Positions 1 through 64,000 of a stretch of DNA of 64,000 nucleotides are shown here, one piece after another. The DNA lies in the NCBI RefSeq assembly GCF_000024205.1, contig NC_013216.1, positions 2,170,001-2,234,000 of the forward strand, given 5' to 3'. The position numbers and the translations under genes were made by a program. The notes beneath the pieces were generated by a model, which saw nothing but the letters and a program-made list of their open reading frames with translations, ran no database searches and was not told where the DNA came from. Position 1 is the first letter of the stretch; each line of letters starts with the position of its first letter. This DNA comes from Desulfofarcimen acetoxidans DSM 771. GTDB lineage: Bacteria > Bacillota > Desulfotomaculia > Desulfotomaculales > Desulfofarciminaceae.

Positions 1-674
1 AGCGAAATACTACTATCCCGGTTAGACGCAGCCAGGTATTCAGCACGGCGGAAGACAATCAACCGGCAGTTGATATTCATGTACTGCAGGGTGAGAGAGA
101 AATGGCCCGTGACAACCGCTCGCTCGGCCAGTTCAAGCTTGACGGAATTCCTATGGCTCCCAGGGGGATACCGCAAATTGAGGTAACCTTTGATATTGAT
201 GCTAACGGTATTTTGAAAGTCAGCGCTAAAGATAACGGAACCGGAAAAGAGCAAACAATAACCATCAGCGGTTCCACCAGCTTGGATCAGTCGGAAATTG
301 ACCGTATGGTGAGAGAAGCCGAGGCCAACTCAGTTGAAGATAAAAAACGCAAGCAGGAAGTAGAAGCGCGCAATGAGGCAGATACTTTGGCCTACCAGGC
401 AGACAGACAGCTGAAAGATTTGGGAGATAAAGTTCCGGTACACGAGAAAGCACGTATAGAAGAATTGCTGAGCGATTTAAAGACTGCACTGAAAGAAAAT
501 GCACCGGTTGACCGTATTAGAGCCCTGCAGAGTGATTTGCAGCAGGCTGTCTATGCCTTATCACAAGCAGCTTATCAACAGCAGGGTGAAGCAGGTGGCT
601 GCAGCGGCGGCAACTGCGGTGGCGGGCACCGGAATGACAGCGGTGTGGTGGATGCGGAATTTGAAGAAAAATAA
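1..674 (+). CDS. dnaK: Chaperone DnaK (Hsp70), C-terminal part, 5' end outside window
   Basis: The reading frame is open from base 3 and enters the window inside the substrate-binding domain ([20 protein letters not shown], then [15 protein letters not shown]), which is unmistakable Hsp70. The ATG at 102 is internal, not a start. The helical lid follows and the protein ends with the usual VVDAEFEEK tail. DnaK is the ATP-driven cytoplasmic chaperone that works with the GrpE and DnaJ encoded next to it. The disordered linker before the tail is glycine-rich and holds two cysteines ([11 protein letters not shown]), which is unusual. The ATPase domain lies to the left of the window. Confidence 0.97.
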
Positions 675-923
675 TATTGAGGCAATATAATCGCTTTAGG
701 TAATATGGGAGTAAGGCATATTTCAACAGCTTCTTAATGAGGCTGCATCAAGGTAGTTTAAGATGAAAATACGGTCTGGCACTGGGATAAAGGTAATCTA
801 TCTTTGCCTCTTTGCCGGGCCGCAAACTAAAATAAATTATTTTTTATAATATATTGGAAATATGAATGTGAATTACATAATATAAATTTTACTCTCAAGT
901 AATACAATGAGAGGAGGGCTTAA
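675..923. other. dnaK-grpE intergenic region, no gene seen
   Basis: About 250 bp, AT-rich before grpE. No convincing ORF or terminator was found. A short dyad, CTCTCA ... TGAGAG with a 10-nt gap, lies just before grpE (892-913) and overlaps its ribosome binding site GAGAGGAGGG. It could be an operator or chance. The gap suggests grpE may have its own promoter. Confidence 0.4.
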
Positions 924-1394
924 ATGAAAAGAAGTCCGGAAAAACCGTTAGAATTGCAAGCAGCGGAATTGCAGCATGAATTGGAAGAAGAAAAAAACCG
1001 CCATTTGCGAACACTGGCGGATTTTGATAACTACCGAAAAAGAATGGAAAGGGAAAGGGATAGCATATCCTTAAGCGGCAAAAAACAGGTTATAAAAGAC
1101 CTCCTGCCTGCCTTGGATAACCTGGAAAGGGCTATGGGACAAGTACAGGAGGATTCTGTCAAGCAGGGTTTAGTGATGGTTCGCCAGCAGTTTTTCGATA
1201 TACTCAAGCAGCACGGGTTGGAGTTGATCGAATGTAAGGGCCAAATCTTTAACCCGGCTGAGCATGAGGGAGTCGGCTTTATAGAAGATGAGCATTGCCC
1301 GCCCGGGCATGTTGCAGAAGAATTGCTCAGCGGTTACCGTTTAGGACAGGAATTGCTTCGTCCGGCTGCGGTCCGTGTAGCGAAAGGCAGGTGA
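924..1394 (+). CDS. grpE: Nucleotide exchange factor GrpE
   Basis: A 156-residue protein with the GrpE layout: an N-terminal charged helix (ELQHELEEEKNRHLRTLADFD), the hallmark NYRKRMERERD, then the beta-domain ending in the GYRLGQELLRPAAVRVAKG signature. GrpE speeds ADP release from DnaK. The ATG at 924 follows a strong site (GAGAGGAGGGC). The protein is at the short end for the family because it lacks the long acidic N-terminus. It is followed at 7 bp by the dnaJ-like gene, so the two are cotranscribed. Confidence 0.96.
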   Translation: MKRSPEKPLELQAAELQHELEEEKNRHLRTLADFDNYRKRMERERDSISLSGKKQVIKDLLPALDNLERAMGQVQEDSVKQGLVMVRQQFFDILKQHGLELIECKGQIFNPAEHEGVGFIEDEHCPPGHVAEELLSGYRLGQELLRPAAVRVAKGR

Positions 1395-1401
1395 ATAGGC
1401 A

Positions 1402-2394
1402 ATGAGTGTTGCTTTTCAAGATTATTATGAAACTTTAGGCGTAAAAAGGGATGCTGCTGATAAAGAAATAAAATCAGCCTATCGCAAGCTGGCCCGCAAA
1501 TGGCACCCGGATTTAAACAGCGGCAAAGAAAAAGAAGCGGCTGAAGAGAAGTTTAAGCAGATTAATGAAGCGTACGAAGTCTTAAGTGACCCGGAAAAGC
1601 GCAGCAAATACGACATGTTGGGAGCTAATTGGCGCAGCGGGCAGGATTTCAGACCTCCGCCGGATATGGACGGTTTTCATTTTTATACCAATGCAAATGG
1701 TGGCGAGGGGGGCTTTAGCGACTTTTTTGAAATGCTTTTCGGAGGCGGTGGTTCCCCGTTCGGTCGAGGTGCCAGAGCAACCAGGCGTGGCCCGACGCGC
1801 GGTCAGGATGTGGAGAGTGAGATTGAACTGTCACTGGAGGATGCCTACAGAGGCGGGGAAAAATCCTTACAGCTGGCACAGCGGGAAGCCTGTCCGACCT
1901 GCGGCGGCACCGGTTATGCCCAGGATACTTTTTGCAATCGCTGCGGCGGCACGGGTGTTAAGTCCGGCACTAAAACTCTGGCCGTAAAAATACCGCCGGG
2001 CATGCAGGACGGCAGCCGCATTCGTTTAAAAGGCCAGGGCAGTGAAGGTATACAGGGCGGGCCCAGGGGTGACCTGTATCTCAAAGTGAAACTGGCGGAG
2101 CATCCCTTGTTTAAACTGGTAGGTAATGATCTGGAAACTGAGATTACTGTTCGGCCGGAACAGGCTGTATTGGGTGACAAAGTAAGTGTTCCCACTTTGG
2201 ACGGTCAGGTAACCATGAAGATTCCGGCCTCAGCCAGGTCAGGCATGAGATTGCGGCTGCGGGGCAAAGGCTGGCCTGTTAAAGAGGGCCGGGGTGACCA
2301 GTATGTGAGGATTAAAATAGATATACCGGGGCGACTTTCTGAGGAAGAAGAGGCACTCTACCGGCAATTAGCCGCGTTAAGGAAAGGGGTGTAA
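1402..2394 (+). CDS. dnaJ: DnaJ-type co-chaperone with a half-sized zinc finger
   Basis: A 330-residue Hsp40. The J domain (residues 5-70) has [11 protein letters not shown] and the HPD motif in RKWHPDLN. A Gly/Phe region with [10 protein letters not shown] follows, then the C-terminal substrate domains ([32 protein letters not shown]). Canonical DnaJ has four CxxCxGxG motifs. Here only two are visible (CPTCGGTG and CNRCGGTG, about residues 163-184), so it falls between DnaJ and the zinc-free CbpA class. Together with the MerR-like gene 4 bp downstream, the context fits both a CbpA/CbpM pair and a DnaJ/HspR pair. The start GTGAATAGGCAATGAGT uses ATG 1402. Confidence 0.92.
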
Positions 2395-2398
2395 TGCG

Positions 2399-2695
2399 GT
2401 GACAAAATATTACTTGCAAGTTTACTATCACACCCCATCAACCAGTGAGGAAGAAGTCTGGGTTGATGTGAACACTTTGGGTTTGCATCCCGATACCGCA
2501 CAACAGCTGGCTGACCTGGGTATTATAGAAATCAGGCAAGGGTATATCTCCGCACGCCAGGTAAAAAGGCTGCAAAAATTACTGCGGCTGCGCAGCAATT
2601 TAGGGGTTAACCTGCCGGGAGCGGCAATAATTTTAAATTTACTGGAACAAGTGGAAAGACTACAGGAAGAAGTTGAACAGTTAAAAAGGAGGTGA
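2399..2695 (+). CDS. MerR-family HspR/CbpM-like regulator of the chaperone operon
   Basis: A 98-residue protein with a MerR-type winged helix (VDVNTLGLHPDTAQQLADLG, then YISARQVKRLQKLLRL) and a C-terminal coiled coil (LLEQVERLQEEVEQLKRR). HspR of actinobacteria represses dnaK/clpB genes, and CbpM of proteobacteria inhibits CbpA. Both are small MerR proteins encoded directly after a dnaJ-type gene, and both fit here. The order dnaK-grpE-dnaJ-regulator-clpB resembles the HspR arrangement. The start is GTG 2399, whose ribosome site lies in the end of dnaJ (GGAAAGGGGTG). Function is inferred from family and context. Confidence 0.8.
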   Translation: MTKYYLQVYYHTPSTSEEEVWVDVNTLGLHPDTAQQLADLGIIEIRQGYISARQVKRLQKLLRLRSNLGVNLPGAAIILNLLEQVERLQEEVEQLKRR

Positions 2696-2728
2696 AGACC
2701 CGGACGGTATTTAGCTGCCGGGGATATT

Positions 2729-5326
2729 ATGGATATGAACCGTTTTACTAAAAAATCCGCTGAGGCATTGTCCGCAGCTCAACAATTTACGGCTTCCAGG
2801 CATCACCAGGAAATAACCGGTAAGCACTTGTTAGCCGTTTTGCTAACCCAGGAAGAAGGAATGATTCCCCGAATCCTGGAACATGCCGGAGTAAGCACCG
2901 ATCTTTTGTCTACTAAAATAGAAGAAAATTTAAAAAAAATCCCCGTGATCAGGGGTTATGACGGAACGCTGCACATGGGCACGGGCTTGGCCCGTGCCAT
3001 AGCCAGGGCTGAAAAAGAAGCCAGGGATATGAAAGACGATTATGTAAGTGTGGAGCACCTGCTGTTAGGCCTGTTGTATGAAGGAGAACAGGATACGAAA
3101 GAGGTGCTCAGGCAGGTAGGCCTGACACTTGACGCGCTGTTAAAATCCCTGCGCGAAGTGAGGGGCAACCAGCGTGTAACCAGCGATAGCCCTGAGGACA
3201 CCTATGAAGCGCTGGAACGCTATGGTCGCGATATTACCAAACTGGCCCGTGAAGGCAAACTAGATCCGGTTATCGGAAGGGATAACGAAATAAGACGCCT
3301 TATGGAAATTCTATCTCGCCGCACCAAGAACAACCCTGTGCTCATCGGTGAACCGGGAGTCGGTAAAACCGCCATTGCAGAGGGCCTGGCCCGGCGTATT
3401 GTAACCGGTGACATTCCAGAGGGGTTAAAGGATAAGATACTTATAGAATTGGATATGGGTGCTTTAGTGGCCGGTGCCAAGTACCGGGGCGAGTTTGAAG
3501 AACGTCTTAAGGCCGTGCTAAAAGAAGTTCAGAACTCGCAGGGCAGAATCATCATGTTCATAGATGAACTGCATACAGTAGTCGGAGCGGGAGCGGCTGA
3601 AGGGGCAATGGACGCAGGCAACCTGTTAAAGCCCATGCTGGCCCGCGGAGAGCTGCGTACTATCGGATCCACTACGCTGGACGAATACAGAAAACATATA
3701 GAAAAAGATGCCGCTTTGGAAAGGCGTTTCCAACCGGTTATAGTTAACCCTCCTTCTATTGAAGATACTATTTCTATTTTAAGGGGTTTAAAAGAACGCT
3801 ATGAAATACACCATGGTGTGCGTATAAAGGACAGCGCGCTGGTTGAGGCGGCAGTGCTCTCGGATCGCTACATTTCAGACCGTTTCCTGCCGGATAAAGC
3901 AATTGACTTAATGGACGAGGCAGCGGCCAAATTGCGTACTGAAATCGACAGTATGCCTACCGACCTGGATAAAATCACCCGCCGCATCATGCAGCTGGAG
4001 GTTGAAGAAGCAGCTCTGAGCAAAGAAAAAGATCAGGTTTCACAGGAGCGATTGGAAAAACTAAAAGAGCAGCTGGCCAACCTGCACAGCGAGTCTGACT
4101 CCATGAAAGCCCAATGGCAGGTAGAAAAGCAGGGTATTTCCCGCCTGCAGCAGATTAAAAAGGAAATAGAAGAAACTAAACAGGAAATAGAAAGAGCAGA
4201 GCGGGAATATGACTTAAACCGCCTGGCAGAGCTGAAATACGGACGTTTAAATGAGCTGGAGCGCCGGCTTAAATCAGAAGAGGAACTGTTGTCAGGAAAA
4301 CAAAAATACGGCATGCTTCTGAAAGAAGAAGTGGATGAAGAAGATATAGCCAGTGTTGTCAGCCGGTGGACCGGTATTCCGGTCAGTAAGCTGATGGAAG
4401 GGGAAAAAGAAAAGCTGATTCACCTGGATGAAGAACTGCATAAAAGAGTTATCGGTCAGGACGAGGCTGTGCGCGCGGTGGCAGACGCAGTGCTGAGGGC
4501 CAGAGCGGGCATTAAAGATCCCAACCGTCCTATCGGCAGCTTCATTTTCCTGGGACCTACCGGTGTGGGCAAAACAGAACTGGCCAGGTCTCTGGCACAG
4601 GCTCTCTTTGATGATGAGAAAAATATTATCAGGCTGGATATGTCCGAGTATATGGAAAAGCACACTGTTTCACGCTTGATAGGCGCTCCTCCCGGCTATG
4701 TCGGCTATGATGAAGGCGGTCAACTGACTGAAGCAATACGCCGCAAACCCTACTCGGTAATCCTGTTGGATGAAATAGAAAAGGCACACCACGATGTTTT
4801 TAATGTTTTGCTTCAGTTGCTGGATGACGGTCGCCTGACTGACGGTCAGGGAAGAACCGTTAATTTTCAAAACTCCGTGGTGATCATGACCTCCAACCTG
4901 GGTAGTCAGGAAATCCTCAACCACCAGGATCAAGGCGGCGACTATGAGCAGATGAAATCCGGAGTACTGGGCATTTTACGCCAGCATTTTCGCCCGGAGT
5001 TTCTCAACCGGGTTGATGAAGTTGTGGTCTTCCACGCCCTCAACCAGCCTCAGGTGAGAAAAATTGCCGCGATATTATTGGAGAAACTGGCTGAGCGTAT
5101 TAATGCAGGCAGCGGTATCAAATTGGAATGGAGCGATGATGCTTTAAATTACCTTGCCAATAAGGGTTATGAGCCGGTTTACGGGGCAAGACCCTTAAAG
5201 CGCTTAATTCAGCAGGAAGTGGAGACTCCGTTCAGCCGTATGCTGGTAAAAGGAGAGATTGTACCCAATCAAATTGTACTGTTAACGATTAAAGAAGGAG
5301 AACTGAATTTTAAGATTAAGTCTTAA
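2729..5326 (+). CDS. clpB: Disaggregase ClpB (AAA+ ATPase)
   Basis: An 865-residue full-length ClpB. It has an N-terminal Clp repeat domain (residues 1-145), a first AAA+ module with Walker A GEPGVGKT and Walker [10 protein letters not shown], and the long coiled-coil middle domain (about 400-530) that separates ClpB from ClpA/ClpC. The second AAA+ module has [10 protein letters not shown] and [11 protein letters not shown], with sensor residues in VIMTSNLGS and GARPLKR. It pulls polypeptides out of aggregates together with DnaK/DnaJ/GrpE. It is the last gene of the chaperone operon, 33 bp after the MerR-like gene. ATG 2729 encodes [10 protein letters not shown]. Confidence 0.98.
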
Positions 5327-5394
5327 AGTACTGTTTCTTAAATCATAAATAAAGTTAAGTATGATAAAAATGGCATATCCCCTATAAATATCAA

Positions 5395-5442
5395 AAAAAG
5401 AATCCTAAGTGTACATCAAAGTACATCTTGGATTCTTTTTTT
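5395..5442. terminator. Bidirectional terminator between clpB and chbG
   Basis: Inverted arms AAAAAGAATCC and GGATTCTTTTT enclose an inner GTAC...GTAC pairing. A-rich and T-rich tails on either side let it work for both converging genes. Confidence 0.85.
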
Positions 5443-5453
5443 ATCACCGGAGA

Positions 5454-6221
5454 TTATTGTCCACTCATTAAAAAATCATACCCGCAAAGTTGAATATTAT
5501 TTGTATTCAGAAACTCCCTGGTGCTGCTCTGGCAGAGGATGTTCAATTCCTTCCGCCGTCCGTCAATGTAACTGCTGTTTTCAGCAAGTGTCTGATCTAC
5601 TGTACCTGGATGGCACATAAGTTCCATAATACCAACAGCCTGGTTTTGGGCACTGCTGATAAATTGCCGGAAAGATTCCGGAGATACCGCTTCACCAAAC
5701 CATTCTCCGCAAAAATAGTCAGGTGTGGGTATATTTATAGATTGAAAAAGGTTTTTCATCTCCTGGTTGATGCTGCGTGCCGGTAATCTATATTTTATTG
5801 CTGTTTCAATAAACGCTTCCAAGACAAGCGGGTGAGAGTGGATATGATGGTGCGTGTCCAAGTGCGTGATTCTTATGCCCATGTCTTTGACCTTCATTAT
5901 TTGTGCTTCAAACTCATTGAGAACTTCTTTCTTGTCTATACCCTCGTTATAAATATCTGTCGGATTTTTAAAATTACCGGTGCTGTCTACCAGGGAGGCA
6001 ACCTTTTCCAGACCGGCAACCGGTTGCCCGTGGGTAATACAAAGGTGTATGCCGGCAGCCCGCAAAGTGCTATTTTTTAACAGGCACAGAGCGTGCTCTG
6101 TGCCTTCCTGGTTAACCATCAGTGTAGTGCTTCGGACAATACCCTCTTCAATAGCCTTTACAATACCTTCATTAACACCCCTGCTGTAACCAAAATCATC
6201 AGCGTTAACGATCAGCTTCAT
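5454..6221 (-). CDS. ChbG/YdjC-family carbohydrate deacetylase
   Basis: A 255-residue YdjC-fold protein. The N-terminus MKLIVNADDFGYSRGVNEGI carries the metal-binding Asp pair, and THLDTHHHIHSHPLV carries the metal-binding histidines. The late MELMCHPG motif is also present. Family members deacetylate N-acetylated sugars such as diacetylchitobiose, but the substrate here cannot be read from the sequence. The longest frame begins with TTG at 6239. ATG 6221 is preferred because it begins exactly at the conserved N-terminus. The gene is monocistronic and converges on clpB. Confidence 0.88.
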   Translation of the reverse strand: MKLIVNADDFGYSRGVNEGIVKAIEEGIVRSTTLMVNQEGTEHALCLLKNSTLRAAGIHLCITHGQPVAGLEKVASLVDSTGNFKNPTDIYNEGIDKKEVLNEFEAQIMKVKDMGIRITHLDTHHHIHSHPLVLEAFIETAIKYRLPARSINQEMKNLFQSINIPTPDYFCGEWFGEAVSPESFRQFISSAQNQAVGIMELMCHPGTVDQTLAENSSYIDGRRKELNILCQSSTREFLNTNNIQLCGYDFLMSGQ

Positions 6222-6356
6222 AGGTTCACCGTCTTTCAATAACTTTATATTAAATTGCCGCTGTTAAAATAAAATTCTCACAGACCGGCTTGGCTCTACC
6301 AAATATTAAGACTAAGTGTTAAACTATAAAAAATAGACCCCAAGGAGGTTTTTTTA

Positions 6357-6719
6357 ATGGCCTTAACCTTTTATTGTTATTCTAAATGAAGCACCTGTAA
6401 AAAAGCCAAGGCTTGGCTAAACGGTAAAGGTATTACATACCAGGAAAAGGATATTGTGGCATCTCCGCCCCAAGCGGAAGAGATTAAAGACCTGGTTGCG
6501 CTAAGCGGTAAAGAATTAAAGAAACTGCTCAATACCAGCGGCAAATCCTACCGTGAGCTGGGCAAAGAAGCAGTGGCAGCTATGACGGAAGAGCAGTTGC
6601 TGCAGGCTATGCAGGCAGACGGAAAACTAATTAAAAGACCTCTTCTTTCTGATGGCCAAAGATTGCTGATCGGGTTTAACGAAGCTAAATATGAGGAATT
6701 TTTAAAAACCATAGTATAA
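6357..6719 (+). CDS. Selenoprotein of the ArsC/Spx-like thioredoxin-fold family (in-frame UGA = Sec11)
   Basis: Reading from ATG 6357 (site AAGGAGG, 6342-6348) gives MALTFYCYSK, then UGA at 6387-6389, then STCKKAKAWLNGKGITYQEK. The same frame runs to TAA at 6719, about 120 residues. Family members read x-C-x-x-C-K-K-A at this place, so UGA replaces the first, redox-active cysteine (Sec-S-T-C). The rest (LLNTSGKSYRELG, LIKRPLLSDGQRLLIGFNEAKYEEF) is typical ArsC/Spx-like protein. A hairpin stands 20 nt after the UGA. Without recoding only a headless 87-residue ORF (from 6456) would be made. The reaction is unknown; arsenate or thiol-disulfide reduction is plausible. Confidence 0.87.
6387..6418 (+). 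promoter_or_regulatory. Candidate bacterial SECIS element after the UGA codon
   Basis: Six-base-pair stem AGCCAA (6404-6409) and TTGGCT (6413-6418) with apical loop GGC. The loop starts 20 nt after the UGA and begins with G, as expected for SelB-binding hairpins in bacteria. A weaker lower pairing (ACCT with AGGT further out) may extend it. Confidence 0.7.
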
Positions 6720-6814
6720 AGAATCAGTTCTTTTTAAATTGATGGAGGCTCAAACAGGCAAGGCCATAAATTATTTAAACAGGTGGTTTAATAAGTGAAA
6801 TTAAAGGGCCTTGG

Positions 6815-7438
6815 CTATTTGAGCAGAGAATTTATTGCATTTACCATATTACGACCTAACTGGCGGCAATCTGACATAGTCAGTTCATCCTCTGACACGC
6901 TCCTGCGCCAGACAGTTTTTCCGTCTTTGATATCGGCAAAAAGTGTGCCATTTACACCGCCTGACATAATGGGCGCTGACTGGTTGCGGGAGTCTACAAC
7001 ATAAAGGCCCTGGACGGTAAGAAAGTGCTCCATGATGCGGAGAGCTGCTTCCTGGCCACCGTTGCGCAGGCCCGCTATAGTTACGGCTGCCCCGACCTTG
7101 CCGGCCAGCATATTTTTGCACATATGCAGCCAACGGGTGCGATCCATAAAGTTTTTCATAAGAGCGGTAACGTTAGCCCAGTAAACAGGTGATCCCAATA
7201 CGATACCATCTGCCTGAAGCAATTTTTCACCGACAAGCGTGTTGTCGTCATCGGTAATAGAACATTGGGGTTTACCGAGGCACTTATTGCAGGAGACACA
7301 GAATTTAATATTATAATCAGTTAGTTCCAGTAATTCTGTTTCTGCACCGAGAGCTGCGGCTTCATCCAGTACAGCATGAAGCATAATAGCAGTATTCTTC
7401 CCTTTGCGGTGACTTCCGTTAATGCCGATAATTTTCAT
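6815..7438 (-). CDS. NAD(P)H-dependent FMN reductase / iron-sulfur flavoprotein
   Basis: A 207-residue flavodoxin-fold protein. It starts MKIIGINGSHRKGKNTA with the FMN phosphate loop and has GSPVYWANVTALMKNFMDR in the middle, as in archaeal-type iron-sulfur flavoproteins. The compact cysteine set CVSCNKCLGKPQC (C-x2-C-x2-C-x5-C, about residues 47-59) is the [4Fe-4S] ligand motif of the Isf family. It probably shuttles electrons from ferredoxin or NAD(P)H to small acceptors in an anaerobe. The start ATG 7438 has GGAGAGAAGG upstream. It is transcribed alone. Confidence 0.85.
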   Translation of the reverse strand: MKIIGINGSHRKGKNTAIMLHAVLDEAAALGAETELLELTDYNIKFCVSCNKCLGKPQCSITDDDNTLVGEKLLQADGIVLGSPVYWANVTALMKNFMDRTRWLHMCKNMLAGKVGAAVTIAGLRNGGQEAALRIMEHFLTVQGLYVVDSRNQSAPIMSGGVNGTLFADIKDGKTVWRRSVSEDELTMSDCRQLGRNMVNAINSLLK

Positions 7439-7645
7439 ATTCCTTCTCTCCTTTTATAATAAATGCTTAATAATAGTTATAAAATTGACTTTCAGGGAAT
7501 CTCAGCTTTAGATACAGGCTGTTTGAGATTACAGTGTTTTATTTGTATTTTTTTGTTCCTGTCGAGTTATAATTTATATCATAATGCTGCAGGTGTCAAT
7601 TAAATTGCTGCTTAAAAATAATGCTGGTGAAAGCTTGTCTGTCTA

Positions 7646-7674
7646 TTGACAGCTGAGGTTTATGCTGGTAAAAT
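7646..7674 (+). promoter_or_regulatory. Sigma-A promoter of the T-box/leuA unit
   Basis: TTGACA (7646-7651), a 17-bp spacer, then TAAAAT (7669-7674). It lies about 35 bp before the T-box leader, in the right orientation. Confidence 0.75.
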
Positions 7675-7708
7675 AACTACTAATATTTTAATAGCTAAAC
7701 TAAAATGA

Positions 7709-7990
7709 TGATGACAGGGAATAGTAGGTGACTAGTGCCGGGTTCAGAGATCTGCCGTTTGGTGTGAGGCAGACGAAGGCCAGCGCTGAACTCTCCTTGG
7801 AGTAGCCGACCAAAAGTAAAGGGGTGTACTTTGCGAGTAGGCTCGGACGGGGCTTCTACCGTTAAAAGGAAGGGGATATCGGATATTAATCCCGTATCTT
7901 ACGAGGAGGACGGCTTCATGTCGTCAATTTGAGTGGTATCGCGAAGCTAACCCTTCGTCTCAAGAATGAGACGAAGGGTTTTTATATTTT
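7709..7990 (+). ncRNA. T-box riboswitch leader, probably tRNA-Leu
   Basis: The leader has a structured stem I (starting near GACAGGGAATAGTAGG), the T-box GAGTGGTATCGCGAAGC (7931-7947), and a Rho-independent terminator with arms AACCCTTCGTCTC / GAGACGAAGGGTT and a T-run (7949-7985). After the GAA of the specifier loop comes CTC (7791-7793), a leucine codon. The UGGU of the T-box bulge would pair with a tRNA end carrying A73, as tRNA-Leu does. Uncharged tRNA would favour the antiterminator and read-through into the leuA-like gene. The specifier assignment is by eye. Confidence 0.9.
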
Positions 7991-8084
7991 TGTTGCATAA
8001 AGGGGGTGGTGCTCATGGAAGCAGACCTTAGCGGTCTTTGTAGATTACCGGAAAATTATATAATTTTAGAGGAGGAATTAAATA

Positions 8085-9233
8085 ATGCGCAAGTTATTTG
8101 TTTTCGACACCACCTTAAGAGACGGTGAACAATCACTGGGGATTACCTTAAACGTTGATGAAAAATTAGAGATTGCCAGGCAGCTGGTGCGGTTAAAAGT
8201 AGATGTGATTGAGGCAGGGTTTCCTAACTCTTCTCCGGGAGATTTTATTTCAGTGCAGGCTATAGCCAGGGAAGTGAAAGGTGTTGTGATTTGCGGCCTG
8301 ACCCGTGCTGTTAAGAGTGATATTGACAGATGTGCCGAAGCCCTGCGCTCTGCTGAATACCCGAGGATTCACACAGGTATCGGAGTATCCTCCGTACACA
8401 TGGAGAAGAAATTGGGTTTTACACCGGAACAGGTAGTTGAAACAGCGGCAGCCGCAGTTAAACATGCCAAAAAATACGTGGCAGATGTAGAGTTTTTTGC
8501 GGAAGATGCTACCCGCGGAGACAGGGATTTTTTGGTTCAAGTCTTGGAGCAGGTGATTAAAGCAGGTGCAACTGTGGTTAATATACCTGACACCTTGGGT
8601 TATGCTACCCCTCAGGAGTATAGCCGGTTAATCTCCTATGTCATGAACCATGTGAAAAACATTGAAAATGTAGTGGTCAGCGTGCACTGTCATAATGACC
8701 TGGGTATGGCCACGGCAAATTCCCTGGCCGGTATAGAGGCAGGAGCAAACCAGGTTGAGGTTACAGTCAACGGAATTGGCGAGCGGGCCGGCAATACTTC
8801 TCTGGAAGAGGTGGTCATGGCAATCCATACAAGGCGCGATCATTACGGTATTAGAACAGATATAAATACCCAAGAAATATGGCCTGCCAGCAGGCTGGTA
8901 GCAAGAACTGCCGGTGTACCGGTGCCGGCTCATAAGCCTATTGTCGGCGAAAATGCTTTTATGCATGCTTCCGGTATTCACCAGGATGGCTTTTTAAAAG
9001 ACAGGCAAACTTATGAAATAATTGACCCTTCAACAGTCGGCGCTTCCGCAAGTAAAATAAGTTTAACTGCCAGATCCGGGCGGCATGCCTTAAAACATAT
9101 GCTGGAGACACTGGGTTACAGGATGGATCGTGAGGCGCTGGATAAGGTATACCACAGCTTCTTGCAAATAGCTGATATAAAGAAGGAAGTTATGGCTCAG
9201 GATCTGCACAGCATAATGCAGATGACTGTTTAA
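8085..9233 (+). CDS. leuA: 2-isopropylmalate synthase, short form without the regulatory domain
   Basis: A 382-residue DRE-TIM metallolyase. FDTTLRDGEQSLG carries the metal/substrate motif, VSVHCHNDLGMATANS the HxH/N metal ligands, and NGIGERAGNTSLEEV is the LeuA signature. It condenses acetyl-CoA with 2-oxoisovalerate, the first step to leucine. Typical LeuA is about 510 residues; the C-terminal leucine-binding dimer domain is absent and the protein ends after KKEVMAQDLHSIMQM. Control therefore appears to rest on the upstream T-box. Homocitrate or citramalate synthase is the main alternative, but motif wording and the leucine leader favour LeuA. ATG 8085 follows AGAGGAGG. No other leu gene is nearby. 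Confidence 0.85.
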   Translation: MRKLFVFDTTLRDGEQSLGITLNVDEKLEIARQLVRLKVDVIEAGFPNSSPGDFISVQAIAREVKGVVICGLTRAVKSDIDRCAEALRSAEYPRIHTGIGVSSVHMEKKLGFTPEQVVETAAAAVKHAKKYVADVEFFAEDATRGDRDFLVQVLEQVIKAGATVVNIPDTLGYATPQEYSRLISYVMNHVKNIENVVVSVHCHNDLGMATANSLAGIEAGANQVEVTVNGIGERAGNTSLEEVVMAIHTRRDHYGIRTDINTQEIWPASRLVARTAGVPVPAHKPIVGENAFMHASGIHQDGFLKDRQTYEIIDPSTVGASASKISLTARSGRHALKHMLETLGYRMDREALDKVYHSFLQIADIKKEVMAQDLHSIMQMTV

Positions 9234-9281
9234 AAACTGAGTTAATAAGCATTTTTCACAGGTTATAAACGGGGTGAGAAA

Positions 9282-10073
9282 ATGTTTAAGTGGAATGCAG
9301 GGGATTACAGCAGAAGCTCATCCGAACAAGAAAAATGGGCAACGGAATTAATTGCAAAACTTAAATTAAGGGGCGATGAAAGGATTTTGGATATTGGCTG
9401 CGGTGACGGTAAAGTCACAGCGGCCATAGCCCGACTACTCACAGAGGGCTCCGTCCTGGGCATAGACAGTTCTCCGGAAATGATTTTTTTCGCCTGTCAG
9501 ACAAGAGGGTGTGATACAAATAAGAATCTCTCATTTCTGAAGATAGATGCCAGAGAGCTGGACTTTCAGCCTGAATTTGATGTTGTATTTTCTAATGCAG
9601 CTCTTCACTGGACAACGGAGCATTTGAAGGTTTTGCAAGGAATCAAAAAGTGTTTGCGGCCATTTGGAAAAGTATTGCTGCAAATGGGAGGCAGGGGTAA
9701 TACTGAGGCCATGCTGACAGTTGTTTCAACAATTATGGGCAAGTCAAAATGGAGCGAGTATTTTACCAATTTCTCATTTAAATACGGTTTTTATGGCCCC
9801 GAAGAATATCTGGCCTGGCTGGAAATGGCCGGTCTTAATGCAATTAGAGTAGAGCTGATTCCCAAGGATATGGTACACGGGGGGGAAGAGGGTTTGGCGG
9901 CCTGGTTCAGGACTACCTGGCTTCCTTATATTCAGGCAGTACCGCAGCACTTGCAGGAAGAGTTTATATATGAAGCGGTAAAGACATATATAGGTAAATA
10001 TCCGCTAGATACACAGGGCCGGGCTCATGTGCAAATGATGCGGCTGGAAGTTGAGGCGCAGAATATTCAATAG
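9282..10073 (+). CDS. SAM-dependent methyltransferase, trans-aconitate methyltransferase-like
   Basis: A 263-residue class I methyltransferase. Motif I is ERILDIGCGDGKVTAAIA, followed by VLGIDSSPEMI (the acidic SAM-ribose ligand) and FDVVFSNAALHWT (motif IV). The opening FKWNAGDYSRSSSEQEKWA and the N-A-A-L-H-W block match the Tam group, which methyl-esterifies aconitate. The true substrate is not evident. ATG 9282 lies behind GGGGTGAG. The gene is 48 bp after the leuA-like gene with no terminator between, so it may share the T-box transcript. Confidence 0.82.
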   Translation: MFKWNAGDYSRSSSEQEKWATELIAKLKLRGDERILDIGCGDGKVTAAIARLLTEGSVLGIDSSPEMIFFACQTRGCDTNKNLSFLKIDARELDFQPEFDVVFSNAALHWTTEHLKVLQGIKKCLRPFGKVLLQMGGRGNTEAMLTVVSTIMGKSKWSEYFTNFSFKYGFYGPEEYLAWLEMAGLNAIRVELIPKDMVHGGEEGLAAWFRTTWLPYIQAVPQHLQEEFIYEAVKTYIGKYPLDTQGRAHVQMMRLEVEAQNIQ

Positions 10074-10094
10074 TATTTGAAGTAGTAAATTAAC

Positions 10095-10124
10095 AGGGAA
10101 AGCTAATTTAGCTTTCCCTTTGTA
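10095..10124 (+). terminator. Rho-independent terminator after the methyltransferase gene
   Basis: Arms AGGGAAAGCTAA and TTAGCTTTCCCT are followed by a short T-stretch. Confidence 0.8.
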
Positions 10125-10175
10125 TATGCGTATTTATTGCGTGTCAGCCAGTTTTTTTAGAGCAATCCCTTGTTT

Positions 10176-11471
10176 TTATAGGTTGAAATTTTTGTGCAGC
10201 TTTTTATGAGTAAACCTCTTAACGCGATTGGCGTATTCCTCCACTGTCTGGCCGCTGCCAGCCAACAAGTATTTATATATTAATAAGCCTTCCAAGCCTA
10301 CAGGTCCCCTTGCATGTATTTTATTGGTGCTGATGCCGACCTCAGCCCCCAGGCCGTAACGAAAACCGTCACTGAAACGTGTTGAACAGTTCCAGAAAAC
10401 ACTTCCTGAATCTACCAGGCTCATAAATGCAGCCACAGCATTTTTGTTTTCGGTAATGATTGCATCGGTATGTCCCGAACCATAGGTGTTGATGTGCTCA
10501 ACTGCTTCGTCCAGCTGCTCCACTATTCTAATAGATAGCTTATAGTCCAAGTACTCAGTCTTCCAGTCTTCCTCTGAGGCGGGAGTTATATCAATGACGG
10601 ACAGAGTCTTTGAGCAACCGACAAGTTCTACATGTTTTTCCTCCAATGCTTCTTTGACCAGAGGCAGGAATTGCGGGGCTATTTCCTTATCAACGAGCAG
10701 AGTTTCGGTTGTATTGCAGGCTGCCGCATACTGGGTTTTGGAATCAACAACCACCTTGACAGCCAGATCTAAATCGGCATTTTTATGCACGTAGCAGTGA
10801 CAGATACCGTCAGCATGGCCCAGCACAGCTATTCTGGAGTTGTCCATAATGTATCTGACAAAATCGTTAGACCCGCGGGGAATAATAAGATCTATATATT
10901 GATCTAGCTTAAGCATATCGTTGACATCAGTCCTGGTTTCCAGTAACTGCAACCAACCTGGCGGAAGACCGGCTTTTTCCGCTGCTTCTACTATAATCTC
11001 AGCTAGAGTTTTGTTGGTTTCTCTGGCTTCGCTGCCACCTTTTAGCAGCACACTGTTACCGCTTTTTAAACATAAAGTGGAAATCTGCACCAGGGCATCC
11101 GGGCGTGATTCGAAAATAACACCTATTACGCCAATTGGGCAGCTGACCTTGTAGAGTTCCAGGCCTCCGTCCATTTCAGTGGAGTCTAAAGTTTGGCCGA
11201 CAGGATCGGGTAAATTGATCAGGCTTTGTATCCCCTCAATCACGTCCTGAATTTTGCTTTCATCAAATCTTAGTCTTTTTAGAAGAGGTAATGCCAGGCC
11301 TTCTTTTTCACTTCTTTCCAGATCGGCTTTATTGGCCACAATTATTTTGTCCTTACAATTGCCCAGGTTTATTGCTATTTCTTGAAGGGCCTTGTTCTTT
11401 AATTCAGTTTCCGCTGCAGCCAACTTAATGGAAGCTTTTTTTGCGGCAGCCGCTATCTCTTTAATTCTCAT
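10176..11471 (-). CDS. proA: Gamma-glutamyl phosphate reductase
   Basis: A 431-residue aldehyde-dehydrogenase-like enzyme that reduces gamma-glutamyl phosphate with NADPH in proline synthesis. Visible landmarks are CPIGVIGVIFESRPDALVQI, the LLKGGSEA and PRGSNDFVRYIMDNS blocks, the active-site cysteine in QYAAACNTTETLLVD, and the closing FRYGLGAEVGISTNKIHARGPVGLEGL. The longest frame starts at 11507, but ATG 11471 (MRIKEIAAAAKKA) has TAGGAG 6 nt upstream and matches family length. proB, normally beside it, is absent here. A methyltransferase converges on its end. Confidence 0.96.
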   Translation of the reverse strand: MRIKEIAAAAKKASIKLAAAETELKNKALQEIAINLGNCKDKIIVANKADLERSEKEGLALPLLKRLRFDESKIQDVIEGIQSLINLPDPVGQTLDSTEMDGGLELYKVSCPIGVIGVIFESRPDALVQISTLCLKSGNSVLLKGGSEARETNKTLAEIIVEAAEKAGLPPGWLQLLETRTDVNDMLKLDQYIDLIIPRGSNDFVRYIMDNSRIAVLGHADGICHCYVHKNADLDLAVKVVVDSKTQYAAACNTTETLLVDKEIAPQFLPLVKEALEEKHVELVGCSKTLSVIDITPASEEDWKTEYLDYKLSIRIVEQLDEAVEHINTYGSGHTDAIITENKNAVAAFMSLVDSGSVFWNCSTRFSDGFRYGLGAEVGISTNKIHARGPVGLEGLLIYKYLLAGSGQTVEEYANRVKRFTHKKLHKNFNL

Positions 11472-11507
11472 TTTTTCAACTCCTAAAATAATAACTGTTA
11501 TGTTCAA

Positions 11508-11746
11508 AGCTATCAGAGGGTTGTTGATTTGTCAATAATATTATGGTACAGATACTATCGAAGAAAAAGCTAAAAGAAGAATTATTGAGCAATTCTGTCT
11601 ACAGCAGCCTAAAAAGTTTTGAAGAAATTTATATACGACCTCGGATTTTATGGAGGTTGTTTCGTATTTATCTAATAGAAAACTATAAAGGAGGTTGATT
11701 GGCAAGACTGTTTGTTATCGAATTATTCATTATGGAGGGGGAAAAT
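11508..11746. other. proA to SLH-protein intergenic region
   Basis: About 240 bp of AT-rich divergent spacer. An AAGGAGG stands near 11690, followed by a TTG-initiated run of 16 codons that would only extend the SLH protein before its signal peptide. No separate gene is seen. Confidence 0.4.
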
Positions 11747-13339
11747 ATGTTTAAGAGAGGTTTGACCTTATTTTTAGCCATGTCAGTTTTATTATTGAGT
11801 ACTTCCACAGCAGCGATGGCGAAAAATAATGGTAAAAGTAATGGCAACAATAAATTTAATAATGTAGTTAATTATAGTTTTAATGTAACAAAGCAAAATG
11901 CAAATAAAATTAAATTTAAGGACGTAGTTAATCACTGGGCAATACCCCAGATCAGTGCGATGAATATGCAGGGTATAATCAGTGGTTATCCGGATGCAAA
12001 TTTCCAGCCTGAAAAATCGGTAACCAAATACGAAGCATTAACGATGATTTGTAGGGCCCTGGGCATGAATCAAGATTATAGCGCTGATAACAAATGGTCC
12101 GGTGTTCCTGATTGGGCACGGGAGAGTATTGATTTTGCCGTGGAAAAAAATATTATTTCCGAAAAGGAAGCTAAAAATTTTGCCGGCAACACTCCGGCCA
12201 AAAGGTATGAAGTCGCAATATGGGTAGCACGGGCCGCCAATCTTGATTCCTACAATAATATTAACTTTGTTGACATGAATGATATTCCTGTTTATGCCAG
12301 ATCATACATAGGCTCTATGTACAGATGCGGCTACATGGTAGGTTATCCGGGAAATATGTTTCAACCCAACAAGCCTATTAAGAGGGCGGAAATAGCTGTC
12401 ATATTGTTTAATCTTTTGTCGGATTATAATCAAACCTCCCACTACAAAGTAGTAAAGGGGACAATTACCGATATAGACGATGACAGTGTTACTATCAATA
12501 ATAAAACCTATGAGATAACTGATGATACAGAAATTTATCTAAATAAAGAAAGCGCCGACTGGGATGATATTTCAGAAGGAGATAAAGCAGTTATTTATTT
12601 AAGCAGCAGTTCTGAAATTAATTATCTTTACGCTTATGATGACGATGAAGATACAGACGAAGATGAGTTAACAGTAGAAAGTTATACTCCGGCTAAGAAC
12701 AAGCAAAATGTTGACAGAGATATTGAGCAATTGGTTGTAAAGTTTAACCAGGATATTGAAGCTGAAGAAGATTATGAAGCCGTATTAGACGCTATTGCCA
12801 TTACAGCAACTGATGACAATGAAAATGTTGATGTAACACGCAGTATTGATGTGGAATCTGTAGAAATTAAAAATGATACTCTCTACATTAACTTAGAAGA
12901 CGCATTTGATTATGATGAAAATTGCTCAGTGACTATTGACAGTGGAGTCATTCAGGCAGAGGATTCCAATGATACTAATGATAAAATTGCCTGGTCCTTT
13001 GATATAGAAAGTGAAGATGAATTGAAAGTTGAAAGCTTAAGCCCTGCTGACGGTGCTGACAATGTGGATCAAGATACCGACGAGTTAGTGGTAAGATTCA
13101 ATAATGATATTGAAGCAAAAAACAGTTTAAGTGATATACGTCATGCTATTACTGTCAGTGACAATATTGATGTCGAATCTGTAGAAATAGATGATAATGA
13201 ACTTATTATAAAACTGGATGATGAACTTGATTATAATGAGGATTATACTGTTACTATTAATAGCGGTGTAATTGAAGCTGAATATTCCAGTTATACTAAT
13301 GACGAGATTAAGTGGTCCTTCACCACAGAAGATGACTAA
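11747..13339 (+). CDS. SLH-domain surface protein with two SbsA-type Ig-like domains
   Basis: A 530-residue exported protein. The signal peptide is MFKRGLTLFLAMSVLLLSTS ending TAAMA, with ATG 11747 behind GGAGGGGGAAAAT. Three S-layer homology modules follow (FKDVVNHWAIPQISAMNMQG..SGYPDANFQPEKSVTKYEA; WSGVPDWARESIDFAVEKN; FVDMNDIPVYARSYIGSM..GYPGNMFQPNKPIKRAE). A small beta domain comes next (about 255-320), then two similar Big_5/SbsA Ig-like repeats, each opening VES-x-P and ending I-x-WSF. SLH modules bind pyruvylated secondary wall polymer, so it is probably an envelope protein. The C-terminal half is very acidic. Another SLH gene follows 58 bp later. Confidence 0.88.
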   Translation: MFKRGLTLFLAMSVLLLSTSTAAMAKNNGKSNGNNKFNNVVNYSFNVTKQNANKIKFKDVVNHWAIPQISAMNMQGIISGYPDANFQPEKSVTKYEALTMICRALGMNQDYSADNKWSGVPDWARESIDFAVEKNIISEKEAKNFAGNTPAKRYEVAIWVARAANLDSYNNINFVDMNDIPVYARSYIGSMYRCGYMVGYPGNMFQPNKPIKRAEIAVILFNLLSDYNQTSHYKVVKGTITDIDDDSVTINNKTYEITDDTEIYLNKESADWDDISEGDKAVIYLSSSSEINYLYAYDDDEDTDEDELTVESYTPAKNKQNVDRDIEQLVVKFNQDIEAEEDYEAVLDAIAITATDDNENVDVTRSIDVESVEIKNDTLYINLEDAFDYDENCSVTIDSGVIQAEDSNDTNDKIAWSFDIESEDELKVESLSPADGADNVDQDTDELVVRFNNDIEAKNSLSDIRHAITVSDNIDVESVEIDDNELIIKLDDELDYNEDYTVTINSGVIEAEYSSYTNDEIKWSFTTEDD

Positions 13340-13397
13340 TAATAAGCAGTTAGTTTGTTTATCGGGCAACCGGTAAGATAAGGAGGAGCAAGACCGG

Positions 13398-14264
13398 ATG
13401 AAAAACGGGTTGATTACATTAGCAGTATTTATATGCCTGGTATTCAGCCTAAGTGGCGGTGTTTCGGCAGCAACAATTACTGATGTCAAAGGACACTGGG
13501 CAGAAGCTTCTATTAATAAATGGATATCTGCCGGTTATGTATCAGGTTACCCGGAGGGCTTGTTTAAACCGAATCAAAAAATAAGCAGAGCGGAATTCGT
13601 TACTCTGGTCAATAAGGCCTTTAAAAAGCAAAATCCGAACAGCCAGTGCAAGTTTTCTGATGTAAAGCAAACAGACTGGTTCTACCCAGGTGTGCTTGCC
13701 GGTGTTGCCGGTGGTTATATATCCGGCTATGAGGGAGGCACGTTTAAACCCGGCAAATTTATTAGTCGCCAGGAGGCTGCGGTTATAATTACAAGACTTC
13801 TTCAACTTAACAACGGCAGCAATATGAATTTTAAGGATGCGAACAGCATTCCCGGTTGGTCGGCAAGCGGAATTAAGGCTGTGGTTGCCAATAACATAAT
13901 GAAAGGCTATTCCGACGGCACCTTCAAAGCCGCACAGTCAATCACCAGGGCAGAGGCGGTAACAGCTCTGGACAGAGCATATGTTTCTTTCATGGCCTTT
14001 CAAGGAGTCAAAGGGTCAGTTAAAATGAACAATTGTCCTGTGGAAGGTGCTCTGGTTAAGCTCTTTGCACGGAATAATCCCAGTGTGCTGAAAGATGTTA
14101 GTACAACCGACAGTAATGGCATGTATAAGATAGCAGCCCAGCCCGGTTCGTACAATCTTGAGGTTAATAAGGACGGCAGCTTAGGCTATGCCTATAATAT
14201 CAGTATAGGCAAGGGTATTGCGACTTTACAGGATTTTTCACTGGTTAAGGTTTCTATAAATTAA
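13398..14264 (+). CDS. SLH-domain protein with a C-terminal carboxypeptidase-regulatory-like domain
   Basis: A 288-residue exported protein. Signal peptide MKNGLITLAVFICLVFSLSG ends near VSAA. Three SLH modules are clear: VKGHWAEASINKWISAGYVS..RAEFVTLVNKAF, FSDVKQTDWFYPGVLAGVAG..ISRQEAAVIITRL, and FKDANSIPGWSASGIKAVV..ITRAEAVTALDRA. The last 80 residues (GVKGSVKMNNCPVEGALVKL.. then TDSNGMYKIAAQPGSYNLEV) look like a carboxypeptidase-regulatory beta-sandwich. ATG 13398 follows AAGGAGGAGC. It is probably cotranscribed with the preceding SLH gene. No enzymatic domain is seen. Confidence 0.87.
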   Translation: MKNGLITLAVFICLVFSLSGGVSAATITDVKGHWAEASINKWISAGYVSGYPEGLFKPNQKISRAEFVTLVNKAFKKQNPNSQCKFSDVKQTDWFYPGVLAGVAGGYISGYEGGTFKPGKFISRQEAAVIITRLLQLNNGSNMNFKDANSIPGWSASGIKAVVANNIMKGYSDGTFKAAQSITRAEAVTALDRAYVSFMAFQGVKGSVKMNNCPVEGALVKLFARNNPSVLKDVSTTDSNGMYKIAAQPGSYNLEVNKDGSLGYAYNISIGKGIATLQDFSLVKVSIN

Positions 14265-14289
14265 TTTACAGTTAAAAATTAACCCATTT

Positions 14290-14319
14290 TGCGCAGCAAT
14301 AATATTGTTGCGCATTTTT
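14290..14319. terminator. Bidirectional terminator between the SLH gene and the chemoreceptor gene
   Basis: Arms TGCGCAGCAAT and ATTGTTGCGCA with a T-run on the plus side and A-rich sequence on the other. The flanking genes converge on it. Confidence 0.8.
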
Positions 14320-14337
14320 GTTGCCCAGGAAATGGTA

Positions 14338-15897
14338 TTAAAGTTTGAATCTCTGCAGTTCTTTATACATTTGTGCAGCATAATCATTCATTTCCGCAGC
14401 TGAACATGAGATGTGCTCTATCGCAGCAGTTTGTTCCTCCGTAGTAGCTGCCACATTTTGTACGGCATCCGCTACCTGAGTTGAAGCCTGAGCTATTTCT
14501 TGAGCCTTTTGGCTAAGATTTTGAATATAACCGGTTATGGCCACCAGTGATTGACTTACCTCTCGGATTACCCTGTCTCCCCGGGTTACCTCTTCCTTAC
14601 TGACTTCCATATTCTTTACAGCTTGGTTTGATTGCGCCTGTACGGCAGTGATGATTTGTCTGGTTTCACTGGCTGATTTGGCAGAACCCTCGGCAAGTTT
14701 TCTAACTTCATCGGCAACCACAGCAAAACCTTTGCCGGCTTCACCAGCCCGTGCCGCCTCTATGGCAGCGTTAAGGGCCAAGAGGTTAGTTTGTTCGGCA
14801 ATATTGTTAATAGTATCCACAAACTGTCCGATATTCCCTATAGCTTGATTCAGTGAATTCAAGGAATCAGACACGTGACCTACTGAACATTCAATATCAT
14901 GCATGCTTGATACTATTCTCTCTATATTTTCTTGTCCTTGTTGGGCCTGGCGGCTGGCTTCTTCAGCCTGGCCAGACACCTCTTTAATATTTTGTGCCAT
15001 GGAGTCTACGGTTGCTGAGATCTCACTGACAGTGGAGGCATTTTCTACAGTAGCAGAAGAAGTTTGAGCTGCCTGGGAGGCCAGTGTGTTAGCCGTATCA
15101 GTTGCTTTATTACATATAACAGTGGTTTGGCCGGTTATATCTTTTAGGTTATGAGTAATTTTATTAAAAGCTTGAGCCAGTTTACCGAATTCATCTTTTG
15201 AATTATATGTGATTTCTTGTGAAAAATCGCCATTTGATATGATTTCCGAAAACTCTATGAAATGTTGTATAGGCTTGACAAAAATTCTCCTTAACAGGTA
15301 GTTTGAAAGCAAAATACTCAATACTAAACCGATAATACCGAAAAGTATAATTTCAAAAGTTAATTTTTTGAGTGTCTGGTCATAGAGATTGTTAGGAACG
15401 CCTACATAAAGCATTCCAATAACTTTGCCCTGACTGTCAGTTATTGGTTCATACGCGGTTTGATTCCATTCGCCAACCACCTGTGCTTTGCCCGTATAGG
15501 TTTGTCCCCGTGTAATAACTGTTTGTATTACCTCAGCAGCAGCCCGCGTTCCGATAGCCCGCTTTCCGTCAGCAGATTTAACATTAGTGGATACCCGCCT
15601 GTCGCCTTGAAAAATTGTGGCAGTGTCACCGGTAATTGAACCGATTTTATCGACTATTTCATAGTTGTCATTGATTTTAACATCACCCTTGTAGAGCATC
15701 CCCTCGCGTACAGACCATTGACCGGGATAGGTCTGCTCGATGAGATTTCTACTCATACCTAAATCCGATTTTAATTTTATTTGAGAAGATTCAATTAACC
15801 TGGAGTGAATTGAGTTTATTGAGAAGATACCCACAACAGCTAGGAGAAGAATTAAGAAAAAGGTGTTAAGCAGAGAGAGTTTGAGACGTATTGACAT
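14338..15897 (-). CDS. Methyl-accepting chemotaxis protein with a periplasmic-type Cache domain
   Basis: A 519-residue membrane receptor. Transmembrane helix 1 is near residues 8-27. An extracellular single Cache domain (about 30-175) has [17 protein letters not shown] and [13 protein letters not shown]. Transmembrane helix 2 (about 182-202), a HAMP linker, and a long methyl-accepting coiled coil follow. The kinase-contacting tip has the invariant [20 protein letters not shown] core and [13 protein letters not shown]. It would feed an extracellular small-molecule signal to CheA/CheW. Ligand unknown. The start has GGAGGTAATT before ATG 15897. It stands alone. Confidence 0.93.
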
Positions 15898-16165
15898 GCG
15901 ATAATTACCTCCTTGTCGTTATGATTCCTACCGGATTTTAAGGGTCTATAAATATTTAGTATTAAATATAACGCTGCACCGTTAAGTAAATAGAATATGC
16001 GCATTAATTTAATCTAAATATGTGTTAGCAAACCTTTTCCAACATGTATTATTCATTAGATAAATCATATAAACATGTTGATTTTAACAATATTTCTGTT
16101 TTAAATTTAAAAATCCTGCAAATATATGGACTTGAGAAAATAATTTAATCCAAAGCAATTATTTA
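15898..16165. other. Divergent spacer between the chemoreceptor and padR
   Basis: About 270 bp, very AT-rich. It must hold the chemoreceptor promoter on the minus strand. No ORF or RNA was recognised. Confidence 0.4.
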
Positions 16166-16194
16166 TTGACAGGTAAATAAATACCAGGTATATT
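16166..16194 (+). promoter_or_regulatory. Sigma-A promoter with a dyad, upstream of the split padR gene
   Basis: TTGACA (16166-16171), a 17-bp spacer, TATATT (16189-16194). A small dyad GGTA-AATAAA-TACC lies inside the spacer and could be the repressor's own operator. It is the natural promoter of padR and probably of the efflux genes, now separated from them by the insertion. Confidence 0.65.
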
Positions 16195-16274
16195 GATCAT
16201 GGCAATATTAACATTGTGAATATAACTATAATGAATGGAGGTGCTTGACTTAAAAGGTCAGGATGTCATTCTAG

Positions 16275-18178
16275 GAGACTGTTTCAAAAATCAATCTCCC
16301 TAATATAATGTATAGATATTGCAAAGCAGGCTTTAACCTAATTAATAAGATCCAAAGAAAGTCCCCAAAAATACGAGTAAATATGGTATAATTAAAATAA
16401 ATAACCATATGCGGGGGTATTTAGCCATGATGGGTAAACTAACAAATCAAATTAACTTTTCTGATACAGATGAATGGTATAAACGAATACCCCAAAATTC
16501 ATTTTGGCATAAAGTGCGTCAATGGGCAGAAGAAAATCTGTCAGATGATGACTTTGCCCATCTATATTCCAGTAATAGGGGACGCCCGTCATTACCCCCG
16601 GTGTTTATGCTGAAATCCATACTGATACAGCTTGAAAAACAATACTCCGATCGTGTTATGGAAGAATCAGCAATGTTCGATGACCGCGTAAAATATGCAC
16701 TTTGCCTTAGCCGTACCCCCCAGATAAAACTTGACCATGCCACATTATGCAGATATCGCAAAATATTCTTAGAAGACGAGCAGGGAAAGAAAATATTAAA
16801 GAAAACAATAGAAAATGCAGCAGAAGCAGGGCTATTCGAAGAAGCTAATAAAGATGCTGTCGACTCATTTATGATTCATGGAGCGGCAGCCCGTCAAAGT
16901 ACCTTTACCATGATCCGGAAAGCCACAGCCCGGGTATTACGCCAGGCTGACGTTGAGGGCTTTATTGAAGATATAAGACAAAAACTCAATCGTGATGATT
17001 ACCTTAACAATAAAAAACCCACTATAGACTGGGATAACATAGAAGCTCGCAATAAATTACTCACAGAAATGGTCCTTGACGCCAGAACAATAGCCTTATG
17101 GGCAAAAGAGAACAAAGCCAAAATCAGTGAAGAACTAAACCAATGCATAGAACTTTTGCAAATAGTAGCAGAGCAGGACATTGAAGAAAAAGATGGAAAT
17201 ATAGCCATCCGTCAGGGTGTAGCTAAAGACAGAATCATATCAGTAGAAGATCCGCAAATGCGTCATGGACGCAAAACAACGAGCAGTAAAACAGATGGTT
17301 ACAAGGGACACATCATGTCCGGCGGTATAGAAAACAAGATAATAACAGCTGCAGAAATAACTGCTGCTAACGTTCCGGACAGTGAACCTGTACCTGACTT
17401 AATCAAGCAGCGTCAAGAAAATACAGGAAGTAAACCTGATTCCCTTAGCGGTGATACCGCATATGGTGGTGCTGAAACCAGAAAACACATTAAAAAAGAA
17501 AAAATCAAACTAATCGCCAAAGTACCTCCGTCAACCAATGTAAATGGATGTTTTAATAAAGACAAATTCATCATTGATCTGGATAACAAATTTATAGAAT
17601 GCCCTGCCGGAGTTCGACTTGAAATAGATAAGGAACTGGGAGAAAAGGAAATATGCTGTAAATTCCCAAAAGAACAGTGTCAAAATTGCGATCTAAGAAA
17701 TCAATGCACCAAAAGTAAAGATGGCAGAACAGTAAGAATACATCCGCATGAAGCATTATTGCAAAAGGCACGTAAACAACAACAAACAGCAGAGTTTAAA
17801 GAGGAGTATCGTTTCCGTAGTCGGATTGAGAGAATAATTTATTGTGTTACTAAAAATGGAGCCCGAAAGGGTAAATATAATGGACTTGAAAAAAATAGAT
17901 TTAAGTTGCAACTCCATACGGCTTTACATAATATCAAAACAATACTTTCTTTAGCTAAAAAAAATCCTGCGATAGTTGTATAGGGATAAGTGTGTCTATT
18001 CGTTAGGAATTATATGGAAAATGGTGTTGTGTATGCTTCATTATGCTGTTTAATTAAATTGTTTGATGCTCTTTTGATAGAAACAATCACCAAATACTGT
18101 GGTTTTATCTATTAATTCCAGTTGTGTAGTTGAAATTATTAAGGTAAATCAAAAAAAGAGTATTTTTGAAACGGTCTC
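16275..18178 (+). mobile_element. IS1182-family insertion sequence
   Basis: The element is about 1.9 kb. Its ends are imperfect inverted repeats: the left reads GAGACTGTTTCAAAAAT, and the right on the opposite strand reads GAGACCGTTTCAAAAAT. It is flanked by a direct CTAG at 16271-16274 and 18179-18182. It carries one transposase gene and about 195 bp of noncoding right end. It sits inside padR. Confidence 0.9.
16427..17983 (+). CDS. IS1182-family transposase
   Basis: A roughly 518-residue DDE transposase. The N-terminal domain has the DUF772-like block LPPVFMLKSILIQLEKQYSDR. The catalytic region includes SVEDPQMRHGRKTTSSKTDGYKGH, LSGDTAYGGAETRKHI, and the late RIERIIYCVTKNGARKGKYNGLEKNRFKLQLHTAL. 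A CxxC...C cluster (KEQCQNCDLRNQCTK) is typical of the family. ATG 16427 or 16430 is preferred over ATG 16409 because GCGGGGGT stands at the right distance. The frame is complete, so the element may still be active. Confidence 0.92.
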   Translation: MMGKLTNQINFSDTDEWYKRIPQNSFWHKVRQWAEENLSDDDFAHLYSSNRGRPSLPPVFMLKSILIQLEKQYSDRVMEESAMFDDRVKYALCLSRTPQIKLDHATLCRYRKIFLEDEQGKKILKKTIENAAEAGLFEEANKDAVDSFMIHGAAARQSTFTMIRKATARVLRQADVEGFIEDIRQKLNRDDYLNNKKPTIDWDNIEARNKLLTEMVLDARTIALWAKENKAKISEELNQCIELLQIVAEQDIEEKDGNIAIRQGVAKDRIISVEDPQMRHGRKTTSSKTDGYKGHIMSGGIENKIITAAEITAANVPDSEPVPDLIKQRQENTGSKPDSLSGDTAYGGAETRKHIKKEKIKLIAKVPPSTNVNGCFNKDKFIIDLDNKFIECPAGVRLEIDKELGEKEICCKFPKEQCQNCDLRNQCTKSKDGRTVRIHPHEALLQKARKQQQTAEFKEEYRFRSRIERIIYCVTKNGARKGKYNGLEKNRFKLQLHTALHNIKTILSLAKKNPAIVV

Positions 18179-18733
18179 CTAGGTGTGCTGCTGGAAAAAC
18201 CAATGTCCGGCTACGATATAAAACAATATATAGAAATCCATTTCCCATTTTTTTTTGTTGCCTCCTATGGGACAATATATCCTACATTAAACAAAATGGA
18301 GAAAGAGGGATACATAACTAAGCAATTGCAAATCCAGGAAGGCAAGCCAAATAAAAATGTTTACTCTATTACTGAAAAAGGAAAAGAAGCATTCCGTGCT
18401 TATCTGGATAGTCCTGTGGAGCCTTTATCCATACGTTTTGATTTTATTATGCGCATGCACTTTGGACATCACGCCGAAATGGATAAAATTATCTTATGGA
18501 TAGAAGAGGAAATCCGGCGAACCAAGCTTGCCATTGCTCATATTGAAGAAGTTAACCGGTTGGAAGAAAAGCGGATGACACCAACCAAGAAAATTTGCTA
18601 TCGTGTAGGCATCAATCATTATACAAATTATTTAGCAACCATGGAGGAAGCCTTGCAGGAGTTAAAAGCCAGCTTAATTGATTAGTTGGCAACTTGCTAA
18701 ACATAATTTTTCTCAAAAGCTGAGGTGATACAT

Positions 18734-19978
18734 ATGGGCAGGTATATAAAACAAATAGCTGCAGCGGTAATTGTTATACTGCTGGTAACTATAATTGCAT
18801 CTGCCTGCAACAAAAACAAATCTACAACAAAAGATTCAGCCGTTACGGAAAAAACCGTGGAAATAATGAAATTGGCCACGACAAAGCAGCAAATCAACAG
18901 TGAATTGTCCGGCAACCTTATGCCCTTAGAAGAGGTAACCGCCTCTTTTGAAACAGGCGGACGGATTACCTCTCTGCCTCTAAAAGAAGGTGAATATGTT
19001 CAGGCCGGCAGTGTGATAGCCCAAATTGACGATGAGGATTATATGCTTCAAGTAGAAAATGCTAAAGCCGCGTCAAGCCAGGCCAGAGCCGGTTTGGAGC
19101 AGGTGGAAAACGGTGCGACTGAACATGAAAAAATACAAGCTCAGGCCATGCTGGATAAAGCCAGGACCAGTTATGACAAAGCCAAGGCAGATTACGACCG
19201 GGCCAACTCATTGCACCAGGCCAGTGCAATTTCACAGAGTGATTACGAGAAAGCTCAAACCGTTATGATTGCAGCGCAAAAAGATCTGGAAAACGCTGAG
19301 CAAGCTCATGCAACTGTTATCGAAGGCCCGCGCAGTGAAATAAAGGCGCAAACCCGCGCTGCTTACCAGCAATCAGTGGTCGGACAGGAAAAAGCCAGTC
19401 TTTTGCTGGAAAAAACCCGTCTTAAAGCGCCTATCAGCGGTACAATTATCAGCAAGCTCAGTACTCTGGGACAGCTGATCAGCGCCGGAACCCCTGTCTA
19501 TAAAATAGGCGCAATCGATAAACTTAAAGTAGTATTGCCTGTTTCTGATCGTGAAATTTCACAGTGGCAGGTAGGAAAACTTGTAACACTTAATCTTTAT
19601 GGACAGAAACGCGAAGGTACGGTTAAATATATATATCCGGCTACCGAACAGAACACGGGAACAATCGGTACAGAAGTGTGGGTGGAAAACCCCGATCATA
19701 ACTGGTTTGCCGGGCAGGTAGTAAAAGCAACCAGTACGCTGAAAGAAAAAGAAGCTGTCTGGGCCCCCATTGACGCTGTGGTCAGTGCCGGTACCGGCAA
19801 ACCCTATGTTTTCCTTTATCAAAATAAGAAAGCGGTTAAAAGAACTGTAACTGTTGGCGAGTTAGTTAACGATCATTTAGAGATTACTTCCGGTGTTAAG
19901 GCAGGAGACGTAATTATAGCGAGCGGGGCAGATCGTTTGTTTGACGGAGATCCTGTTACCCCCTTAGGAGGGGAGTAG
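18734..19978 (+). CDS. RND efflux membrane-fusion (periplasmic adaptor) protein
   Basis: A 414-residue HlyD/AcrA-type adaptor. The N-terminus (MGRYIKQIAAAVIVILLVT) ends in a lipobox-like IIASAC, so it is probably a lipoprotein. The split biotinyl-lipoyl domain is visible (FETGGRITSLPLKEGEYVQAG and LKAPISGTIISKLSTLGQLI), separated by a coiled-coil hairpin (about 105-210). Beta-barrel and membrane-proximal domains follow. It links to the RND pump encoded 1 bp downstream. The longer frame starts at GTG 18725, but ATG 18734 after GAGGTGAT is preferred. Its repressor gene upstream is disrupted. Confidence 0.9.
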   Translation: MGRYIKQIAAAVIVILLVTIIASACNKNKSTTKDSAVTEKTVEIMKLATTKQQINSELSGNLMPLEEVTASFETGGRITSLPLKEGEYVQAGSVIAQIDDEDYMLQVENAKAASSQARAGLEQVENGATEHEKIQAQAMLDKARTSYDKAKADYDRANSLHQASAISQSDYEKAQTVMIAAQKDLENAEQAHATVIEGPRSEIKAQTRAAYQQSVVGQEKASLLLEKTRLKAPISGTIISKLSTLGQLISAGTPVYKIGAIDKLKVVLPVSDREISQWQVGKLVTLNLYGQKREGTVKYIYPATEQNTGTIGTEVWVENPDHNWFAGQVVKATSTLKEKEAVWAPIDAVVSAGTGKPYVFLYQNKKAVKRTVTVGELVNDHLEITSGVKAGDVIIASGADRLFDGDPVTPLGGE

Positions 19979-19979
19979 T

Positions 19980-22900
19980 TTGCTGGAGAGCCTGATCAGG
20001 AAAAGGAAGATAACTATTCTTTTCTTTGTAATGATTACTTCATTGGGTTTTATTAGTTTTTTTCAACTGGCCAAGCAGGAATCACCTGATATTATAGTCA
20101 AAACCGCTTTAGTTACCACTGTCTATCCCGGCGCTCGTCCAGAGAAGGTTGAACAAACGGTAACCCGTAAAATTGAAGAACAGATCAAAGAAATGGAAGA
20201 CCTGAAATCTATAACATCAACTTCCAGCCTGGGTGTTTCCCAGATTATTATTCAAGCCAAAGATGACGTAAAGGATCCTAAAGCGATTTGGGATGAACTG
20301 AGAAAAAAGGTCAAGGATGCAGAAAAAGATCTGCCGGAGGACGCCAAGCAGCCGATTATTAATGATAATTTAAACAGAACCTTTGTCCAAACCATAAACC
20401 TGACAGCACCTGACAGGGAGCATCTTTACTCCATGAGGGAAATGATAAAAAACTGGAAGGATCAGCTGCGCACTCTGCCTAATGTATCTAATGTCACTGT
20501 TACCGGCCTGCCGGAGGAAGAGGTCAGGGTGATTGTGGACAGTCAGAAATTGCAGAACTACGGTCTTTCCTGGCCAACTGTTTTAAACGCTGTAAAGATG
20601 TATAATGATAAAAACCCATTGGGTACTGTTGAAGGTGAAAAACGCACTTATGAGTTAACTCTAAATGAAGTAAAGAATGTTGATGAGTTTAAAAATGTAC
20701 TGGTATCCCGCACTTCCGGCAATATTCCTGTTTATTTAAAGGATGTTGCCAGAGTGGATTTGACTACCAAAAGAGTTGCTGAATATGTATTCCAAAACGG
20801 CAAACCTGCCATCAGTGTCAGCATCAGTGCTGAGACGGGCAGTGATGTGCCTTCCCTGCAGAAAAGTATCAGCAAAATGATGAGCAGGCTGGTTAAGGGT
20901 ATACCTTCCTGGTCAACAGCGGAAGTTATCTTCACACAAAATGACCGGGTAGACGAGCTATTTTCAGATTTAGCCAGGGAGACTTTTTTCGCTGTTATAT
21001 CTGTTATCTTTGTTTGCACACTGGGTCTTAACTTAACCACTTCATTTGTGGTTATGATGGCTATCCCTATATCCATAGCACTGGGAATCATTCCCTTGAA
21101 CGCACTGGGTATATCTTTAAATCAGATATCCATTGTAGCACTGGTTATAGTGCTGGGCATTCTTGTGGATGATGCCGTTGTAGTCAACGATAATATTGAA
21201 CGGCGCTTGAGTGTTTTGCGCGAATCACCCGAGGATGCTGCTATCAAGGGCAGTAAAGAGGTTTCTGTGTCCATCCTGACAGCCACATTGTCCACTATTT
21301 GCGCCTTTGGCCCGCTGGCTTTTTTACAGGGTGATGTAGGTTCCTTTATCAGGCCGATTCCTGTAATTATCAGCCTGACCATGTTGGCTTCCATGGCCAT
21401 GTCACTGACTATCATTCCTATTTTTCGCCAGTGGCATGAGACTAAAAGAATTAAGACCGGCTTACTCTCTGATAAGGCTAATTCTGAGGCAGCCGATTTA
21501 GCCGCCGAATACAGGAAACCGGCCGGTTTGCTTGGCAAGCAGCTGCAGAGCGTAACTTCTTTTTATGCCGGGAAATTAATGCCCAGGATGTTAAAAAAAC
21601 CGTTAAAAACAGGTATGATCGGTGTGCTTATAGGCACGTTAGCTTACGGTTTGATTCCTTTCACGCCGGTGCAGCTTTTCCCCAATGCCAATCGCGCGGA
21701 GATGTTAATCAATGTTCGTTTGCCTGTTGGCAGCAGCATTAATAACACGGCGAATCTAGTACAAGATTTAAGCCTCTGGTTAAAAGGACAAGCAACTGTA
21801 AAAATGGTCAGCGCTTATGCCGGTGTTATGGCCCCCAAAATGTTTGGCGGCGATACCGGAAGCGGCAGTGGTGATAATATTGCCCAGCTTGTAGTCACAC
21901 TGGATAAGAATAAATTGAGTACAGAAGACGCTGTTAAGAAGTGGGAAAAAGAACTGCAAAATCGCTACCCCAACGCCAGTGTAATACCTAAAGAGTTGCA
22001 AGCCGGTCCACCGGTGGGCAACCCGGTGGCAGTACGAATTTACGGGGATGATTTGGAGAAACTGCGCAACCTTTCGAAACAGATGCAGGATGTAACTAAG
22101 AGTGTTCGAGGAACCACGGATATCCAGGATTCTTTTGGTATAGATCGCTATGCTGTAAGCTTTGATCTGAATAAGGAAAACATGGATGCAAAAATGGTTA
22201 ACCCAAATGATATCTCCCGGACTATACGTTTAGTCAGTGAGGGTATCTCCAACAGCCAGTTTGACAACGGCAGGGATTTGATAGATATTACTTTATTTAG
22301 TGATACTCAGGGAGTAGATTCACTGGCTGCTATTCAGCGCCTGACAGTGCCCAACGCACTGGGGGAACAAGTTCCATTATACCAGCTGGCTGAAATTCAT
22401 CCTTCCTTTTCAATGCCGTCTATAAGCCACCGAAACCTGTCTCGTGTGGTGACAGTGACAGCTGACGTGAAAGGCCGCACCGCCACAGATGTCATAAAAG
22501 AGCTTACCCCGCTTTTAAATAAGGTTAAGCTGCCGGAAGGCTATCAGTATGAGATTGCCGGAGAGACTTCGGAGCAATCGGATATATTTATTGATATGGG
22601 CAAGCTCTCCGTAATTGTATTTTTCTTAATCATAATCTTAATTACTTTACAGTTTTATTCTTTATCCATACCGTTTTTGGTCATGAGTACCATATTCCTG
22701 GCTTTTGCCGGAAGCTTAATCGGTTTATTTATTACCAGAACTCCGCTCGGCTTCATGACCATGATGGGTGTAATAAGTTTGACAGGAATTGTAGTACGTA
22801 ACGGTATCATACTGGTGGAATTTATTGAAAATGCCAGGCATGAAGGAATGGAACTGGTGGAAGCCGTTATTTCCGCCGGTGAATCCCGCTTGCGTCCGAT

Positions 22901-23096
22901 TCTTTTAACTTCCGCTACTGCTATAGCCGGTTTAATGCCGCTGGCTGTTGCAGGTGATGTGCTTTTCAGACCGCTGGCTGTAACAATAATGTCAGGATTA
23001 TTTTTTTCCACCATGCTTACGCTGATTATTGTGCCTTCTTTTTATACCGTTCTTGCTCAAATCAAAATAAGAAGAGCACAGAAAGCTTTAGTCTGA
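19980..23096 (+). CDS. RND efflux pump (AcrB/HAE1 type)
   Basis: A 1038-residue proton-driven exporter with 12 predicted membrane helices in two halves. It has the first helix (ILFFVMITSLGFISFFQL), the large porter loops, and the central TM4 motif GILVDDAVVVNDNIERRL with the paired aspartates of proton relay. The second half has the MTMMGVISLTGIVVRNGIILVEFI block. Start is TTG 19980 behind AGGAGGGGAG. Substrates cannot be told; drugs, bile acids or lipids are usual. It shares the operon with the adaptor, and no outer-membrane TolC-like gene is present, as expected for a monoderm. Confidence 0.93.
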   Translation: MLESLIRKRKITILFFVMITSLGFISFFQLAKQESPDIIVKTALVTTVYPGARPEKVEQTVTRKIEEQIKEMEDLKSITSTSSLGVSQIIIQAKDDVKDPKAIWDELRKKVKDAEKDLPEDAKQPIINDNLNRTFVQTINLTAPDREHLYSMREMIKNWKDQLRTLPNVSNVTVTGLPEEEVRVIVDSQKLQNYGLSWPTVLNAVKMYNDKNPLGTVEGEKRTYELTLNEVKNVDEFKNVLVSRTSGNIPVYLKDVARVDLTTKRVAEYVFQNGKPAISVSISAETGSDVPSLQKSISKMMSRLVKGIPSWSTAEVIFTQNDRVDELFSDLARETFFAVISVIFVCTLGLNLTTSFVVMMAIPISIALGIIPLNALGISLNQISIVALVIVLGILVDDAVVVNDNIERRLSVLRESPEDAAIKGSKEVSVSILTATLSTICAFGPLAFLQGDVGSFIRPIPVIISLTMLASMAMSLTIIPIFRQWHETKRIKTGLLSDKANSEAADLAAEYRKPAGLLGKQLQSVTSFYAGKLMPRMLKKPLKTGMIGVLIGTLAYGLIPFTPVQLFPNANRAEMLINVRLPVGSSINNTANLVQDLSLWLKGQATVKMVSAYAGVMAPKMFGGDTGSGSGDNIAQLVVTLDKNKLSTEDAVKKWEKELQNRYPNASVIPKELQAGPPVGNPVAVRIYGDDLEKLRNLSKQMQDVTKSVRGTTDIQDSFGIDRYAVSFDLNKENMDAKMVNPNDISRTIRLVSEGISNSQFDNGRDLIDITLFSDTQGVDSLAAIQRLTVPNALGEQVPLYQLAEIHPSFSMPSISHRNLSRVVTVTADVKGRTATDVIKELTPLLNKVKLPEGYQYEIAGETSEQSDIFIDMGKLSVIVFFLIIILITLQFYSLSIPFLVMSTIFLAFAGSLIGLFITRTPLGFMTMMGVISLTGIVVRNGIILVEFIENARHEGMELVEAVISAGESRLRPILLTSATAIAGLMPLAVAGDVLFRPLAVTIMSGLFFSTMLTLIIVPSFYTVLAQIKIRRAQKALV

Positions 23097-23158
23097 CATT
23101 TTTCCGACACAAAAAAGTGTTAAAATATAGTGATAAGAAATTGGTTTTAAAAAATTTA

Positions 23159-23187
23159 AAAGCCCCGGTTATAGCCGGGGTTTTTGG
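23159..23187 (+). terminator. Terminator after the first RND operon
   Basis: CCCCGG-TTATAG-CCGGGG hairpin followed by five T residues. It ends the padR-adaptor-pump unit before the two-component genes. Confidence 0.88.
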
Positions 23188-23215
23188 TGTTAAATATTAG
23201 CGTCAGGGGGTAGCT

Positions 23216-23899
23216 ATGCAGACACTGATGGTAGTGGAGGATGAGACTCCAATAGCTCTTGTACTCAGGGCATATCTGGAAAAGGCCGGCTTTAGTACAT
23301 ACATAGCTGCAGATGGGGAGGAAGCCCTGCTTAAGTTTTCAGAAATCAATCCTTCATTGCTGCTGCTGGATTTAATGTTGCCGGGACAGGACGGGCTAAG
23401 TGTGTTGGAGAAGATTCGCAAAACCAGTACCTGTCCGGTTATTGTAATTACTGCCAGGGGGGCTGTTAAAGATCGCCTGCAGGGCTTTCACTTGGGAGCT
23501 GATGATTACATCGCAAAACCCTTTGACCCTGATGAAGTGGTGGCCCGGGTGAAAGCCGTGCTGCGAAGGCCGGCGCGAATTGTAGAGGCCGATCTGGTCC
23601 AATTCGGCCATTTGACTGTAGACTTTACATCTTGCAATGCGGTGTTAAAAGGGAGAAATATCAGCTTAGCCAGAAGGGACTGGGACTTGTTGTCCTTTCT
23701 GGTGCGCCATCCCAACCAGGTTTTCAGCCGAACCCAGCTTCTGGATTATGTCTGGGGTATTGATTATGACGGGGGAGATCGCGCTGTAGACGTGGCGGTT
23801 AAAAGGTTGCGGCAGGCATTGAAGGATTGGCCGTCGTCTGAAGGGGAGATAGCTACCGTGAGAGGAACGGGGTATATGTTAAGTGTTAAACAGAAGTAG
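23216..23899 (+). CDS. OmpR/PhoB-family response regulator
   Basis: A 227-residue regulator. In the receiver domain, VVEDE holds the acidic pair, LLLLDLMLPGQDG the phosphorylated Asp, and DYIAKPFDPDE the conserved Lys. The C-terminal winged helix (LARRDWDLLSFLVRHPNQVFSR.., VDVAVKRLRQAL, VRGTGYML) binds DNA. ATG 23216 follows CAGGGGG. The kinase gene overlaps its 3' end by 17 bp, so the pair is translationally coupled. The RND pump gene 62 bp after the kinase is its likely target. Confidence 0.94.
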   Translation: MQTLMVVEDETPIALVLRAYLEKAGFSTYIAADGEEALLKFSEINPSLLLLDLMLPGQDGLSVLEKIRKTSTCPVIVITARGAVKDRLQGFHLGADDYIAKPFDPDEVVARVKAVLRRPARIVEADLVQFGHLTVDFTSCNAVLKGRNISLARRDWDLLSFLVRHPNQVFSRTQLLDYVWGIDYDGGDRAVDVAVKRLRQALKDWPSSEGEIATVRGTGYMLSVKQK

Positions 23900-25304
23900 C
23901 AAGAAAGATATAAAAACCGTACCCTTATTAACCTATTGGACACGCTTTTATTTTCTGGTGCTGATGTCCTGCCTGTTGCTGCTGGCTGTCATTGCCGTTA
24001 TCTGGATCAGGCTGACTGTCTATGATAATCGTTACCAGATTTTAGAAGTAAGGGCTGAAAAGCTGGCTGAAATTTATGAAGATACTGCCGGACAAAACTT
24101 GTTGCCCAGAAATATGAACCGCACAAGAGAAATACGTTCGGAACTGTTCCTGGTGCAGATAGTGGATCGCGCCGGAAATATTCAAACCATCAGGAAAGAT
24201 AAAGCCAGCAACAAAAATGCGGCAGCGATAAACAATCTGTCTAAACTGAATGGTCAAATATTGGCCGGGCAAAAGATTCGTGAGCAATTTAAAATTGGCA
24301 ATCTCACCTGGCTGCGAGTAGGTGTGCCTTTATATCAAAAAGGAATAATCACCGGTGCTTTATATATAAGTATTCCGGCGAGCGGTTTGCTGGCAGATTT
24401 ACACTTTATGCATATTTCCATATTTTTAATTATTGCTATTATCGTGCTGGCGGGCTGGCTGGTATTGTATTTTCTATCTCGAAAGCTTACCCGTCCTCTG
24501 CTGGCAATTGCCGGGGCTGCGCAGGCAATTGCCTCCGGTCATTATGAACCTCGTCTGCCTCAAAATCTGAAGGAGCGTGAACTGCAGCAGCTTGTGACGT
24601 CTTTTAGTGATATGGCCTTTCAATTAAAGCAGCTGGAGCGCATGAGAGCGGATCTCCTGGCAGGTGTATCACATGAACTGCGTACGCCTGTTACCTCTAT
24701 CCGGGGGATGATTCAGGCGGTGCATGGTAAAGTTGTGACTGGACCGGAAGCAGACGAGTTTTTGTATATTTCGTTAAATGAATCAATTAGATTGCAGCAA
24801 ATGGTTGAGGATTTACTGGATTTTTCTACATTTGAAGCAGGTGCGGAACCTATTGAAAAAGAATACTTTAATTTATTAGGCTTATTAGATGAAGTTATAT
24901 GCCAGGTCAGTATTTTAGCAGGTTATGAGCAGATTAGCTTTGACAGGAAAGGTTTGGACCAGGAAGTATGGATGACAGGTGACAGGGGCCGCCTGCGGCA
25001 GGTTTTTCTGAATTTATTTAGCAACAGCCAGAAAGCTTCTGCTACAGTAATTAAAATCGTGCTGCGGGTAGGTGAGGACAACATCGAGATAGATGTCGAG
25101 GACAACGGAAAAGGGATTGAAGAAGCAGACAGGGAGTATATATTCGAAAGGTTTTACCGTGGACAAGGTAAAAAAATGAAGCCACGGGGGTTGGGATTGG
25201 GTTTAACGGTCAGCAGGATGTTGTCACGGGCCCACGGAGGGGATCTGTTTTTATTGAGAACCTCGTCGGAGGGCAGTGTCTTTTGTTTAACTCTGCCACT
25301 ATAG
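23883..25304 (+). CDS. Membrane sensor histidine kinase
   Basis: A 473-residue kinase. Two membrane helices flank an extracytoplasmic sensor (about residues 40-170). Then come HAMP (RKLTRPLLAIAGAAQAIASG), the H-box MRADLLAGVSHELRTPVTSI with the phosphorylated His, the N-box LRQVFLNLFSNSQKAS, the G1 box DVEDNGKGI, and the G2 box RGLGLGLTVSRML. Start is GTG 23883 within the regulator gene. It phosphorylates the upstream response regulator. Signal unknown; an envelope or drug stress fits the adjacent pump. Confidence 0.93.
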   Translation: MLNRSSKKDIKTVPLLTYWTRFYFLVLMSCLLLLAVIAVIWIRLTVYDNRYQILEVRAEKLAEIYEDTAGQNLLPRNMNRTREIRSELFLVQIVDRAGNIQTIRKDKASNKNAAAINNLSKLNGQILAGQKIREQFKIGNLTWLRVGVPLYQKGIITGALYISIPASGLLADLHFMHISIFLIIAIIVLAGWLVLYFLSRKLTRPLLAIAGAAQAIASGHYEPRLPQNLKERELQQLVTSFSDMAFQLKQLERMRADLLAGVSHELRTPVTSIRGMIQAVHGKVVTGPEADEFLYISLNESIRLQQMVEDLLDFSTFEAGAEPIEKEYFNLLGLLDEVICQVSILAGYEQISFDRKGLDQEVWMTGDRGRLRQVFLNLFSNSQKASATVIKIVLRVGEDNIEIDVEDNGKGIEEADREYIFERFYRGQGKKMKPRGLGLGLTVSRMLSRAHGGDLFLLRTSSEGSVFCLTLPL

Positions 25305-25365
25305 ATACATTATCGATTTAAGCAACACATAATCTTTAGCGTCCAATTATAAAGGAGTAATAAAG

Positions 25366-28300
25366 GTGCATATTACGGAACTATCCATTAAGAGGCCGGC
25401 TATGATGACTATGGTCATCATGTTTTTTGTAGTGCTGGGGCTATATACATATGGGCGTATCGGTACTGAATTATTTCCTGCCATCAACACTCCCTATGTC
25501 ACTGTATCAGTATCATATCCAGGAGCCGGGGCGGAAGAAATCGAGACACAGATTATTAAGCCAATTGAAGAAAACCTGGCATCTCTGAGCCAGTTAAAGC
25601 ATATAAACTCAATGGCATCTGTTGGGCGGGCCAACGTTTCTCTTGAGTTTGATTTAACTGCTGACGCGGATGAGGCAGCTATTGATGTTCAAAAGAAAGT
25701 TGACGCTATTAGCGGGCGATTTCCTGACGGTGCCGGTGACCCGGTAGTTATTAAAAGAGATATGAATGATCAGCCGATTATGACCCTCTCGTTAAGCAGC
25801 AAGAGACCCCAGTATGAAATTTATGACTTGGCTAACGACATTGTTAAAGAGAGATTGCAGCGTTTAACAGGTGTGACGGAAGTTGCTATAAGCGGCGGAC
25901 AGCAAAGAGAGATACAAATCAATATTGATAAGACGAGATTGGAAGGTTATGGACTGACATTAAACCAGGTAATCAGCCGTCTTGAAGAGGAAAACCTGGA
26001 TGATCCCAGCGGTCGTATAGATCGCCCGGAAGCGGAATATAATCTAAGGGTTTTGGGGCAGTTTCGCAGCATTAATGATATAGCTGCTATCCATATACCT
26101 ACTTCCTCCGGTTACCCTGTACCGTTAAAAGATATAGCTACCGTAACGGAAGGTTACCAGGAAGTACGGGCATTCAGCCGATTAAACGGAACAGATGCAG
26201 TTTCTATACAAATATATAAACAAAGTGATGCCAGTGTTGTGGCAGTAGGCAAGACCGTTAAAAATGAACTCGATGTCATAAAAAAAGAGCTGCCTACAGA
26301 CAGCGAGTTAATTATATCTAACGATTCTTCCGATTATGTACAGAGATCACTTAATGGTACATGGTCTAATATATTGGAAGGTATTATCACTACCGGATTG
26401 GCTTTGTTTATTTTCTTGCGCCAGTGGCGATCTACCTTAATAGTTATGCTGGCTATACCTACATCTCTGATTGCTACAGTAATGATGATGTATTTCAGTG
26501 GTTTTACCTTCAATATGATGTCGCTGATGGGTTTGGCACTTTGTATCGGTATTTTGGTTGACGACTCTATAGTGGTGCTGGAGAATATACACAGGCATGT
26601 ACAAATGGGCAAGTCGCCTTATGAAGCTGCAATAGAAGGCAGGCGGGAAATTGGTATGGCAGCTATAGCTATTACCATGTCGGATATTGTAGTTTTTATG
26701 CCTATAGCCCTTATGAACGGTATGGTCGGACAGTTTTTTCGCCAGTTTGGCATGACAGTGGTTTTTGCTACCTTGTTTTCCCTTTTCATATCTTTTACTT
26801 TGACCCCTATGCTGGCTTCTCGCCTGTATAAACAGAAGTTGAATCCTGAGAGCGGAGAAGGACAAGAACATTCATCACCGGAGGTTCTGCAGAAAAAAAG
26901 GCAGTCCATCTTTGCTTTTATTTGGAAACACACGATACCTCTGGGACGTAAAGTTAAACAAGCATATCTAAAGCAACTGGATTGGTCTTTTAATAACAGG
27001 AAAAAGGTATTAGCCTTTTCAGTGCTGGCTTTTTTGCTGAGCTTGACTGTTATACCGTTAAAACTGGTGGGCATGGAATTTGCGCCCAAAACTGACCAGG
27101 GTCAAATATCGGTTTCCCTGGAAATGCCCATAGGTACCCCAATAGGTAAAACAGATGCTGCTGTTAGAAAACTGGAAGCATACTTGAGTAAAGTGCCGGA
27201 ATTGCAGTTTTATCAAACTTCAGTTGGCGGTGGCGGCGGCAGGGGAGCATCTACCGGTTCTAATACAGGGCGAATAAGTTTGCAGTTGTATCCTAAAACT
27301 GAGCGGGAACGCTCAGTCTGGGAAGTGGCTGACGGCATCAGAAAGTGGAGCAAATCTTTTAAAGAAGGCAGAGTTTTCGTAACTGAATCTGACTCAATGG
27401 GTGGCGGCGGAGGCGGTTCTGCGGTGCAGATTGTAGTTTCCGGAAAAGACCCGGAAAAGCTGCTTCAACTTGTTGACCAGGTAAAGGGTGTGGTTGCGAG
27501 TACGCCCGGTGCGGCTGATCCAAACACCAACTGGAGACTGGGACAGCCTGAGATACAGGTGCGGGTTGATCACCTGCGCACTGCTTATTACGATCTTTCG
27601 GTCAATGATGTGGCGCGTACAGTTCGAGCCTCGATTAACGGTGAGACTGCCGGTGTTTATCACGACGGTGACCGGGATGTAGATATAGTGGTACGGCTGG
27701 ACGGGGCCAGCAAACAGGATGTCGGTTCTCTGAAAGATATAAAAATTGCCTCAGGCAATACTCCTGTATCGCTGGGACAGGTGGCAGATATTGATTTTGG
27801 CAGCGGGCCCAGGGATATACGCCGTGTTGACAGGCAGAGAGCTATTAATGTTACCTGTAACGTCAGGGATCGGGTATTAAGTGATTTTATGCAGGAAGTT
27901 AAGGTAAAACTGGCTGAAATAAAATTGCAGCCCGGTTTTTCTATAACTTATTCGGGCCAGGACCAGAACATGAATGACAGTTTCAAAGAACTGGCGGCAG
28001 CTCTCCTGTTATCTATTCTCCTGGTTTACATGGTACTGGTTATGCTATACGAGTCCTTCACCACGCCCTTTATCAGGATGCTTTCACTTCCTCTGGGTAT
28101 TATGGGAGCACTGGTTGCACTGGCCATTTTCCGCTATAATTTAAACCTGTTCACGATTATTGGTGTAATTATGCTGGATGGCCTGGTAGCTAAAAACGGT
28201 ACTCTGCTGATTGACTATACTCATACCATGATGGCGCAAGGTAAAACACTGAGAGAGGCCCTGGTCGAGGCAGCTACCACCAGGCTAAGGCCGATTATTA

Positions 28301-28542
28301 TGACTACTATAACCATGGTTTTCGGCATGCTGCCTACAGCATTGTCTTTAACCGAGGGCGCGGAAAACCGCAGTGGGATGGCAGTGGTGCTAATCGGAGG
28401 ACTTTTGAGCTCAACGGTATTTACACTATTTGTTATTCCGGTGGTATATACTATTATTGATGATTGGAAGCACAACTGGCATGAACGGAGAAGGAATAGG
28501 CTGATTAAGAAGGGTTTGGTTGTGGATAGTTCGGTGATTTGA
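25366..28542 (+). CDS. Second RND transporter (AcrB/SwrC type)
   Basis: A 1058-residue RND pump. It starts MHITELSIKRPAMMTMVIMF and carries the family TM4 block GILVDDSIVVLENIHRHVQMG with the Asp pair, plus IIGVIMLDGLVAKNGTLLIDY in the second half. Glycine-rich loops (GGGGGRGAS, GGGGGGS) interrupt the porter domain. It has no adaptor gene beside it, which is the arrangement of Bacillus SwrC (YerP)-type single-gene exporters. GTG 25366 follows AAAGGAG. The two-component pair immediately upstream probably controls it. Confidence 0.92.
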   Translation: MHITELSIKRPAMMTMVIMFFVVLGLYTYGRIGTELFPAINTPYVTVSVSYPGAGAEEIETQIIKPIEENLASLSQLKHINSMASVGRANVSLEFDLTADADEAAIDVQKKVDAISGRFPDGAGDPVVIKRDMNDQPIMTLSLSSKRPQYEIYDLANDIVKERLQRLTGVTEVAISGGQQREIQINIDKTRLEGYGLTLNQVISRLEEENLDDPSGRIDRPEAEYNLRVLGQFRSINDIAAIHIPTSSGYPVPLKDIATVTEGYQEVRAFSRLNGTDAVSIQIYKQSDASVVAVGKTVKNELDVIKKELPTDSELIISNDSSDYVQRSLNGTWSNILEGIITTGLALFIFLRQWRSTLIVMLAIPTSLIATVMMMYFSGFTFNMMSLMGLALCIGILVDDSIVVLENIHRHVQMGKSPYEAAIEGRREIGMAAIAITMSDIVVFMPIALMNGMVGQFFRQFGMTVVFATLFSLFISFTLTPMLASRLYKQKLNPESGEGQEHSSPEVLQKKRQSIFAFIWKHTIPLGRKVKQAYLKQLDWSFNNRKKVLAFSVLAFLLSLTVIPLKLVGMEFAPKTDQGQISVSLEMPIGTPIGKTDAAVRKLEAYLSKVPELQFYQTSVGGGGGRGASTGSNTGRISLQLYPKTERERSVWEVADGIRKWSKSFKEGRVFVTESDSMGGGGGGSAVQIVVSGKDPEKLLQLVDQVKGVVASTPGAADPNTNWRLGQPEIQVRVDHLRTAYYDLSVNDVARTVRASINGETAGVYHDGDRDVDIVVRLDGASKQDVGSLKDIKIASGNTPVSLGQVADIDFGSGPRDIRRVDRQRAINVTCNVRDRVLSDFMQEVKVKLAEIKLQPGFSITYSGQDQNMNDSFKELAAALLLSILLVYMVLVMLYESFTTPFIRMLSLPLGIMGALVALAIFRYNLNLFTIIGVIMLDGLVAKNGTLLIDYTHTMMAQGKTLREALVEAATTRLRPIIMTTITMVFGMLPTALSLTEGAENRSGMAVVLIGGLLSSTVFTLFVIPVVYTIIDDWKHNWHERRRNRLIKKGLVVDSSVI

Positions 28543-28557
28543 GACTGAAGTGCAAGC

Positions 28558-28587
28558 GGACGGGCTTAGGGCCCGTCCTTTTTTTGC
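28558..28587 (+). terminator. Terminator after the second RND gene
   Basis: GGACGGGC-TTAGG-GCCCGTCC hairpin followed by seven T residues. It marks the end of the intact left region. Confidence 0.9.
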
Positions 28588-28638
28588 GAAATTCATAAAA
28601 AAGTTTTGAGACCGATATATAATTTACTCTCAAGTAAG

Positions 28639-28815
28639 TGCTGAGTATTGTCGTCGATCCCCGGTAGTGTAAATTTTCCGGCAGATCGACGACATTGTTT
28701 TGTGGCCTTTAGGTACTAACATATCTAACTTTTGATGAATAATGCTAAGTAAAATACTTGTTTTAACTGTTTATTTGATGTAGACTTAAAAGTAGATATT
28801 CTAAGGTTTTAGTGG
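28639..28815 (+). promoter_or_regulatory. CRISPR leader 1
   Basis: AT-rich 177 bp directly before the first repeat, matching leader 2 (47748-47924) almost base for base. It contains a strong inverted repeat, GTCGTCGATC (28650-28659) with GATCGACGAC (28684-28693), and an inner CCGG/CCGG pairing. The last 70 bp are the most conserved between the two copies, as expected for the adaptation and promoter region. Confidence 0.9.
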
Positions 28816-31800
28816 GTTTTTAGCCTACCTATAAGGAATTGAAATTATTTTCAGGAAACGGCACAAGAAATCACCTCACCTAAGTTTTTAGCCTACCTAT
28901 AAGGAATTGAAATACTGAACGGCGATATCGTTGGCAGCACTAGCGCCAGTTTTTAGCCTACCTATAAGGAATTGAAATGCAGCTTCCGCTACTTCATCCG
29001 GCTCTGCATCTCTTGTTTTTAGCCTACCTATAAGGAATTGAAATTTGCCAATAATCTCAATATCGCCATCTTGCTGAGCCCGTTTTTAGCCTACCTATAA
29101 GGAATTGAAATAAAGAAGTGTTGTCACGCTTTCTTAGTTCATCATATGTTTTTAGCCTACCTATAAGGAATTGAAATTTAGCTTTCATGCTATGGCCATT
29201 ATATTTGCCAATAGGTTTTTAGCCTACCTATAAGGAATTGAAATTTTGGCGTAGTTACTGGTAGTCTTAAAAATGTAAATGGTTTTTAGCCTACCTATAA
29301 GGAATTGAAATGATCGTATATTATTTAAATCTGCCGAGGTTAAAATTGGTTTTTAGCCTACCTATAAGGAATTGAAATTTGGTGCACTAAAATGCCACGC
29401 GGCAATGTTTCTTGTTTTTAGCCTACCTATAAGGAATTGAAATTTTTAAGGAGGTTAATTAAAAGTTTATGATCGTTTTTAGCCTACCTATAAGGAATTG
29501 AAATCGCTGGCTACTGAGGAAGCGGGAGCGAAAGTAAGGGTTTTTAGCCTACCTATAAGGAATTGAAATTATATCAGGTGTTTTTACTAATTTATTTGTA
29601 GCAAGTTTTTAGCCTACCTATAAGGAATTGAAATCGGGTTCATTCACGAAATATATGGCCGAGCTTGGGCGGTTTTTAGCCTACCTATAAGGAATTGAAA
29701 TAACCTAACCGGTTGTGAACTGGCCAAAACTATTCCTAGTTTTTAGCCTACCTATAAGGAATTGAAATCGCAAGGGTGGCTTTATCGGTCTTTCAAGCAC
29801 CGCAGGTTTTTAGCCTACCTATAAGGAATTGAAATTTGAGCTTCCGGCGTGTGCGTTCGATTTTTATGATTGTTTTTAGCCTACCTATAAGGAATTGAAA
29901 TTCACATTTGAGCCTAACGGCATTCCGGCAATTAAGGTTTTTAGCCTACCTATAAGGAATTGAAATTAGACTTAATAATTCCTTTTCTTGACTTTTCGCT
30001 TAGTTTTTAGCCTACCTATAAGGAATTGAAATATTGGTCGGGGCTTTTTTTTATTTTCTAATAAAAAACGTTTTTAGCCTACCTATAAGGAATTGAAATC
30101 AGAGTTGGAAATTGAGGGAATGATAGAAGAAATTGAGTTTTTAGCCTACCTATAAGGAATTGAAATTCTATAAATGAAACAATACAAAAAGTTTCTAATG
30201 ATAGTTTTTAGCCTACCTATAAGGAATTGAAATTCTATAAATGAAACAATACAAAAAGTTTCTAATGATAGTTTTTAGCCTACCTATAAGGAATTGAAAT
30301 TTTAAATAATCAACATGCCCAACTTCATGTAATAAGTTTTTAGCCTACCTATAAGGAATTGAAATTATTAAATATACTTTATTTAAGTTAGAACAAAAAG
30401 TGTTTTTAGCCTACCTATAAGGAATTGAAATATATCTAAAAAGGTTAAAAAAGAAATTAAATGTATTGTTTTTAGCCTACCTATAAGGAATTGAAATTAC
30501 TAAAACGTGCTTCCCATCTTTTTATAATATTCAAGTTTTTAGCCTACCTATAAGGAATTGAAATTAGATATAAACTTATAAACTTATAAATTTAAAAGGA
30601 GTTTTTAGCCTACCTATAAGGAATTGAAATATCTTCTTCTGAACAATGAATTTTTGATTGTGAAGCGTTTTTAGCCTACCTATAAGGAATTGAAATTTTA
30701 AAACTTTAGCCACCAACCCCGGATCAAAAACAGTTTTTAGCCTACCTATAAGGAATTGAAATCTGGACATTGCTCGTCGTTACGAAAGGTTAAACAAAGG
30801 TTTTTAGCCTACCTATAAGGAATTGAAATTTTCATAGGTGGAACAATGGCTGTAAAAGTTAAAATCGTTTTTAGCCTACCTATAAGGAATTGAAATATAA
30901 TGACTATTGGAAGGACAAGATAGACCATCTAGGTTTTTAGCCTACCTATAAGGAATTGAAATACGGGATAAGCTACACAGATGCTCAGTCTATGGATAGT
31001 TTTTAGCCTACCTATAAGGAATTGAAATTTACTGATCGCACATCTTTGTCATCTGTGTAATCAGGGTTTTTAGCCTACCTATAAGGAATTGAAATCATTA
31101 TGAAAATGTTTTTCTGTCATTTCCTTTCCTCTAGTTTTTAGCCTACCTATAAGGAATTGAAATAAAATAAAATAGGCTGGAAGTTAATCCAGCTCAAACG
31201 TTTTTAGCCTACCTATAAGGAATTGAAATTCTTCTCCCGGAGTTGCATCCAACGGCATTTCTAAGTTTTTAGCCTACCTATAAGGAATTGAAATCCGGAG
31301 AGAATTGACCGGACTATAACAGTTAAACTGGTTTTTAGCCTACCTATAAGGAATTGAAATGAAGACTGTTTGGCCAGGATTACGGGCTGCAACTCTACGT
31401 TTTTAGCCTACCTATAAGGAATTGAAATTCTACGGTCTTTGCAGGTGTCCCGGTGGTAGCACTGGTTTTTAGCCTACCTATAAGGAATTGAAATTTTCAT
31501 TTTCACTGTATTCTCTGATATAATCTGCAAGTTTTTAGCCTACCTATAAGGAATTGAAATATGCCTGAAAGTTTTGTCAATCAGGGCACAAGTAGGTTTT
31601 TAGCCTACCTATAAGGAATTGAAATCCGACCTAAAGAATGGTGTAGTGGAACTTGTTATTGGGTTTTTAGCCTACCTATAAGGAATTGAAATAACCCTCA
31701 GACTTGTAGCAAATGCGACCGTACCTTTCGGTTTTTAGCCTACCTATAAGGAATTGAAATGGCTAATTGGCAGAATGGTTGTGCGGCCAGTAATAGTTTT

Positions 31801-32288
31801 TAGCCTACCTATAAGGAATTGAAATCATCATACGGTAAATATGTTTCCGAAATTAAGTGTGTTTTTAGCCTACCTATAAGGAATTGAAATCCTACGACAT
31901 ATATTCTCACCTTCTGCCCGGGCAGGTTTTTAGCCTACCTATAAGGAATTGAAATCTTAGGGATGGTTCTTCAGGAACAATATTATTAACAGTTTTTAGC
32001 CTACCTATAAGGAATTGAAATTTGTTTTTTTACCATCAGACATAATAATGCTTTCGTCGTTTTTAGCCTACCTATAAGGAATTGAAATTTATGTTCAGCG
32101 TAGCAGCTATTGTATTGCCGATTAGTTTTTAGCCTACCTATAAGGAATTGAAATTCTTCCCGAGGAACTTGTACAGAGCACACCAAAATACCGTTTTTAG
32201 CCTACCTATAAGGAATTGAAATTTTATCTCTTCGACTATCTTGTAAGCGTGAACTCCTGTTTTTAGCCTACCTATAAGGAATTGAAAT
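28816..32288 (+). CRISPR. CRISPR array 1, leader-proximal part (53 repeats)
   Basis: Fifty-three 30-bp repeats that start GTTTTTAGCCTACC and end AATTGAAAT, essentially without variation, with spacers mostly 35-38 nt. The ATTGAAAT 3' end gives the usual 8-nt crRNA handle, and the class of repeat is that of type I-B (or III) systems in thermophilic and anaerobic clostridia. Orientation is plus, leader on the left. The spacers after repeats 21 and 22 (about 30168 and 30235) are identical. The array is interrupted 13 nt after repeat 53 by an IS3-family element. No cas gene is in the window, so type is inferred from repeats only. Confidence 0.99.
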
Positions 32289-32525
32289 CGGCTGCTTAAG
32301 GTGGACCCCTTGGTCAAGACAAATTTTTTTATGATTTAAGATACCAAGGGAACCCCCTCTCTTTTCCTTGATGTTTTATTATTGATATGATGTTTTACTT
32401 CTTATCGCCGTGGTTGTGGTCAGTGTGGTCAACGCGAAAGCGTTGTCCAAGTCCTGTGGTCAACCTGGTAGGGTTGTCCACAGGACGTCACTGTCCACAG
32501 TCGGTCTTTCGAATTAATCAATTAA

Positions 32526-33296
32526 TTAGTAATATATTTCAAACGGTGTCTTGTAATCCAGCGACTGATGAGGCCTTTCGTTGTTGTAGAAATCTATATA
32601 CCGTCTGATCCCCCGTCGTGCCTCTCTGGGGCTCATGTAATCGTTCAGGTAGACTTCTTCATATTTAATTGAACGCCAGAGCCGCTCTGTAAAGATATTA
32701 TCTATAGCTCTGCCTTTTCCGTCCATACTGATCAGAACACCTGCGTTTTGCAGAAGTTGTGTGTATTGCGGACTCGTAAAATGACTACCTTGATCGCTGT
32801 TCCAAATTAGGGGCATTTTTTTATCCAACGCCCGCTTAACTGCTACTAGAACAAATGGTATCTCCAACACCTGGTCAAGTTCCCAGCTTATAATGAAGCG
32901 GGAGAACCAGTCAAGTATGGCTACCAAGTACATCCACCCCTCTTTAAGGCGAATATATGTAATATCAATACCCCATATGTGGTTGGGGTGGTTGGCTGTT
33001 ACACCCCGTAATAGATACGGATAAACACGGTGCTCTGTGTTCCGTTTACTTAAGTTGGGACCTGGGCAAATACCCGCTAATCCCATATCCCGCATATAAT
33101 GCTGAACCCTCTTTCGATTTACGGGTATGTTCTCTCTGCATAATTGAGCTGTAATACGTCGAGAACCGTAATACGGATGCCGTGTATATATTTCGTCAAT
33201 GCGATGCCTAATGGCGATTTCTTCTGCGGAAGGAGGTGCTGGCTTGTAATAGATCCTTGTCCGGTTTATTCCCAGCAAGTCAGCCTGTGCAGTCAA
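32526..33296 (-). CDS. IS3-family transposase OrfB (integrase catalytic domain)
   Basis: A 256-residue minimum frame. An HTH_21 domain opens it (RHRIDEIYTRHPYYGSRRIT), then the retroviral-integrase-type DDE core with IWGIDITYIRLKEGWMYLV, NSDQGSHFTSP and the ERLWRSIKYEEVYLN Glu block, ending FYNNERPHQSLDYKTP. In life it is made as a fusion with OrfA: the frame stays open upstream (LNLTKEERLALVEPDNKEIS) back to the A-run at the end of orfA. It looks intact. Confidence 0.93.
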   Translation of the reverse strand: MTAQADLLGINRTRIYYKPAPPSAEEIAIRHRIDEIYTRHPYYGSRRITAQLCRENIPVNRKRVQHYMRDMGLAGICPGPNLSKRNTEHRVYPYLLRGVTANHPNHIWGIDITYIRLKEGWMYLVAILDWFSRFIISWELDQVLEIPFVLVAVKRALDKKMPLIWNSDQGSHFTSPQYTQLLQNAGVLISMDGKGRAIDNIFTERLWRSIKYEEVYLNDYMSPREARRGIRRYIDFYNNERPHQSLDYKTPFEIYY

Positions 33297-33342
33297 GGAT
33301 ATTTCTTTATTGTCTGGTTCTACCAGTGCCAGACGCTCTTCT

Positions 33343-33636
33343 TTAGTCAGATTTAATGCCAGATTTTTTTTTCAACCACGTCAATTGCGTGGTTAAACGA
33401 CCAATTTCGGCGTATAGCTCGTTAACCTTCTTCTCCTCAGCTGCCTTTGCTGCTCTGGCTGCCCTGTGCTCATCAGAAAAAAGGGTTGGCAATTTGTCTA
33501 TTGCCATTGTCTTCCATTTTTTAAGCTGAGTTGGGTGAACTCCCGACTCCGAAGCAATTTGAGCAATTGTTTTTTCTTCCTTCAGAAGCTCAAGAACAAT
33601 TTGAGCTTTGAAGGTGTCTGTGTATGTTTTTCTCAT
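33343..33636 (-). CDS. IS3-family transposase OrfA (HTH)
   Basis: A 97-residue helix-turn-helix protein (TFKAQIVLELLKEEKTIAQIA, then SESGVHPTQLKKWK) followed by a leucine-zipper-like helix (KKVNELYAEIGRLTTQLTWL). Near its 3' end is a run of nine A residues on the coding strand. A -1 slip there joins LKKK to the orfB frame, the standard IS3 programmed frameshift. Confidence 0.92.
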   Translation of the reverse strand: MRKTYTDTFKAQIVLELLKEEKTIAQIASESGVHPTQLKKWKTMAIDKLPTLFSDEHRAARAAKAAEEKKVNELYAEIGRLTTQLTWLKKKSGIKSD

Positions 33637-33725
33637 GTCTTAATTGTATCTTAAATTCGACCTTTTTGTTGTCCGATTTCCTGGGTCCATTATAGCTGAT
33701 TTAAAAGTTTCTAGTACTTTATTTT

Positions 33726-34020
33726 GTTTTTAGCCTACCTATAAGGAATTGAAATAAAACATGCAAGTTAACATACATAAGGAAATAAATGTTTTTAGCC
33801 TACCTATAAGGAATTGAAATCTTGACAGAACACTGCGGATTGACCAGATCCACAATTGGTTTTTAGCCTACCTATAAGGAATTGAAATAGTTTTTCGGCA
33901 ACCGGCACCGAAAGGTAGCTAACAGTTTTTAGCCTACCTATAAGGAATTGAAATTTTTTTCACAATATTACACCACGGAAAGGTGGTGAAGTTTTTAGCC
34001 TACCTATAAGGAATTGAAAT
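33726..34020 (+). CRISPR. CRISPR array 1, distal part after the IS (5 repeats)
   Basis: Repeats start at 33726, 33791, 33859, 33925 and 33991 and are identical to those of the proximal part, bringing the array to 58. The stretch between the IS end and the first of these repeats is 36 nt, a full spacer length. The last repeat shows no decay, so the original trailer end may have been cut off. Confidence 0.97.
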
Positions 34021-34066
34021 ACAGCTTCCATTAGTGCGTTTTGGCTAAGGGCATGATTTTTCGGCA

Positions 34067-34222
34067 ATGCTCTATATGGAGCCAAAAACGGATGAATGGG
34101 GCAAATATGCTGATATAAGGGTCATTAGAAATGCTGAAACAAACGAAGTGGAAAGCATTGTCATAATGTCTGAGACAGAAGCAAATCAGGCAATTTTAAA
34201 GAATATTGGCCCGGAACGCTAA
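34067..34222 (+). CDS. Small ORF after CRISPR array 1, possible gene remnant
   Basis: Fifty-one codons from ATG 34067 (MLYMEPKTDEWGKYADIRVI to LKNIGPER). The composition looks protein-like, and there is no good ribosome site. The frame is open only from 34049 and the CRISPR array ends at 34020, so this may be the 3' end of a longer gene cut by array-associated recombination. Not recognised. Confidence 0.35.
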   Translation: MLYMEPKTDEWGKYADIRVIRNAETNEVESIVIMSETEANQAILKNIGPER

Positions 34223-34244
34223 ATTTGAAAGGTACATACACTTT

Positions 34245-35183
34245 ATGAATAAACGAATATCATGTTTTATCAGTTTGACACTAATACTTATTTTGCTTTT
34301 ATGTGGTTGTATGCATAAGGAAAGTACAGACAAAGACGAGGGTTTATCGCACATCTATTCAGAAAACACATACGGATATTACTTTGACTTTTACACTGCT
34401 GACAGCAAAGACAAAGATAGGAACGGTACTATTACACTAAATGCGTATGATGATGATATGTTCTTTGAAGTTGAAAACTCTGGAACCGAACGCGAATTAT
34501 CGTTACAAATTTTTGTGGATTATAAGCAAGTGCCGATTATTTTGGATGATGTGGAATATGACACCTTTATTATTCAGGCAGATGAAAACTTCTCTGAAGC
34601 CTATCAATTCAAACTTGCTACGCCCGTTGACACCAGTATAAACCACACTTTACTCGCAATTTTAACAGCTGGGAGCAACATTTATACAAGCCTCGCAGAT
34701 TTTAAAATGTCAAACCATTATTCCATTGCCCTTGACCATGTACTTGTATTTGCCCCCAATAATTCTTTATATCAAGCAAATACATCCGTTGAAGAAACCC
34801 AGGTAGTGACAGAATACCAATCATCAGGGCTATTTCTCAATAGCGACATTAATGGGCGCGGACGTAAACTCACCAGAGAAATTACGGTAAATGCAGGAGA
34901 AGAATTTCAATTACAGTATCAGACTGGCGGCTATGAGGACTGTGAAGAAGTCGCCATTATAATCACCATGGGATTAGAGCAAGTACAAATCAATAATCAG
35001 GACTTCATTCTATGCAAGGTAGAAAATGGCGAATTGGTGAGTGGAATTGCCACGCTAAAGGCCCCCGAAGAGGCAGGACTATATGAAATTATGGGATGGG
35101 TCGTTAAAAACCCGTTTGACGCTGATAAAAGCGAATACCTCCCATTGGATGCCATGCATAGGTTTACGTTGAACGTAGAGTAA
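34245..35183 (+). CDS. Putative lipoprotein of unknown function
   Basis: A 312-residue protein from ATG 34245. The signal sequence ISCFISLTLILILLLCGC ends in a lipobox (LLCGC), so it is probably anchored outside the membrane. The mature part is acidic and beta-rich, with no motif I recognise. The longer reading frame begins at 34206 but adds 13 residues before the signal peptide. It lies between CRISPR array 1 and relics of a conjugative-type element. A weak hairpin (ACTTCGGGC..GCCCGAAGT, 35188-35212) follows. Confidence 0.7.
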   Translation: MNKRISCFISLTLILILLLCGCMHKESTDKDEGLSHIYSENTYGYYFDFYTADSKDKDRNGTITLNAYDDDMFFEVENSGTERELSLQIFVDYKQVPIILDDVEYDTFIIQADENFSEAYQFKLATPVDTSINHTLLAILTAGSNIYTSLADFKMSNHYSIALDHVLVFAPNNSLYQANTSVEETQVVTEYQSSGLFLNSDINGRGRKLTREITVNAGEEFQLQYQTGGYEDCEEVAIIITMGLEQVQINNQDFILCKVENGELVSGIATLKAPEEAGLYEIMGWVVKNPFDADKSEYLPLDAMHRFTLNVE

Positions 35184-35240
35184 TGAGACTTCGGGCCAAT
35201 TTAGCCCGAAGTAGTCCTTTAAGGAAAGAGTGAATAGTAG

Positions 35241-35427
35241 ATGAAAATGGAGTGGATATTATGTCCTGTCTGCAAAAAACAAAACTCGTATTAGGATACG
35301 CGGAGACACAATTCTTGAAAACTTCCCGCTATTCTGCCCGAAGTGCAAACAGGAGACACTGATCAACGTACGACAACTGAATATGTCAGTTATCAAAGAG
35401 CCAGACGCTAAGGCGCAGAGCCGATAA
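35241..35427 (+). pseudogene. Cysteine-rich KTR-domain protein, frameshifted
   Basis: The first frame reads MKMEWILCPVCKK, then runs to a stop. One base off, the family continues: CKNKTRIRIRGDTILENF, PLFCPKCKQETLINVRQL. The lesion is in the A-run near 35273-35278 (six A where five would keep frame). The two CPxC pairs are the zinc-ribbon cysteines. Such KTR proteins are small accessory genes typical of Tn916/Tn1549-like conjugative elements, whose other parts are missing here. Confidence 0.75.
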
Positions 35428-35557
35428 CTTGTGAAATAAGAATGTTCACAGTTATCGGCTATTTCTTTATGATGACTATATTGTACTACACGATTGCTGA
35501 CATCATGCAATGAACAAAACCGTTTCTTTGACGGCAATTTAGCACAATGTTCGCTCA

Positions 35558-35592
35558 ACGGCGGTTTTGAAATCAAACATCAAAGCCGCCGT
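35558..35592. repeat. Hairpin, copy 1 of a pair flanking the BlaI/BlaR1-like module
   Basis: ACGGCGGTTTTGA ... TCAAAGCCGCCGT. A close relative stands at 38115-38147 on the other side of the blaI/M56 genes. Both look like terminators with a GCGGC stem, though only the second is followed by several T residues. Confidence 0.6.
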
Positions 35593-35646
35593 GTTTCATA
35601 AAAAGAAAATTGTCGGGGACGTTATAAGTGCGTCCTTTTTCACCTC

Positions 35647-35757
35647 ATGAGCAAAACTGAAATTGCCCGTGCCGAGGGTGTGAGTGAAAAGAATGTGCGT
35701 CAATCCATAAACCGTGCGCTTCGCGGCATGGAAATATTTTTAAAAAACCGTCTATGA
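35647..35757 (+). pseudogene. Remnant of a small sigma-70-type factor (region 4)
   Basis: Thirty-six codons: SKTEIARAEGVSEKNVRQSI then NRALRGMEIFLKN. This is a sigma region 4 helix-turn-helix of the kind found in the short sigma-like genes of Tn916-family and related elements. The frame upstream gives a few more matching residues and then fails. The N-terminal part is gone. Confidence 0.6.
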
Positions 35758-35881
35758 TACGGATTGATTTTGCTAAAAATCTCATGGTTGAGAAGTGAAG
35801 CCTTTTGGTATCGTCCCAACATGTGTTCTGAATCTTATCAAAGGATTTTCTGCAATTGCCGAAAATTTTCTCTTGAAAGGG

Positions 35882-35910
35882 TTGACATACATTTAAGGCA
35901 AATGTAGAAT
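35882..35910 (+). promoter_or_regulatory. Promoter and operator of the first blaI-like gene
   Basis: TTGACA, a spacer of exactly 17 bp, TAGAAT. A dyad TACATTT-AAGGC-AAATGTA fills the spacer and touches the -10. BlaI/MecI repressors bind TACA/TGTA-type dyads, so autorepression is likely. Confidence 0.8.
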
Positions 35911-35947
35911 ACCATTGTAGGCAATTGTCTTAAAAGGAGTTGATATT

Positions 35948-36325
35948 ATGGGGACACTGAAGAAACTGCCGGACACGGAGTTTGACATTATGAAAGTGGT
36001 GTGGGCAAATGAACCGCCTATCACAACTAATATCATTATGCAGCAGCTTGGAAATGAAAGAGAATGGAAAGCGCAGACGGTCATTTCCCTTATGTTGCGG
36101 CTGGTGGAACGCGGCTTCATCCGAACTGAAAAAAACGGGAAAGAGCGTACCTATTTCCCGCTTATCAGCAAGGAGGACTACCTGAAATTTGAAACGGGCG
36201 ACTTTATGGAGCGTTTTCATGGGAACTCTTTTGCCAGCTTGGTTGCCACGCTGTATAACGGAAATAAGATAAAGGACAGCGACCTTGACCAACTGGCAAA
36301 GTGGCTGAAAGAAAAGGGGGAGTGA
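35948..36325 (+). CDS. BlaI/MecI-family repressor (copy 1)
   Basis: A 125-residue penicillinase-repressor-type protein. The N-terminal winged helix reads LPDTEFDIMKVVWANEPPIT, then TVISLMLRLVERGFIRTEKN. The C-terminal dimer region holds FASLVATLYNGNKI. ATG 35948 follows AAAAGGAG. It precedes, by 1 bp, the gene for the membrane metallopeptidase that would cleave it, but that gene is frameshifted. No beta-lactamase gene is adjacent. Intact. Confidence 0.92.
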   Translation: MGTLKKLPDTEFDIMKVVWANEPPITTNIIMQQLGNEREWKAQTVISLMLRLVERGFIRTEKNGKERTYFPLISKEDYLKFETGDFMERFHGNSFASLVATLYNGNKIKDSDLDQLAKWLKEKGE

Positions 36326-36326
36326 T

Positions 36327-38024
36327 ATGCAAAATTTTTCAACTACCCTGCTTCAATGCTCTGTTTCTATGTCACTGGTAACGCTTGTGTACGCGGCCAT
36401 ACTACCCCTTTTGTCAAAACGGTATGCCGCGAAGTGGCGGTATATGGTTTGGCTGGTGATTGCGTCAGGCTGGATATTCCCCTTTCGCCCCCGAATTGAC
36501 CTGTCGTTTCTCCCAGCACAAATGACGGATATACCTTTATCGCCTGTGCAGCCAATTATCAATGCCATACCGACTATGACCGATACGGAGATATAGTGAA
36601 CGCCCCGAAAACAATCCCCTTATGGTGGGTGCTTGCGGCGATTTGGATTTTAGGTGTTGTATGCGTTGTAGTGTATCATGTTCTGCGGCATGGCCGTTTT
36701 ATCAAGATGGTACGCCGATGGAGTGAGCCTGTAACCGATTTAGAGAGCTTGGGGATTTTAGATAGCTTAAAGTCGGAAATGGGAATTAAGGCACAGGTAG
36801 GGTTAAGCATGTGCCAGAGCATTACAAGCCCCATGCTCGTTGGATTTTTCCGGCCTGCCATTTTTACTGCCGCCTGTCAAAATTGCTGATGATGAATTAT
36901 CCCTGATTCTAAAGCATGAGCTAATTCATTTGAAGCGGTATGACCTTTGGTACAAGGCTCTGTTTTTGACGGCAACCGTGCTTCATTGGTTTAATCAGGT
37001 GGTTTACCTTATGGCAAAATCGGCGGCGGTACAATGTGAAATCTCCTGTGACGCGCTGGTTTTACAGGGCGCGGATTTTCAGCAGCGCAAGCAGTATGGT
37101 GAAACCATTATTGGCGTTGTCAGGAACGGGGCGAAGCTCCGAACAGCATTATCAACTAATTTTTATGGAGGTAAAAAAGGTATGAAAACTCGAATTTCTT
37201 CAATCATGGACACTAAACGAAAGAAGGCTGGTGTTGCAGTTTTTTGTGTGGTACTGGTAGGTATTATAATGAGCGGGGCTACGTTAGCCGCAGCCGCAAA
37301 TGACGGTCAAAATATGACGAATTATAATGTGAATTACAATGGAGCTACGGAAAACTTAACAACAGACTTTTCGCAGTACAAGGAGTATAGTCTTATTTAT
37401 GATAAGACTACGAATAAACTCACTTACCAGGGCAAACTGGTTCGGTATTTTGAAGATTTTTATCCTTTGGAGGAGGGTAATCAAGCAGGCATTGACTTTT
37501 TTGATAAAGATGGGATTGTTGATGTTCATGCGGTGCGGGATTTGGCTCCCATTAAAAATTCTGACGGTTCTATAAATCCAGCCGGAAAGCTGGTTGGACT
37601 GGAACAAAGCAGCCAAGAGGATTTTGATGCAAGAGATATCAGCCGTTTCCTTCCGTCAGCAGCACAGGAATTATCACAGGGAACGCAGGGGAGCACCTTG
37701 CCAGACGCTTATAGCGCTGCTTATAGCTCGGGTATGACGACACCGGATGAACTCGCAAAAGTGTACTCCGTTTATGAACCGTATGGTCTAACTTATGATA
37801 AAAAGCAAAATCGTCTTTACTATAACGGAAAGCTCGTCCGGGAATTCATCGACATTTTGTCGTCAAACGGCGAAGCTTTGGAAAGCGGAAAATTCAAAGG
37901 GTCTATGCGCCAGTTTAATAGCCCCGATGGAAAAGGAGAAGTGGATATAAAGTCTGTGCGTGACTATACCAAGCTTAATGCAGATGGACAAGGCGAACTC
38001 ACTGGAATTGAAGTTATAAAATAG
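36327..38024 (+). pseudogene. BlaR1/MecR1-like M56 membrane metallopeptidase, two frameshifts
   Basis: Three consecutive frames make one protein. Part 1 (36327-36596) holds two membrane helices and ends ..PTMTDTEI. Part 2 (from about 36596) resumes NAPKTIPLWWVLAAIWILGV and runs to GFFRPAIF. Part 3 (from about 36870) continues LPPVKIADDELSLILKHELI with the zinc motif HELIH. The breaks near 36594 and 36868 are single-base changes. The C-terminal sensor part (VFCVVLVGIIMSGATLAAA and beyond) has two similar YGLTYD/YSLIYDKxxN-type repeats instead of a penicillin-binding domain. It would have released the BlaI-like repressor upstream. Confidence 0.8.
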
Positions 38025-38114
38025 GCTATTGTATTGAATCTTATATTAGTAACGAATAGAGCCGTTGTTTCGGCGGCTGGATAGCCATGCGCTATAAAAA
38101 GTAGTAGACGCGAA

Positions 38115-38147
38115 GCGGCGGTTTTGAAATAAAATCAAAGCCGCCGT
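38115..38147. terminator. Terminator after the M56 gene, copy 2 of the hairpin pair
   Basis: GCGGCGGTTTTGA and TCAAAGCCGCCG arms with a four-T tail, closely similar to 35558-35592. Confidence 0.7.
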
Positions 38148-38354
38148 TTTCTCCGCTTAAAGACTAATAATGTAGGATAACTATGAACTGCTGGAATCAT
38201 TGTTGCATCTCCCTTAAAAACAAATATCTTCTCGTTTTTCTTGGGCCCTAATAATGTAAAAAATAATAATCATTGCTAATGTTGCCTAAACACTCTGACT
38301 TGCTAATTGTTCTATAATTAGGTCTTCCATGCTAACAACATTCCTTTTAACTAA

Positions 38355-38552
38355 TTATTTAGAGTAATTAATTAGTTTTATTTTTAGCGTATAAAATGCT
38401 TTTCTTTTAATTTTGTTTACAGCTTGTCTAGTAATATTTAAGATATTAGCTATTTCTGTATCCGAATACTGTAATATATTAAGAAGCACGATCTTTCTTT
38501 GCTGAATTGTTAAATATTTTAAAGCACTCTTTATCTTGCTGAGATTACTTGA
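38355..38552 (-). pseudogene. Sigma-70 region 4 remnant
   Basis: On the minus strand an open frame reads LKYLTIQQRKIVLLNILQYS, DTEIANILNITRQAVNKIKR, ending LINYSK. This is a clear sigma-factor region 4 with its helix-turn-helix, but it has no start codon and the frame is blocked at 38553-38555. It is the tail end of a regulator whose N-terminal part is lost. The rest of 38150-38637 holds nothing else that I recognise. Confidence 0.6.
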
Positions 38553-38637
38553 TTATGATAGTATTATTTAAATTAAATACTATAGTGTGCTTTATACAAT
38601 ATTTATAAATTAATAGATAAATTAGAAAAGGATTTTA

Positions 38638-39498
38638 GTGGTGAAAAAAATATTAGTAATAAGCGTTTTATCACTGTGTCTTATTTTTGCGACTAAAGTA
38701 TATGGATCTAATGATGTGATAAAACTTAAGCTCAATGGTGAGACTGTTTCACCAGATGTTCCCCCTCAAATTATCAATGGGAGAGTCATGGTACCTCTAA
38801 GGTGGGTAGCTCAAGCAATGAATGCAAAAGTTAGTTGGAATCAAAATGATAATTCCGTATCTATAGATAACCTGGGTGTTGTTGCTAATACTCCGGATAA
38901 TAAAGTCAAACTTTATCCATTTTCAGAAGAAAACGGTTACTACAAAGGTTTTATTATGGACATTGATGGCAAAAGAAAATATTTTGATTGGTATAATATG
39001 GCCAATCCTTCATTTCTCCCCAAAATTTATTATGATGATCTTAATAATGATGGTAACAAAGAAATAATCGTAATTTTAATTACCGGCGAAGGAACCGGGG
39101 TATTAACCCAACAGATGAATATAATAAACCCTGAAAATTTCGAGGAAATAGGGGTAGAAAATCCTTTGAATGTTATTAAAGAAAGGGTAAAAACACAAAT
39201 CTTAAAAGGGACAACTGAAAGTACTGTTAAATTAAATATAGACAATAAAGAAGAAGAAATTAAAATAAGCAATGACCCTAATGAAACATTGTTAGATAAT
39301 ATTATATTTAATGAATTTTATTTTTATTTAATAGAAGAAAATAAGTTAGTAGTATATATAAATCCAATAATTTCTTATCAAAGAGCAGGTATAGGCATAG
39401 GCCAAATTAAAATAAGTTATAATTTTGATGGTAAAGCATTTAAAGCACAAACTATTACATATAATTCAAATTATTATTATCCCGACCCATTATGGTAG
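38638..39498 (+). CDS. Exported protein with a copper amine oxidase-like N-terminal domain
   Basis: A 286-residue secreted protein. The signal peptide (MVKKILVISVLSLCLIFATK) ends near VYGS. The LKLNGETVSPDVPPQIINGR, VMVPLRWVAQAMNAKVSWNQ stretch is the stalk-like Cu_amine_oxidN1 domain common in clostridial cell-surface proteins. It does not itself bind copper or oxidise amines. The C-terminal 190 residues are unrecognised (a DDLNNDGNKE motif resembles Ca-binding loops). The start is GTG 38638 or the next GTG, behind AAAAGG. Base use is more AT-rich than the core genes. Confidence 0.75.
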   Translation: MVKKILVISVLSLCLIFATKVYGSNDVIKLKLNGETVSPDVPPQIINGRVMVPLRWVAQAMNAKVSWNQNDNSVSIDNLGVVANTPDNKVKLYPFSEENGYYKGFIMDIDGKRKYFDWYNMANPSFLPKIYYDDLNNDGNKEIIVILITGEGTGVLTQQMNIINPENFEEIGVENPLNVIKERVKTQILKGTTESTVKLNIDNKEEEIKISNDPNETLLDNIIFNEFYFYLIEENKLVVYINPIISYQRAGIGIGQIKISYNFDGKAFKAQTITYNSNYYYPDPLW

Positions 39499-39611
39499 GT
39501 CGCAACTCTTATCGTTTTCCTTTTTTGTTCATACAAATACCCCCTATGATAGATAATAGCCTCTCGGCATTTACAAAGTTAGATGGTGCAAAGCTTTGCT
39601 TGAACCATCTA

Positions 39612-40777
39612 TATAGAAGTGATTAATAAAGTAATGGTAATTTTTACTCCTATCCTGTAAAATAGAATCAAGTGTGGGGAGGGGTATTATTACCATGAGG
39701 AAATTGCATTTAAACAATCCACAAAATTTAACCATTGAGGATTTGAATAAGATAAAAAGAGAAACACCATATAAACTAAGATGCAGAGTTCAAGCTGTTA
39801 TTCTTGTCATGAAAGGGAGACAAGCAAAGCAGATTGCCGAATATCTTGATATAAGTGAACAAACCATAAGAAAATACGTTGCTTACTTTAATGAAGGTGG
39901 AGTTAAAAAACTGCTTCATGTATCAAAAAAGCCGGGAAGACCGCCAAGGCTAACCAATGAACAAAAAGAAGAGGTCAAAGAGGTACTGAAACAATCACCA
40001 TCAGAGGTTGGTTTTAGTACCCATACTACTTGGAATTGTAAAACCCTCGCTGCTTACATTTATGATACATACGGCGTTAAATATACATCAGATGGTGTTT
40101 GGCGCATGCTTCTTAAGATGGATTTTCGTTATAATCGTCCCACTTATGTATTAGCCAAAGCTGATCCGGAAAAACAAAAAGCTTTTCAAGATGAGCTGGA
40201 AGAGTTAAAAAAATCTCACTGAATGTGAAATACTCCTATATGTGGATGCATCTCACATTAGGGATTATCAAGGTTTACAACGAGCATGGTTCCCAAAAGG
40301 TGAGCAAAAAAAGATTAAGACCTATGGACACCATGCAAAAGTTACATTATACGGTGCTTTAAACTACTATACGGGTAAAGTTTTTTGTGTAAATTATGAC
40401 AAAATCAATGCAGAAAAATTCAAAGATTTTCTTAAAAAATTGGTATCACATTTTTTAAAAGATGACATTTCTAGAATTTACATTGTTCTTGATAATGCAA
40501 GAGTTCATCATGCAAAATTACTTAAAGACTTTTTAGACGAGCATAAGGATCATCTGTTTTTGAAATTTCTTCCACCCTACTCACCCAATCTGAATTGCAT
40601 AGAAGAATTATGGAAATGGTTAAAAAATACAGCTATTTATAATCGCTTTCATAAAAATGCTTCAGAAATTCAAAAATCTGTTGACTCGTTTTTAGAGGAA
40701 ATCAAATGCTGTTCGGAAGATGTGAAAAAGAGACTTTGCGTTTAATTTATAACGATATTTATTATTTCGGTTCTATA
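39612..40777 (+). mobile_element. IS630-family insertion sequence
   Basis: Ends are imperfect inverted repeats beginning TATAGAA (left TATAGAAGTGATTAATAAA; right, other strand, TATAGAACCGAAATAATAAA). TA dinucleotides lie on both sides, fitting the TA target of this family. Exact ends are uncertain by a few bases. A hairpin (AGATGGT..GCAAAGCTTTGC..ACCATCT) lies just outside on the left. Confidence 0.75.
39695..40745 (+). CDS. IS630-family transposase in two overlapping frames
   Basis: The first frame (39695-40222) carries helix-turn-helix DNA-binding domains (RQAKQIAEYLDISEQTIRKY; KKPGRPPRLTNEQKEEVKEV). The second (complete to 40745) has the DDE core: LLYVDASHIRDYQG, IYIVLDNARVHHAK, FLPPYSPNLNCIEELWKW. 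They join at a run of seven A residues (40207-40213), where ELEELKK passes to NLTECEILLYVDASH. The shift needed is +1 (or -2). It may be programmed or a one-base insertion. ATG 39695 is preferred over GTG 39674. Confidence 0.85.
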
Positions 40778-40958
40778 TATATTAAATTCCTCCTACTTTT
40801 TATAGGGGGATTTTCATTTTAACAAGTATCCAACTGGAAATTAGCAGCGAATATATTGTAATCAAATTTGCCAAAAACACTTGACATTTTTAAAACGCCC
40901 CCATAATTGCGACGGAAGGTGTTTTTTACCTTTACTACAAGTTCTGGGGTGCTTTGCT

Positions 40959-41552
40959 TTGAAACCTGTTATTACTTCGCATGAAACTTATCAAGAATTT
41001 GTCATCGAACAACTACGGCAACACTACACCGGAGGGTTGCTCGTTCTTGTGCATAAGGATTGGCCCCTTATCTCAAAACTCTGGATTACGGACCTGACTA
41101 AAGTAGCAACATTACTTCAAGATTGCTACAGTGTCAGGGGACCTGTTCCCCGTGATCCTGCCGCCATGCTCTGTTCATTTCTGCTTTTTTTGCTAACCAA
41201 ACCGGAAATCGGTATTACTGCATGGGTGGATGAAATGTACCGTGTTCCCCTTTATGCCATTCTCAGCGGTTTTGAACCAGGTGATGTTCCCGGCGTTGGC
41301 ACGTTCTATGATTTCTTTGCTCTACTGTGGACTGCATCTGAAAAAAACTTAAAGCCTTGTAAGCAGAAACGCAAACGCAAACCTGAGAAGGGAAAGAAGG
41401 GTGAAAAAGCTCCAACTACTACACTTGGTCGAATTAAGCGCTTAGCCAACTGGATGCTGCTTCATTTGAACACTCAAAAAACTTTACCAACGGATAGTTT
41501 ATTTAAATTCTTTCAATCTCAATTTCTTGCAGTATCAGCAAGACTTATCTAA
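40959..41552 (+). pseudogene. Transposase N-terminal fragment
   Basis: About 197 residues from TTG 40959 (KPVITSHETYQEFVIEQLRQ, PRDPAAMLCSFLLFLLTKPE, LSGFEPGDVPGVGTFYDFFA). This resembles the N-terminal part of long transposases common in Peptococcaceae. It ends abruptly after FFQSQFLAVSARLI, about 35 bp before the duplicated block. The catalytic half is missing. Confidence 0.6.
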
Positions 41553-41590
41553 TTCCGAGAGTCCATACAAGATATGATATCTATATAAAA

Positions 41591-41865
41591 GGGAGAGAAT
41601 GTTTGCACCACAATACCCCGTAAATTATGCTTGAAGCATGTAAATTGGTGTATGTGCTCACCCATAAGAGCAATATGGGGGCAACATTAGGATGTCCTCG
41701 TGGGGGTTGCGGTGCAGTTTGAAACGCGTAGTCTGAGCTGACACAATGCCTACGTCCTACGACACAACCGTTCTTTTCATTTTTTTTATTATCGTATCCT
41801 TTTGAAACTTCTAGGGCTATGAAACATTTTCATTGACGTGTGTGGGCGTAGATCATGCGGGTTTG
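41591..41865 (+). repeat. Duplicated block, long copy, with a candidate structured RNA
   Basis: It shares its first 61 bp (from GGGAGAGAATG to AAATTGGTGT) and last 85 bp (from TTATTATCGTATCC to GCGGGTTTG) with 49353-49498, in the same orientation. The long copy has about 129 bp more. That insert can pair: CCCATA/TATGGG (41661-41679), GCAAC/GTTGC (41681-41710), GCGTAG/CTACGT (41726-41755), plus hairpin ATGCTT-GA-AGCAT in the shared part. No ORF. It may be the structured left end of a transposon of the IscB/TnpB type, but I cannot confirm a family. Confidence 0.5.
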
Positions 41866-42002
41866 AAATGTTAGTTTCCTGTTCGTGCCTTTCTGCGGAA
41901 GGGCAGGTTTTTAGCATATCTATGAGGGTTTGAAATGCGTAAATAGCACTGACATCTCCACCGATCGTTGTTGTTTTTAGCCTACCTATGAGAGATTAAA
42001 AT
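41840..42002 (+). CRISPR. Relic CRISPR mini-array: three decayed repeats, two spacers
   Basis: Repeat relics at 41840-41869 (only the 3' half, ending ATGCGGGTTTGAAAT), 41907-41936 (GTTTTTAGCATATC .. GGTTTGAAAT) and 41973-42002 (GTTTTTAGCCTACC .. AGATTAAAAT). The two spacers are 37 and 36 nt, exactly the normal spacing. The repeats derive from the ATGAGGGATTG variant of array 2. No leader is attached. The third repeat is followed within about 5 bp by tnpB coding sequence. Confidence 0.8.
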
Positions 42003-42006
42003 ATAA

Positions 42007-43222
42007 CTGTACAACATACGGCAGCACTACTTTGTCACCGGCAAGCTTCTAAGTTACGTCAAAAACTGTGCTCTGTGCAAAACCAATGAAAACTTTAAGA
42101 TGCTGCAGGCCGGTGTTTCCCAGCAGATCATCTGGATAGCTGCTCAAAGTTTCAAAAGCTTTCTCGGATTGAAAAGGTTAGCGACTAAGGGACGGTACCC
42201 GGCAGAGAAAGTCCGCATCCCACGCTACCTGAAAAAAGACGGCTACTTTCAACTGGTACTGTCAACCAACGCAATAACCATAAATGCCGGGTACCTTCAG
42301 TTGCCGTTAAAATGTATTCGAAAAAGACCACCCGGAGGCCAAGGACATCCGGTTTCCGTTTCCTGAGCGATTAGATAAAACCAGTGTTCGGGAGGTACGC
42401 ATCAATCCGGCCCATAAGGCCCACTTCTTTGAAGTGGAGTTCTACCATGACAAGCCAGTAATGCTGCCTTCCCTGGATAACAACCGCATCCTGGGTATAG
42501 ATCTGGGTGTAGATAACCTGACTGCCTGTGCATCCACCACCGGGCATGTCTTATTAATTGACGGTAAGCATCTTAAGGCCACCAACCAGTGGTATAACAA
42601 AGAAAGAGCCAGGCTGCAGTCGATTAAAGACCTGCACAACATTAAGCGTGAAACCCATAAGCTGGCTGCCCTTGCCGTATCCCGGGAAAATTTTATCACC
42701 GACTACTTGCGGAAAACTGCCAAACATATTGTAGAATTCAGTATCTCCCTGGAGATTGGTACCGTGGCAGTTGGTGTAAATAAGGAACAAAAGCAGGGAG
42801 TCAACATTGGCCACGTTAACAACCGGAACTTTGTACAAATCCCCCTCTGGAAGTTCCGGCGTATTCTGAAAAACCTCTGCGATAAGTACGGTATCACCTA
42901 TATTGAGGTAGAGGAGAGCTACACCAGTAAAGCTAGCTTCCTTGATAAGGATTTTTTGCCGGAGTACGATCCCGCGAATAAAAATGAATATACCTTCAGC
43001 GGTAGACGGATTAAGCGGGGGTTGTATCGAACAAAAAACGGTTGTGCTATTCATGCCGATATCAACGGTGCAGCGAATATCATCCGCAAGTACCGGTTGG
43101 ATGGGGATTTTTCCGTCCTGGATAAGGGTATATTTTTAAATCCCTACCGGGTGCAGGTTCTAAATACACCCCGTAAGAAACCACCGGTAGTCCAGAAAAA
43201 GAAAAGTAAGGCAGCGGCGTAA
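42007..43222 (+). pseudogene. tnpB: TnpB (IS200/IS605-associated RNA-guided nuclease), 5'-truncated and frameshifted
   Basis: Homology starts at LYNIRQHYFVTGKLLSYVKN (42007), so the first 40-odd residues are missing. The frame breaks at the A-run near 42308 after YLQLPLK and resumes one frame over with NVFEKDHPEAKDIRFPFPER. The RuvC core is complete: GIDLGVDNLTACAS (Asp), YIEVEESYTSKASF (Glu), HADINGAANI (Asp). It lacks the CxxC zinc ribbon. TnpB cuts DNA guided by an RNA from the element's right end. No TnpA is present. Confidence 0.85.
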
Positions 43223-43305
43223 GCGACTGCTTAGAGGTGATTGTACTGCCCTCGGGGTTCGACCCCGGAATCGTCTGGTTTTAGCCATGGGGAGAATGTC
43301 AAAAA
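43223..43305 (+). ncRNA. Probable right end / guide-RNA scaffold of the tnpB element
   Basis: Right after the tnpB stop: a GGGGTTCGACCCC hairpin (43255-43267), then CGGAATCGTCTGGTTTTAGC and CATGGGGAGAATGTCAA. Structured 3' ends of this kind form the omega/reRNA in IS605-type elements. The element boundary probably lies near 43300. This is inferred from position and hairpin only. Confidence 0.5.
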
Positions 43306-43346
43306 AATAATAAGTTATATTTAAAACTTTCAAAATATCTATTGCT

Positions 43347-43394
43347 CTTCGTTTCTATAAGATGTAAAATAAAAAACAAGTCATAGAAACGAAG
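43347..43394 (+). promoter_or_regulatory. Operator dyad before the second blaI-like gene
   Basis: Perfect 12-bp arms CTTCGTTTCTAT (43347-43358) and ATAGAAACGAAG (43383-43394), 24 nt apart, flank an AT-rich -10-like stretch (TGTAAAAT). The right arm covers the ribosome site. Binding by the repressor encoded next would block its own expression. Confidence 0.65.
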
Positions 43395-43406
43395 GAGGAT
43401 ATTTCT

Positions 43407-43781
43407 GTGGTTAATATTACCAACGCGGAAATGGAAATTATGCGCATCGTATGGGACAGCGGCGAAAGATTGACCACCAAGGACATAATGGAAAAGCTGC
43501 CCGGCAAAAAAACAACCACCATCTTGACCCTAGCCGGCCGGTTGATTGACAAAGGGGTGTTGAAATCGGTTAAGCTTGGCCGTTCTCATGCGCATGAGTA
43601 CTGGGCGGAAATCAGCGAAGAAGACTATCAGAAATTGCAGACGCGGAATTTTATCCGGTCGATTTACAACGGTTCGGCCAAAAGTCTGATCAGCACTCTG
43701 TTTCAAGATGAAAACTTAACGGAAGAGGACATTGCAGAGCTTAGGGCTTTTATCGAAAAGCAGGTGAAATGCGATGATTAA
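43407..43781 (+). CDS. BlaI/MecI-family repressor (copy 2)
   Basis: A 124-residue winged-helix repressor: ITNAEMEIMRIVWDSGERLT, then TTILTLAGRLIDKGVLKSVK, and the C-terminal dimer part FIRSIYNGSAKSLISTLFQD. It is a different sequence from the copy at 35948. Start is GTG 43407 with GAAGGAGG upstream. It overlaps by 8 bp the start of an M56 peptidase gene that survives only as a stub. Apparently intact. Confidence 0.9.
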   Translation: MVNITNAEMEIMRIVWDSGERLTTKDIMEKLPGKKTTTILTLAGRLIDKGVLKSVKLGRSHAHEYWAEISEEDYQKLQTRNFIRSIYNGSAKSLISTLFQDENLTEEDIAELRAFIEKQVKCDD

Positions 43782-43917
43782 AATGCTGTTCATGTCTTCT
43801 CTGACCGGCAGTGTCGTCAGCCTTTTTCTCATCCTGTTTAAAACCGGGCTAGCGGGAGTTTACGAATTAGCATGTCATTATGAACAAATGAACAAAAATT
43901 CCTTTCTAAAAAACTAG
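43774..43917 (+). pseudogene. M56 (BlaR1-like) peptidase, N-terminal stub
   Basis: ATG 43774 overlaps the end of the blaI-like gene, the usual operon overlap. The product reads MIKMLFMSSLTGSVVSLFLI LFKTG, one membrane helix, then runs into unrelated sequence and stops at 43917. The zinc site and sensor domain are absent. The break is followed by an IS1634-type element, which probably removed the rest. Confidence 0.65.
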
Positions 43918-44132
43918 CGGAGCCCTTGATTTTAAAAGACTTTTTTGTGATTAAAAAGTAGCGCCGATGAGGAAAAAGTGTATTACCCTACCGTATAAGT
44001 CATATTCACATTTTTTAATGGCTTATTCAGTCGCTAAATGCCTATTTTTAAAGACTTTTTTGTTGTGTGCAGGAATTTTATACATATGTGTCGAAGTTAT
44101 GTACTACCCTACCATAATAAAGGGAGGTTTCC

Positions 44133-44678
44133 ATGGCTTCGATCATTAAAAAGAAGAAAAAAAATCAATTTTATTACTATCTGGTAGAGTCTGCCCGAGT
44201 TAACGGTAAGCCAAGAATTGTTCGGCAAAAATATCTTGGGCGTGCTGAGGATATTGCTAAGGCTCTTGAAGGTAAATCTGATTTGGAAAATCCCAAGTAC
44301 AGTATTGTTTTAGAGTTTGGCACTGTGTGCGCTTTGTATGATATTGCCAAGCAGCTTGGTGTTGTTGAAATAATTGATAAGTATGCTCACAAACGGGAAC
44401 AAGGGCTAAGTGTCGGAGAATATATGCTGCTGGCTGCTATAAACAGGGTCGTTAAACCTGTTAGCAAGTTCCAAATTGGTGAATGGTATGATAAAACAAT
44501 GCTTTATAGGATCTTGCCAGCCCCAAAACAGTCATTATCAAGCCAAAGATTCTGGGATAATATGAGTTTATTATCTGACTCAGCTATTGAGAGTTTTGAA
44601 AATGAATTTACTAAACTTATCGTTAATAACCCTGGTTTGGCGACATATATTGCCAAACCCTGTAATGCTAAGGCCTAA
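44133..44678 (+). pseudogene. IS1634-family transposase, N-terminal fragment
   Basis: About 181 residues: MASIIKKKKKNQFYYYLVES, GKPRIVRQKYLGRAEDIAKA, LSVGEYMLLAAINRVVKPVS and QRFWDNMSLLSDSAIESFEN. These are the N-terminal and linker regions of IS1634 transposases (about 550 residues). The catalytic DDE part is missing. The break is at GGTTTGGCGACATA, whose inverted counterpart appears at 46792-46816, beyond the second IS1634-type element. Confidence 0.8.
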
Positions 44679-44799
44679 AGGGTATCCAGCTTATATAAAG
44701 TGTAGTCCCAACACTTTTTTAAAAAAGTCCACTTAAGGCTTGATTATATAAGGTTTTTGTGTATAATTATTGTAGTCCCAACAACAAGGGAGGACTACA

Positions 44800-46743
44800 A
44801 TGTTTCTAAAAAAATCCACTTTCAAACGAAACGATAAAATATACTGTCATTATAAAATAGTAGAATCCTATCGTGAAGACGGAAAAGTTAAACACCGCAT
44901 TTTATTTAACGTCGGCACATTGTCCGATGAGCAGGCCGAACGTTTACGAATTACTCTAAATGCTCACAAAAATCCGGATATTATTGTTTCAAAAACGGAA
45001 CAAATTGTCGCGACCAAGCATGCTGCATATCTTGATGTAGCAGTATTAAACCATTTATGGCACGAGTAGCATTTTCATCAATTCTTTTCAAAAGATCAGT
45101 GGATAGAAGCACTTGTAATTAACCGATGTATCGACCCAAAAGCAAAAATTAATATCAAGGATTGGATGGAGAAAACGGTTATTCCTGCCTATCTGGGTAT
45201 CGATGATCCTACTAAACTTGATAAATTTGAAGTTTATCGTGCTCTTGACAGATTGTATACGTTAGAAGGTGAACTACAAACCTTCCTTTTCCATCAGATT
45301 AAAAACCGATGGCCGCATACAGAGAATGCGTTTTTCTATGACATCACCTCGTCTTACTTGACGGGCAGTCGTTGTGTAATCGCCAAACTTGGTTACTCTA
45401 GGGATCACCGGCCCGATTGCGAACAAATAGTAATTGCGCTAATGATTACTCCTGAGGGATATCCTTTTTACTGGCGTGTTATGCCGGGAAACACCCAGGA
45501 CATAACAACGATTAAACCTTTGATTGAGGATGTTACAGCTCGATTTGCACTGAAAAACTGTACTATGATATTTGATCGTGGTATGGTATCTACAGACAAC
45601 ATTGTTGCGTTGGAAAGCGAAAAATGGACGTATGTTTCTGCAATGGATCGTGATGAAATTAAAAAAGCAGATTTTTTCAATACAGCAATACCAGAATCAG
45701 CTACTCCAGATAATTATGAGCAAATCATGGTAATGCAAGAGTTTATCCCCTTTGACGAAAACGCTTTTTTATACTATCGCGAGTTTATAATTGATGATAG
45801 ACGTTATATCGTGACCTTTGACGTGGCTCGTTTTTTTGATGAACATCACGCACAATTAAATAATATTACCTATTTTGTTCAATTGCTAACCGATAAAAAT
45901 CAGTCACTCCGGGAAGCTAAAAAGAAACGTTGTAAAAGTTTGCTTGAACGGGAAGTTGCCGCTATGCTGAAGCGCAAACATTTAAAAAATGGGTATCCGT
46001 CAATATTGAACCATTTGATTATGAAGTTATCAATAAACGGGGTAACTCACGAACAGTTCAATCTTTTCAACTGTCGTACACGATTAATACCCTGGATTCC
46101 CGGTAACACATAACGATATAGCCTTAAAACCCTTGATTTAACTGCATCGTCGCCTCGTTAGGTATTTGCACACATAACGAGTCCTTCAACAACTTAATAT
46201 TTGCTAAAAGCCTTGTAAATGAACCGGTTAAGCGATTCCTCGTTATGTATATGCGGGAATCCAGGTAATACCGTGGCACAAAAAAATGAGCAAAGAATTC
46301 ATGGTATTACATGCTTTATAACCAATTTGGATGTTACAACACATACAGCAATTGATATTATTCAATGGTATCGTCGTAAAAACAAAGTTGAAGAAGCATT
46401 CCATGAAATTAAAGATCATCTTGATTTAAGACCAATTTACCTTACACGGGAACGCAGAGTTATGTCACATGTAATAATTTGTGTATTAGCGTACTTCATT
46501 TTCAATGATATAGAGTACCAATTAAAGGAAAATGAGCCAGCTTATTCTACTGAAGAGGTTATTGGTATCTTAAGGGAATGCCTGGTTAACCGTATTGCCA
46601 TTCAACAAACAAATCGTTCTTGGTTGAGTATTACGCAACCTTCAGCTCAAATAGAGGAGATTCTATATGCGTTAAAATGTGAGGTTGTTATTGATAAAAA
46701 GTGTGTCGAACCAGTTCTAAAAGCAGCGGAGTGTTGGTTGTAG
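44800..46743 (+). pseudogene. IS1634-family transposase with nonsense codon, frameshift and MITE insertion
   Basis: Four pieces align to one protein. The frame from 44800 (MFLKKSTFKRNDKIYCHYKI) hits TAG at 45067-45069 where LWHE-x-HFHQFF expects Trp, a one-base change from TGG. The same frame then runs through the DDE core (FFYDITSSYLTGSRCVIAKL; MIFDRGMVSTDNIVALES). After KHLKN near 45990 a missing A shifts the frame; the true continuation is INKRGNSRTVQSFQLSYTIN. A MITE interrupts it at 46091. The end (VAQKNEQRIHGITCFITNLD.. to ECWL) includes the IIQWYRRKNKVEEAFHEIKD Glu block. Dead. Confidence 0.85.
46091..46265. mobile_element. MITE, 175 bp, with terminal inverted repeats and TAATAC target duplication
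   Basis: Both ends read CCTGGATTCCCG-N5-ACATAACGA inward (26-bp terminal inverted repeats). The 6-bp duplication TAATAC stands at 46085-46090 and 46266-46271. Deleting the element plus one duplicate restores the transposase frame exactly (..TINT-VAQKNEQ..). There is no coding sequence, so it must be moved by a transposase elsewhere. Confidence 0.9.
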
Positions 46744-46856
46744 GGACAACACTCTAAAACTTATAGGGCTCAAGCCCTTGTCATATCTGCATTTGGCAAA
46801 TTATGTCGCCAAACTTGGGTAATAACAAAATAAATTTATAGTTATACTGGAATATC

Positions 46857-47288
46857 TTATTTAATAATCAACATATCGTTTTCATCAAAATGCCAATTTT
46901 CCCAATACGCAACTTCCCAGTAATAGCCATCAGGGTCTGAAAAATACCCGCTATATCCTCCCCAGAAAACACGTCGAGGTGATTTCTCAACTATTCCTCC
47001 GGCTTCTTCAGCTTTTTTTATAATTTCATCAACCTCTTCAATTGATTTAGCGTTATAAGCAAGAGTAATACCTGAAAATCCTCGTCCATTAGGCGGTTCT
47101 TCTTCGTTTATATCTTTAGCCAACCCTTCTAATGGATATAAAGCTAATTTCGTTCCTGAATTATTGAAAAAAACAATAGCCGGACTATCCTCATTAACTG
47201 ATGTCTGAAATCCCAAACCATCCCTATAAAATCTAAGAGATTTATCAATATCTCTGACACCTAAAGTAATGATGTTTATTCTATTTAT
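46857..47288 (-). CDS. VOC-family (glyoxalase/bleomycin-resistance fold) protein with a non-standard start
   Basis: A 143-residue single VOC-type protein with two beta-alpha-beta-beta-beta units: NRINIITLGVRDIDKSLRFY then RDGLGFQTS, and later GGYSGYFSDPDGYYWEVAYW with the C-terminal Glu metal ligand. The first in-frame ATG-like start (TTG 47216) would cut off the first strand. The natural N-terminus begins at an ATA codon (47288), 4 nt after GGGGGAG, as if ATG had mutated to ATA. Function unknown; such proteins often bind antibiotics or alpha-keto substrates. Confidence 0.7.
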   Translation of the reverse strand: MNRINIITLGVRDIDKSLRFYRDGLGFQTSVNEDSPAIVFFNNSGTKLALYPLEGLAKDINEEEPPNGRGFSGITLAYNAKSIEEVDEIIKKAEEAGGIVEKSPRRVFWGGYSGYFSDPDGYYWEVAYWENWHFDENDMLIIK

Positions 47289-47379
47289 ATTAACTCCCCC
47301 TTGTTTTATATTTCCTAATAATTTTTCAACGAGTTTATAAAAATTCCTTCATTTTTCCAAACTATCTTCATTAGTTCTA

Positions 47380-47748
47380 ATCTACCCCAAATCCCATCCC
47401 TAAACCTACTGATTCATGTTTTACAGTTCTTTCTATCCTTTTTCGTCCTGGGTTTATACGGTTGATTATGCTGAGTTCTAAATCCAAAATCTGTGGTAAT
47501 ACGTTTAAGTGATTTGATTGAAATATTTTAGCATTATTATAATAAAAACGTTCCGGAATACGTATTTTAAAATGGCTTTAAACAGCGCATCTCCCATACA
47601 AGGCCAGTTTTCATTAAAATAAAATTCAGATTAAATAATACCAAAGGTATAACTGTCAATTACTGCTATCAGTCTTAAACGCCGTTTTTTATTTTTAACG
47701 GGAGCAAGTATACTCGGCCCATCCCAAATATCACAAATCCAACTCATT
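47380..47748 (-). pseudogene. Remnant of an integrase-core transposase
   Basis: Broken frames on the minus strand give MSWICDIWDGPSILAPVKNK KRRLRLIAVIDSYTFGII, then WPCMGDALFKAILKYVFRNV, and FQSNHLNVLPQILDLELSII with RINPGRKRIERTVKHE. These are scattered pieces of a DDE (rve) transposase of the Mu/IS481-like kind. The sequence is cut where CRISPR leader 2 begins (47748). Confidence 0.55.
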
Positions 47749-47924
47749 GCTGAGTATTGTCGTCGATCCCCGGTAGTGTAATTTTTCCGGCAGATAGACG
47801 ATATTGTTTTGTGGCCTTTAGACACTAATATATCTAACTTTTAATGATAATGCTAAGTATAATACTTGTTTTAACTGTTTATTTGATGTAGACTTAAAAG
47901 TAGATATTCTAAGGTTTTAGTGGG
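47748..47924 (+). promoter_or_regulatory. CRISPR leader 2
   Basis: Nearly identical to leader 1 over its whole 177 bp, with about a dozen substitutions and small indels mostly in the outer half. The hairpin arms are GTCGTCGATC (47759-47768) and GATAGACGAT (47793-47802), which still pair with one mismatch and one wobble. Confidence 0.9.
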
Positions 47925-49152
47925 GTTTTTAGCCTACCTATGAGGGATTGAAATATTCGTCAAAGCGTGAACCGTCGGCCATTGTACCTTGTTTTTAGCC
48001 TACCTATGAGGGATTGAAATTTTCTTTTATGCTCATTGTATCATAATGATCATTGATAGTTTTTAGCCTACCTATGAGGGATTGAAATCTAATTTCTCAG
48101 GATTCGCTTTCGGTGTAATCATCACGTTTTTAGCCTACCTATGAGGGATTGAAATACTAATTTTGAATAAAGTTTTAATTTAAACTACTTTAGTTTTTAG
48201 CCTACCTATGAGGGATTGAAATATAGTGATATTAAGAGGTTGCGGGAGAAAAATTATAAAGGTTTTTAGCCTACCTATGAGGGATTGAAATAAAAATTTC
48301 CGATTAACTTTAAGACTAATGTAAAAAGTTTTTAGCCTACCTATGAGGGATTGAAATGGTGGATTTTCTTTTCAGATAGAAGGGCTAATAATAGTTTTTA
48401 GCCTACCTATGAGGGATTGAAATCTGGTTTTCCCGGGCGAACGGTGGCTTCTATTTTTGGTTTTTAGCCTACCTATGAGGGATTGAAATTCTTGCTAACT
48501 TGCATCCACTGATTGCCAGTAATCGTTTTTAGCCTACCTATGAGGGATTGAAATATTTTTCCATCCTACTCTCATCCAAGAGAGTAGGAGGTTTTTAGCC
48601 TACCTATGAGGGATTGAAATACTGAATTAAGTAAGAGTGTTTTTAATTTAGGCAGAGTTTTTAGCCTACCTATGAGGGATTGAAATACCAGATGCGGCAG
48701 CACTACTATCAGGGACGGATAAGGTTTTTAGCCTACCTATGAGGGATTGAAATTAAGCAAGTTTGTTCAACTCCTGCCGGAAGAAGTGCAGTTTTTAGCC
48801 TACCTATGAGGGATTGAAATCCCCGGACTATGTAGCAGATATTATCCTTCTTGTGGGTTTTTAGCCTACCTATGAGGGATTGAAATCCTTTAACATGCAA
48901 TTCAAAGATTTGCCTTGCGTAGTTTTTAGCCTACCTATGAGGGATTGAAATGTCTGACTGGTATTCAACGAAGCCATAACCGGGTACGTTTTTAGCCTAC
49001 CTATGAGGGATTGAAATCCTGATCCATACAGCTACACATCCTCCCTAATATTGAAGTTTTTAGCCTACCTATGAGGGATTGAAATTCCCCTTTGTCACCA
49101 CTCTTATAAATGCCAAGTATACGTTTTTAGCCTACCTATAAGGGATTGGTGT
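47925..49152 (+). CRISPR. CRISPR array 2 (19 repeats)
   Basis: Nineteen 30-bp repeats with the same first half as array 1 (GTTTTTAGCCTACC) but ATGAGGGATTGAAAT in the second half, and 18 spacers of 35-39 nt. The last repeat (49123-49152) is degenerate: ATAAGGGATTGGTGT. This marks the trailer end, so the leader is on the left and transcription is plus. One spacer (after repeat 10, near 48555) folds on itself (CTACTCTC..GAGAGTAG). No cas genes nearby. Confidence 0.99.
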
Positions 49153-49352
49153 GAAAATTAATTGGCTGTGGAATACCTACATGCTTAGGTAAACGGTAGA
49201 GGTTCTGTCGACACGGAGATAAGATCAGGTAACTTTAAAAGGTTAAGTGTTTGGTTGACGAGGAAAAAAGGTTTCGGGGTTAAAGAAAGCAATAGCAAAG
49301 CAAGGCCATCCTTCGAGGAAATAACGGGCAACCAAACATAGAAGATAAGAAA
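49153..49352. other. Trailer region of CRISPR array 2, no gene seen
   Basis: 200 bp without a recognisable coding frame, promoter or repeat. It leads into the short copy of the duplicated block. Confidence 0.4.
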
Positions 49353-49498
49353 GGGAGAGAATGGTTGCGCCACAATACCCCGTAAATTATGCTTGAAGCA
49401 TGTAAATTGGTGTTCCTTTTTTTATTATCGTATCCTTTTGAAACTTCTAGAGCTATGAAACATTTTCATTGACGTGTGGGCAAGATCATGCGGGTTTG
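49353..49498 (+). repeat. Duplicated block, short copy
   Basis: Matches the two ends of 41591-41865 but lacks the middle 129 bp, so it looks like an internal deletion derivative. Same orientation as the long copy, 7.8 kb apart. Its end (ATCATGCGGGTTTG) resembles a decayed CRISPR repeat 3' half, as in the long copy. Confidence 0.75.
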
Positions 49499-49562
49499 TC
49501 TTAAAATCCCGTATTTTTTTATACCTACAAAAAATACTAAAACGCCTATAAAATCAAGGATA

Positions 49563-50390
49563 TTATGATTTTATTTGTTTGCTATGATTCTTTTCTTGAA
49601 GCTTCTTCTGAACCTTATTCCATAAATCGTCTTCAATAATAACTAATTCATCAATTCTTGTTTCAGAAATTATCCATTTATCTTTGGGTAAATGAATTAA
49701 TTTGCCGTTTTTTTGTGTAGTCTTTCCCCATGCCGGAAAACCGTTGTAAATAGGGTTCTCCAAAATTCTTAATACCTTATTTTGCCTCCAGCGTCCTTTG
49801 GTAGAATCTTTATAACAAAGGCCATATTTATCCGATAAGACCCTTGTAATAGTGGTTATACTGCAATCATCTGCAAATAACTGAAATATTTCTCTGACTA
49901 TATTAACTAATTCAGGGTTAATCTCGGCTTTTCCATCTAAACGTTTACGATAACCGAAAGTTACACGTCCTCCAAGCAATTGACCTTTAATTGCAGCCAT
50001 TGCCATTCTATCTACAGTAACTTTTGATAAATCTTTTTTTTCTTGTTCAACTTTAGCTTCCATTAATGACATAACAAATTCAGTCAAATTGCCGTCTACA
50101 ACAGTATATACCGATATTCCTTTGCTTGAACATTCAGAAACAAACATAAAGACATCCTTTATGTTTAATGATATAATATCTTTGTTATAGATAAAAATCG
50201 TATCGAAGGAATATTTAACCTCTTTTTGAATTATCGGTAATATTTCATTCACAGGAATTAATCCTGATTTAAAACAATAACCAACAATATTTACTCCAGG
50301 TTTTGAAGTTAAAGCATTTAATAGCTGTACTTGTATCATTTCTGTTCCCTGTTGACCTTCTTCTATTCGAACAAAGACCACAGCTTTCAA
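49563..50390 (-). CDS. Serine-recombinase-family protein lacking the catalytic serine
   Basis: About 275 residues. It opens KAVVFVRIEEGQQGTEMIQV, where large serine recombinases have Y-x-R-V-S-T-x-x-Q; the nucleophilic Ser is replaced by Glu. The resolvase domain is otherwise weak. The recombinase domain is better kept: AAIKGQLLGGRVTFGYRKRL and KGRWRQNKVLRILENPIYNG. The zinc-ribbon and coiled-coil C-terminus of full-size enzymes (about 500 residues) is missing. TTG 50390 behind AGGTGG is preferred to GTG 50402. Probably inactive, or a DNA-binding derivative. It lies back to back with the spoIVB remnant and spo0A. Confidence 0.75.
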   Translation of the reverse strand: MKAVVFVRIEEGQQGTEMIQVQLLNALTSKPGVNIVGYCFKSGLIPVNEILPIIQKEVKYSFDTIFIYNKDIISLNIKDVFMFVSECSSKGISVYTVVDGNLTEFVMSLMEAKVEQEKKDLSKVTVDRMAMAAIKGQLLGGRVTFGYRKRLDGKAEINPELVNIVREIFQLFADDCSITTITRVLSDKYGLCYKDSTKGRWRQNKVLRILENPIYNGFPAWGKTTQKNGKLIHLPKDKWIISETRIDELVIIEDDLWNKVQKKLQEKNHSKQIKS

Positions 50391-50570
50391 TATTCTCACC
50401 ACCTAATTCCTTGTATAAGCGGTATATCCGTATTATAGGTATTCCCGATTATTCAATTCTGTATACAATAAAGATATTTTTTATCTGAGATAGCTGGTTT
50501 TATTGGGTTTATAACTGTCATTTTTTTGTTTCTCCTCACTTATTCCATATTGTAAGAGCGGTAATAACAT

Positions 50571-50726
50571 TATTTAGTCCCTCAAAAGCAGGTATGGATC
50601 TTTGCGATAACCCATGTCTTTGTAAATGATCCGACCAGAGGATATGGAGTCCTAGCAGAATGGATGTTAAAAGATGCCGAACTAATTCCGGACAGTGAAA
50701 AAGAGGGCGGTTTAAAGGCAAGTTAA
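50571..50726 (+). pseudogene. spoIVB: SpoIVB (S55 signalling protease), C-terminal remnant
   Basis: The frame ending at TAA 50726 reads [20 protein letters not shown] then [19 protein letters not shown] and LKAS. SpoIVB of Bacillus ends with the very similar [14 protein letters not shown]-x-IEWML block, and spoIVB normally stands directly before spo0A, as here. Just upstream, AGTCCCTCAAAAGCAGG would fit the conserved GxSGSP-x-x-Q-x-G region but is out of frame. The rest of the gene (PDZ and protease core) is absent. SpoIVB is the forespore protease that triggers sigma-K activation in sporulation. Confidence 0.75.
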
Positions 50727-50797
50727 GAAGAAGTTTTATACGTCTGGTTGTAAATAAAAAGAAATATTACCATTATTTAAATTTTATTTGTAATTAA

Positions 50798-50827
50798 GCA
50801 GGAGTTTGTAGGCTAGCCGTCGAATAA
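50798..50827 (+). promoter_or_regulatory. Sigma-H-type promoter of spo0A
   Basis: -35 GCAGGAGTT (50798-50806), a 12-bp spacer, -10 GTCGAATAA (50819-50827). Consensus RnAGGAwWW-N11/12-RnnGAATww is matched except one position. The -10 overlaps GTCGAA, one base from a Spo0A box (TGTCGAA), so autoregulation is possible. Bacillus spo0A also has a sigma-H promoter. Confidence 0.75.
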
Positions 50828-50870
50828 TTTTGGATATAAATACCTTATATAAAAAATCTGGGGGTGTATA

Positions 50871-51647
50871 GTGATTATGATGAGAAAGGCCATAAAGCTT
50901 CTAATAGCAGATGATAATAGGGAATTTTGTGAACTAATGAAAGATTTTTTTAGTAAACAAGATGACCTGGAAATTTGCGGAATTGCGTACAATGGTTTAG
51001 AAGCAATTGATATCATTAAAGAACATAAACCAGATATTGCAATTTTGGATATTATCATGCCTCATTTAGATGGCATAGGCGTATTAGAAAAACTAGCTTC
51101 CGGTATTGTATCCAAGCGACCAAAAGTAATCATGCTCACTGCTTTTGGACAGGAGTCTGTTACACAAAGAGCAGTTGAATTGGGAGCAGATTATTATGTG
51201 CTTAAACCTTTTGATTTTTCCGTGCTGGCTACCAGAGTGAGGCAGTTATCCGATGGTATTACTGTAAATCAATATATTTCTGTGTCCAAGCCTAAAAATC
51301 TTGATGTAGCAGTAACCAATATTATTCATGAAATGGGAGTACCTGCTCATATTAAAGGATATCATTACCTTCGCGATGCAATTTTAATGGTAATTAATGA
51401 GGTTAACCTGCTGGGTGCGGTAACTAAAGAACTCTATCCAATGATTGCTGAAAAATACCATACTACTCCAAGCAGGGTTGAAAGAGCTATCCGCCATGCC
51501 ATAGAGCTGGCTTGGGATCGTGGGAATGTAGAAATGATGACCAAATATTTCGGGTATACCATTAATCTGGACAGAGGTAAACCGACTAATTCAGAATTCA
51601 TAGCTATGGTAGCGGATAAGTTGAGAATTGAAGCTAAAGTGAGTTGA
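50871..51647 (+). CDS. spo0A: Sporulation master regulator Spo0A
   Basis: A 258-residue response regulator. Receiver domain: [18 protein letters not shown] (acidic pair), [14 protein letters not shown] (phosphorylated Asp), [10 protein letters not shown] (Thr/Ser switch), YYVLKPFDF (Lys). The C-terminal Spo0A effector domain includes [20 protein letters not shown] and the recognition helix region [20 protein letters not shown]. Phosphorylated Spo0A turns on early sporulation genes. Start is GTG 50871 (GGGGGTG upstream) or ATG 50877/50880. Intact, although the usual upstream neighbour spoIVB is destroyed. Confidence 0.98.
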
Positions 51648-51656
51648 TAAAGACAA

Positions 51657-51700
51657 AAAACACCTACAGTATAGTTGCCCTAGACTGTAGGTGTTTTTAT
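51657..51700 (+). terminator. Terminator of spo0A
   Basis: A 14-bp perfect stem, AAAACACCTACAGT and ACTGTAGGTGTTTT, followed by T residues. Confidence 0.92.
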
Positions 51701-51848
51701 TTTATGGGGCAAAAATTTGGTCAGTATTTATCAATGAAATAATATTAGGAAGTTTGAGTAACTACTGTATAATTACACAAATTATCTTGACTCCTATTAT
51801 TGAATTGATGTAGAATGATTAAATGAAATAATATCGGGGGCTGCCTAA

Positions 51849-52970
51849 ATGTATTATAAAGGTATAGCTAGGATTGATAAAAGAACTAAAAATTTAGTTA
51901 AACGCCTAATATCATCCGATATTGCTATAATTGATCACAAAGATCTTGACGAAGTGGCTGCCCAATCTCTTTTGGAAACAAAGGTACGTATTGTAGTTAA
52001 TGCCTCACACTCATTAAGTGAGGATTATCCTAATCCAGGTCCGCTTGTCCTGGTAGGTTCCGGCGTGCATTTAATTGATAATGCAGGTAAAGAAATCATG
52101 TCAGCCATTTCTGAAGGACAGGAAATTGAAATTGTTGAGAACCGGATATTGCTAAACGGGGAGCTAATTGCTGAGGGTAAGTTATTAAGTATAGATTATA
52201 TAAAAGAAAAAATGTTAGAAACACAAAAACATATTAACAGAGTGTTGTCAAAGTTTGTACAAAACACACTTGAATATGCGCAAAATGAAGTAGGTATGAT
52301 TCTTGGTGAAGTTGAAGTACCTGAGACCAGAACGGTTTTTAAAAATAAGCATACACTGATTGTTGTTAGAGGGAAAAACTATAAAGAAGATTTAAATGCC
52401 ATAACATCTTATATTAATGAAGTTAAGCCTGTTCTGGTAGCGGTTGACGGCGGGGCAGATGCTTTAATGGAATTTGGTTATCAACCTGATGTAATTATTG
52501 GTGATATGGATAGTATCAGTGACAAAATGCTGCGATGCGGGGCTGAATTAATAGTACATGCCTACCCTAACGGCAAGGCGCCCGGTTTAGAGAGATTAAA
52601 TGAATTGGGTTTGTCTGCCTTGGTTTTTCCTGCTCCTGGAACCAGTGAAGATATAGCCATGCTTTTAGCTTATGAAAAAGGTACTGATTTAATAGTAGCG
52701 GTAGGAACACATTCCAACATGTATGATTTTTTAGAAAAAGGACGAAAAGGAATGTCCAGCACATTTCTTGTTAGATTAAAGGTCGGTTCTGTATTAGTTG
52801 ATGCCAAAGGTGTCAGCCAGCTTTATAAAAGTAATATTAAGGTTCGCTATTTAGCGCAGATTATTCTGGCTGCACTGCTGCCATTTACTATTGTTCTGGT
52901 AATTTCTCCTACCACAAGAGAATTACTGCGTTTATTATATATTCAGTTCCGGCTAATATTGGGGATATAA
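51849..52970 (+). CDS. steA: SteA-like protein (thiamine-pyrophosphokinase-like fold, envelope/cell-division factor)
   Basis: A 373-residue protein. The middle has the TPK-like signature VLVAVDGGADALMEFGYQPD, VIIGDMDSISD. It ends in a membrane helix (IILAALLPFTIVLVISPT). In actinobacteria SteA is paired with SteB and acts at the division septum. It is followed here by a SteB/MctB-like gene at 16 bp, the same pairing. The role is inferred from family. ATG 51849 stands behind a weak site (TCGGGGG). It is the first gene of a run that continues through two sugar transferases. Confidence 0.85.
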   Translation: MYYKGIARIDKRTKNLVKRLISSDIAIIDHKDLDEVAAQSLLETKVRIVVNASHSLSEDYPNPGPLVLVGSGVHLIDNAGKEIMSAISEGQEIEIVENRILLNGELIAEGKLLSIDYIKEKMLETQKHINRVLSKFVQNTLEYAQNEVGMILGEVEVPETRTVFKNKHTLIVVRGKNYKEDLNAITSYINEVKPVLVAVDGGADALMEFGYQPDVIIGDMDSISDKMLRCGAELIVHAYPNGKAPGLERLNELGLSALVFPAPGTSEDIAMLLAYEKGTDLIVAVGTHSNMYDFLEKGRKGMSSTFLVRLKVGSVLVDAKGVSQLYKSNIKVRYLAQIILAALLPFTIVLVISPTTRELLRLLYIQFRLILGI

Positions 52971-52986
52971 CAGGGGGAGAACCCAA

Positions 52987-53877
52987 GTGATTATAGATTT
53001 CAAATATCATATTGCTTCTCTGGTAGCGGTTTTTTTAGCTCTGGGAATCGGTATTTTAATAGGCAGTACAATGTTAGGCAGCAATAGCATAGTGGAAACC
53101 CAAAAACAGTTAACAAACAATTTGAACCAGCAGATGCAGGTGCTCAGGGAACAGAATAAAGCGGTTGAAATGAGATCTAATAACCTGGAAACCAACAATC
53201 ATATATTGAATGAGTTTGGAGAAAATGTCCTGCCTGTTTTGGTGGAAAATCGTCTGTTGGGTCAAAAAATAGCCATTATACAAACCAACAACCTTGCCTT
53301 GCCTAACAATCTTAAAACAGTGTTGCAGACTGCCGGGGCTAAAATAAATTCTGTGACTAATATTATGGATGATTTTGATATTTCTGATGATAAACTATTA
53401 CCTGATACTTTAAATATAACACCGGATGAAGATCGCCATAATATCGTACAATCGCTCAGTCAGGCGGTGGCACAAGGCATATTGCTTGGGCAAAATACTG
53501 ATGTAATTAACAGCTTAGTAGAAAAAGGATTTATAAAAATTGAGGGAACATACGGTTTACCGGTTAATGCTGTGATAATCATCGGTGGCAGTAAGGATAA
53601 TCAGACGGTTAAACTAGCTGATATAGATTTTCCTATCATTAAATATTTTTCTGACAGTAATATCAATATTTATGGTGTGGAAGAATCAGATATTGTATAC
53701 TCTTATATGAAGGATTATCAAAAAAAGAATATTACAACTGTAGATAATATAAATACTATACCGGGACAGCTTGCCCTGGTGCTGGCTATGCAGGGTCGCC
53801 CTGGTAATTACGGGATAAAAGAAACTGCTAAAAGCTTATTACCCCCCTTAGGAGTTGCCGAAAATGCAGCTAAATAA
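52987..53877 (+). CDS. steB: SteB/MctB-family membrane protein ('copper transporter')
   Basis: A 296-residue protein with one N-terminal membrane helix (SLVAVFLALGIGILIGSTML), a coiled coil (about 30-75), and an extracytoplasmic alpha/beta domain. The opening MIIDFKYHIASLVAVFLALG is diagnostic of the MctB family. The copper role comes from the mycobacterial member; the location beside steA argues for the SteA-SteB cell-envelope complex instead. GTG 52987 behind GGGGGAG. The last 14 bp overlap the next gene. Confidence 0.87.
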   Translation: MIIDFKYHIASLVAVFLALGIGILIGSTMLGSNSIVETQKQLTNNLNQQMQVLREQNKAVEMRSNNLETNNHILNEFGENVLPVLVENRLLGQKIAIIQTNNLALPNNLKTVLQTAGAKINSVTNIMDDFDISDDKLLPDTLNITPDEDRHNIVQSLSQAVAQGILLGQNTDVINSLVEKGFIKIEGTYGLPVNAVIIIGGSKDNQTVKLADIDFPIIKYFSDSNINIYGVEESDIVYSYMKDYQKKNITTVDNINTIPGQLALVLAMQGRPGNYGIKETAKSLLPPLGVAENAAK

Positions 53878-54556
53878 AAAAGTTTCTGTTTTAATACCTG
53901 CTTATAACGAGGATAGGTTTATAACTGCAACTCTGCAGGCTGTCAAGTCTATACCGGAAGTAGACAAAATAGTAGTTGTGGATGACGGCTCTCAGGATAT
54001 GACCGTAGAACTTGCGCGTGCTGAAGGAGTAACTTTAATAGTTTCTGAACAAAATGCCGGTAAAGGCGGGGCGCTTAATTTAGGGGCTGAGTTGGTTAAA
54101 AATGATGATATTATTGTTTTGCTGGATGCTGATTTAGGCCTAACGGCGGCAGAAGCCAGAAAACTGGTTTTGCCGGTATTGGCTAACCAGGCTGACATGA
54201 CAATTGCTCAATTTCCCCGAATAAAGCATAAGGGAGGCTTCGGGCTGGTCAAGGGGCTTGCTCACAAAGGTATTAAATATTTTACTCGTTTAGAGATGCA
54301 GTCCCCTCTATCCGGGCAGCGGGCAATGACTAAAGATGTATTCAACAAGATATTACCCTTTGCTTCGGGTTATGGTGTGGAGGTGGCTCTAACTATAAAT
54401 GTGGCCCGTATGGGCTACAAGGTCATGGAGGTGCCTGTACAAATGACACATGATTTGACAGGCAGAAATTGGAAAGGTTTTGTACATAGAGGCAAACAAT
54501 TTAAAGACGTTTTAAAAGAACTGTTCTTTTTGTATTTTAAGAAGATAAGTAATTAA
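53864..54556 (+). CDS. Family 2 glycosyltransferase (dolichyl-phosphate-mannose-synthase-like)
   Basis: A 230-residue GT-A enzyme: VSVLIPAYNEDRFITATLQA, VVDDGSQDMT, then DIIVLLDADLGLTAAEA with the DxD metal site. It has no membrane helices of its own. The ATG at 53864 has TAGGAG 9 nt upstream and is preferred to TTG 53855. It probably adds a sugar to a lipid carrier, working with the MraY-like phosphosugar transferase next door. Confidence 0.88.
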   Translation: MQLNKKVSVLIPAYNEDRFITATLQAVKSIPEVDKIVVVDDGSQDMTVELARAEGVTLIVSEQNAGKGGALNLGAELVKNDDIIVLLDADLGLTAAEARKLVLPVLANQADMTIAQFPRIKHKGGFGLVKGLAHKGIKYFTRLEMQSPLSGQRAMTKDVFNKILPFASGYGVEVALTINVARMGYKVMEVPVQMTHDLTGRNWKGFVHRGKQFKDVLKELFFLYFKKISN

Positions 54557-54583
54557 TTTACAATTGTCTTGAGGTGTTTTGTA

Positions 54584-55453
54584 ATGGCACATCTATTAGA
54601 AACAAAATGCCTTTTTTTGTTCCTAAATTTTTTGATCGGTTATATCATTACACTGGTTTTAATAAAACCTATAATTAATATGATTTCAACTGCCAACTTT
54701 GTACGTCCCAATTTTCGTGGTGAGAATATTCCTGTAGGTGTGGGAATTATTTTTTTAATCAGCTCATCTTTTGTCATTACTCTTAATCTTCTTTTTTTAA
54801 ACATAGTACCTCATAATTTAACATTTCTAACTGCCGAAGAGGGATTCAGGTATGTAATTTTTCTAGCCGGTATAGCTTCTATAACCTGTCTGGGCTTAAT
54901 TGATGATAACTGGGGTTCCCGTGATACAACGGGACTGAAAGGTCATTTGCTTTCCTTGTTTAGAGGCAAAATCACAACAGGCGGCTTAAAAGCTATGGGA
55001 GGAGGCTTTATCTCCCTGATTATAAGTTTGTTGCCGGGACAAAATGATCATATAATATTAAACACGCTTATACTGGGTTTATCTATAAATGCTATAAATC
55101 TTTTGGATTTGCGTCCTGGCAGAGCGGGCAAAGGTTTTTTATTGGGTGCTCTGCTGCTGGCTGCTTACGGGCAGGCAAGAACTGATATGCTGTTTGTATA
55201 TATTTTTTTGGGTTTAATTCTGGCCTATTTGCCATATGATTTAAAGGCTAAAGTTATGATGGGTGACAGTGGTTCCAATGCACTGGGGATAACTTTGGGT
55301 CTAACTGCCGTTTGGCTGTTGTCCTGGCAATTGAAAATTTACTTGCTGACAGGTCTTATTGTATTGCATTTGTTAACTGAGAAGTATTCTTTAACTAAAA
55401 TCATTGAGAAGAATATAGTGTTAAATTATTTAGATCGCCTGGGGCGTAATTAA
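54584..55453 (+). CDS. MraY/WecA-like phosphoglycosyl transferase family protein
   Basis: A 289-residue polytopic membrane protein (about nine helices). Landmarks are RPNFRGENIPVGVGII, LGLIDDNWGSRDTTGLKGHL (the DD motif), INAINLLDLRPGRAGKGFLL, and MMGDSGSNALGITLGL, all as in UDP-sugar:polyprenyl-phosphate transferases. It is shorter than MraY, and the usual histidine-rich loop is not seen, so the donor is uncertain. ATG 54584 behind GAGGTG is preferred to TTG 54569. Confidence 0.85.
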   Translation: MAHLLETKCLFLFLNFLIGYIITLVLIKPIINMISTANFVRPNFRGENIPVGVGIIFLISSSFVITLNLLFLNIVPHNLTFLTAEEGFRYVIFLAGIASITCLGLIDDNWGSRDTTGLKGHLLSLFRGKITTGGLKAMGGGFISLIISLLPGQNDHIILNTLILGLSINAINLLDLRPGRAGKGFLLGALLLAAYGQARTDMLFVYIFLGLILAYLPYDLKAKVMMGDSGSNALGITLGLTAVWLLSWQLKIYLLTGLIVLHLLTEKYSLTKIIEKNIVLNYLDRLGRN

Positions 55454-55467
55454 GGAAGGTGATATTT

Positions 55468-56595
55468 TTGGTTAACAGAGATCGTTTGATTAACGAGTTT
55501 TTGCAAATGGTGCAAATCGATAGCTTATCAGGCCGGGAAAGACAAATCGCTGACTATTTGAAGGATAAATTAATTTCCCTGGGATTAAGTGTGACAGAGG
55601 ATGCAGCCGGGGAAAAAGCCGGCGGCAATGCCGGCAATATAATTGCTAAAATCCCGGCCAACAACAGCAGTGCCCCTGTTATTATGCTTTGTTCTCACAT
55701 GGATACTGTCGAACCAGGTATAGGAGTAAAGCCTGTTATTAAAGATAATTTCATCTGCTCCCAGAGTGATACCGTCTTAGGTTCGGATGATAAGGCCGGT
55801 ATTGCTGCTATTTTAGAAGCAATCAGGCAGGTTAAAGAGAACGATGTTCCTCACGGGGGTATTGAAGTCGTCTTTACTATTTGGGAGGAAGGCGGGCTTT
55901 TTGGTGCCAAGTATTTGGATTACAGTCTGCTGGAGGCAAAAATAGGGTATGTGCTGGACAGCGACGGGACTCCCGGCACCATTATTACCAGGGCACCCTC
56001 TCAGGATAAGATTTATGCTGAAATCCACGGGCGTGCAGCGCATGCAGGTATAAACCCGGAAGATGGTATTAATGCTATACTGGTGGCGGCTAATGCTATA
56101 GCCGGGCTTAATTTGGGCCGGATTGACGAAGAGACTACCTGTAATATAGGTGTGATTTGCGGTGGTAAAGCAACTAACATTGTTCCTGATTTAGTGAAAA
56201 TTGAAGGAGAAACCAGAAGTCTTGATGTCTCAAAAAGACAGGCGCAAAATAAGGTTATTTGCCGTGCTATAGAGCAGGCGGCTGAAAGATTTGATACAAA
56301 AGCGGACATTAACGTAGAGCCTGAGTATACCAGCTTTAATCTGTCTGAAGATAGCCTGTCAGTAAAGATTGCGATAAAAGCCGCACAAAACCTGGGTTTA
56401 ACCCCGCGCTTGGAAAAAACAGGCGGCGGCAGTGATGCCAATGTATTTAATAATATGGGTATTGAGACAGCTAATCTTGGTATTGGAATGCGTAAAGTAC
56501 ATACTAAAGAAGAATATATAGCAATTGAAGATCTGATTAACAATGCCAGGTATGTAGTGGAAATAATCAAAACAGCCGGTGAATTAAGTTTATAA
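55468..56595 (+). CDS. M20-family metallopeptidase (tripeptidase/YqjE-like)
   Basis: A 375-residue zinc peptidase. MLCSHMDTVEPG and TVLGSDDKAGIAAILEA hold the first metal ligands and bridging Asp, TIWEEGGLFGAKYLD the catalytic Glu, and VLDSDG the third site. GRAAHAGINPEDGINAI belongs to the dimerisation lid, and TGGGSDANVFNNMGI closes the site. PepT-like peptidases release N-terminal residues from tripeptides. Start TTG 55468 has AAGGAAGGTGA at good distance; GTG 55459 is too close to it. In line with the envelope genes upstream. Confidence 0.88.
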   Translation: MVNRDRLINEFLQMVQIDSLSGRERQIADYLKDKLISLGLSVTEDAAGEKAGGNAGNIIAKIPANNSSAPVIMLCSHMDTVEPGIGVKPVIKDNFICSQSDTVLGSDDKAGIAAILEAIRQVKENDVPHGGIEVVFTIWEEGGLFGAKYLDYSLLEAKIGYVLDSDGTPGTIITRAPSQDKIYAEIHGRAAHAGINPEDGINAILVAANAIAGLNLGRIDEETTCNIGVICGGKATNIVPDLVKIEGETRSLDVSKRQAQNKVICRAIEQAAERFDTKADINVEPEYTSFNLSEDSLSVKIAIKAAQNLGLTPRLEKTGGGSDANVFNNMGIETANLGIGMRKVHTKEEYIAIEDLINNARYVVEIIKTAGELSL

Positions 56596-56621
56596 TTTTT
56601 ATTTTTTGAGGTGTTGATACT

Positions 56622-57704
56622 GTGATCAGAATCAGGCAGGGTATTGTAGTTGAGGTATTATCCTCAAGACCAGGTTATACCGAGGTTTTTACAGAAATAT
56701 CCGGTGTCAGGCAGAAAGCTGTTAACTATGATTTTTTGACAGGTACCGTAAAAAAAGGCGACCGGGTAATTTTAAATACTACTGCCGTGCATAAAAATTT
56801 GGGTACCGGGGGTACCCATTTTATTATGGCCAATATCGATAATTCGGAAATAAATGCCCGGTTGCCAGGACATATAATGAAAATGCGCTATGCACCGGCA
56901 CAGGTGAAAGTACTGGCGGTCGAGGAAGCTGAAAGTCCTCATGCAGAAATAATCAATAACACAAAATCTCTGGAACAAACGCCTGTAATAGTAGGAACGC
57001 TGCACAGCATGCTCCCGGTTGCGGCAAGTGTCTGCTGCCATGAAACGGGAGGAAATGCAAATATTGTTTTCATTATGACTGACGGTGCTGCCCTGCCCAT
57101 GCCTTTAAGTCAAACCGTACATGAATTAAAACAAAAAAATATTTTGTCAGCTACTGTTACCTATGGTCATGCTTTTGGCGGTGATTATGAAGCTGTAAAT
57201 ATATATACAGCTCTCTTGGCGGCCAAGGCTGTGGCGAGAGCCGATATTATTATTGTCGCCATGGGCCCGGGGATTGTCGGAACCGGTTCTGAATTTGGTT
57301 TCACCGGTGTTGAGCAAGGTGAAATTATCAATGCTGTTAATATTCTGGGCGGCAGTCCTATAGCCATACCCAGAATTAGTTTTGCTGATGCCAGGGAAAG
57401 ACATAGGGGTATAAGTCATCATACTTGTACCTCACTAGGCAAAATAGCTTTAACCCCCTGTCTGGTGGCTCTTCCTGATTTGGAGCAGCGTTTAAACGAC
57501 ATGCTGGAGAAACAATTACTTCTCTCCGGCATCAGGAAAAAACATGTAATAAAATACTATAACAGCTCGCACACCGGAGAGGTCTTGCAAAAATACGGGC
57601 TAAGAGTAAAAACCATGGGCCGGGGCTTTAGTGAAGATCCAGCTTTCTTTATGGCCTGCGGTGCTGCCGCAATGGCGGCAGTTGAAACATGCAAAAAGGG
57701 CTAA
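56622..57704 (+). CDS. DUF3866-family protein
   Basis: A 360-residue conserved protein of unknown function, recognisable by its opening IRIRQGIVVEVLSSRPGYTE, the GTGGTHFIMANID block, and FIMTDGAALPMPLSQTVHEL. The middle is alpha/beta with glycine-rich loops (IIVAMGPGIVGTGSEFGFTG) suggesting nucleotide or sugar binding, which is inference. DUF3866 genes sit near the spo0A-spoIIM-xerD cluster in related Firmicutes. GTG 56622 behind GAGGTG. Its end overlaps a small gene on the other strand by 4 bp. Confidence 0.85.
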   Translation: MIRIRQGIVVEVLSSRPGYTEVFTEISGVRQKAVNYDFLTGTVKKGDRVILNTTAVHKNLGTGGTHFIMANIDNSEINARLPGHIMKMRYAPAQVKVLAVEEAESPHAEIINNTKSLEQTPVIVGTLHSMLPVAASVCCHETGGNANIVFIMTDGAALPMPLSQTVHELKQKNILSATVTYGHAFGGDYEAVNIYTALLAAKAVARADIIIVAMGPGIVGTGSEFGFTGVEQGEIINAVNILGGSPIAIPRISFADARERHRGISHHTCTSLGKIALTPCLVALPDLEQRLNDMLEKQLLLSGIRKKHVIKYYNSSHTGEVLQKYGLRVKTMGRGFSEDPAFFMACGAAAMAAVETCKKG

Positions 57705-57832
57705 TGCAAATTGAAATTGATTAATTCTTTTACTGTTAAATGTTTTTTCATTTGCTCAGCCAGAAAGAACTTCAAGTCCTTTATTTTGCCGGTAAAATAT
57801 ATGCGATTTTTGAATACATATAAGCTGCTCAT
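57701..57832 (-). CDS. Small protein (43 residues) opposite the DUF3866 gene end
   Basis: Reads MSSLYVFKNRIYFTGKIKDL, KFFLAEQMKKHLTVKELINF, NLH. ATG 57832 has TTGGAGGGACTGCT directly upstream, a near-ideal ribosome site. Composition is basic and amphipathic, with no membrane helix. It overlaps the DUF3866 stop tail to tail. Not recognised; supported by the start context and by filling an otherwise empty 200-bp gap. Confidence 0.6.
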   Translation of the reverse strand: MSSLYVFKNRIYFTGKIKDLKFFLAEQMKKHLTVKELINFNLH

Positions 57833-57905
57833 AGCAGTCCCTCCAATACGTTAATGGTTTTATTTATATTATTTAAAGAATCTGTTCATAAATATATTAA
57901 TTAGT

Positions 57906-58610
57906 TTGGGAAATATGACTTTGGAAGAAGGTGTATTATTTTTGGCAGGCGGGGTTTTCTACACAGTTAATGCCAGCGGTGCTGTAGAAGGTGCTCGCAT
58001 GGGCAATGTAGTTGTCATAGTTGATGTTATTGATATGTCTACGACAGCCGAAGCGGCAATTGATGCCGGGGCCATTGCAGTATTTGGCGCCAGTCCCGAT
58101 AACGCCAAACCCCCTGTTGCTGTGAATCCTGCAAAGGTTGCTATAGCTGCCGGTAAACTGGCTAATCTCAAGAATACGGGTATTATAATTGTCGCTGAAC
58201 CGAGAGTTGCTTCGGAGCAGGAAAGAATATCCCGCTTGCAGGGTGTTATGCGCGGTTTAGAAGATACAGGAGCGGAAATAAGAGCAGTTTTACCGAATCT
58301 CGGAGCGGAAACTGTTAAGCTTTTTGATTTCACAGGATGTGTGTTAATTGCGGCTACCAGTACGGGAGGTGTAGCTTTTGACGCGGCCTTTTCTGCCGGT
58401 GCGCCCGCTGTTCTTACTGCTACGGTGGCCCGTACGATACAAAAAAAGGGTGCTGTCCCGGCTAGGGCCGGCGCAGTACGCGCTGTTCAAATAGCCAAAG
58501 AACTGAATACAGGTATAACTGTAGTAGCCGCCAGCGCTAATTCTTTGGAGGATATTTTGGCAGCCGAATATATAGTACGTGCAATTTTAGATAATGACTT
58601 TAGAGGTTAA
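57906..58610 (+). CDS. ComB-fold protein (2-phosphosulfolactate phosphatase-like), function uncertain
   Basis: About 234 residues. The layout follows ComB: VVVIVDVIDMSTTAEAAIDA near the N-terminus (family V-V-I-D-V-x-R-A-S-T-T), a middle CVLIAATSTGGVAFDAAFSA (family T-T-x-G-T-x-A) and the end VVAASANSLEDILAAEYIVR. The ComB active-site residues are altered, and no other coenzyme M-type gene is present, so phosphatase activity is doubtful. Start is TTG 57906 or ATG 57915; neither has an ideal ribosome site. Confidence 0.65.
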   Translation: MGNMTLEEGVLFLAGGVFYTVNASGAVEGARMGNVVVIVDVIDMSTTAEAAIDAGAIAVFGASPDNAKPPVAVNPAKVAIAAGKLANLKNTGIIIVAEPRVASEQERISRLQGVMRGLEDTGAEIRAVLPNLGAETVKLFDFTGCVLIAATSTGGVAFDAAFSAGAPAVLTATVARTIQKKGAVPARAGAVRAVQIAKELNTGITVVAASANSLEDILAAEYIVRAILDNDFRG

Positions 58611-58758
58611 AAAAGGATGCTGCCGGAGTGTAGGCTATCCCAGTTATAAATAAAACCGCTGTCTTCTCTGATACCTCTCTTCATAACAATGGTATATTTA
58701 GCAGGCAACTGCATAGTATTTACCATATGGACGAGTTTGACAGAGGGGGTAGCGCTCT

Positions 58759-59388
58759 GTGTATAGAGCTCCAAAAACTTCATATGATTCATTTTTTAAA
58801 ATGAATATACCGTTTTATGGTATAGTTTTTCTTGTTTTATGTTTGGGAATAACACTGGGAAGTATTGCTGCCTGTAATATGCAGGGAGAGCAATCAGCGA
58901 CCATACAACAATTACTGGAATATTTTATTAAACAGGTCGGTACTATAAACTTCAGCAGCATTGACTTGATAAAATTATCTTTTTTTAATGATTTACTACT
59001 TATAGTAGTAATTTATTTTTTGGGGTTAACGGTAATAGGTATGCCCATCATGCTGGCACTAATATTTTGCCGGGGTTTTATACTGGGCTTTACGGTTAGT
59101 TTTTTGCTCAAAGAAAAGGCGTATCACGGCATAATACTTGCTTTTTGCTCTATATTACCGCAAAATTTACTATACCTGCCGGCGCTGGTGGCAGCGGGCG
59201 CAACTTCCTTATCTTTTGCGATACTTTTATTAAAAAGGAATTTTGGGACCGGCATTAAATTATGGCCTGTATTTCTAAGTTATAACGGCTTAATGCTGAC
59301 AATTCTGACTTTGGCTTTGGGCTCGAGTTTGATTGAAGCCTATGTTACACCTTTTTTGACCAAGTTTGCTGTGAGAATGATAACTTAA
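58759..59388 (+). CDS. spoIIM: Stage II sporulation protein M
   Basis: A 209-residue membrane protein with about five helices (IPFYGIVFLVLCLGITLGSI; LLLIVVIYFLGLTVIGMPIM; FCRGFILGFTVSFLLKEKAY; ILPQNLLYLPALVAAGATSL). The FCRGFILGF..GILAFCSILPQN core is the SpoIIM signature. With SpoIID and SpoIIP it drives membrane migration during engulfment. GTG 58759 behind AGAGGGGG. Neighbours match the Bacillus order spoIIM-yqzK-(fur)-xerD-deoB. Confidence 0.92.
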   Translation: MYRAPKTSYDSFFKMNIPFYGIVFLVLCLGITLGSIAACNMQGEQSATIQQLLEYFIKQVGTINFSSIDLIKLSFFNDLLLIVVIYFLGLTVIGMPIMLALIFCRGFILGFTVSFLLKEKAYHGIILAFCSILPQNLLYLPALVAAGATSLSFAILLLKRNFGTGIKLWPVFLSYNGLMLTILTLALGSSLIEAYVTPFLTKFAVRMIT

Positions 59389-59467
59389 GGCAATAGAGTA
59401 AAATATAATAAATATTAGCAAAGTTATCTTGAAATAAGCAAATATAGAGAAGGGTAAGGTGTAGGGC

Positions 59468-59725
59468 TTGATTATTGTATTAATATCCAGGCTTAAGCGA
59501 AAACTCTTACTTGGATTAAGATTATTATTATTCCTGGCTATTTTGGTTATTCTAACCGGCCATTTTTGGAAATTATTGCAATCCACCCATATATACGGCA
59601 AGTGGTTTAATGAGGATCAACCAAATGGCAATCCTATGCGGGTGGAACAGACCGAATCACAAAGGGAAACCGGTTTTATTGATAACATGGTGGAAGTATT
59701 TAAGGGTTATTATAAAAGCAAATAA
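59468..59725 (+). CDS. DUF4227 (YqzK)-like small membrane protein
   Basis: An 85-residue protein with one helix (LLLGLRLLLFLAILVILTGHFW) and a short outside tail with YGKWFNEDQPNGNPMRVEQ. It is similar in size and design to Bacillus YqzK (helix, then a YxxYDEPxGxAVKV tail) and lies at the same place, between spoIIM and xerD. Start TTG 59468, site AAGGTG. The family call rests mainly on synteny. Confidence 0.65.
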   Translation: MIIVLISRLKRKLLLGLRLLLFLAILVILTGHFWKLLQSTHIYGKWFNEDQPNGNPMRVEQTESQRETGFIDNMVEVFKGYYKSK

Positions 59726-59735
59726 CGCTAAATTT

Positions 59736-60037
59736 ATGCAGGAAAAAATATTTTGGGGTCGAAGTAAAACATTTATAATTTCACAGGTTCATTTTGGTGA
59801 GAGAGGCAATACCGGCTATATCAATTTTGTAACCAATATCTCGCCTGACTGTGACTGCACTAACTGGACAGACGCGCCCATTGTCCGCGATATCGGTGCA
59901 GTCGCCTGGAAGGTAAGGTTGATGTTAAAGATAAGTTCAGGGCGCTTTGGCCCAGCATTGATTGGTCACATCAGCTAAGATATGATGAGGAAATAGGTTT
60001 AGGCAGCAGAAAATACGATTTAGTAGAAATAAAATAG
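59736..60037 (+). pseudogene. DUF362 (Fe-S) protein, C-terminal remnant with internal deletion
   Basis: One frame gives VHFGERGNTGYINFVTNISP, DCDCTNWTDAPIVRDIGA. A second, after a shift near 59925, gives DKFRALWPSIDWSHQLRYDE, EIGLGSRKYDLVEIK ending at 60037. Both are landmarks of the C-terminal part of DUF362 proteins, where about 60 residues normally lie between them. The N-terminal two thirds are absent. A dead copy between DUF4227 and xerD. Confidence 0.7.
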
Positions 60038-60165
60038 AACAGGCGGCCTGGTAACTACACATAAAGTTAATGTGTAGTTTATATTTTTAGAGGAATTCCA
60101 CCGGTTCATGTGGAAGTAATATTTTCCATAAACTTATGTAAAGTTAGAACCGGGGGGGACGTTTA

Positions 60166-61056
60166 ATGCAAATCATGCTGGACAATTTTATATACTATTT
60201 GGCGGTGGAAAGAGGTCTGGCTGAAAATACTCTTTCAGCATATAGAATGGATTTGCAAAATTTTTTGTCCTTTTGCCAGGATAAGCAGATTAAATCCTGG
60301 AGTGATGCCGGTAAAAACACGATCTTAATGTATATGATGTTTTTAAAACAGCAGGCTATGTCACCGGCAACTATCTCCAGAAGATTGGCAGCCTTAAAAT
60401 CATTTTTTCGTTTTCTTACCAGTGAGCAGGTAGTGGAGTTCAGTCCAACAGAAAGTATGGAGTCGCCCAAATTAAGTCAAAAATTACCTAATGTTTTGAG
60501 TACCTCAGAAGTGGAATTATTATTAATGCAGCCTAAAATCTCTCAACCAGCCGGCATTCGCGATAAAGCAATGCTGGAACTGCTCTATGCCACTGGTATC
60601 AGGGTTTCTGAATTAGTGGATTTAAATTTAGAGGATGTCAGTATAGCAGAACAATTTATTCGCTGTTATGGAAAAGGCTCCAAAGAAAGGATAGTACCGC
60701 TGGGCAGTCTATCTGCTTCCTTTGTCGAAGAATATTTGCAAAAAGGCAGAGTAAAACTAATCAAAAAAGCGCAGACAACAAATGCACTTTTTTTAAACCA
60801 TCATGGACAGAGGTTAACCAGGCAAGGTTTTTGGAAAATTATAAAAAAATACGGTCGCCAGGGGAAAATAGATAAGCCTATAACACCTCATACACTGAGG
60901 CATTCTTTTGCAACTCATTTATTAGAGAACGGTGCTGATTTGCGTTCAGTTCAAGAGATGCTGGGCCATGCGGATATATCTACAACTCAAATTTATACAC
61001 ACTTGACTAAAACCAGATTAAAAGAAGTCTATAAAAACTCTCACCCCAGGGCTTGA
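60166..61056 (+). CDS. xerD: Site-specific tyrosine recombinase XerD
   Basis: A 296-residue recombinase that resolves chromosome dimers at dif with XerC. The SAM-like N-terminal core has LAENTLSAYRMDLQNFLSFC. The catalytic residues are Arg in LLYATGIRVSELVDLNLEDV, Lys in GKGSKERIVPLG, His-x-x-Arg in ITPHTLRHSFATHLLENGAD, His in LGHADISTTQIYTHL, with the Tyr nucleophile in the same stretch. The start at 60166 or 60175 follows GGGGGGGAC. It is near deoB and a phosphorylase as in Bacillus. Confidence 0.94.
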   Translation: MQIMLDNFIYYLAVERGLAENTLSAYRMDLQNFLSFCQDKQIKSWSDAGKNTILMYMMFLKQQAMSPATISRRLAALKSFFRFLTSEQVVEFSPTESMESPKLSQKLPNVLSTSEVELLLMQPKISQPAGIRDKAMLELLYATGIRVSELVDLNLEDVSIAEQFIRCYGKGSKERIVPLGSLSASFVEEYLQKGRVKLIKKAQTTNALFLNHHGQRLTRQGFWKIIKKYGRQGKIDKPITPHTLRHSFATHLLENGADLRSVQEMLGHADISTTQIYTHLTKTRLKEVYKNSHPRA

Positions 61057-61104
61057 GTATAATCTATCCAGCTTATCCAGTAATATATCAGGAGGTTATT
61101 TATT

Positions 61105-62298
61105 TTGCACAGAAGAGTATTATTAATAGTATTAGACAGTGTAGGTATTGGTGAATTGTCTGATGCCGGGCTTTATGGTGATAACGGGAGCAATACACTG
61201 GCTAATATTGCGCAGGCTGTCAATGGGCTGAATCTTCCTAACTTAGCTGCCATGGGTTTGGGTAATATTGCTGATATTCAGGGCGTTCTGCCCGCAGCGT
61301 TACCTTCTGGCGCTTACGGTAAAATGGCTGAAAAATCAAAAGGCAAAGATACCACCACGGGACACTGGGAATTAGCAGGGTTAATTCTGGAAAAAGCTTT
61401 TCCTGTTTACCCGCAAGGTTTTCCGCCTGAAATTATCAATGAATTTGAGCGACTTATTGGTCGCCCTGTTCTGGGTAATAAAGTTGCTTCCGGTACAGAA
61501 ATTATTGAAGAGTTGGGCGAAGAGCACATGAAGACCGGTTACCCTATTGTTTACACTTCAGCGGACAGCGTGTTTCAAATAGCTGCGCATGAAGAGACAA
61601 TCAGGCTTGATGAATTGTATCGGATGTGTAAAACTGCCAGAAACTTGTTGACTGGCGAGCATGCTGTAGGAAGGGTTATAGCCAGACCATTTATTGGCCA
61701 GCCGGGTAGTTTTGAACGAACAGCCAACAGGCATGATTATTCGCTCAAGCCTCCCAGGAAGACTATTTTGAACTTACTGAATGAAAAGGGAATAATTGTT
61801 ACCGGAGTTGGCAAGATTCATGATATATTTGCCGGCGAGGGTATCAACCGGTCAATACATATTGAAGGAAATATGGACGGAGTGGATAAGATTATTGACT
61901 TGCTGGGTGAAGATTCAAGCGGGTTGATTTTTGCCAATCTGGTAGATTTTGATTCAAAATACGGTCACCGCAATGATCCTAAAGGCTATGCAGCTGCTCT
62001 GGAGGCTTTTGACAGCCGGCTGCCGGAAATTACTTCAAGAATGCGTAAAAGTGATATTTTGATTATCACAGCTGATCATGGTTGTGATCCTACTACAAAA
62101 GGTACTGATCATACCAGAGAATTTATTCCCCTGCTGGTATTTGGACAGGATATTAAATCGGTCAATCTGGGGGTAAGAGCTTGCTTTAGCGATATGGCAG
62201 CAACTTTAGGGGAATTATGGGATATTAAATATCCTGAAGGAAAGAGCTTCTGGCAAGAGTTAAGGAAAGAAGGAGCACAGTCAGATGAGAATGTATGA
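61105..62298 (+). CDS. deoB: Phosphopentomutase DeoB
   Basis: A 397-residue alkaline-phosphatase-superfamily mutase that interconverts (deoxy)ribose 1- and 5-phosphate. Landmarks are [20 protein letters not shown] (metal Asp), [14 protein letters not shown] (the Thr that carries phosphate), [17 protein letters not shown], and [20 protein letters not shown] (metal-binding His/Asp). Start is TTG 61105 with CAGGAGG upstream. Its last 14 bp overlap the phosphorylase gene, so the two enzymes of nucleoside breakdown are translated together. Confidence 0.96.
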
Positions 62299-63601
62299 TA
62301 TTATTCTGAAAAAAAGACGCGGCCTGGTATTGACAGCAGAAGAGATTAATTTCTTCATTGAGCAGTACAGCAGGGATAAAATACCGGATTACCAGGCTGC
62401 AGCACTGCTTATGGCAATATTTTTTCGTGGTTTGGATGCTGAGGAAACAGCAGCCTTAACTCTGGCAATGGCTAATTCAGGTGACCGGGCGGATCTGTCT
62501 TCTATACCGGGACTGAAGGTAGATAAACACAGCACCGGAGGGGTAGGAGACAAAACTACATTGGTCTTAATTCCAATGGTTGCCGCTGCAGGAGTTCCTG
62601 TAGCCAAAATGTCGGGGAGAGGCCTGGGACATACGGGTGGGACAATTGATAAATTAGAGTCAATATCAGGATTTCGGGTTAATCTTGATCCAGAGGAATT
62701 TATTTCTCAGGTCAATAACATTAAAGCCGCGGTAGTAGCTCAAACCGGGCAGCTTGCCCCGGCGGATAAGAAACTTTATGCTCTGAGGGATGTTACAGCA
62801 ACAGTAGACAGTATCCCTCTAATAGCTTCCAGTGTAATGAGTAAGAAAATTGCCGCCGGAGCGGATGCTATTGTGCTGGATGTAAAAACCGGTTGCGGAG
62901 CTTTTATGAGAGAAACAGAAGATGCTTTTAAACTGGCACGCACTATGGTATCCATAGGAAAGAGGGTAAACCTGCCTACAGTGGCCTTGATAACGGATAT
63001 GGATCAACCTTTAGGTAATGCAGTAGGTAATGCCTTGGAGGTCAAAGAGGCTATATTAACCTTGCAGGGCAAGGGACCGTCTGACCTGGAGGAACTTTGT
63101 CTGGCTCTGGGCAGCCAAATGCTTCTGGCGGCTAAGAAGGTTAAAACAGATAAAGAGGGGCGGCAATTGCTGTTAGAGCTATTGAAAAACGGTAAAGCGC
63201 TGCAAAAATTTAAAGACATTATATCTGCCCAGGGTGGACAGGTTGAGGTTTTTGATAACCCGGAACTTTTATCAAAGGCAGACTTAATAAAAAGTGTCAA
63301 AGCATCCAGTGATGGCTATATTTTAGGAATTCACGCAGAAATGATTGGCAATGCGGCTATGCTCTCCGGGGCAGGCAGAGAAACAAAAGATGCTGAAGTG
63401 GATCTCAGGGCGGGAATAGTTCTTCATAAAAAAATTGGTGATAAAATATCTGCCGGGGATACCCTGGCGGTTTTGTATACAAATAGACCTGAGAAGGAAG
63501 CGGAAATAATTAGAATTATTCAAGAGGCATTTATTTCAGGTTCACAAAAACCTTTTCTGCCTCCATTAATACATGGAATTGTAAAACCGGGGGATGTGTG
63601 A
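62285..63601 (+). CDS. pdp: Pyrimidine-nucleoside phosphorylase
   Basis: A 438-residue enzyme that splits uridine or thymidine with phosphate. It has the family signature [20 protein letters not shown] and [20 protein letters not shown] for the phosphate site, plus [20 protein letters not shown] and the C-terminal barrel-sandwich domain. ATG 62285 stands behind AAAGAAGGAG inside the end of deoB. Together they feed deoxyribose 5-phosphate into central metabolism. Confidence 0.95.
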
Positions 63602-63982
63602 TTTTTTGTACATATACTCTCTAACCCATCCACAAAATTACATGAAAAACATATTTGCATAAATATATAGGCTGCAATAAGAGTTTTCTTGCTCGATATT
63701 GGTTTTATGTAATACTTTTACAATTGCATGGCACGCTGAAAAAGTATACCATCTGTTTGGTATACTTTTTCAATTTTAAAAGAGTATAAAAAACTTCACA
63801 AGGTTAATTTGTAACTGCACAATGATTATACCCTTAAAGTTCAGTATCATATTATGGCATATCTAAACAAAAGATATTTTTTCAGAAGGCTTGTTTTAAT
63901 TAAAAGAAATTGCTCTATTCTTTTTTATCAATTGGTGACTAATTTACATATTATGCTATTGAACAATTTAGGGGGTTATGTT
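63602..63982. other. Intergenic region after the phosphorylase gene
   Basis: About 380 bp, AT-rich. It contains a terminator (63737-63776) and the upstream region of the next gene. No ORF or RNA was recognised. Confidence 0.5.
63737..63776 (+). terminator. Terminator of the xerD-deoB-pdp run
   Basis: Arms TGAAAAAGTATACC and GGTATACTTTTTCA form a 14-bp perfect stem with an 8-nt loop, followed by ATTTT. Confidence 0.85.
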
Positions 63983-64000
63983 TTGACTAATAAATTATTG
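63983..64000 (+). CDS. Start of a further gene (cut by window end)
   Basis: TTG 63983 follows TTAGGGGGTTATG and opens MTNKLL before the window ends. In Bacillus, dacF (a D-Ala-D-Ala carboxypeptidase) follows deoB and the phosphorylase gene pupG, so that is a fair guess. The sequence here is too short to show it. Confidence 0.35.

Follow-up and report, generated by a model that had tools for sequence, protein, structure and literature searches.

OseR (CD1777) of C. difficile is a repressor of flavodiiron and reverse-rubrerythrin genes which responds to O2, belongs to the YusI subfamily and carries a CXXV motif, and both its target list and its O2 response come from one species (PMC11481553). 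The absence of the Gly52 of Spx is a mark of this subfamily (PMC11481553), and the residue sets which separate true ArsC from YffB and YusI (N60 and K93) have been described (PMC5593903). Selenoproteins of the ArsC family with UxxS or UxxC motifs are known since 2005-2008 (PMC1088965, PMC2398784). In a selenoprotein catalogue of 2026, the ArsC-family entries are found only under TIGR00014 (UxxS "arsenate reductase") and NF041106 (UxxC "arsenate reductase-like"). A literature search that included few subscription papers returned no report tying Sec to the bacterial Spx/YusI family.

The locus studied here lies in a window of 64,000 nucleotides, part of the complete 4,545,624-bp chromosome of Desulfofarcimen acetoxidans DSM 771. 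From sequence comparison, it is almost certainly a selenoprotein gene of the YusI/OseR subfamily. The explanation as a whole, that is, a functional selenoprotein gene with a redox-switch role towards O2 or peroxide, is given a probability of about 0.9. ArsC-family selenoproteins being already known, the window protein adds a YusI-type branch.

The reading frame and conservation of its UGA

The features of the locus are as follows:

6342..6348, forward strand: perfect Shine-Dalgarno sequence AAGGAGG, 8 nt ahead of the ATG, read from the sequence
6357..6719, forward strand: predicted selenoprotein gene, YusI/OseR subfamily of the ArsC/Spx family (TIGR01617), 120 codons and TAA, from profiles, homologs and predicted fold
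6375..6377, forward strand: codon of Cys7, four residues before Sec (U-4), which is the additional Cys of the CxxxUxxC class and occupies the position of the ArsC His8; found in 31/33 UxxC Sec proteins and 0/25 UxxV/A/S
6387..6389, forward strand: UGA predicted to be read as Sec11, the redox residue, which is Cys in YusI, Spx, YffB and ArsC; 58 TGA homologs against 106 with Cys
6396..6398, forward strand: Cys14, candidate resolving Cys of the UxxC motif, from the sequence
6404..6418, forward strand: predicted bSECIS hairpin, stem 6404-6409/6413-6418, loop GGC 6410-6412, which fits the model of PMC13188914
6456..6719, forward strand: truncated ORF of 87 aa, the call of a gene finder which stops at UGA; GTG start with a weak AAGGA upstream

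The frame begins with the ATG at 6357, ends with the TAA at 6717-6719 and contains a single in-frame TGA, at codon 11 within the motif U-S-T-C-K-K-A, precisely at the redox Cys position where the first-pass annotation had seen it. With TGA as Sec, the translation is MALTFYCYSKUSTCKKAKAWL...LIKRPLLSDGQRLLIGFNEAKYEEFLKTIV (120 residues). The claim of homology on both sides of the TGA is borne out, since the Pfam ArsC match spans residues 6-115 (88.9 bits) and inclusion of the N-terminus raises the TIGR01617 score from 75.6 bits (tail only) to 119.9 bits (cut-off 75.05). As had been foreseen, a table-11 ORF finder reports only GTG 6456..6719, a form that would lack the first strand and the active site; the internal GTG and its weak Shine-Dalgarno sequence could give a truncated product. 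Scans for sigma-70 promoters and terminators stayed at chance level, and the sole stem-loop within the gene was the hairpin itself, on the other strand. The search of 6300-6800 against Rfam gave chance matches only.

Just upstream of the gene, a heat-shock cluster was recognized by eye (window 102-5326), with the end of DnaK, GrpE-, DnaJ- and CbpM-like ORFs and ClpB. Two ORFs at 11699-14264 have repeats which, also by eye, resemble S-layer homology domains.

All genes named in the first-pass annotation for Sec insertion, that is, selA, selB, selC and selD, are present in the genome. In detail, selA (605 bits) adjoins selB (381 bits), a tRNA with a UCA anticodon (TCA in DNA) is called tRNA-Sec by ARAGORN, and there are two selD genes (L122 and L123 of G000). 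Each selD has an in-frame TGA, and selenophosphate synthetase itself thus resembles a duplicated selenoprotein.

The homologs, taken from whole genomes of the organism's order and phylum, comprise 58 distinct sequences with exactly one TGA and 106 with Cys. In all 58, the TGA is located at the redox residue, and aligned with the Cys homologs it takes the place of the redox Cys. Ahead of 55 of these 58, the last 20 nt contain an SD-like motif. In the organism's class, full-length members of the YusI/OseR-type subfamily number 22 with UGA and one with Cys; three further matches, weak and free of a stop, are distant paralogs. The earlier view that selenoproteins of this fold are rare is thus only partly right, the UGA form of the window family being common in the organism's order and phylum. 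In the phylum sample, selA occurs in 38/38 genomes with a UGA form against 18/56 Cys-only genomes (P = 7e-13).

The eight codons ahead of the UGA evolve as protein, under purifying selection: in the two clades with the best sampling pN/pS is 0.15 and 0.12, whereas frame-shifted readings give 0.87-2.2. The value rises to 0.55 when all 58 genes are taken together, probably through saturation of synonymous sites. To explain the distribution of Sec and Cys, the tree requires 8 changes, of which supported branches force at least seven, and a near-identical sister pair consists of a Cys form (L106, TGC) and a UGA form (L108). In the branch which holds the window gene all sampled sequences are Sec, and the long-branched Spx and YffB references fall there too. 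Dozens of independent genomes have the UGA at this one residue, which rules out a sequencing error for the family and makes one very unlikely in the window gene. Judged by these comparisons, neither chance nor gene decay accounts for the UGA.

Some other copies deserve mention. In L231 and L232 (G109 and G099), the UGA region is followed only by the N-terminal half of a UxxV protein; these are broken or recombined copies. Locus L176 (G460:C145:9300-16466) has two UGA-bearing YusI-type genes separated by approximately 2.7 kb, and one of the two directly follows a flavodiiron gene.

The hairpin downstream of the UGA

The bSECIS model describes a loop of 3-9 nt, a stem of 4-16 bp, a G in the first two loop positions, a spacing of 16-37 nt and an MFE of -7.5 or lower (PMC13188914). 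The hairpin of the window, AGCCAA-GGC-UUGGCU, lies within these ranges, with a GGC loop of 3 nt, 6 bp, a spacing of 20 nt and -9.2 kcal/mol (RNAfold, nt 0-50 after the UGA), the isolated stem giving only -6.4. The first-pass description of a 6-bp hairpin with a G-starting loop 20 nt downstream is accurate; the stem begins 14 nt after the UGA. Taken by itself, the window hairpin was rejected as significant (P = 0.11 against synonymous shuffles).

Across the family, stems of at least 6 bp with a G-bearing loop were found in 49/58 Sec genes against 3/106 Cys genes, with expectations from synonymous shuffles of 0.15 and 0.08. The fold z-scores of Sec and Cys genes differ with P = 8e-9, and as the sequences are related, this and the related P values overstate independence. 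Two registers of the stem exist among the Sec genes, one with a GGN loop at +21 and one with a GUG loop at +24 and an 8-bp stem; derived mainly from class members, they hold in 26 of the 33 held-out Sec genes. Even among genes which encode the same KA[KQR]xWL peptide, stems are present in 40/48 Sec against 5/95 Cys. Compensatory changes of stem pairs were also seen, for example C-G to G-C, G-C to A-T and T-A in the second register. The signal of the predicted hairpin is significant family-wide and not from the window alone. The Rfam SECIS_1 model (RF00031) had no match in this genome nor in control genomes and is thus uninformative.

Family placement and gene neighbourhood

The placement in the ArsC/Spx family made earlier stands, as the protein passes the cut-off of TIGR01617 (arsC_related; Spx/MgsR/YusI-like), and it can be refined to the YusI/OseR subfamily, not ArsC or canonical Spx. 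The ArsC, YffB, YusI and Spx reference sequences used were checked against family models; no YusI-specific model exists. The AlphaFold2 model of the window protein (pLDDT 91.7) has its best PDB matches with 3gkx (Z 19.4) and Spx (Z 17-18), followed by YffB and ArsC. YusI, S. aureus SACOL0876 (2m46) and the "ArsC family related protein" of B. fragilis (3gkx) are the closest Cys homologs and folds, the two PDB chains having 38-42% identity and Z 15.8-19.4. The N60/K93/R94/P95 set of YusI is common to the window protein (N59 at the Asn60 position, K93, R94), which has Glu at the Gly52 position, whereas the active site of YusI, 2m46 and 3gkx is Cys.

Three other assignments were tried and rejected. 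As an arsenate reductase (TIGR00014) the protein scores 40.7 bits against a cut-off of 106, and of Arg60/Arg94/Arg107 only Arg94 is present. As a canonical Spx (NF002459) it scores 77.5 against 123; it shares with B. subtilis Spx the fold, the RP motif and Gly104, but the CxxC of Spx is UxxC, Gly52 and Arg60 are not conserved, and at 120 aa the C-terminal extension is missing. The ArsC family (seleno)protein model NF041106, which is the catalogue's home for the UxxC family, also rejects it (39.9 against 85). Like the catalogued ArsC-family selenoproteins, the window protein has the fold of ArsC, a bSECIS and, at the equivalent catalytic position, Sec, but it represents a TIGR01617/YusI-type branch which is not in the 2026 catalogue table. 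The "arsenate reductase 2" of the GOS data (ArsC 2, cd03032, UxxC) could overlap this branch. YffB resembles the window protein in N60/K93 and in having only one of the three arginines of ArsC, but it lacks a CxxC, the E. coli motif being CDTI, and its model NF008107 gives 66.3 against 121.

The tree puts the window protein among YusI-type sequences, in a poorly resolved part which also holds the long-branched Spx and YffB references, OseR being absent from the tree. From these residues, profiles and folds, the predicted protein is assigned to the subfamily of C. difficile OseR and B. subtilis YusI, and not to ArsC or canonical Spx. Comparison of homologs shows support for the decoding of UGA as Sec, for the fold and for the subfamily alike.

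The Sec proteins have two architectures, CxxxUxxC, as in the window protein, and UxxV/A/S. No UxxV/A/S protein has the Cys four residues before Sec, and 23 of the 25 have no Cys at all. The proposal that a Cys at U-4 is exclusive to Sec forms was rejected, as 19/106 Cys homologs have it. OseR, likened here by its published description, has a single redox residue (CXXV) like the UxxV relatives; it carries Cys instead of Sec, whereas the window protein has UxxC and the extra Cys7.

The commonest neighbour across Sec loci is rubrerythrin, on the same strand and approximately 100-460 nt downstream, in six genomes of one genus and in L179 of another family; in L200 it lies on the other strand at a distance of 1.2 kb. 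L100 and L104 (downstream) and L176 (approximately 20 nt upstream) have an adjoining flavodiiron (ODP) gene, and L204 and L206 are each directly preceded by a Fur-family gene. Of the Cys homologs, L093 has rubrerythrin nearby and L073 a flavodiiron-like gene. Within 3 kb, rubrerythrin or flavodiiron genes occur at 12/58 Sec loci (expected 1.7%) against 2/103 Cys loci; one genus accounts for many of the rubrerythrin cases, and the naive binomial value of 3e-10 becomes P = 1e-4 to 1e-3 when counted by lineage. The window gene itself has a YdjC-like protein and an FMN reductase as neighbours, both on the opposite strand, so that an operon joining it to rubrerythrin or flavodiiron is rejected; the rubrerythrin and ODP genes of this genome are elsewhere.

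Other gene sets were noticed around Sec loci. In the UxxC loci L190, L193, L195, L197 and L199 the gene lies downstream of a radical SAM-like gene (five loci) and of a larger conserved ORF (four), a set possibly of AmmeMemoRadiSam type (by eye). The UxxA/S genes of L181, L186 and L191 are directly downstream of two genes which, by eye, resemble subunits of a 2-oxoacid:acceptor oxidoreductase. L230 (4030-4210; G052:C1:2423350-2423499) holds the C-terminal remnant of a Sec gene (model positions 69-118), approximately 0.7 kb from rubrerythrin; the UGA-bearing N-terminal half is lost and the gene has thus decayed in G052.

Putative function and alternatives

Ribosomes would start at the ATG at 6357, and SelB with Sec-tRNA-Sec, guided by the hairpin at 6404-6418, would decode the UGA as Sec. 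The product would be a thioredoxin-like protein of the ArsC/Spx family with a Cys7-x3-Sec11-x2-Cys14 centre, which may act as a fast redox switch in the O2/peroxide response of this anaerobe. Oxidants would turn Sec11 into a selenenic acid, which Cys14 (or Cys7) would trap in a selenylsulfide; the reset would come from thioredoxin or a low-molecular-weight thiol. By analogy with OseR, the redox state may control the expression (or activity) of rubrerythrin, flavodiiron protein and the like. The reaction, which the first-pass annotation had called poorly known, can be constrained by the rubrerythrin, flavodiiron and Fur-family neighbours of the relatives. A role in the O2/peroxide response is somewhat favoured, because OseR represses the kinds of gene which Sec homologs adjoin. 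Within that response, a transcriptional sensor and a reductase are about equally probable.

The main rival to a regulator is a reductase serving rubrerythrin and flavodiiron enzymes. A catalytic thiol reductase of glutaredoxin/YffB type, whose Sec11 would attack a disulfide or persulfide, be it on a partner protein or on a low-molecular-weight thiol, and which would keep, for instance, rubrerythrin, flavodiiron protein or their partners reduced with no transcriptional role, has perhaps one chance in three. The operon-like closeness to flavodiiron and rubrerythrin genes fits an enzyme partner equally, Sec mostly serves catalysis, and YffB proteins bind glutathione and were proposed as thiol reductases (PMC3169414). 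N60/K93, typical of YffB/YusI (PMC5593903), are present in the window protein, and the Gly52 by which Spx contacts the alpha subunit of RNAP is absent. Against this reading, the UxxV/A/S class, almost always without other Cys, would need an outside resolving thiol, and the one characterized protein of the YusI subfamily, OseR, behaves as a regulator (PMC11481553). An arsenate reductase whose catalytic Cys12 has become Sec is very improbable: the fold, the family match and the conserved Arg94 would suit it, yet the TIGR00014 score stays far below the cut-off, and, compared with the true-ArsC sets of PMC5593903, Arg60 is Asn, Arg107 and Pro108 are missing, and His8/Asn9/Ser15 are not conserved.

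Explanations without Sec decoding fare still worse. A lone UGA in one genome could be a sequencing error or a nonsense codon in a former Cys protein, expressed at most from the GTG at 6456, and the tail ORF does have a weak Shine-Dalgarno sequence. Against this stand the UGA at the same residue in 58 homologs, selA in every sampled UGA genome, the hairpin and the purifying selection on both sides of the UGA, and the loss of the first strand and the active site that truncation would bring, and this explanation is highly improbable. The least credible of all is that UGA is an ordinary amino acid codon genome-wide or is passed by unprogrammed read-through. No support for either was found; moreover, 6 of the 30 window ORFs of at least 250 aa end in TGA, the sole in-frame UGA of the gene sits at the redox Cys, and Cys-form genomes often have no selA.

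The selenoprotein gene of the YusI/OseR subfamily with a redox-switch role is therefore the preferred reading. Tentatively, it may be extended to a widespread group of OseR-type O2/peroxide sensors of obligate anaerobes which use Sec as the switch, with one branch (UxxV/A/S) having a lone Sec and usually no Cys. If true, a large Sec branch has been overlooked in a family which ranks among the commonest small redox proteins of Gram-positive bacteria, and the genes of the branch are likely truncated or dropped in annotation. This branch offers sister pairs of Cys and Sec forms which differ by little beyond the UGA. Selenium would then be tied to the oxygen defence of anaerobes through a protein whose Cys relative acts as a regulator, and sensing redox state to control transcription would be a new role for Sec.
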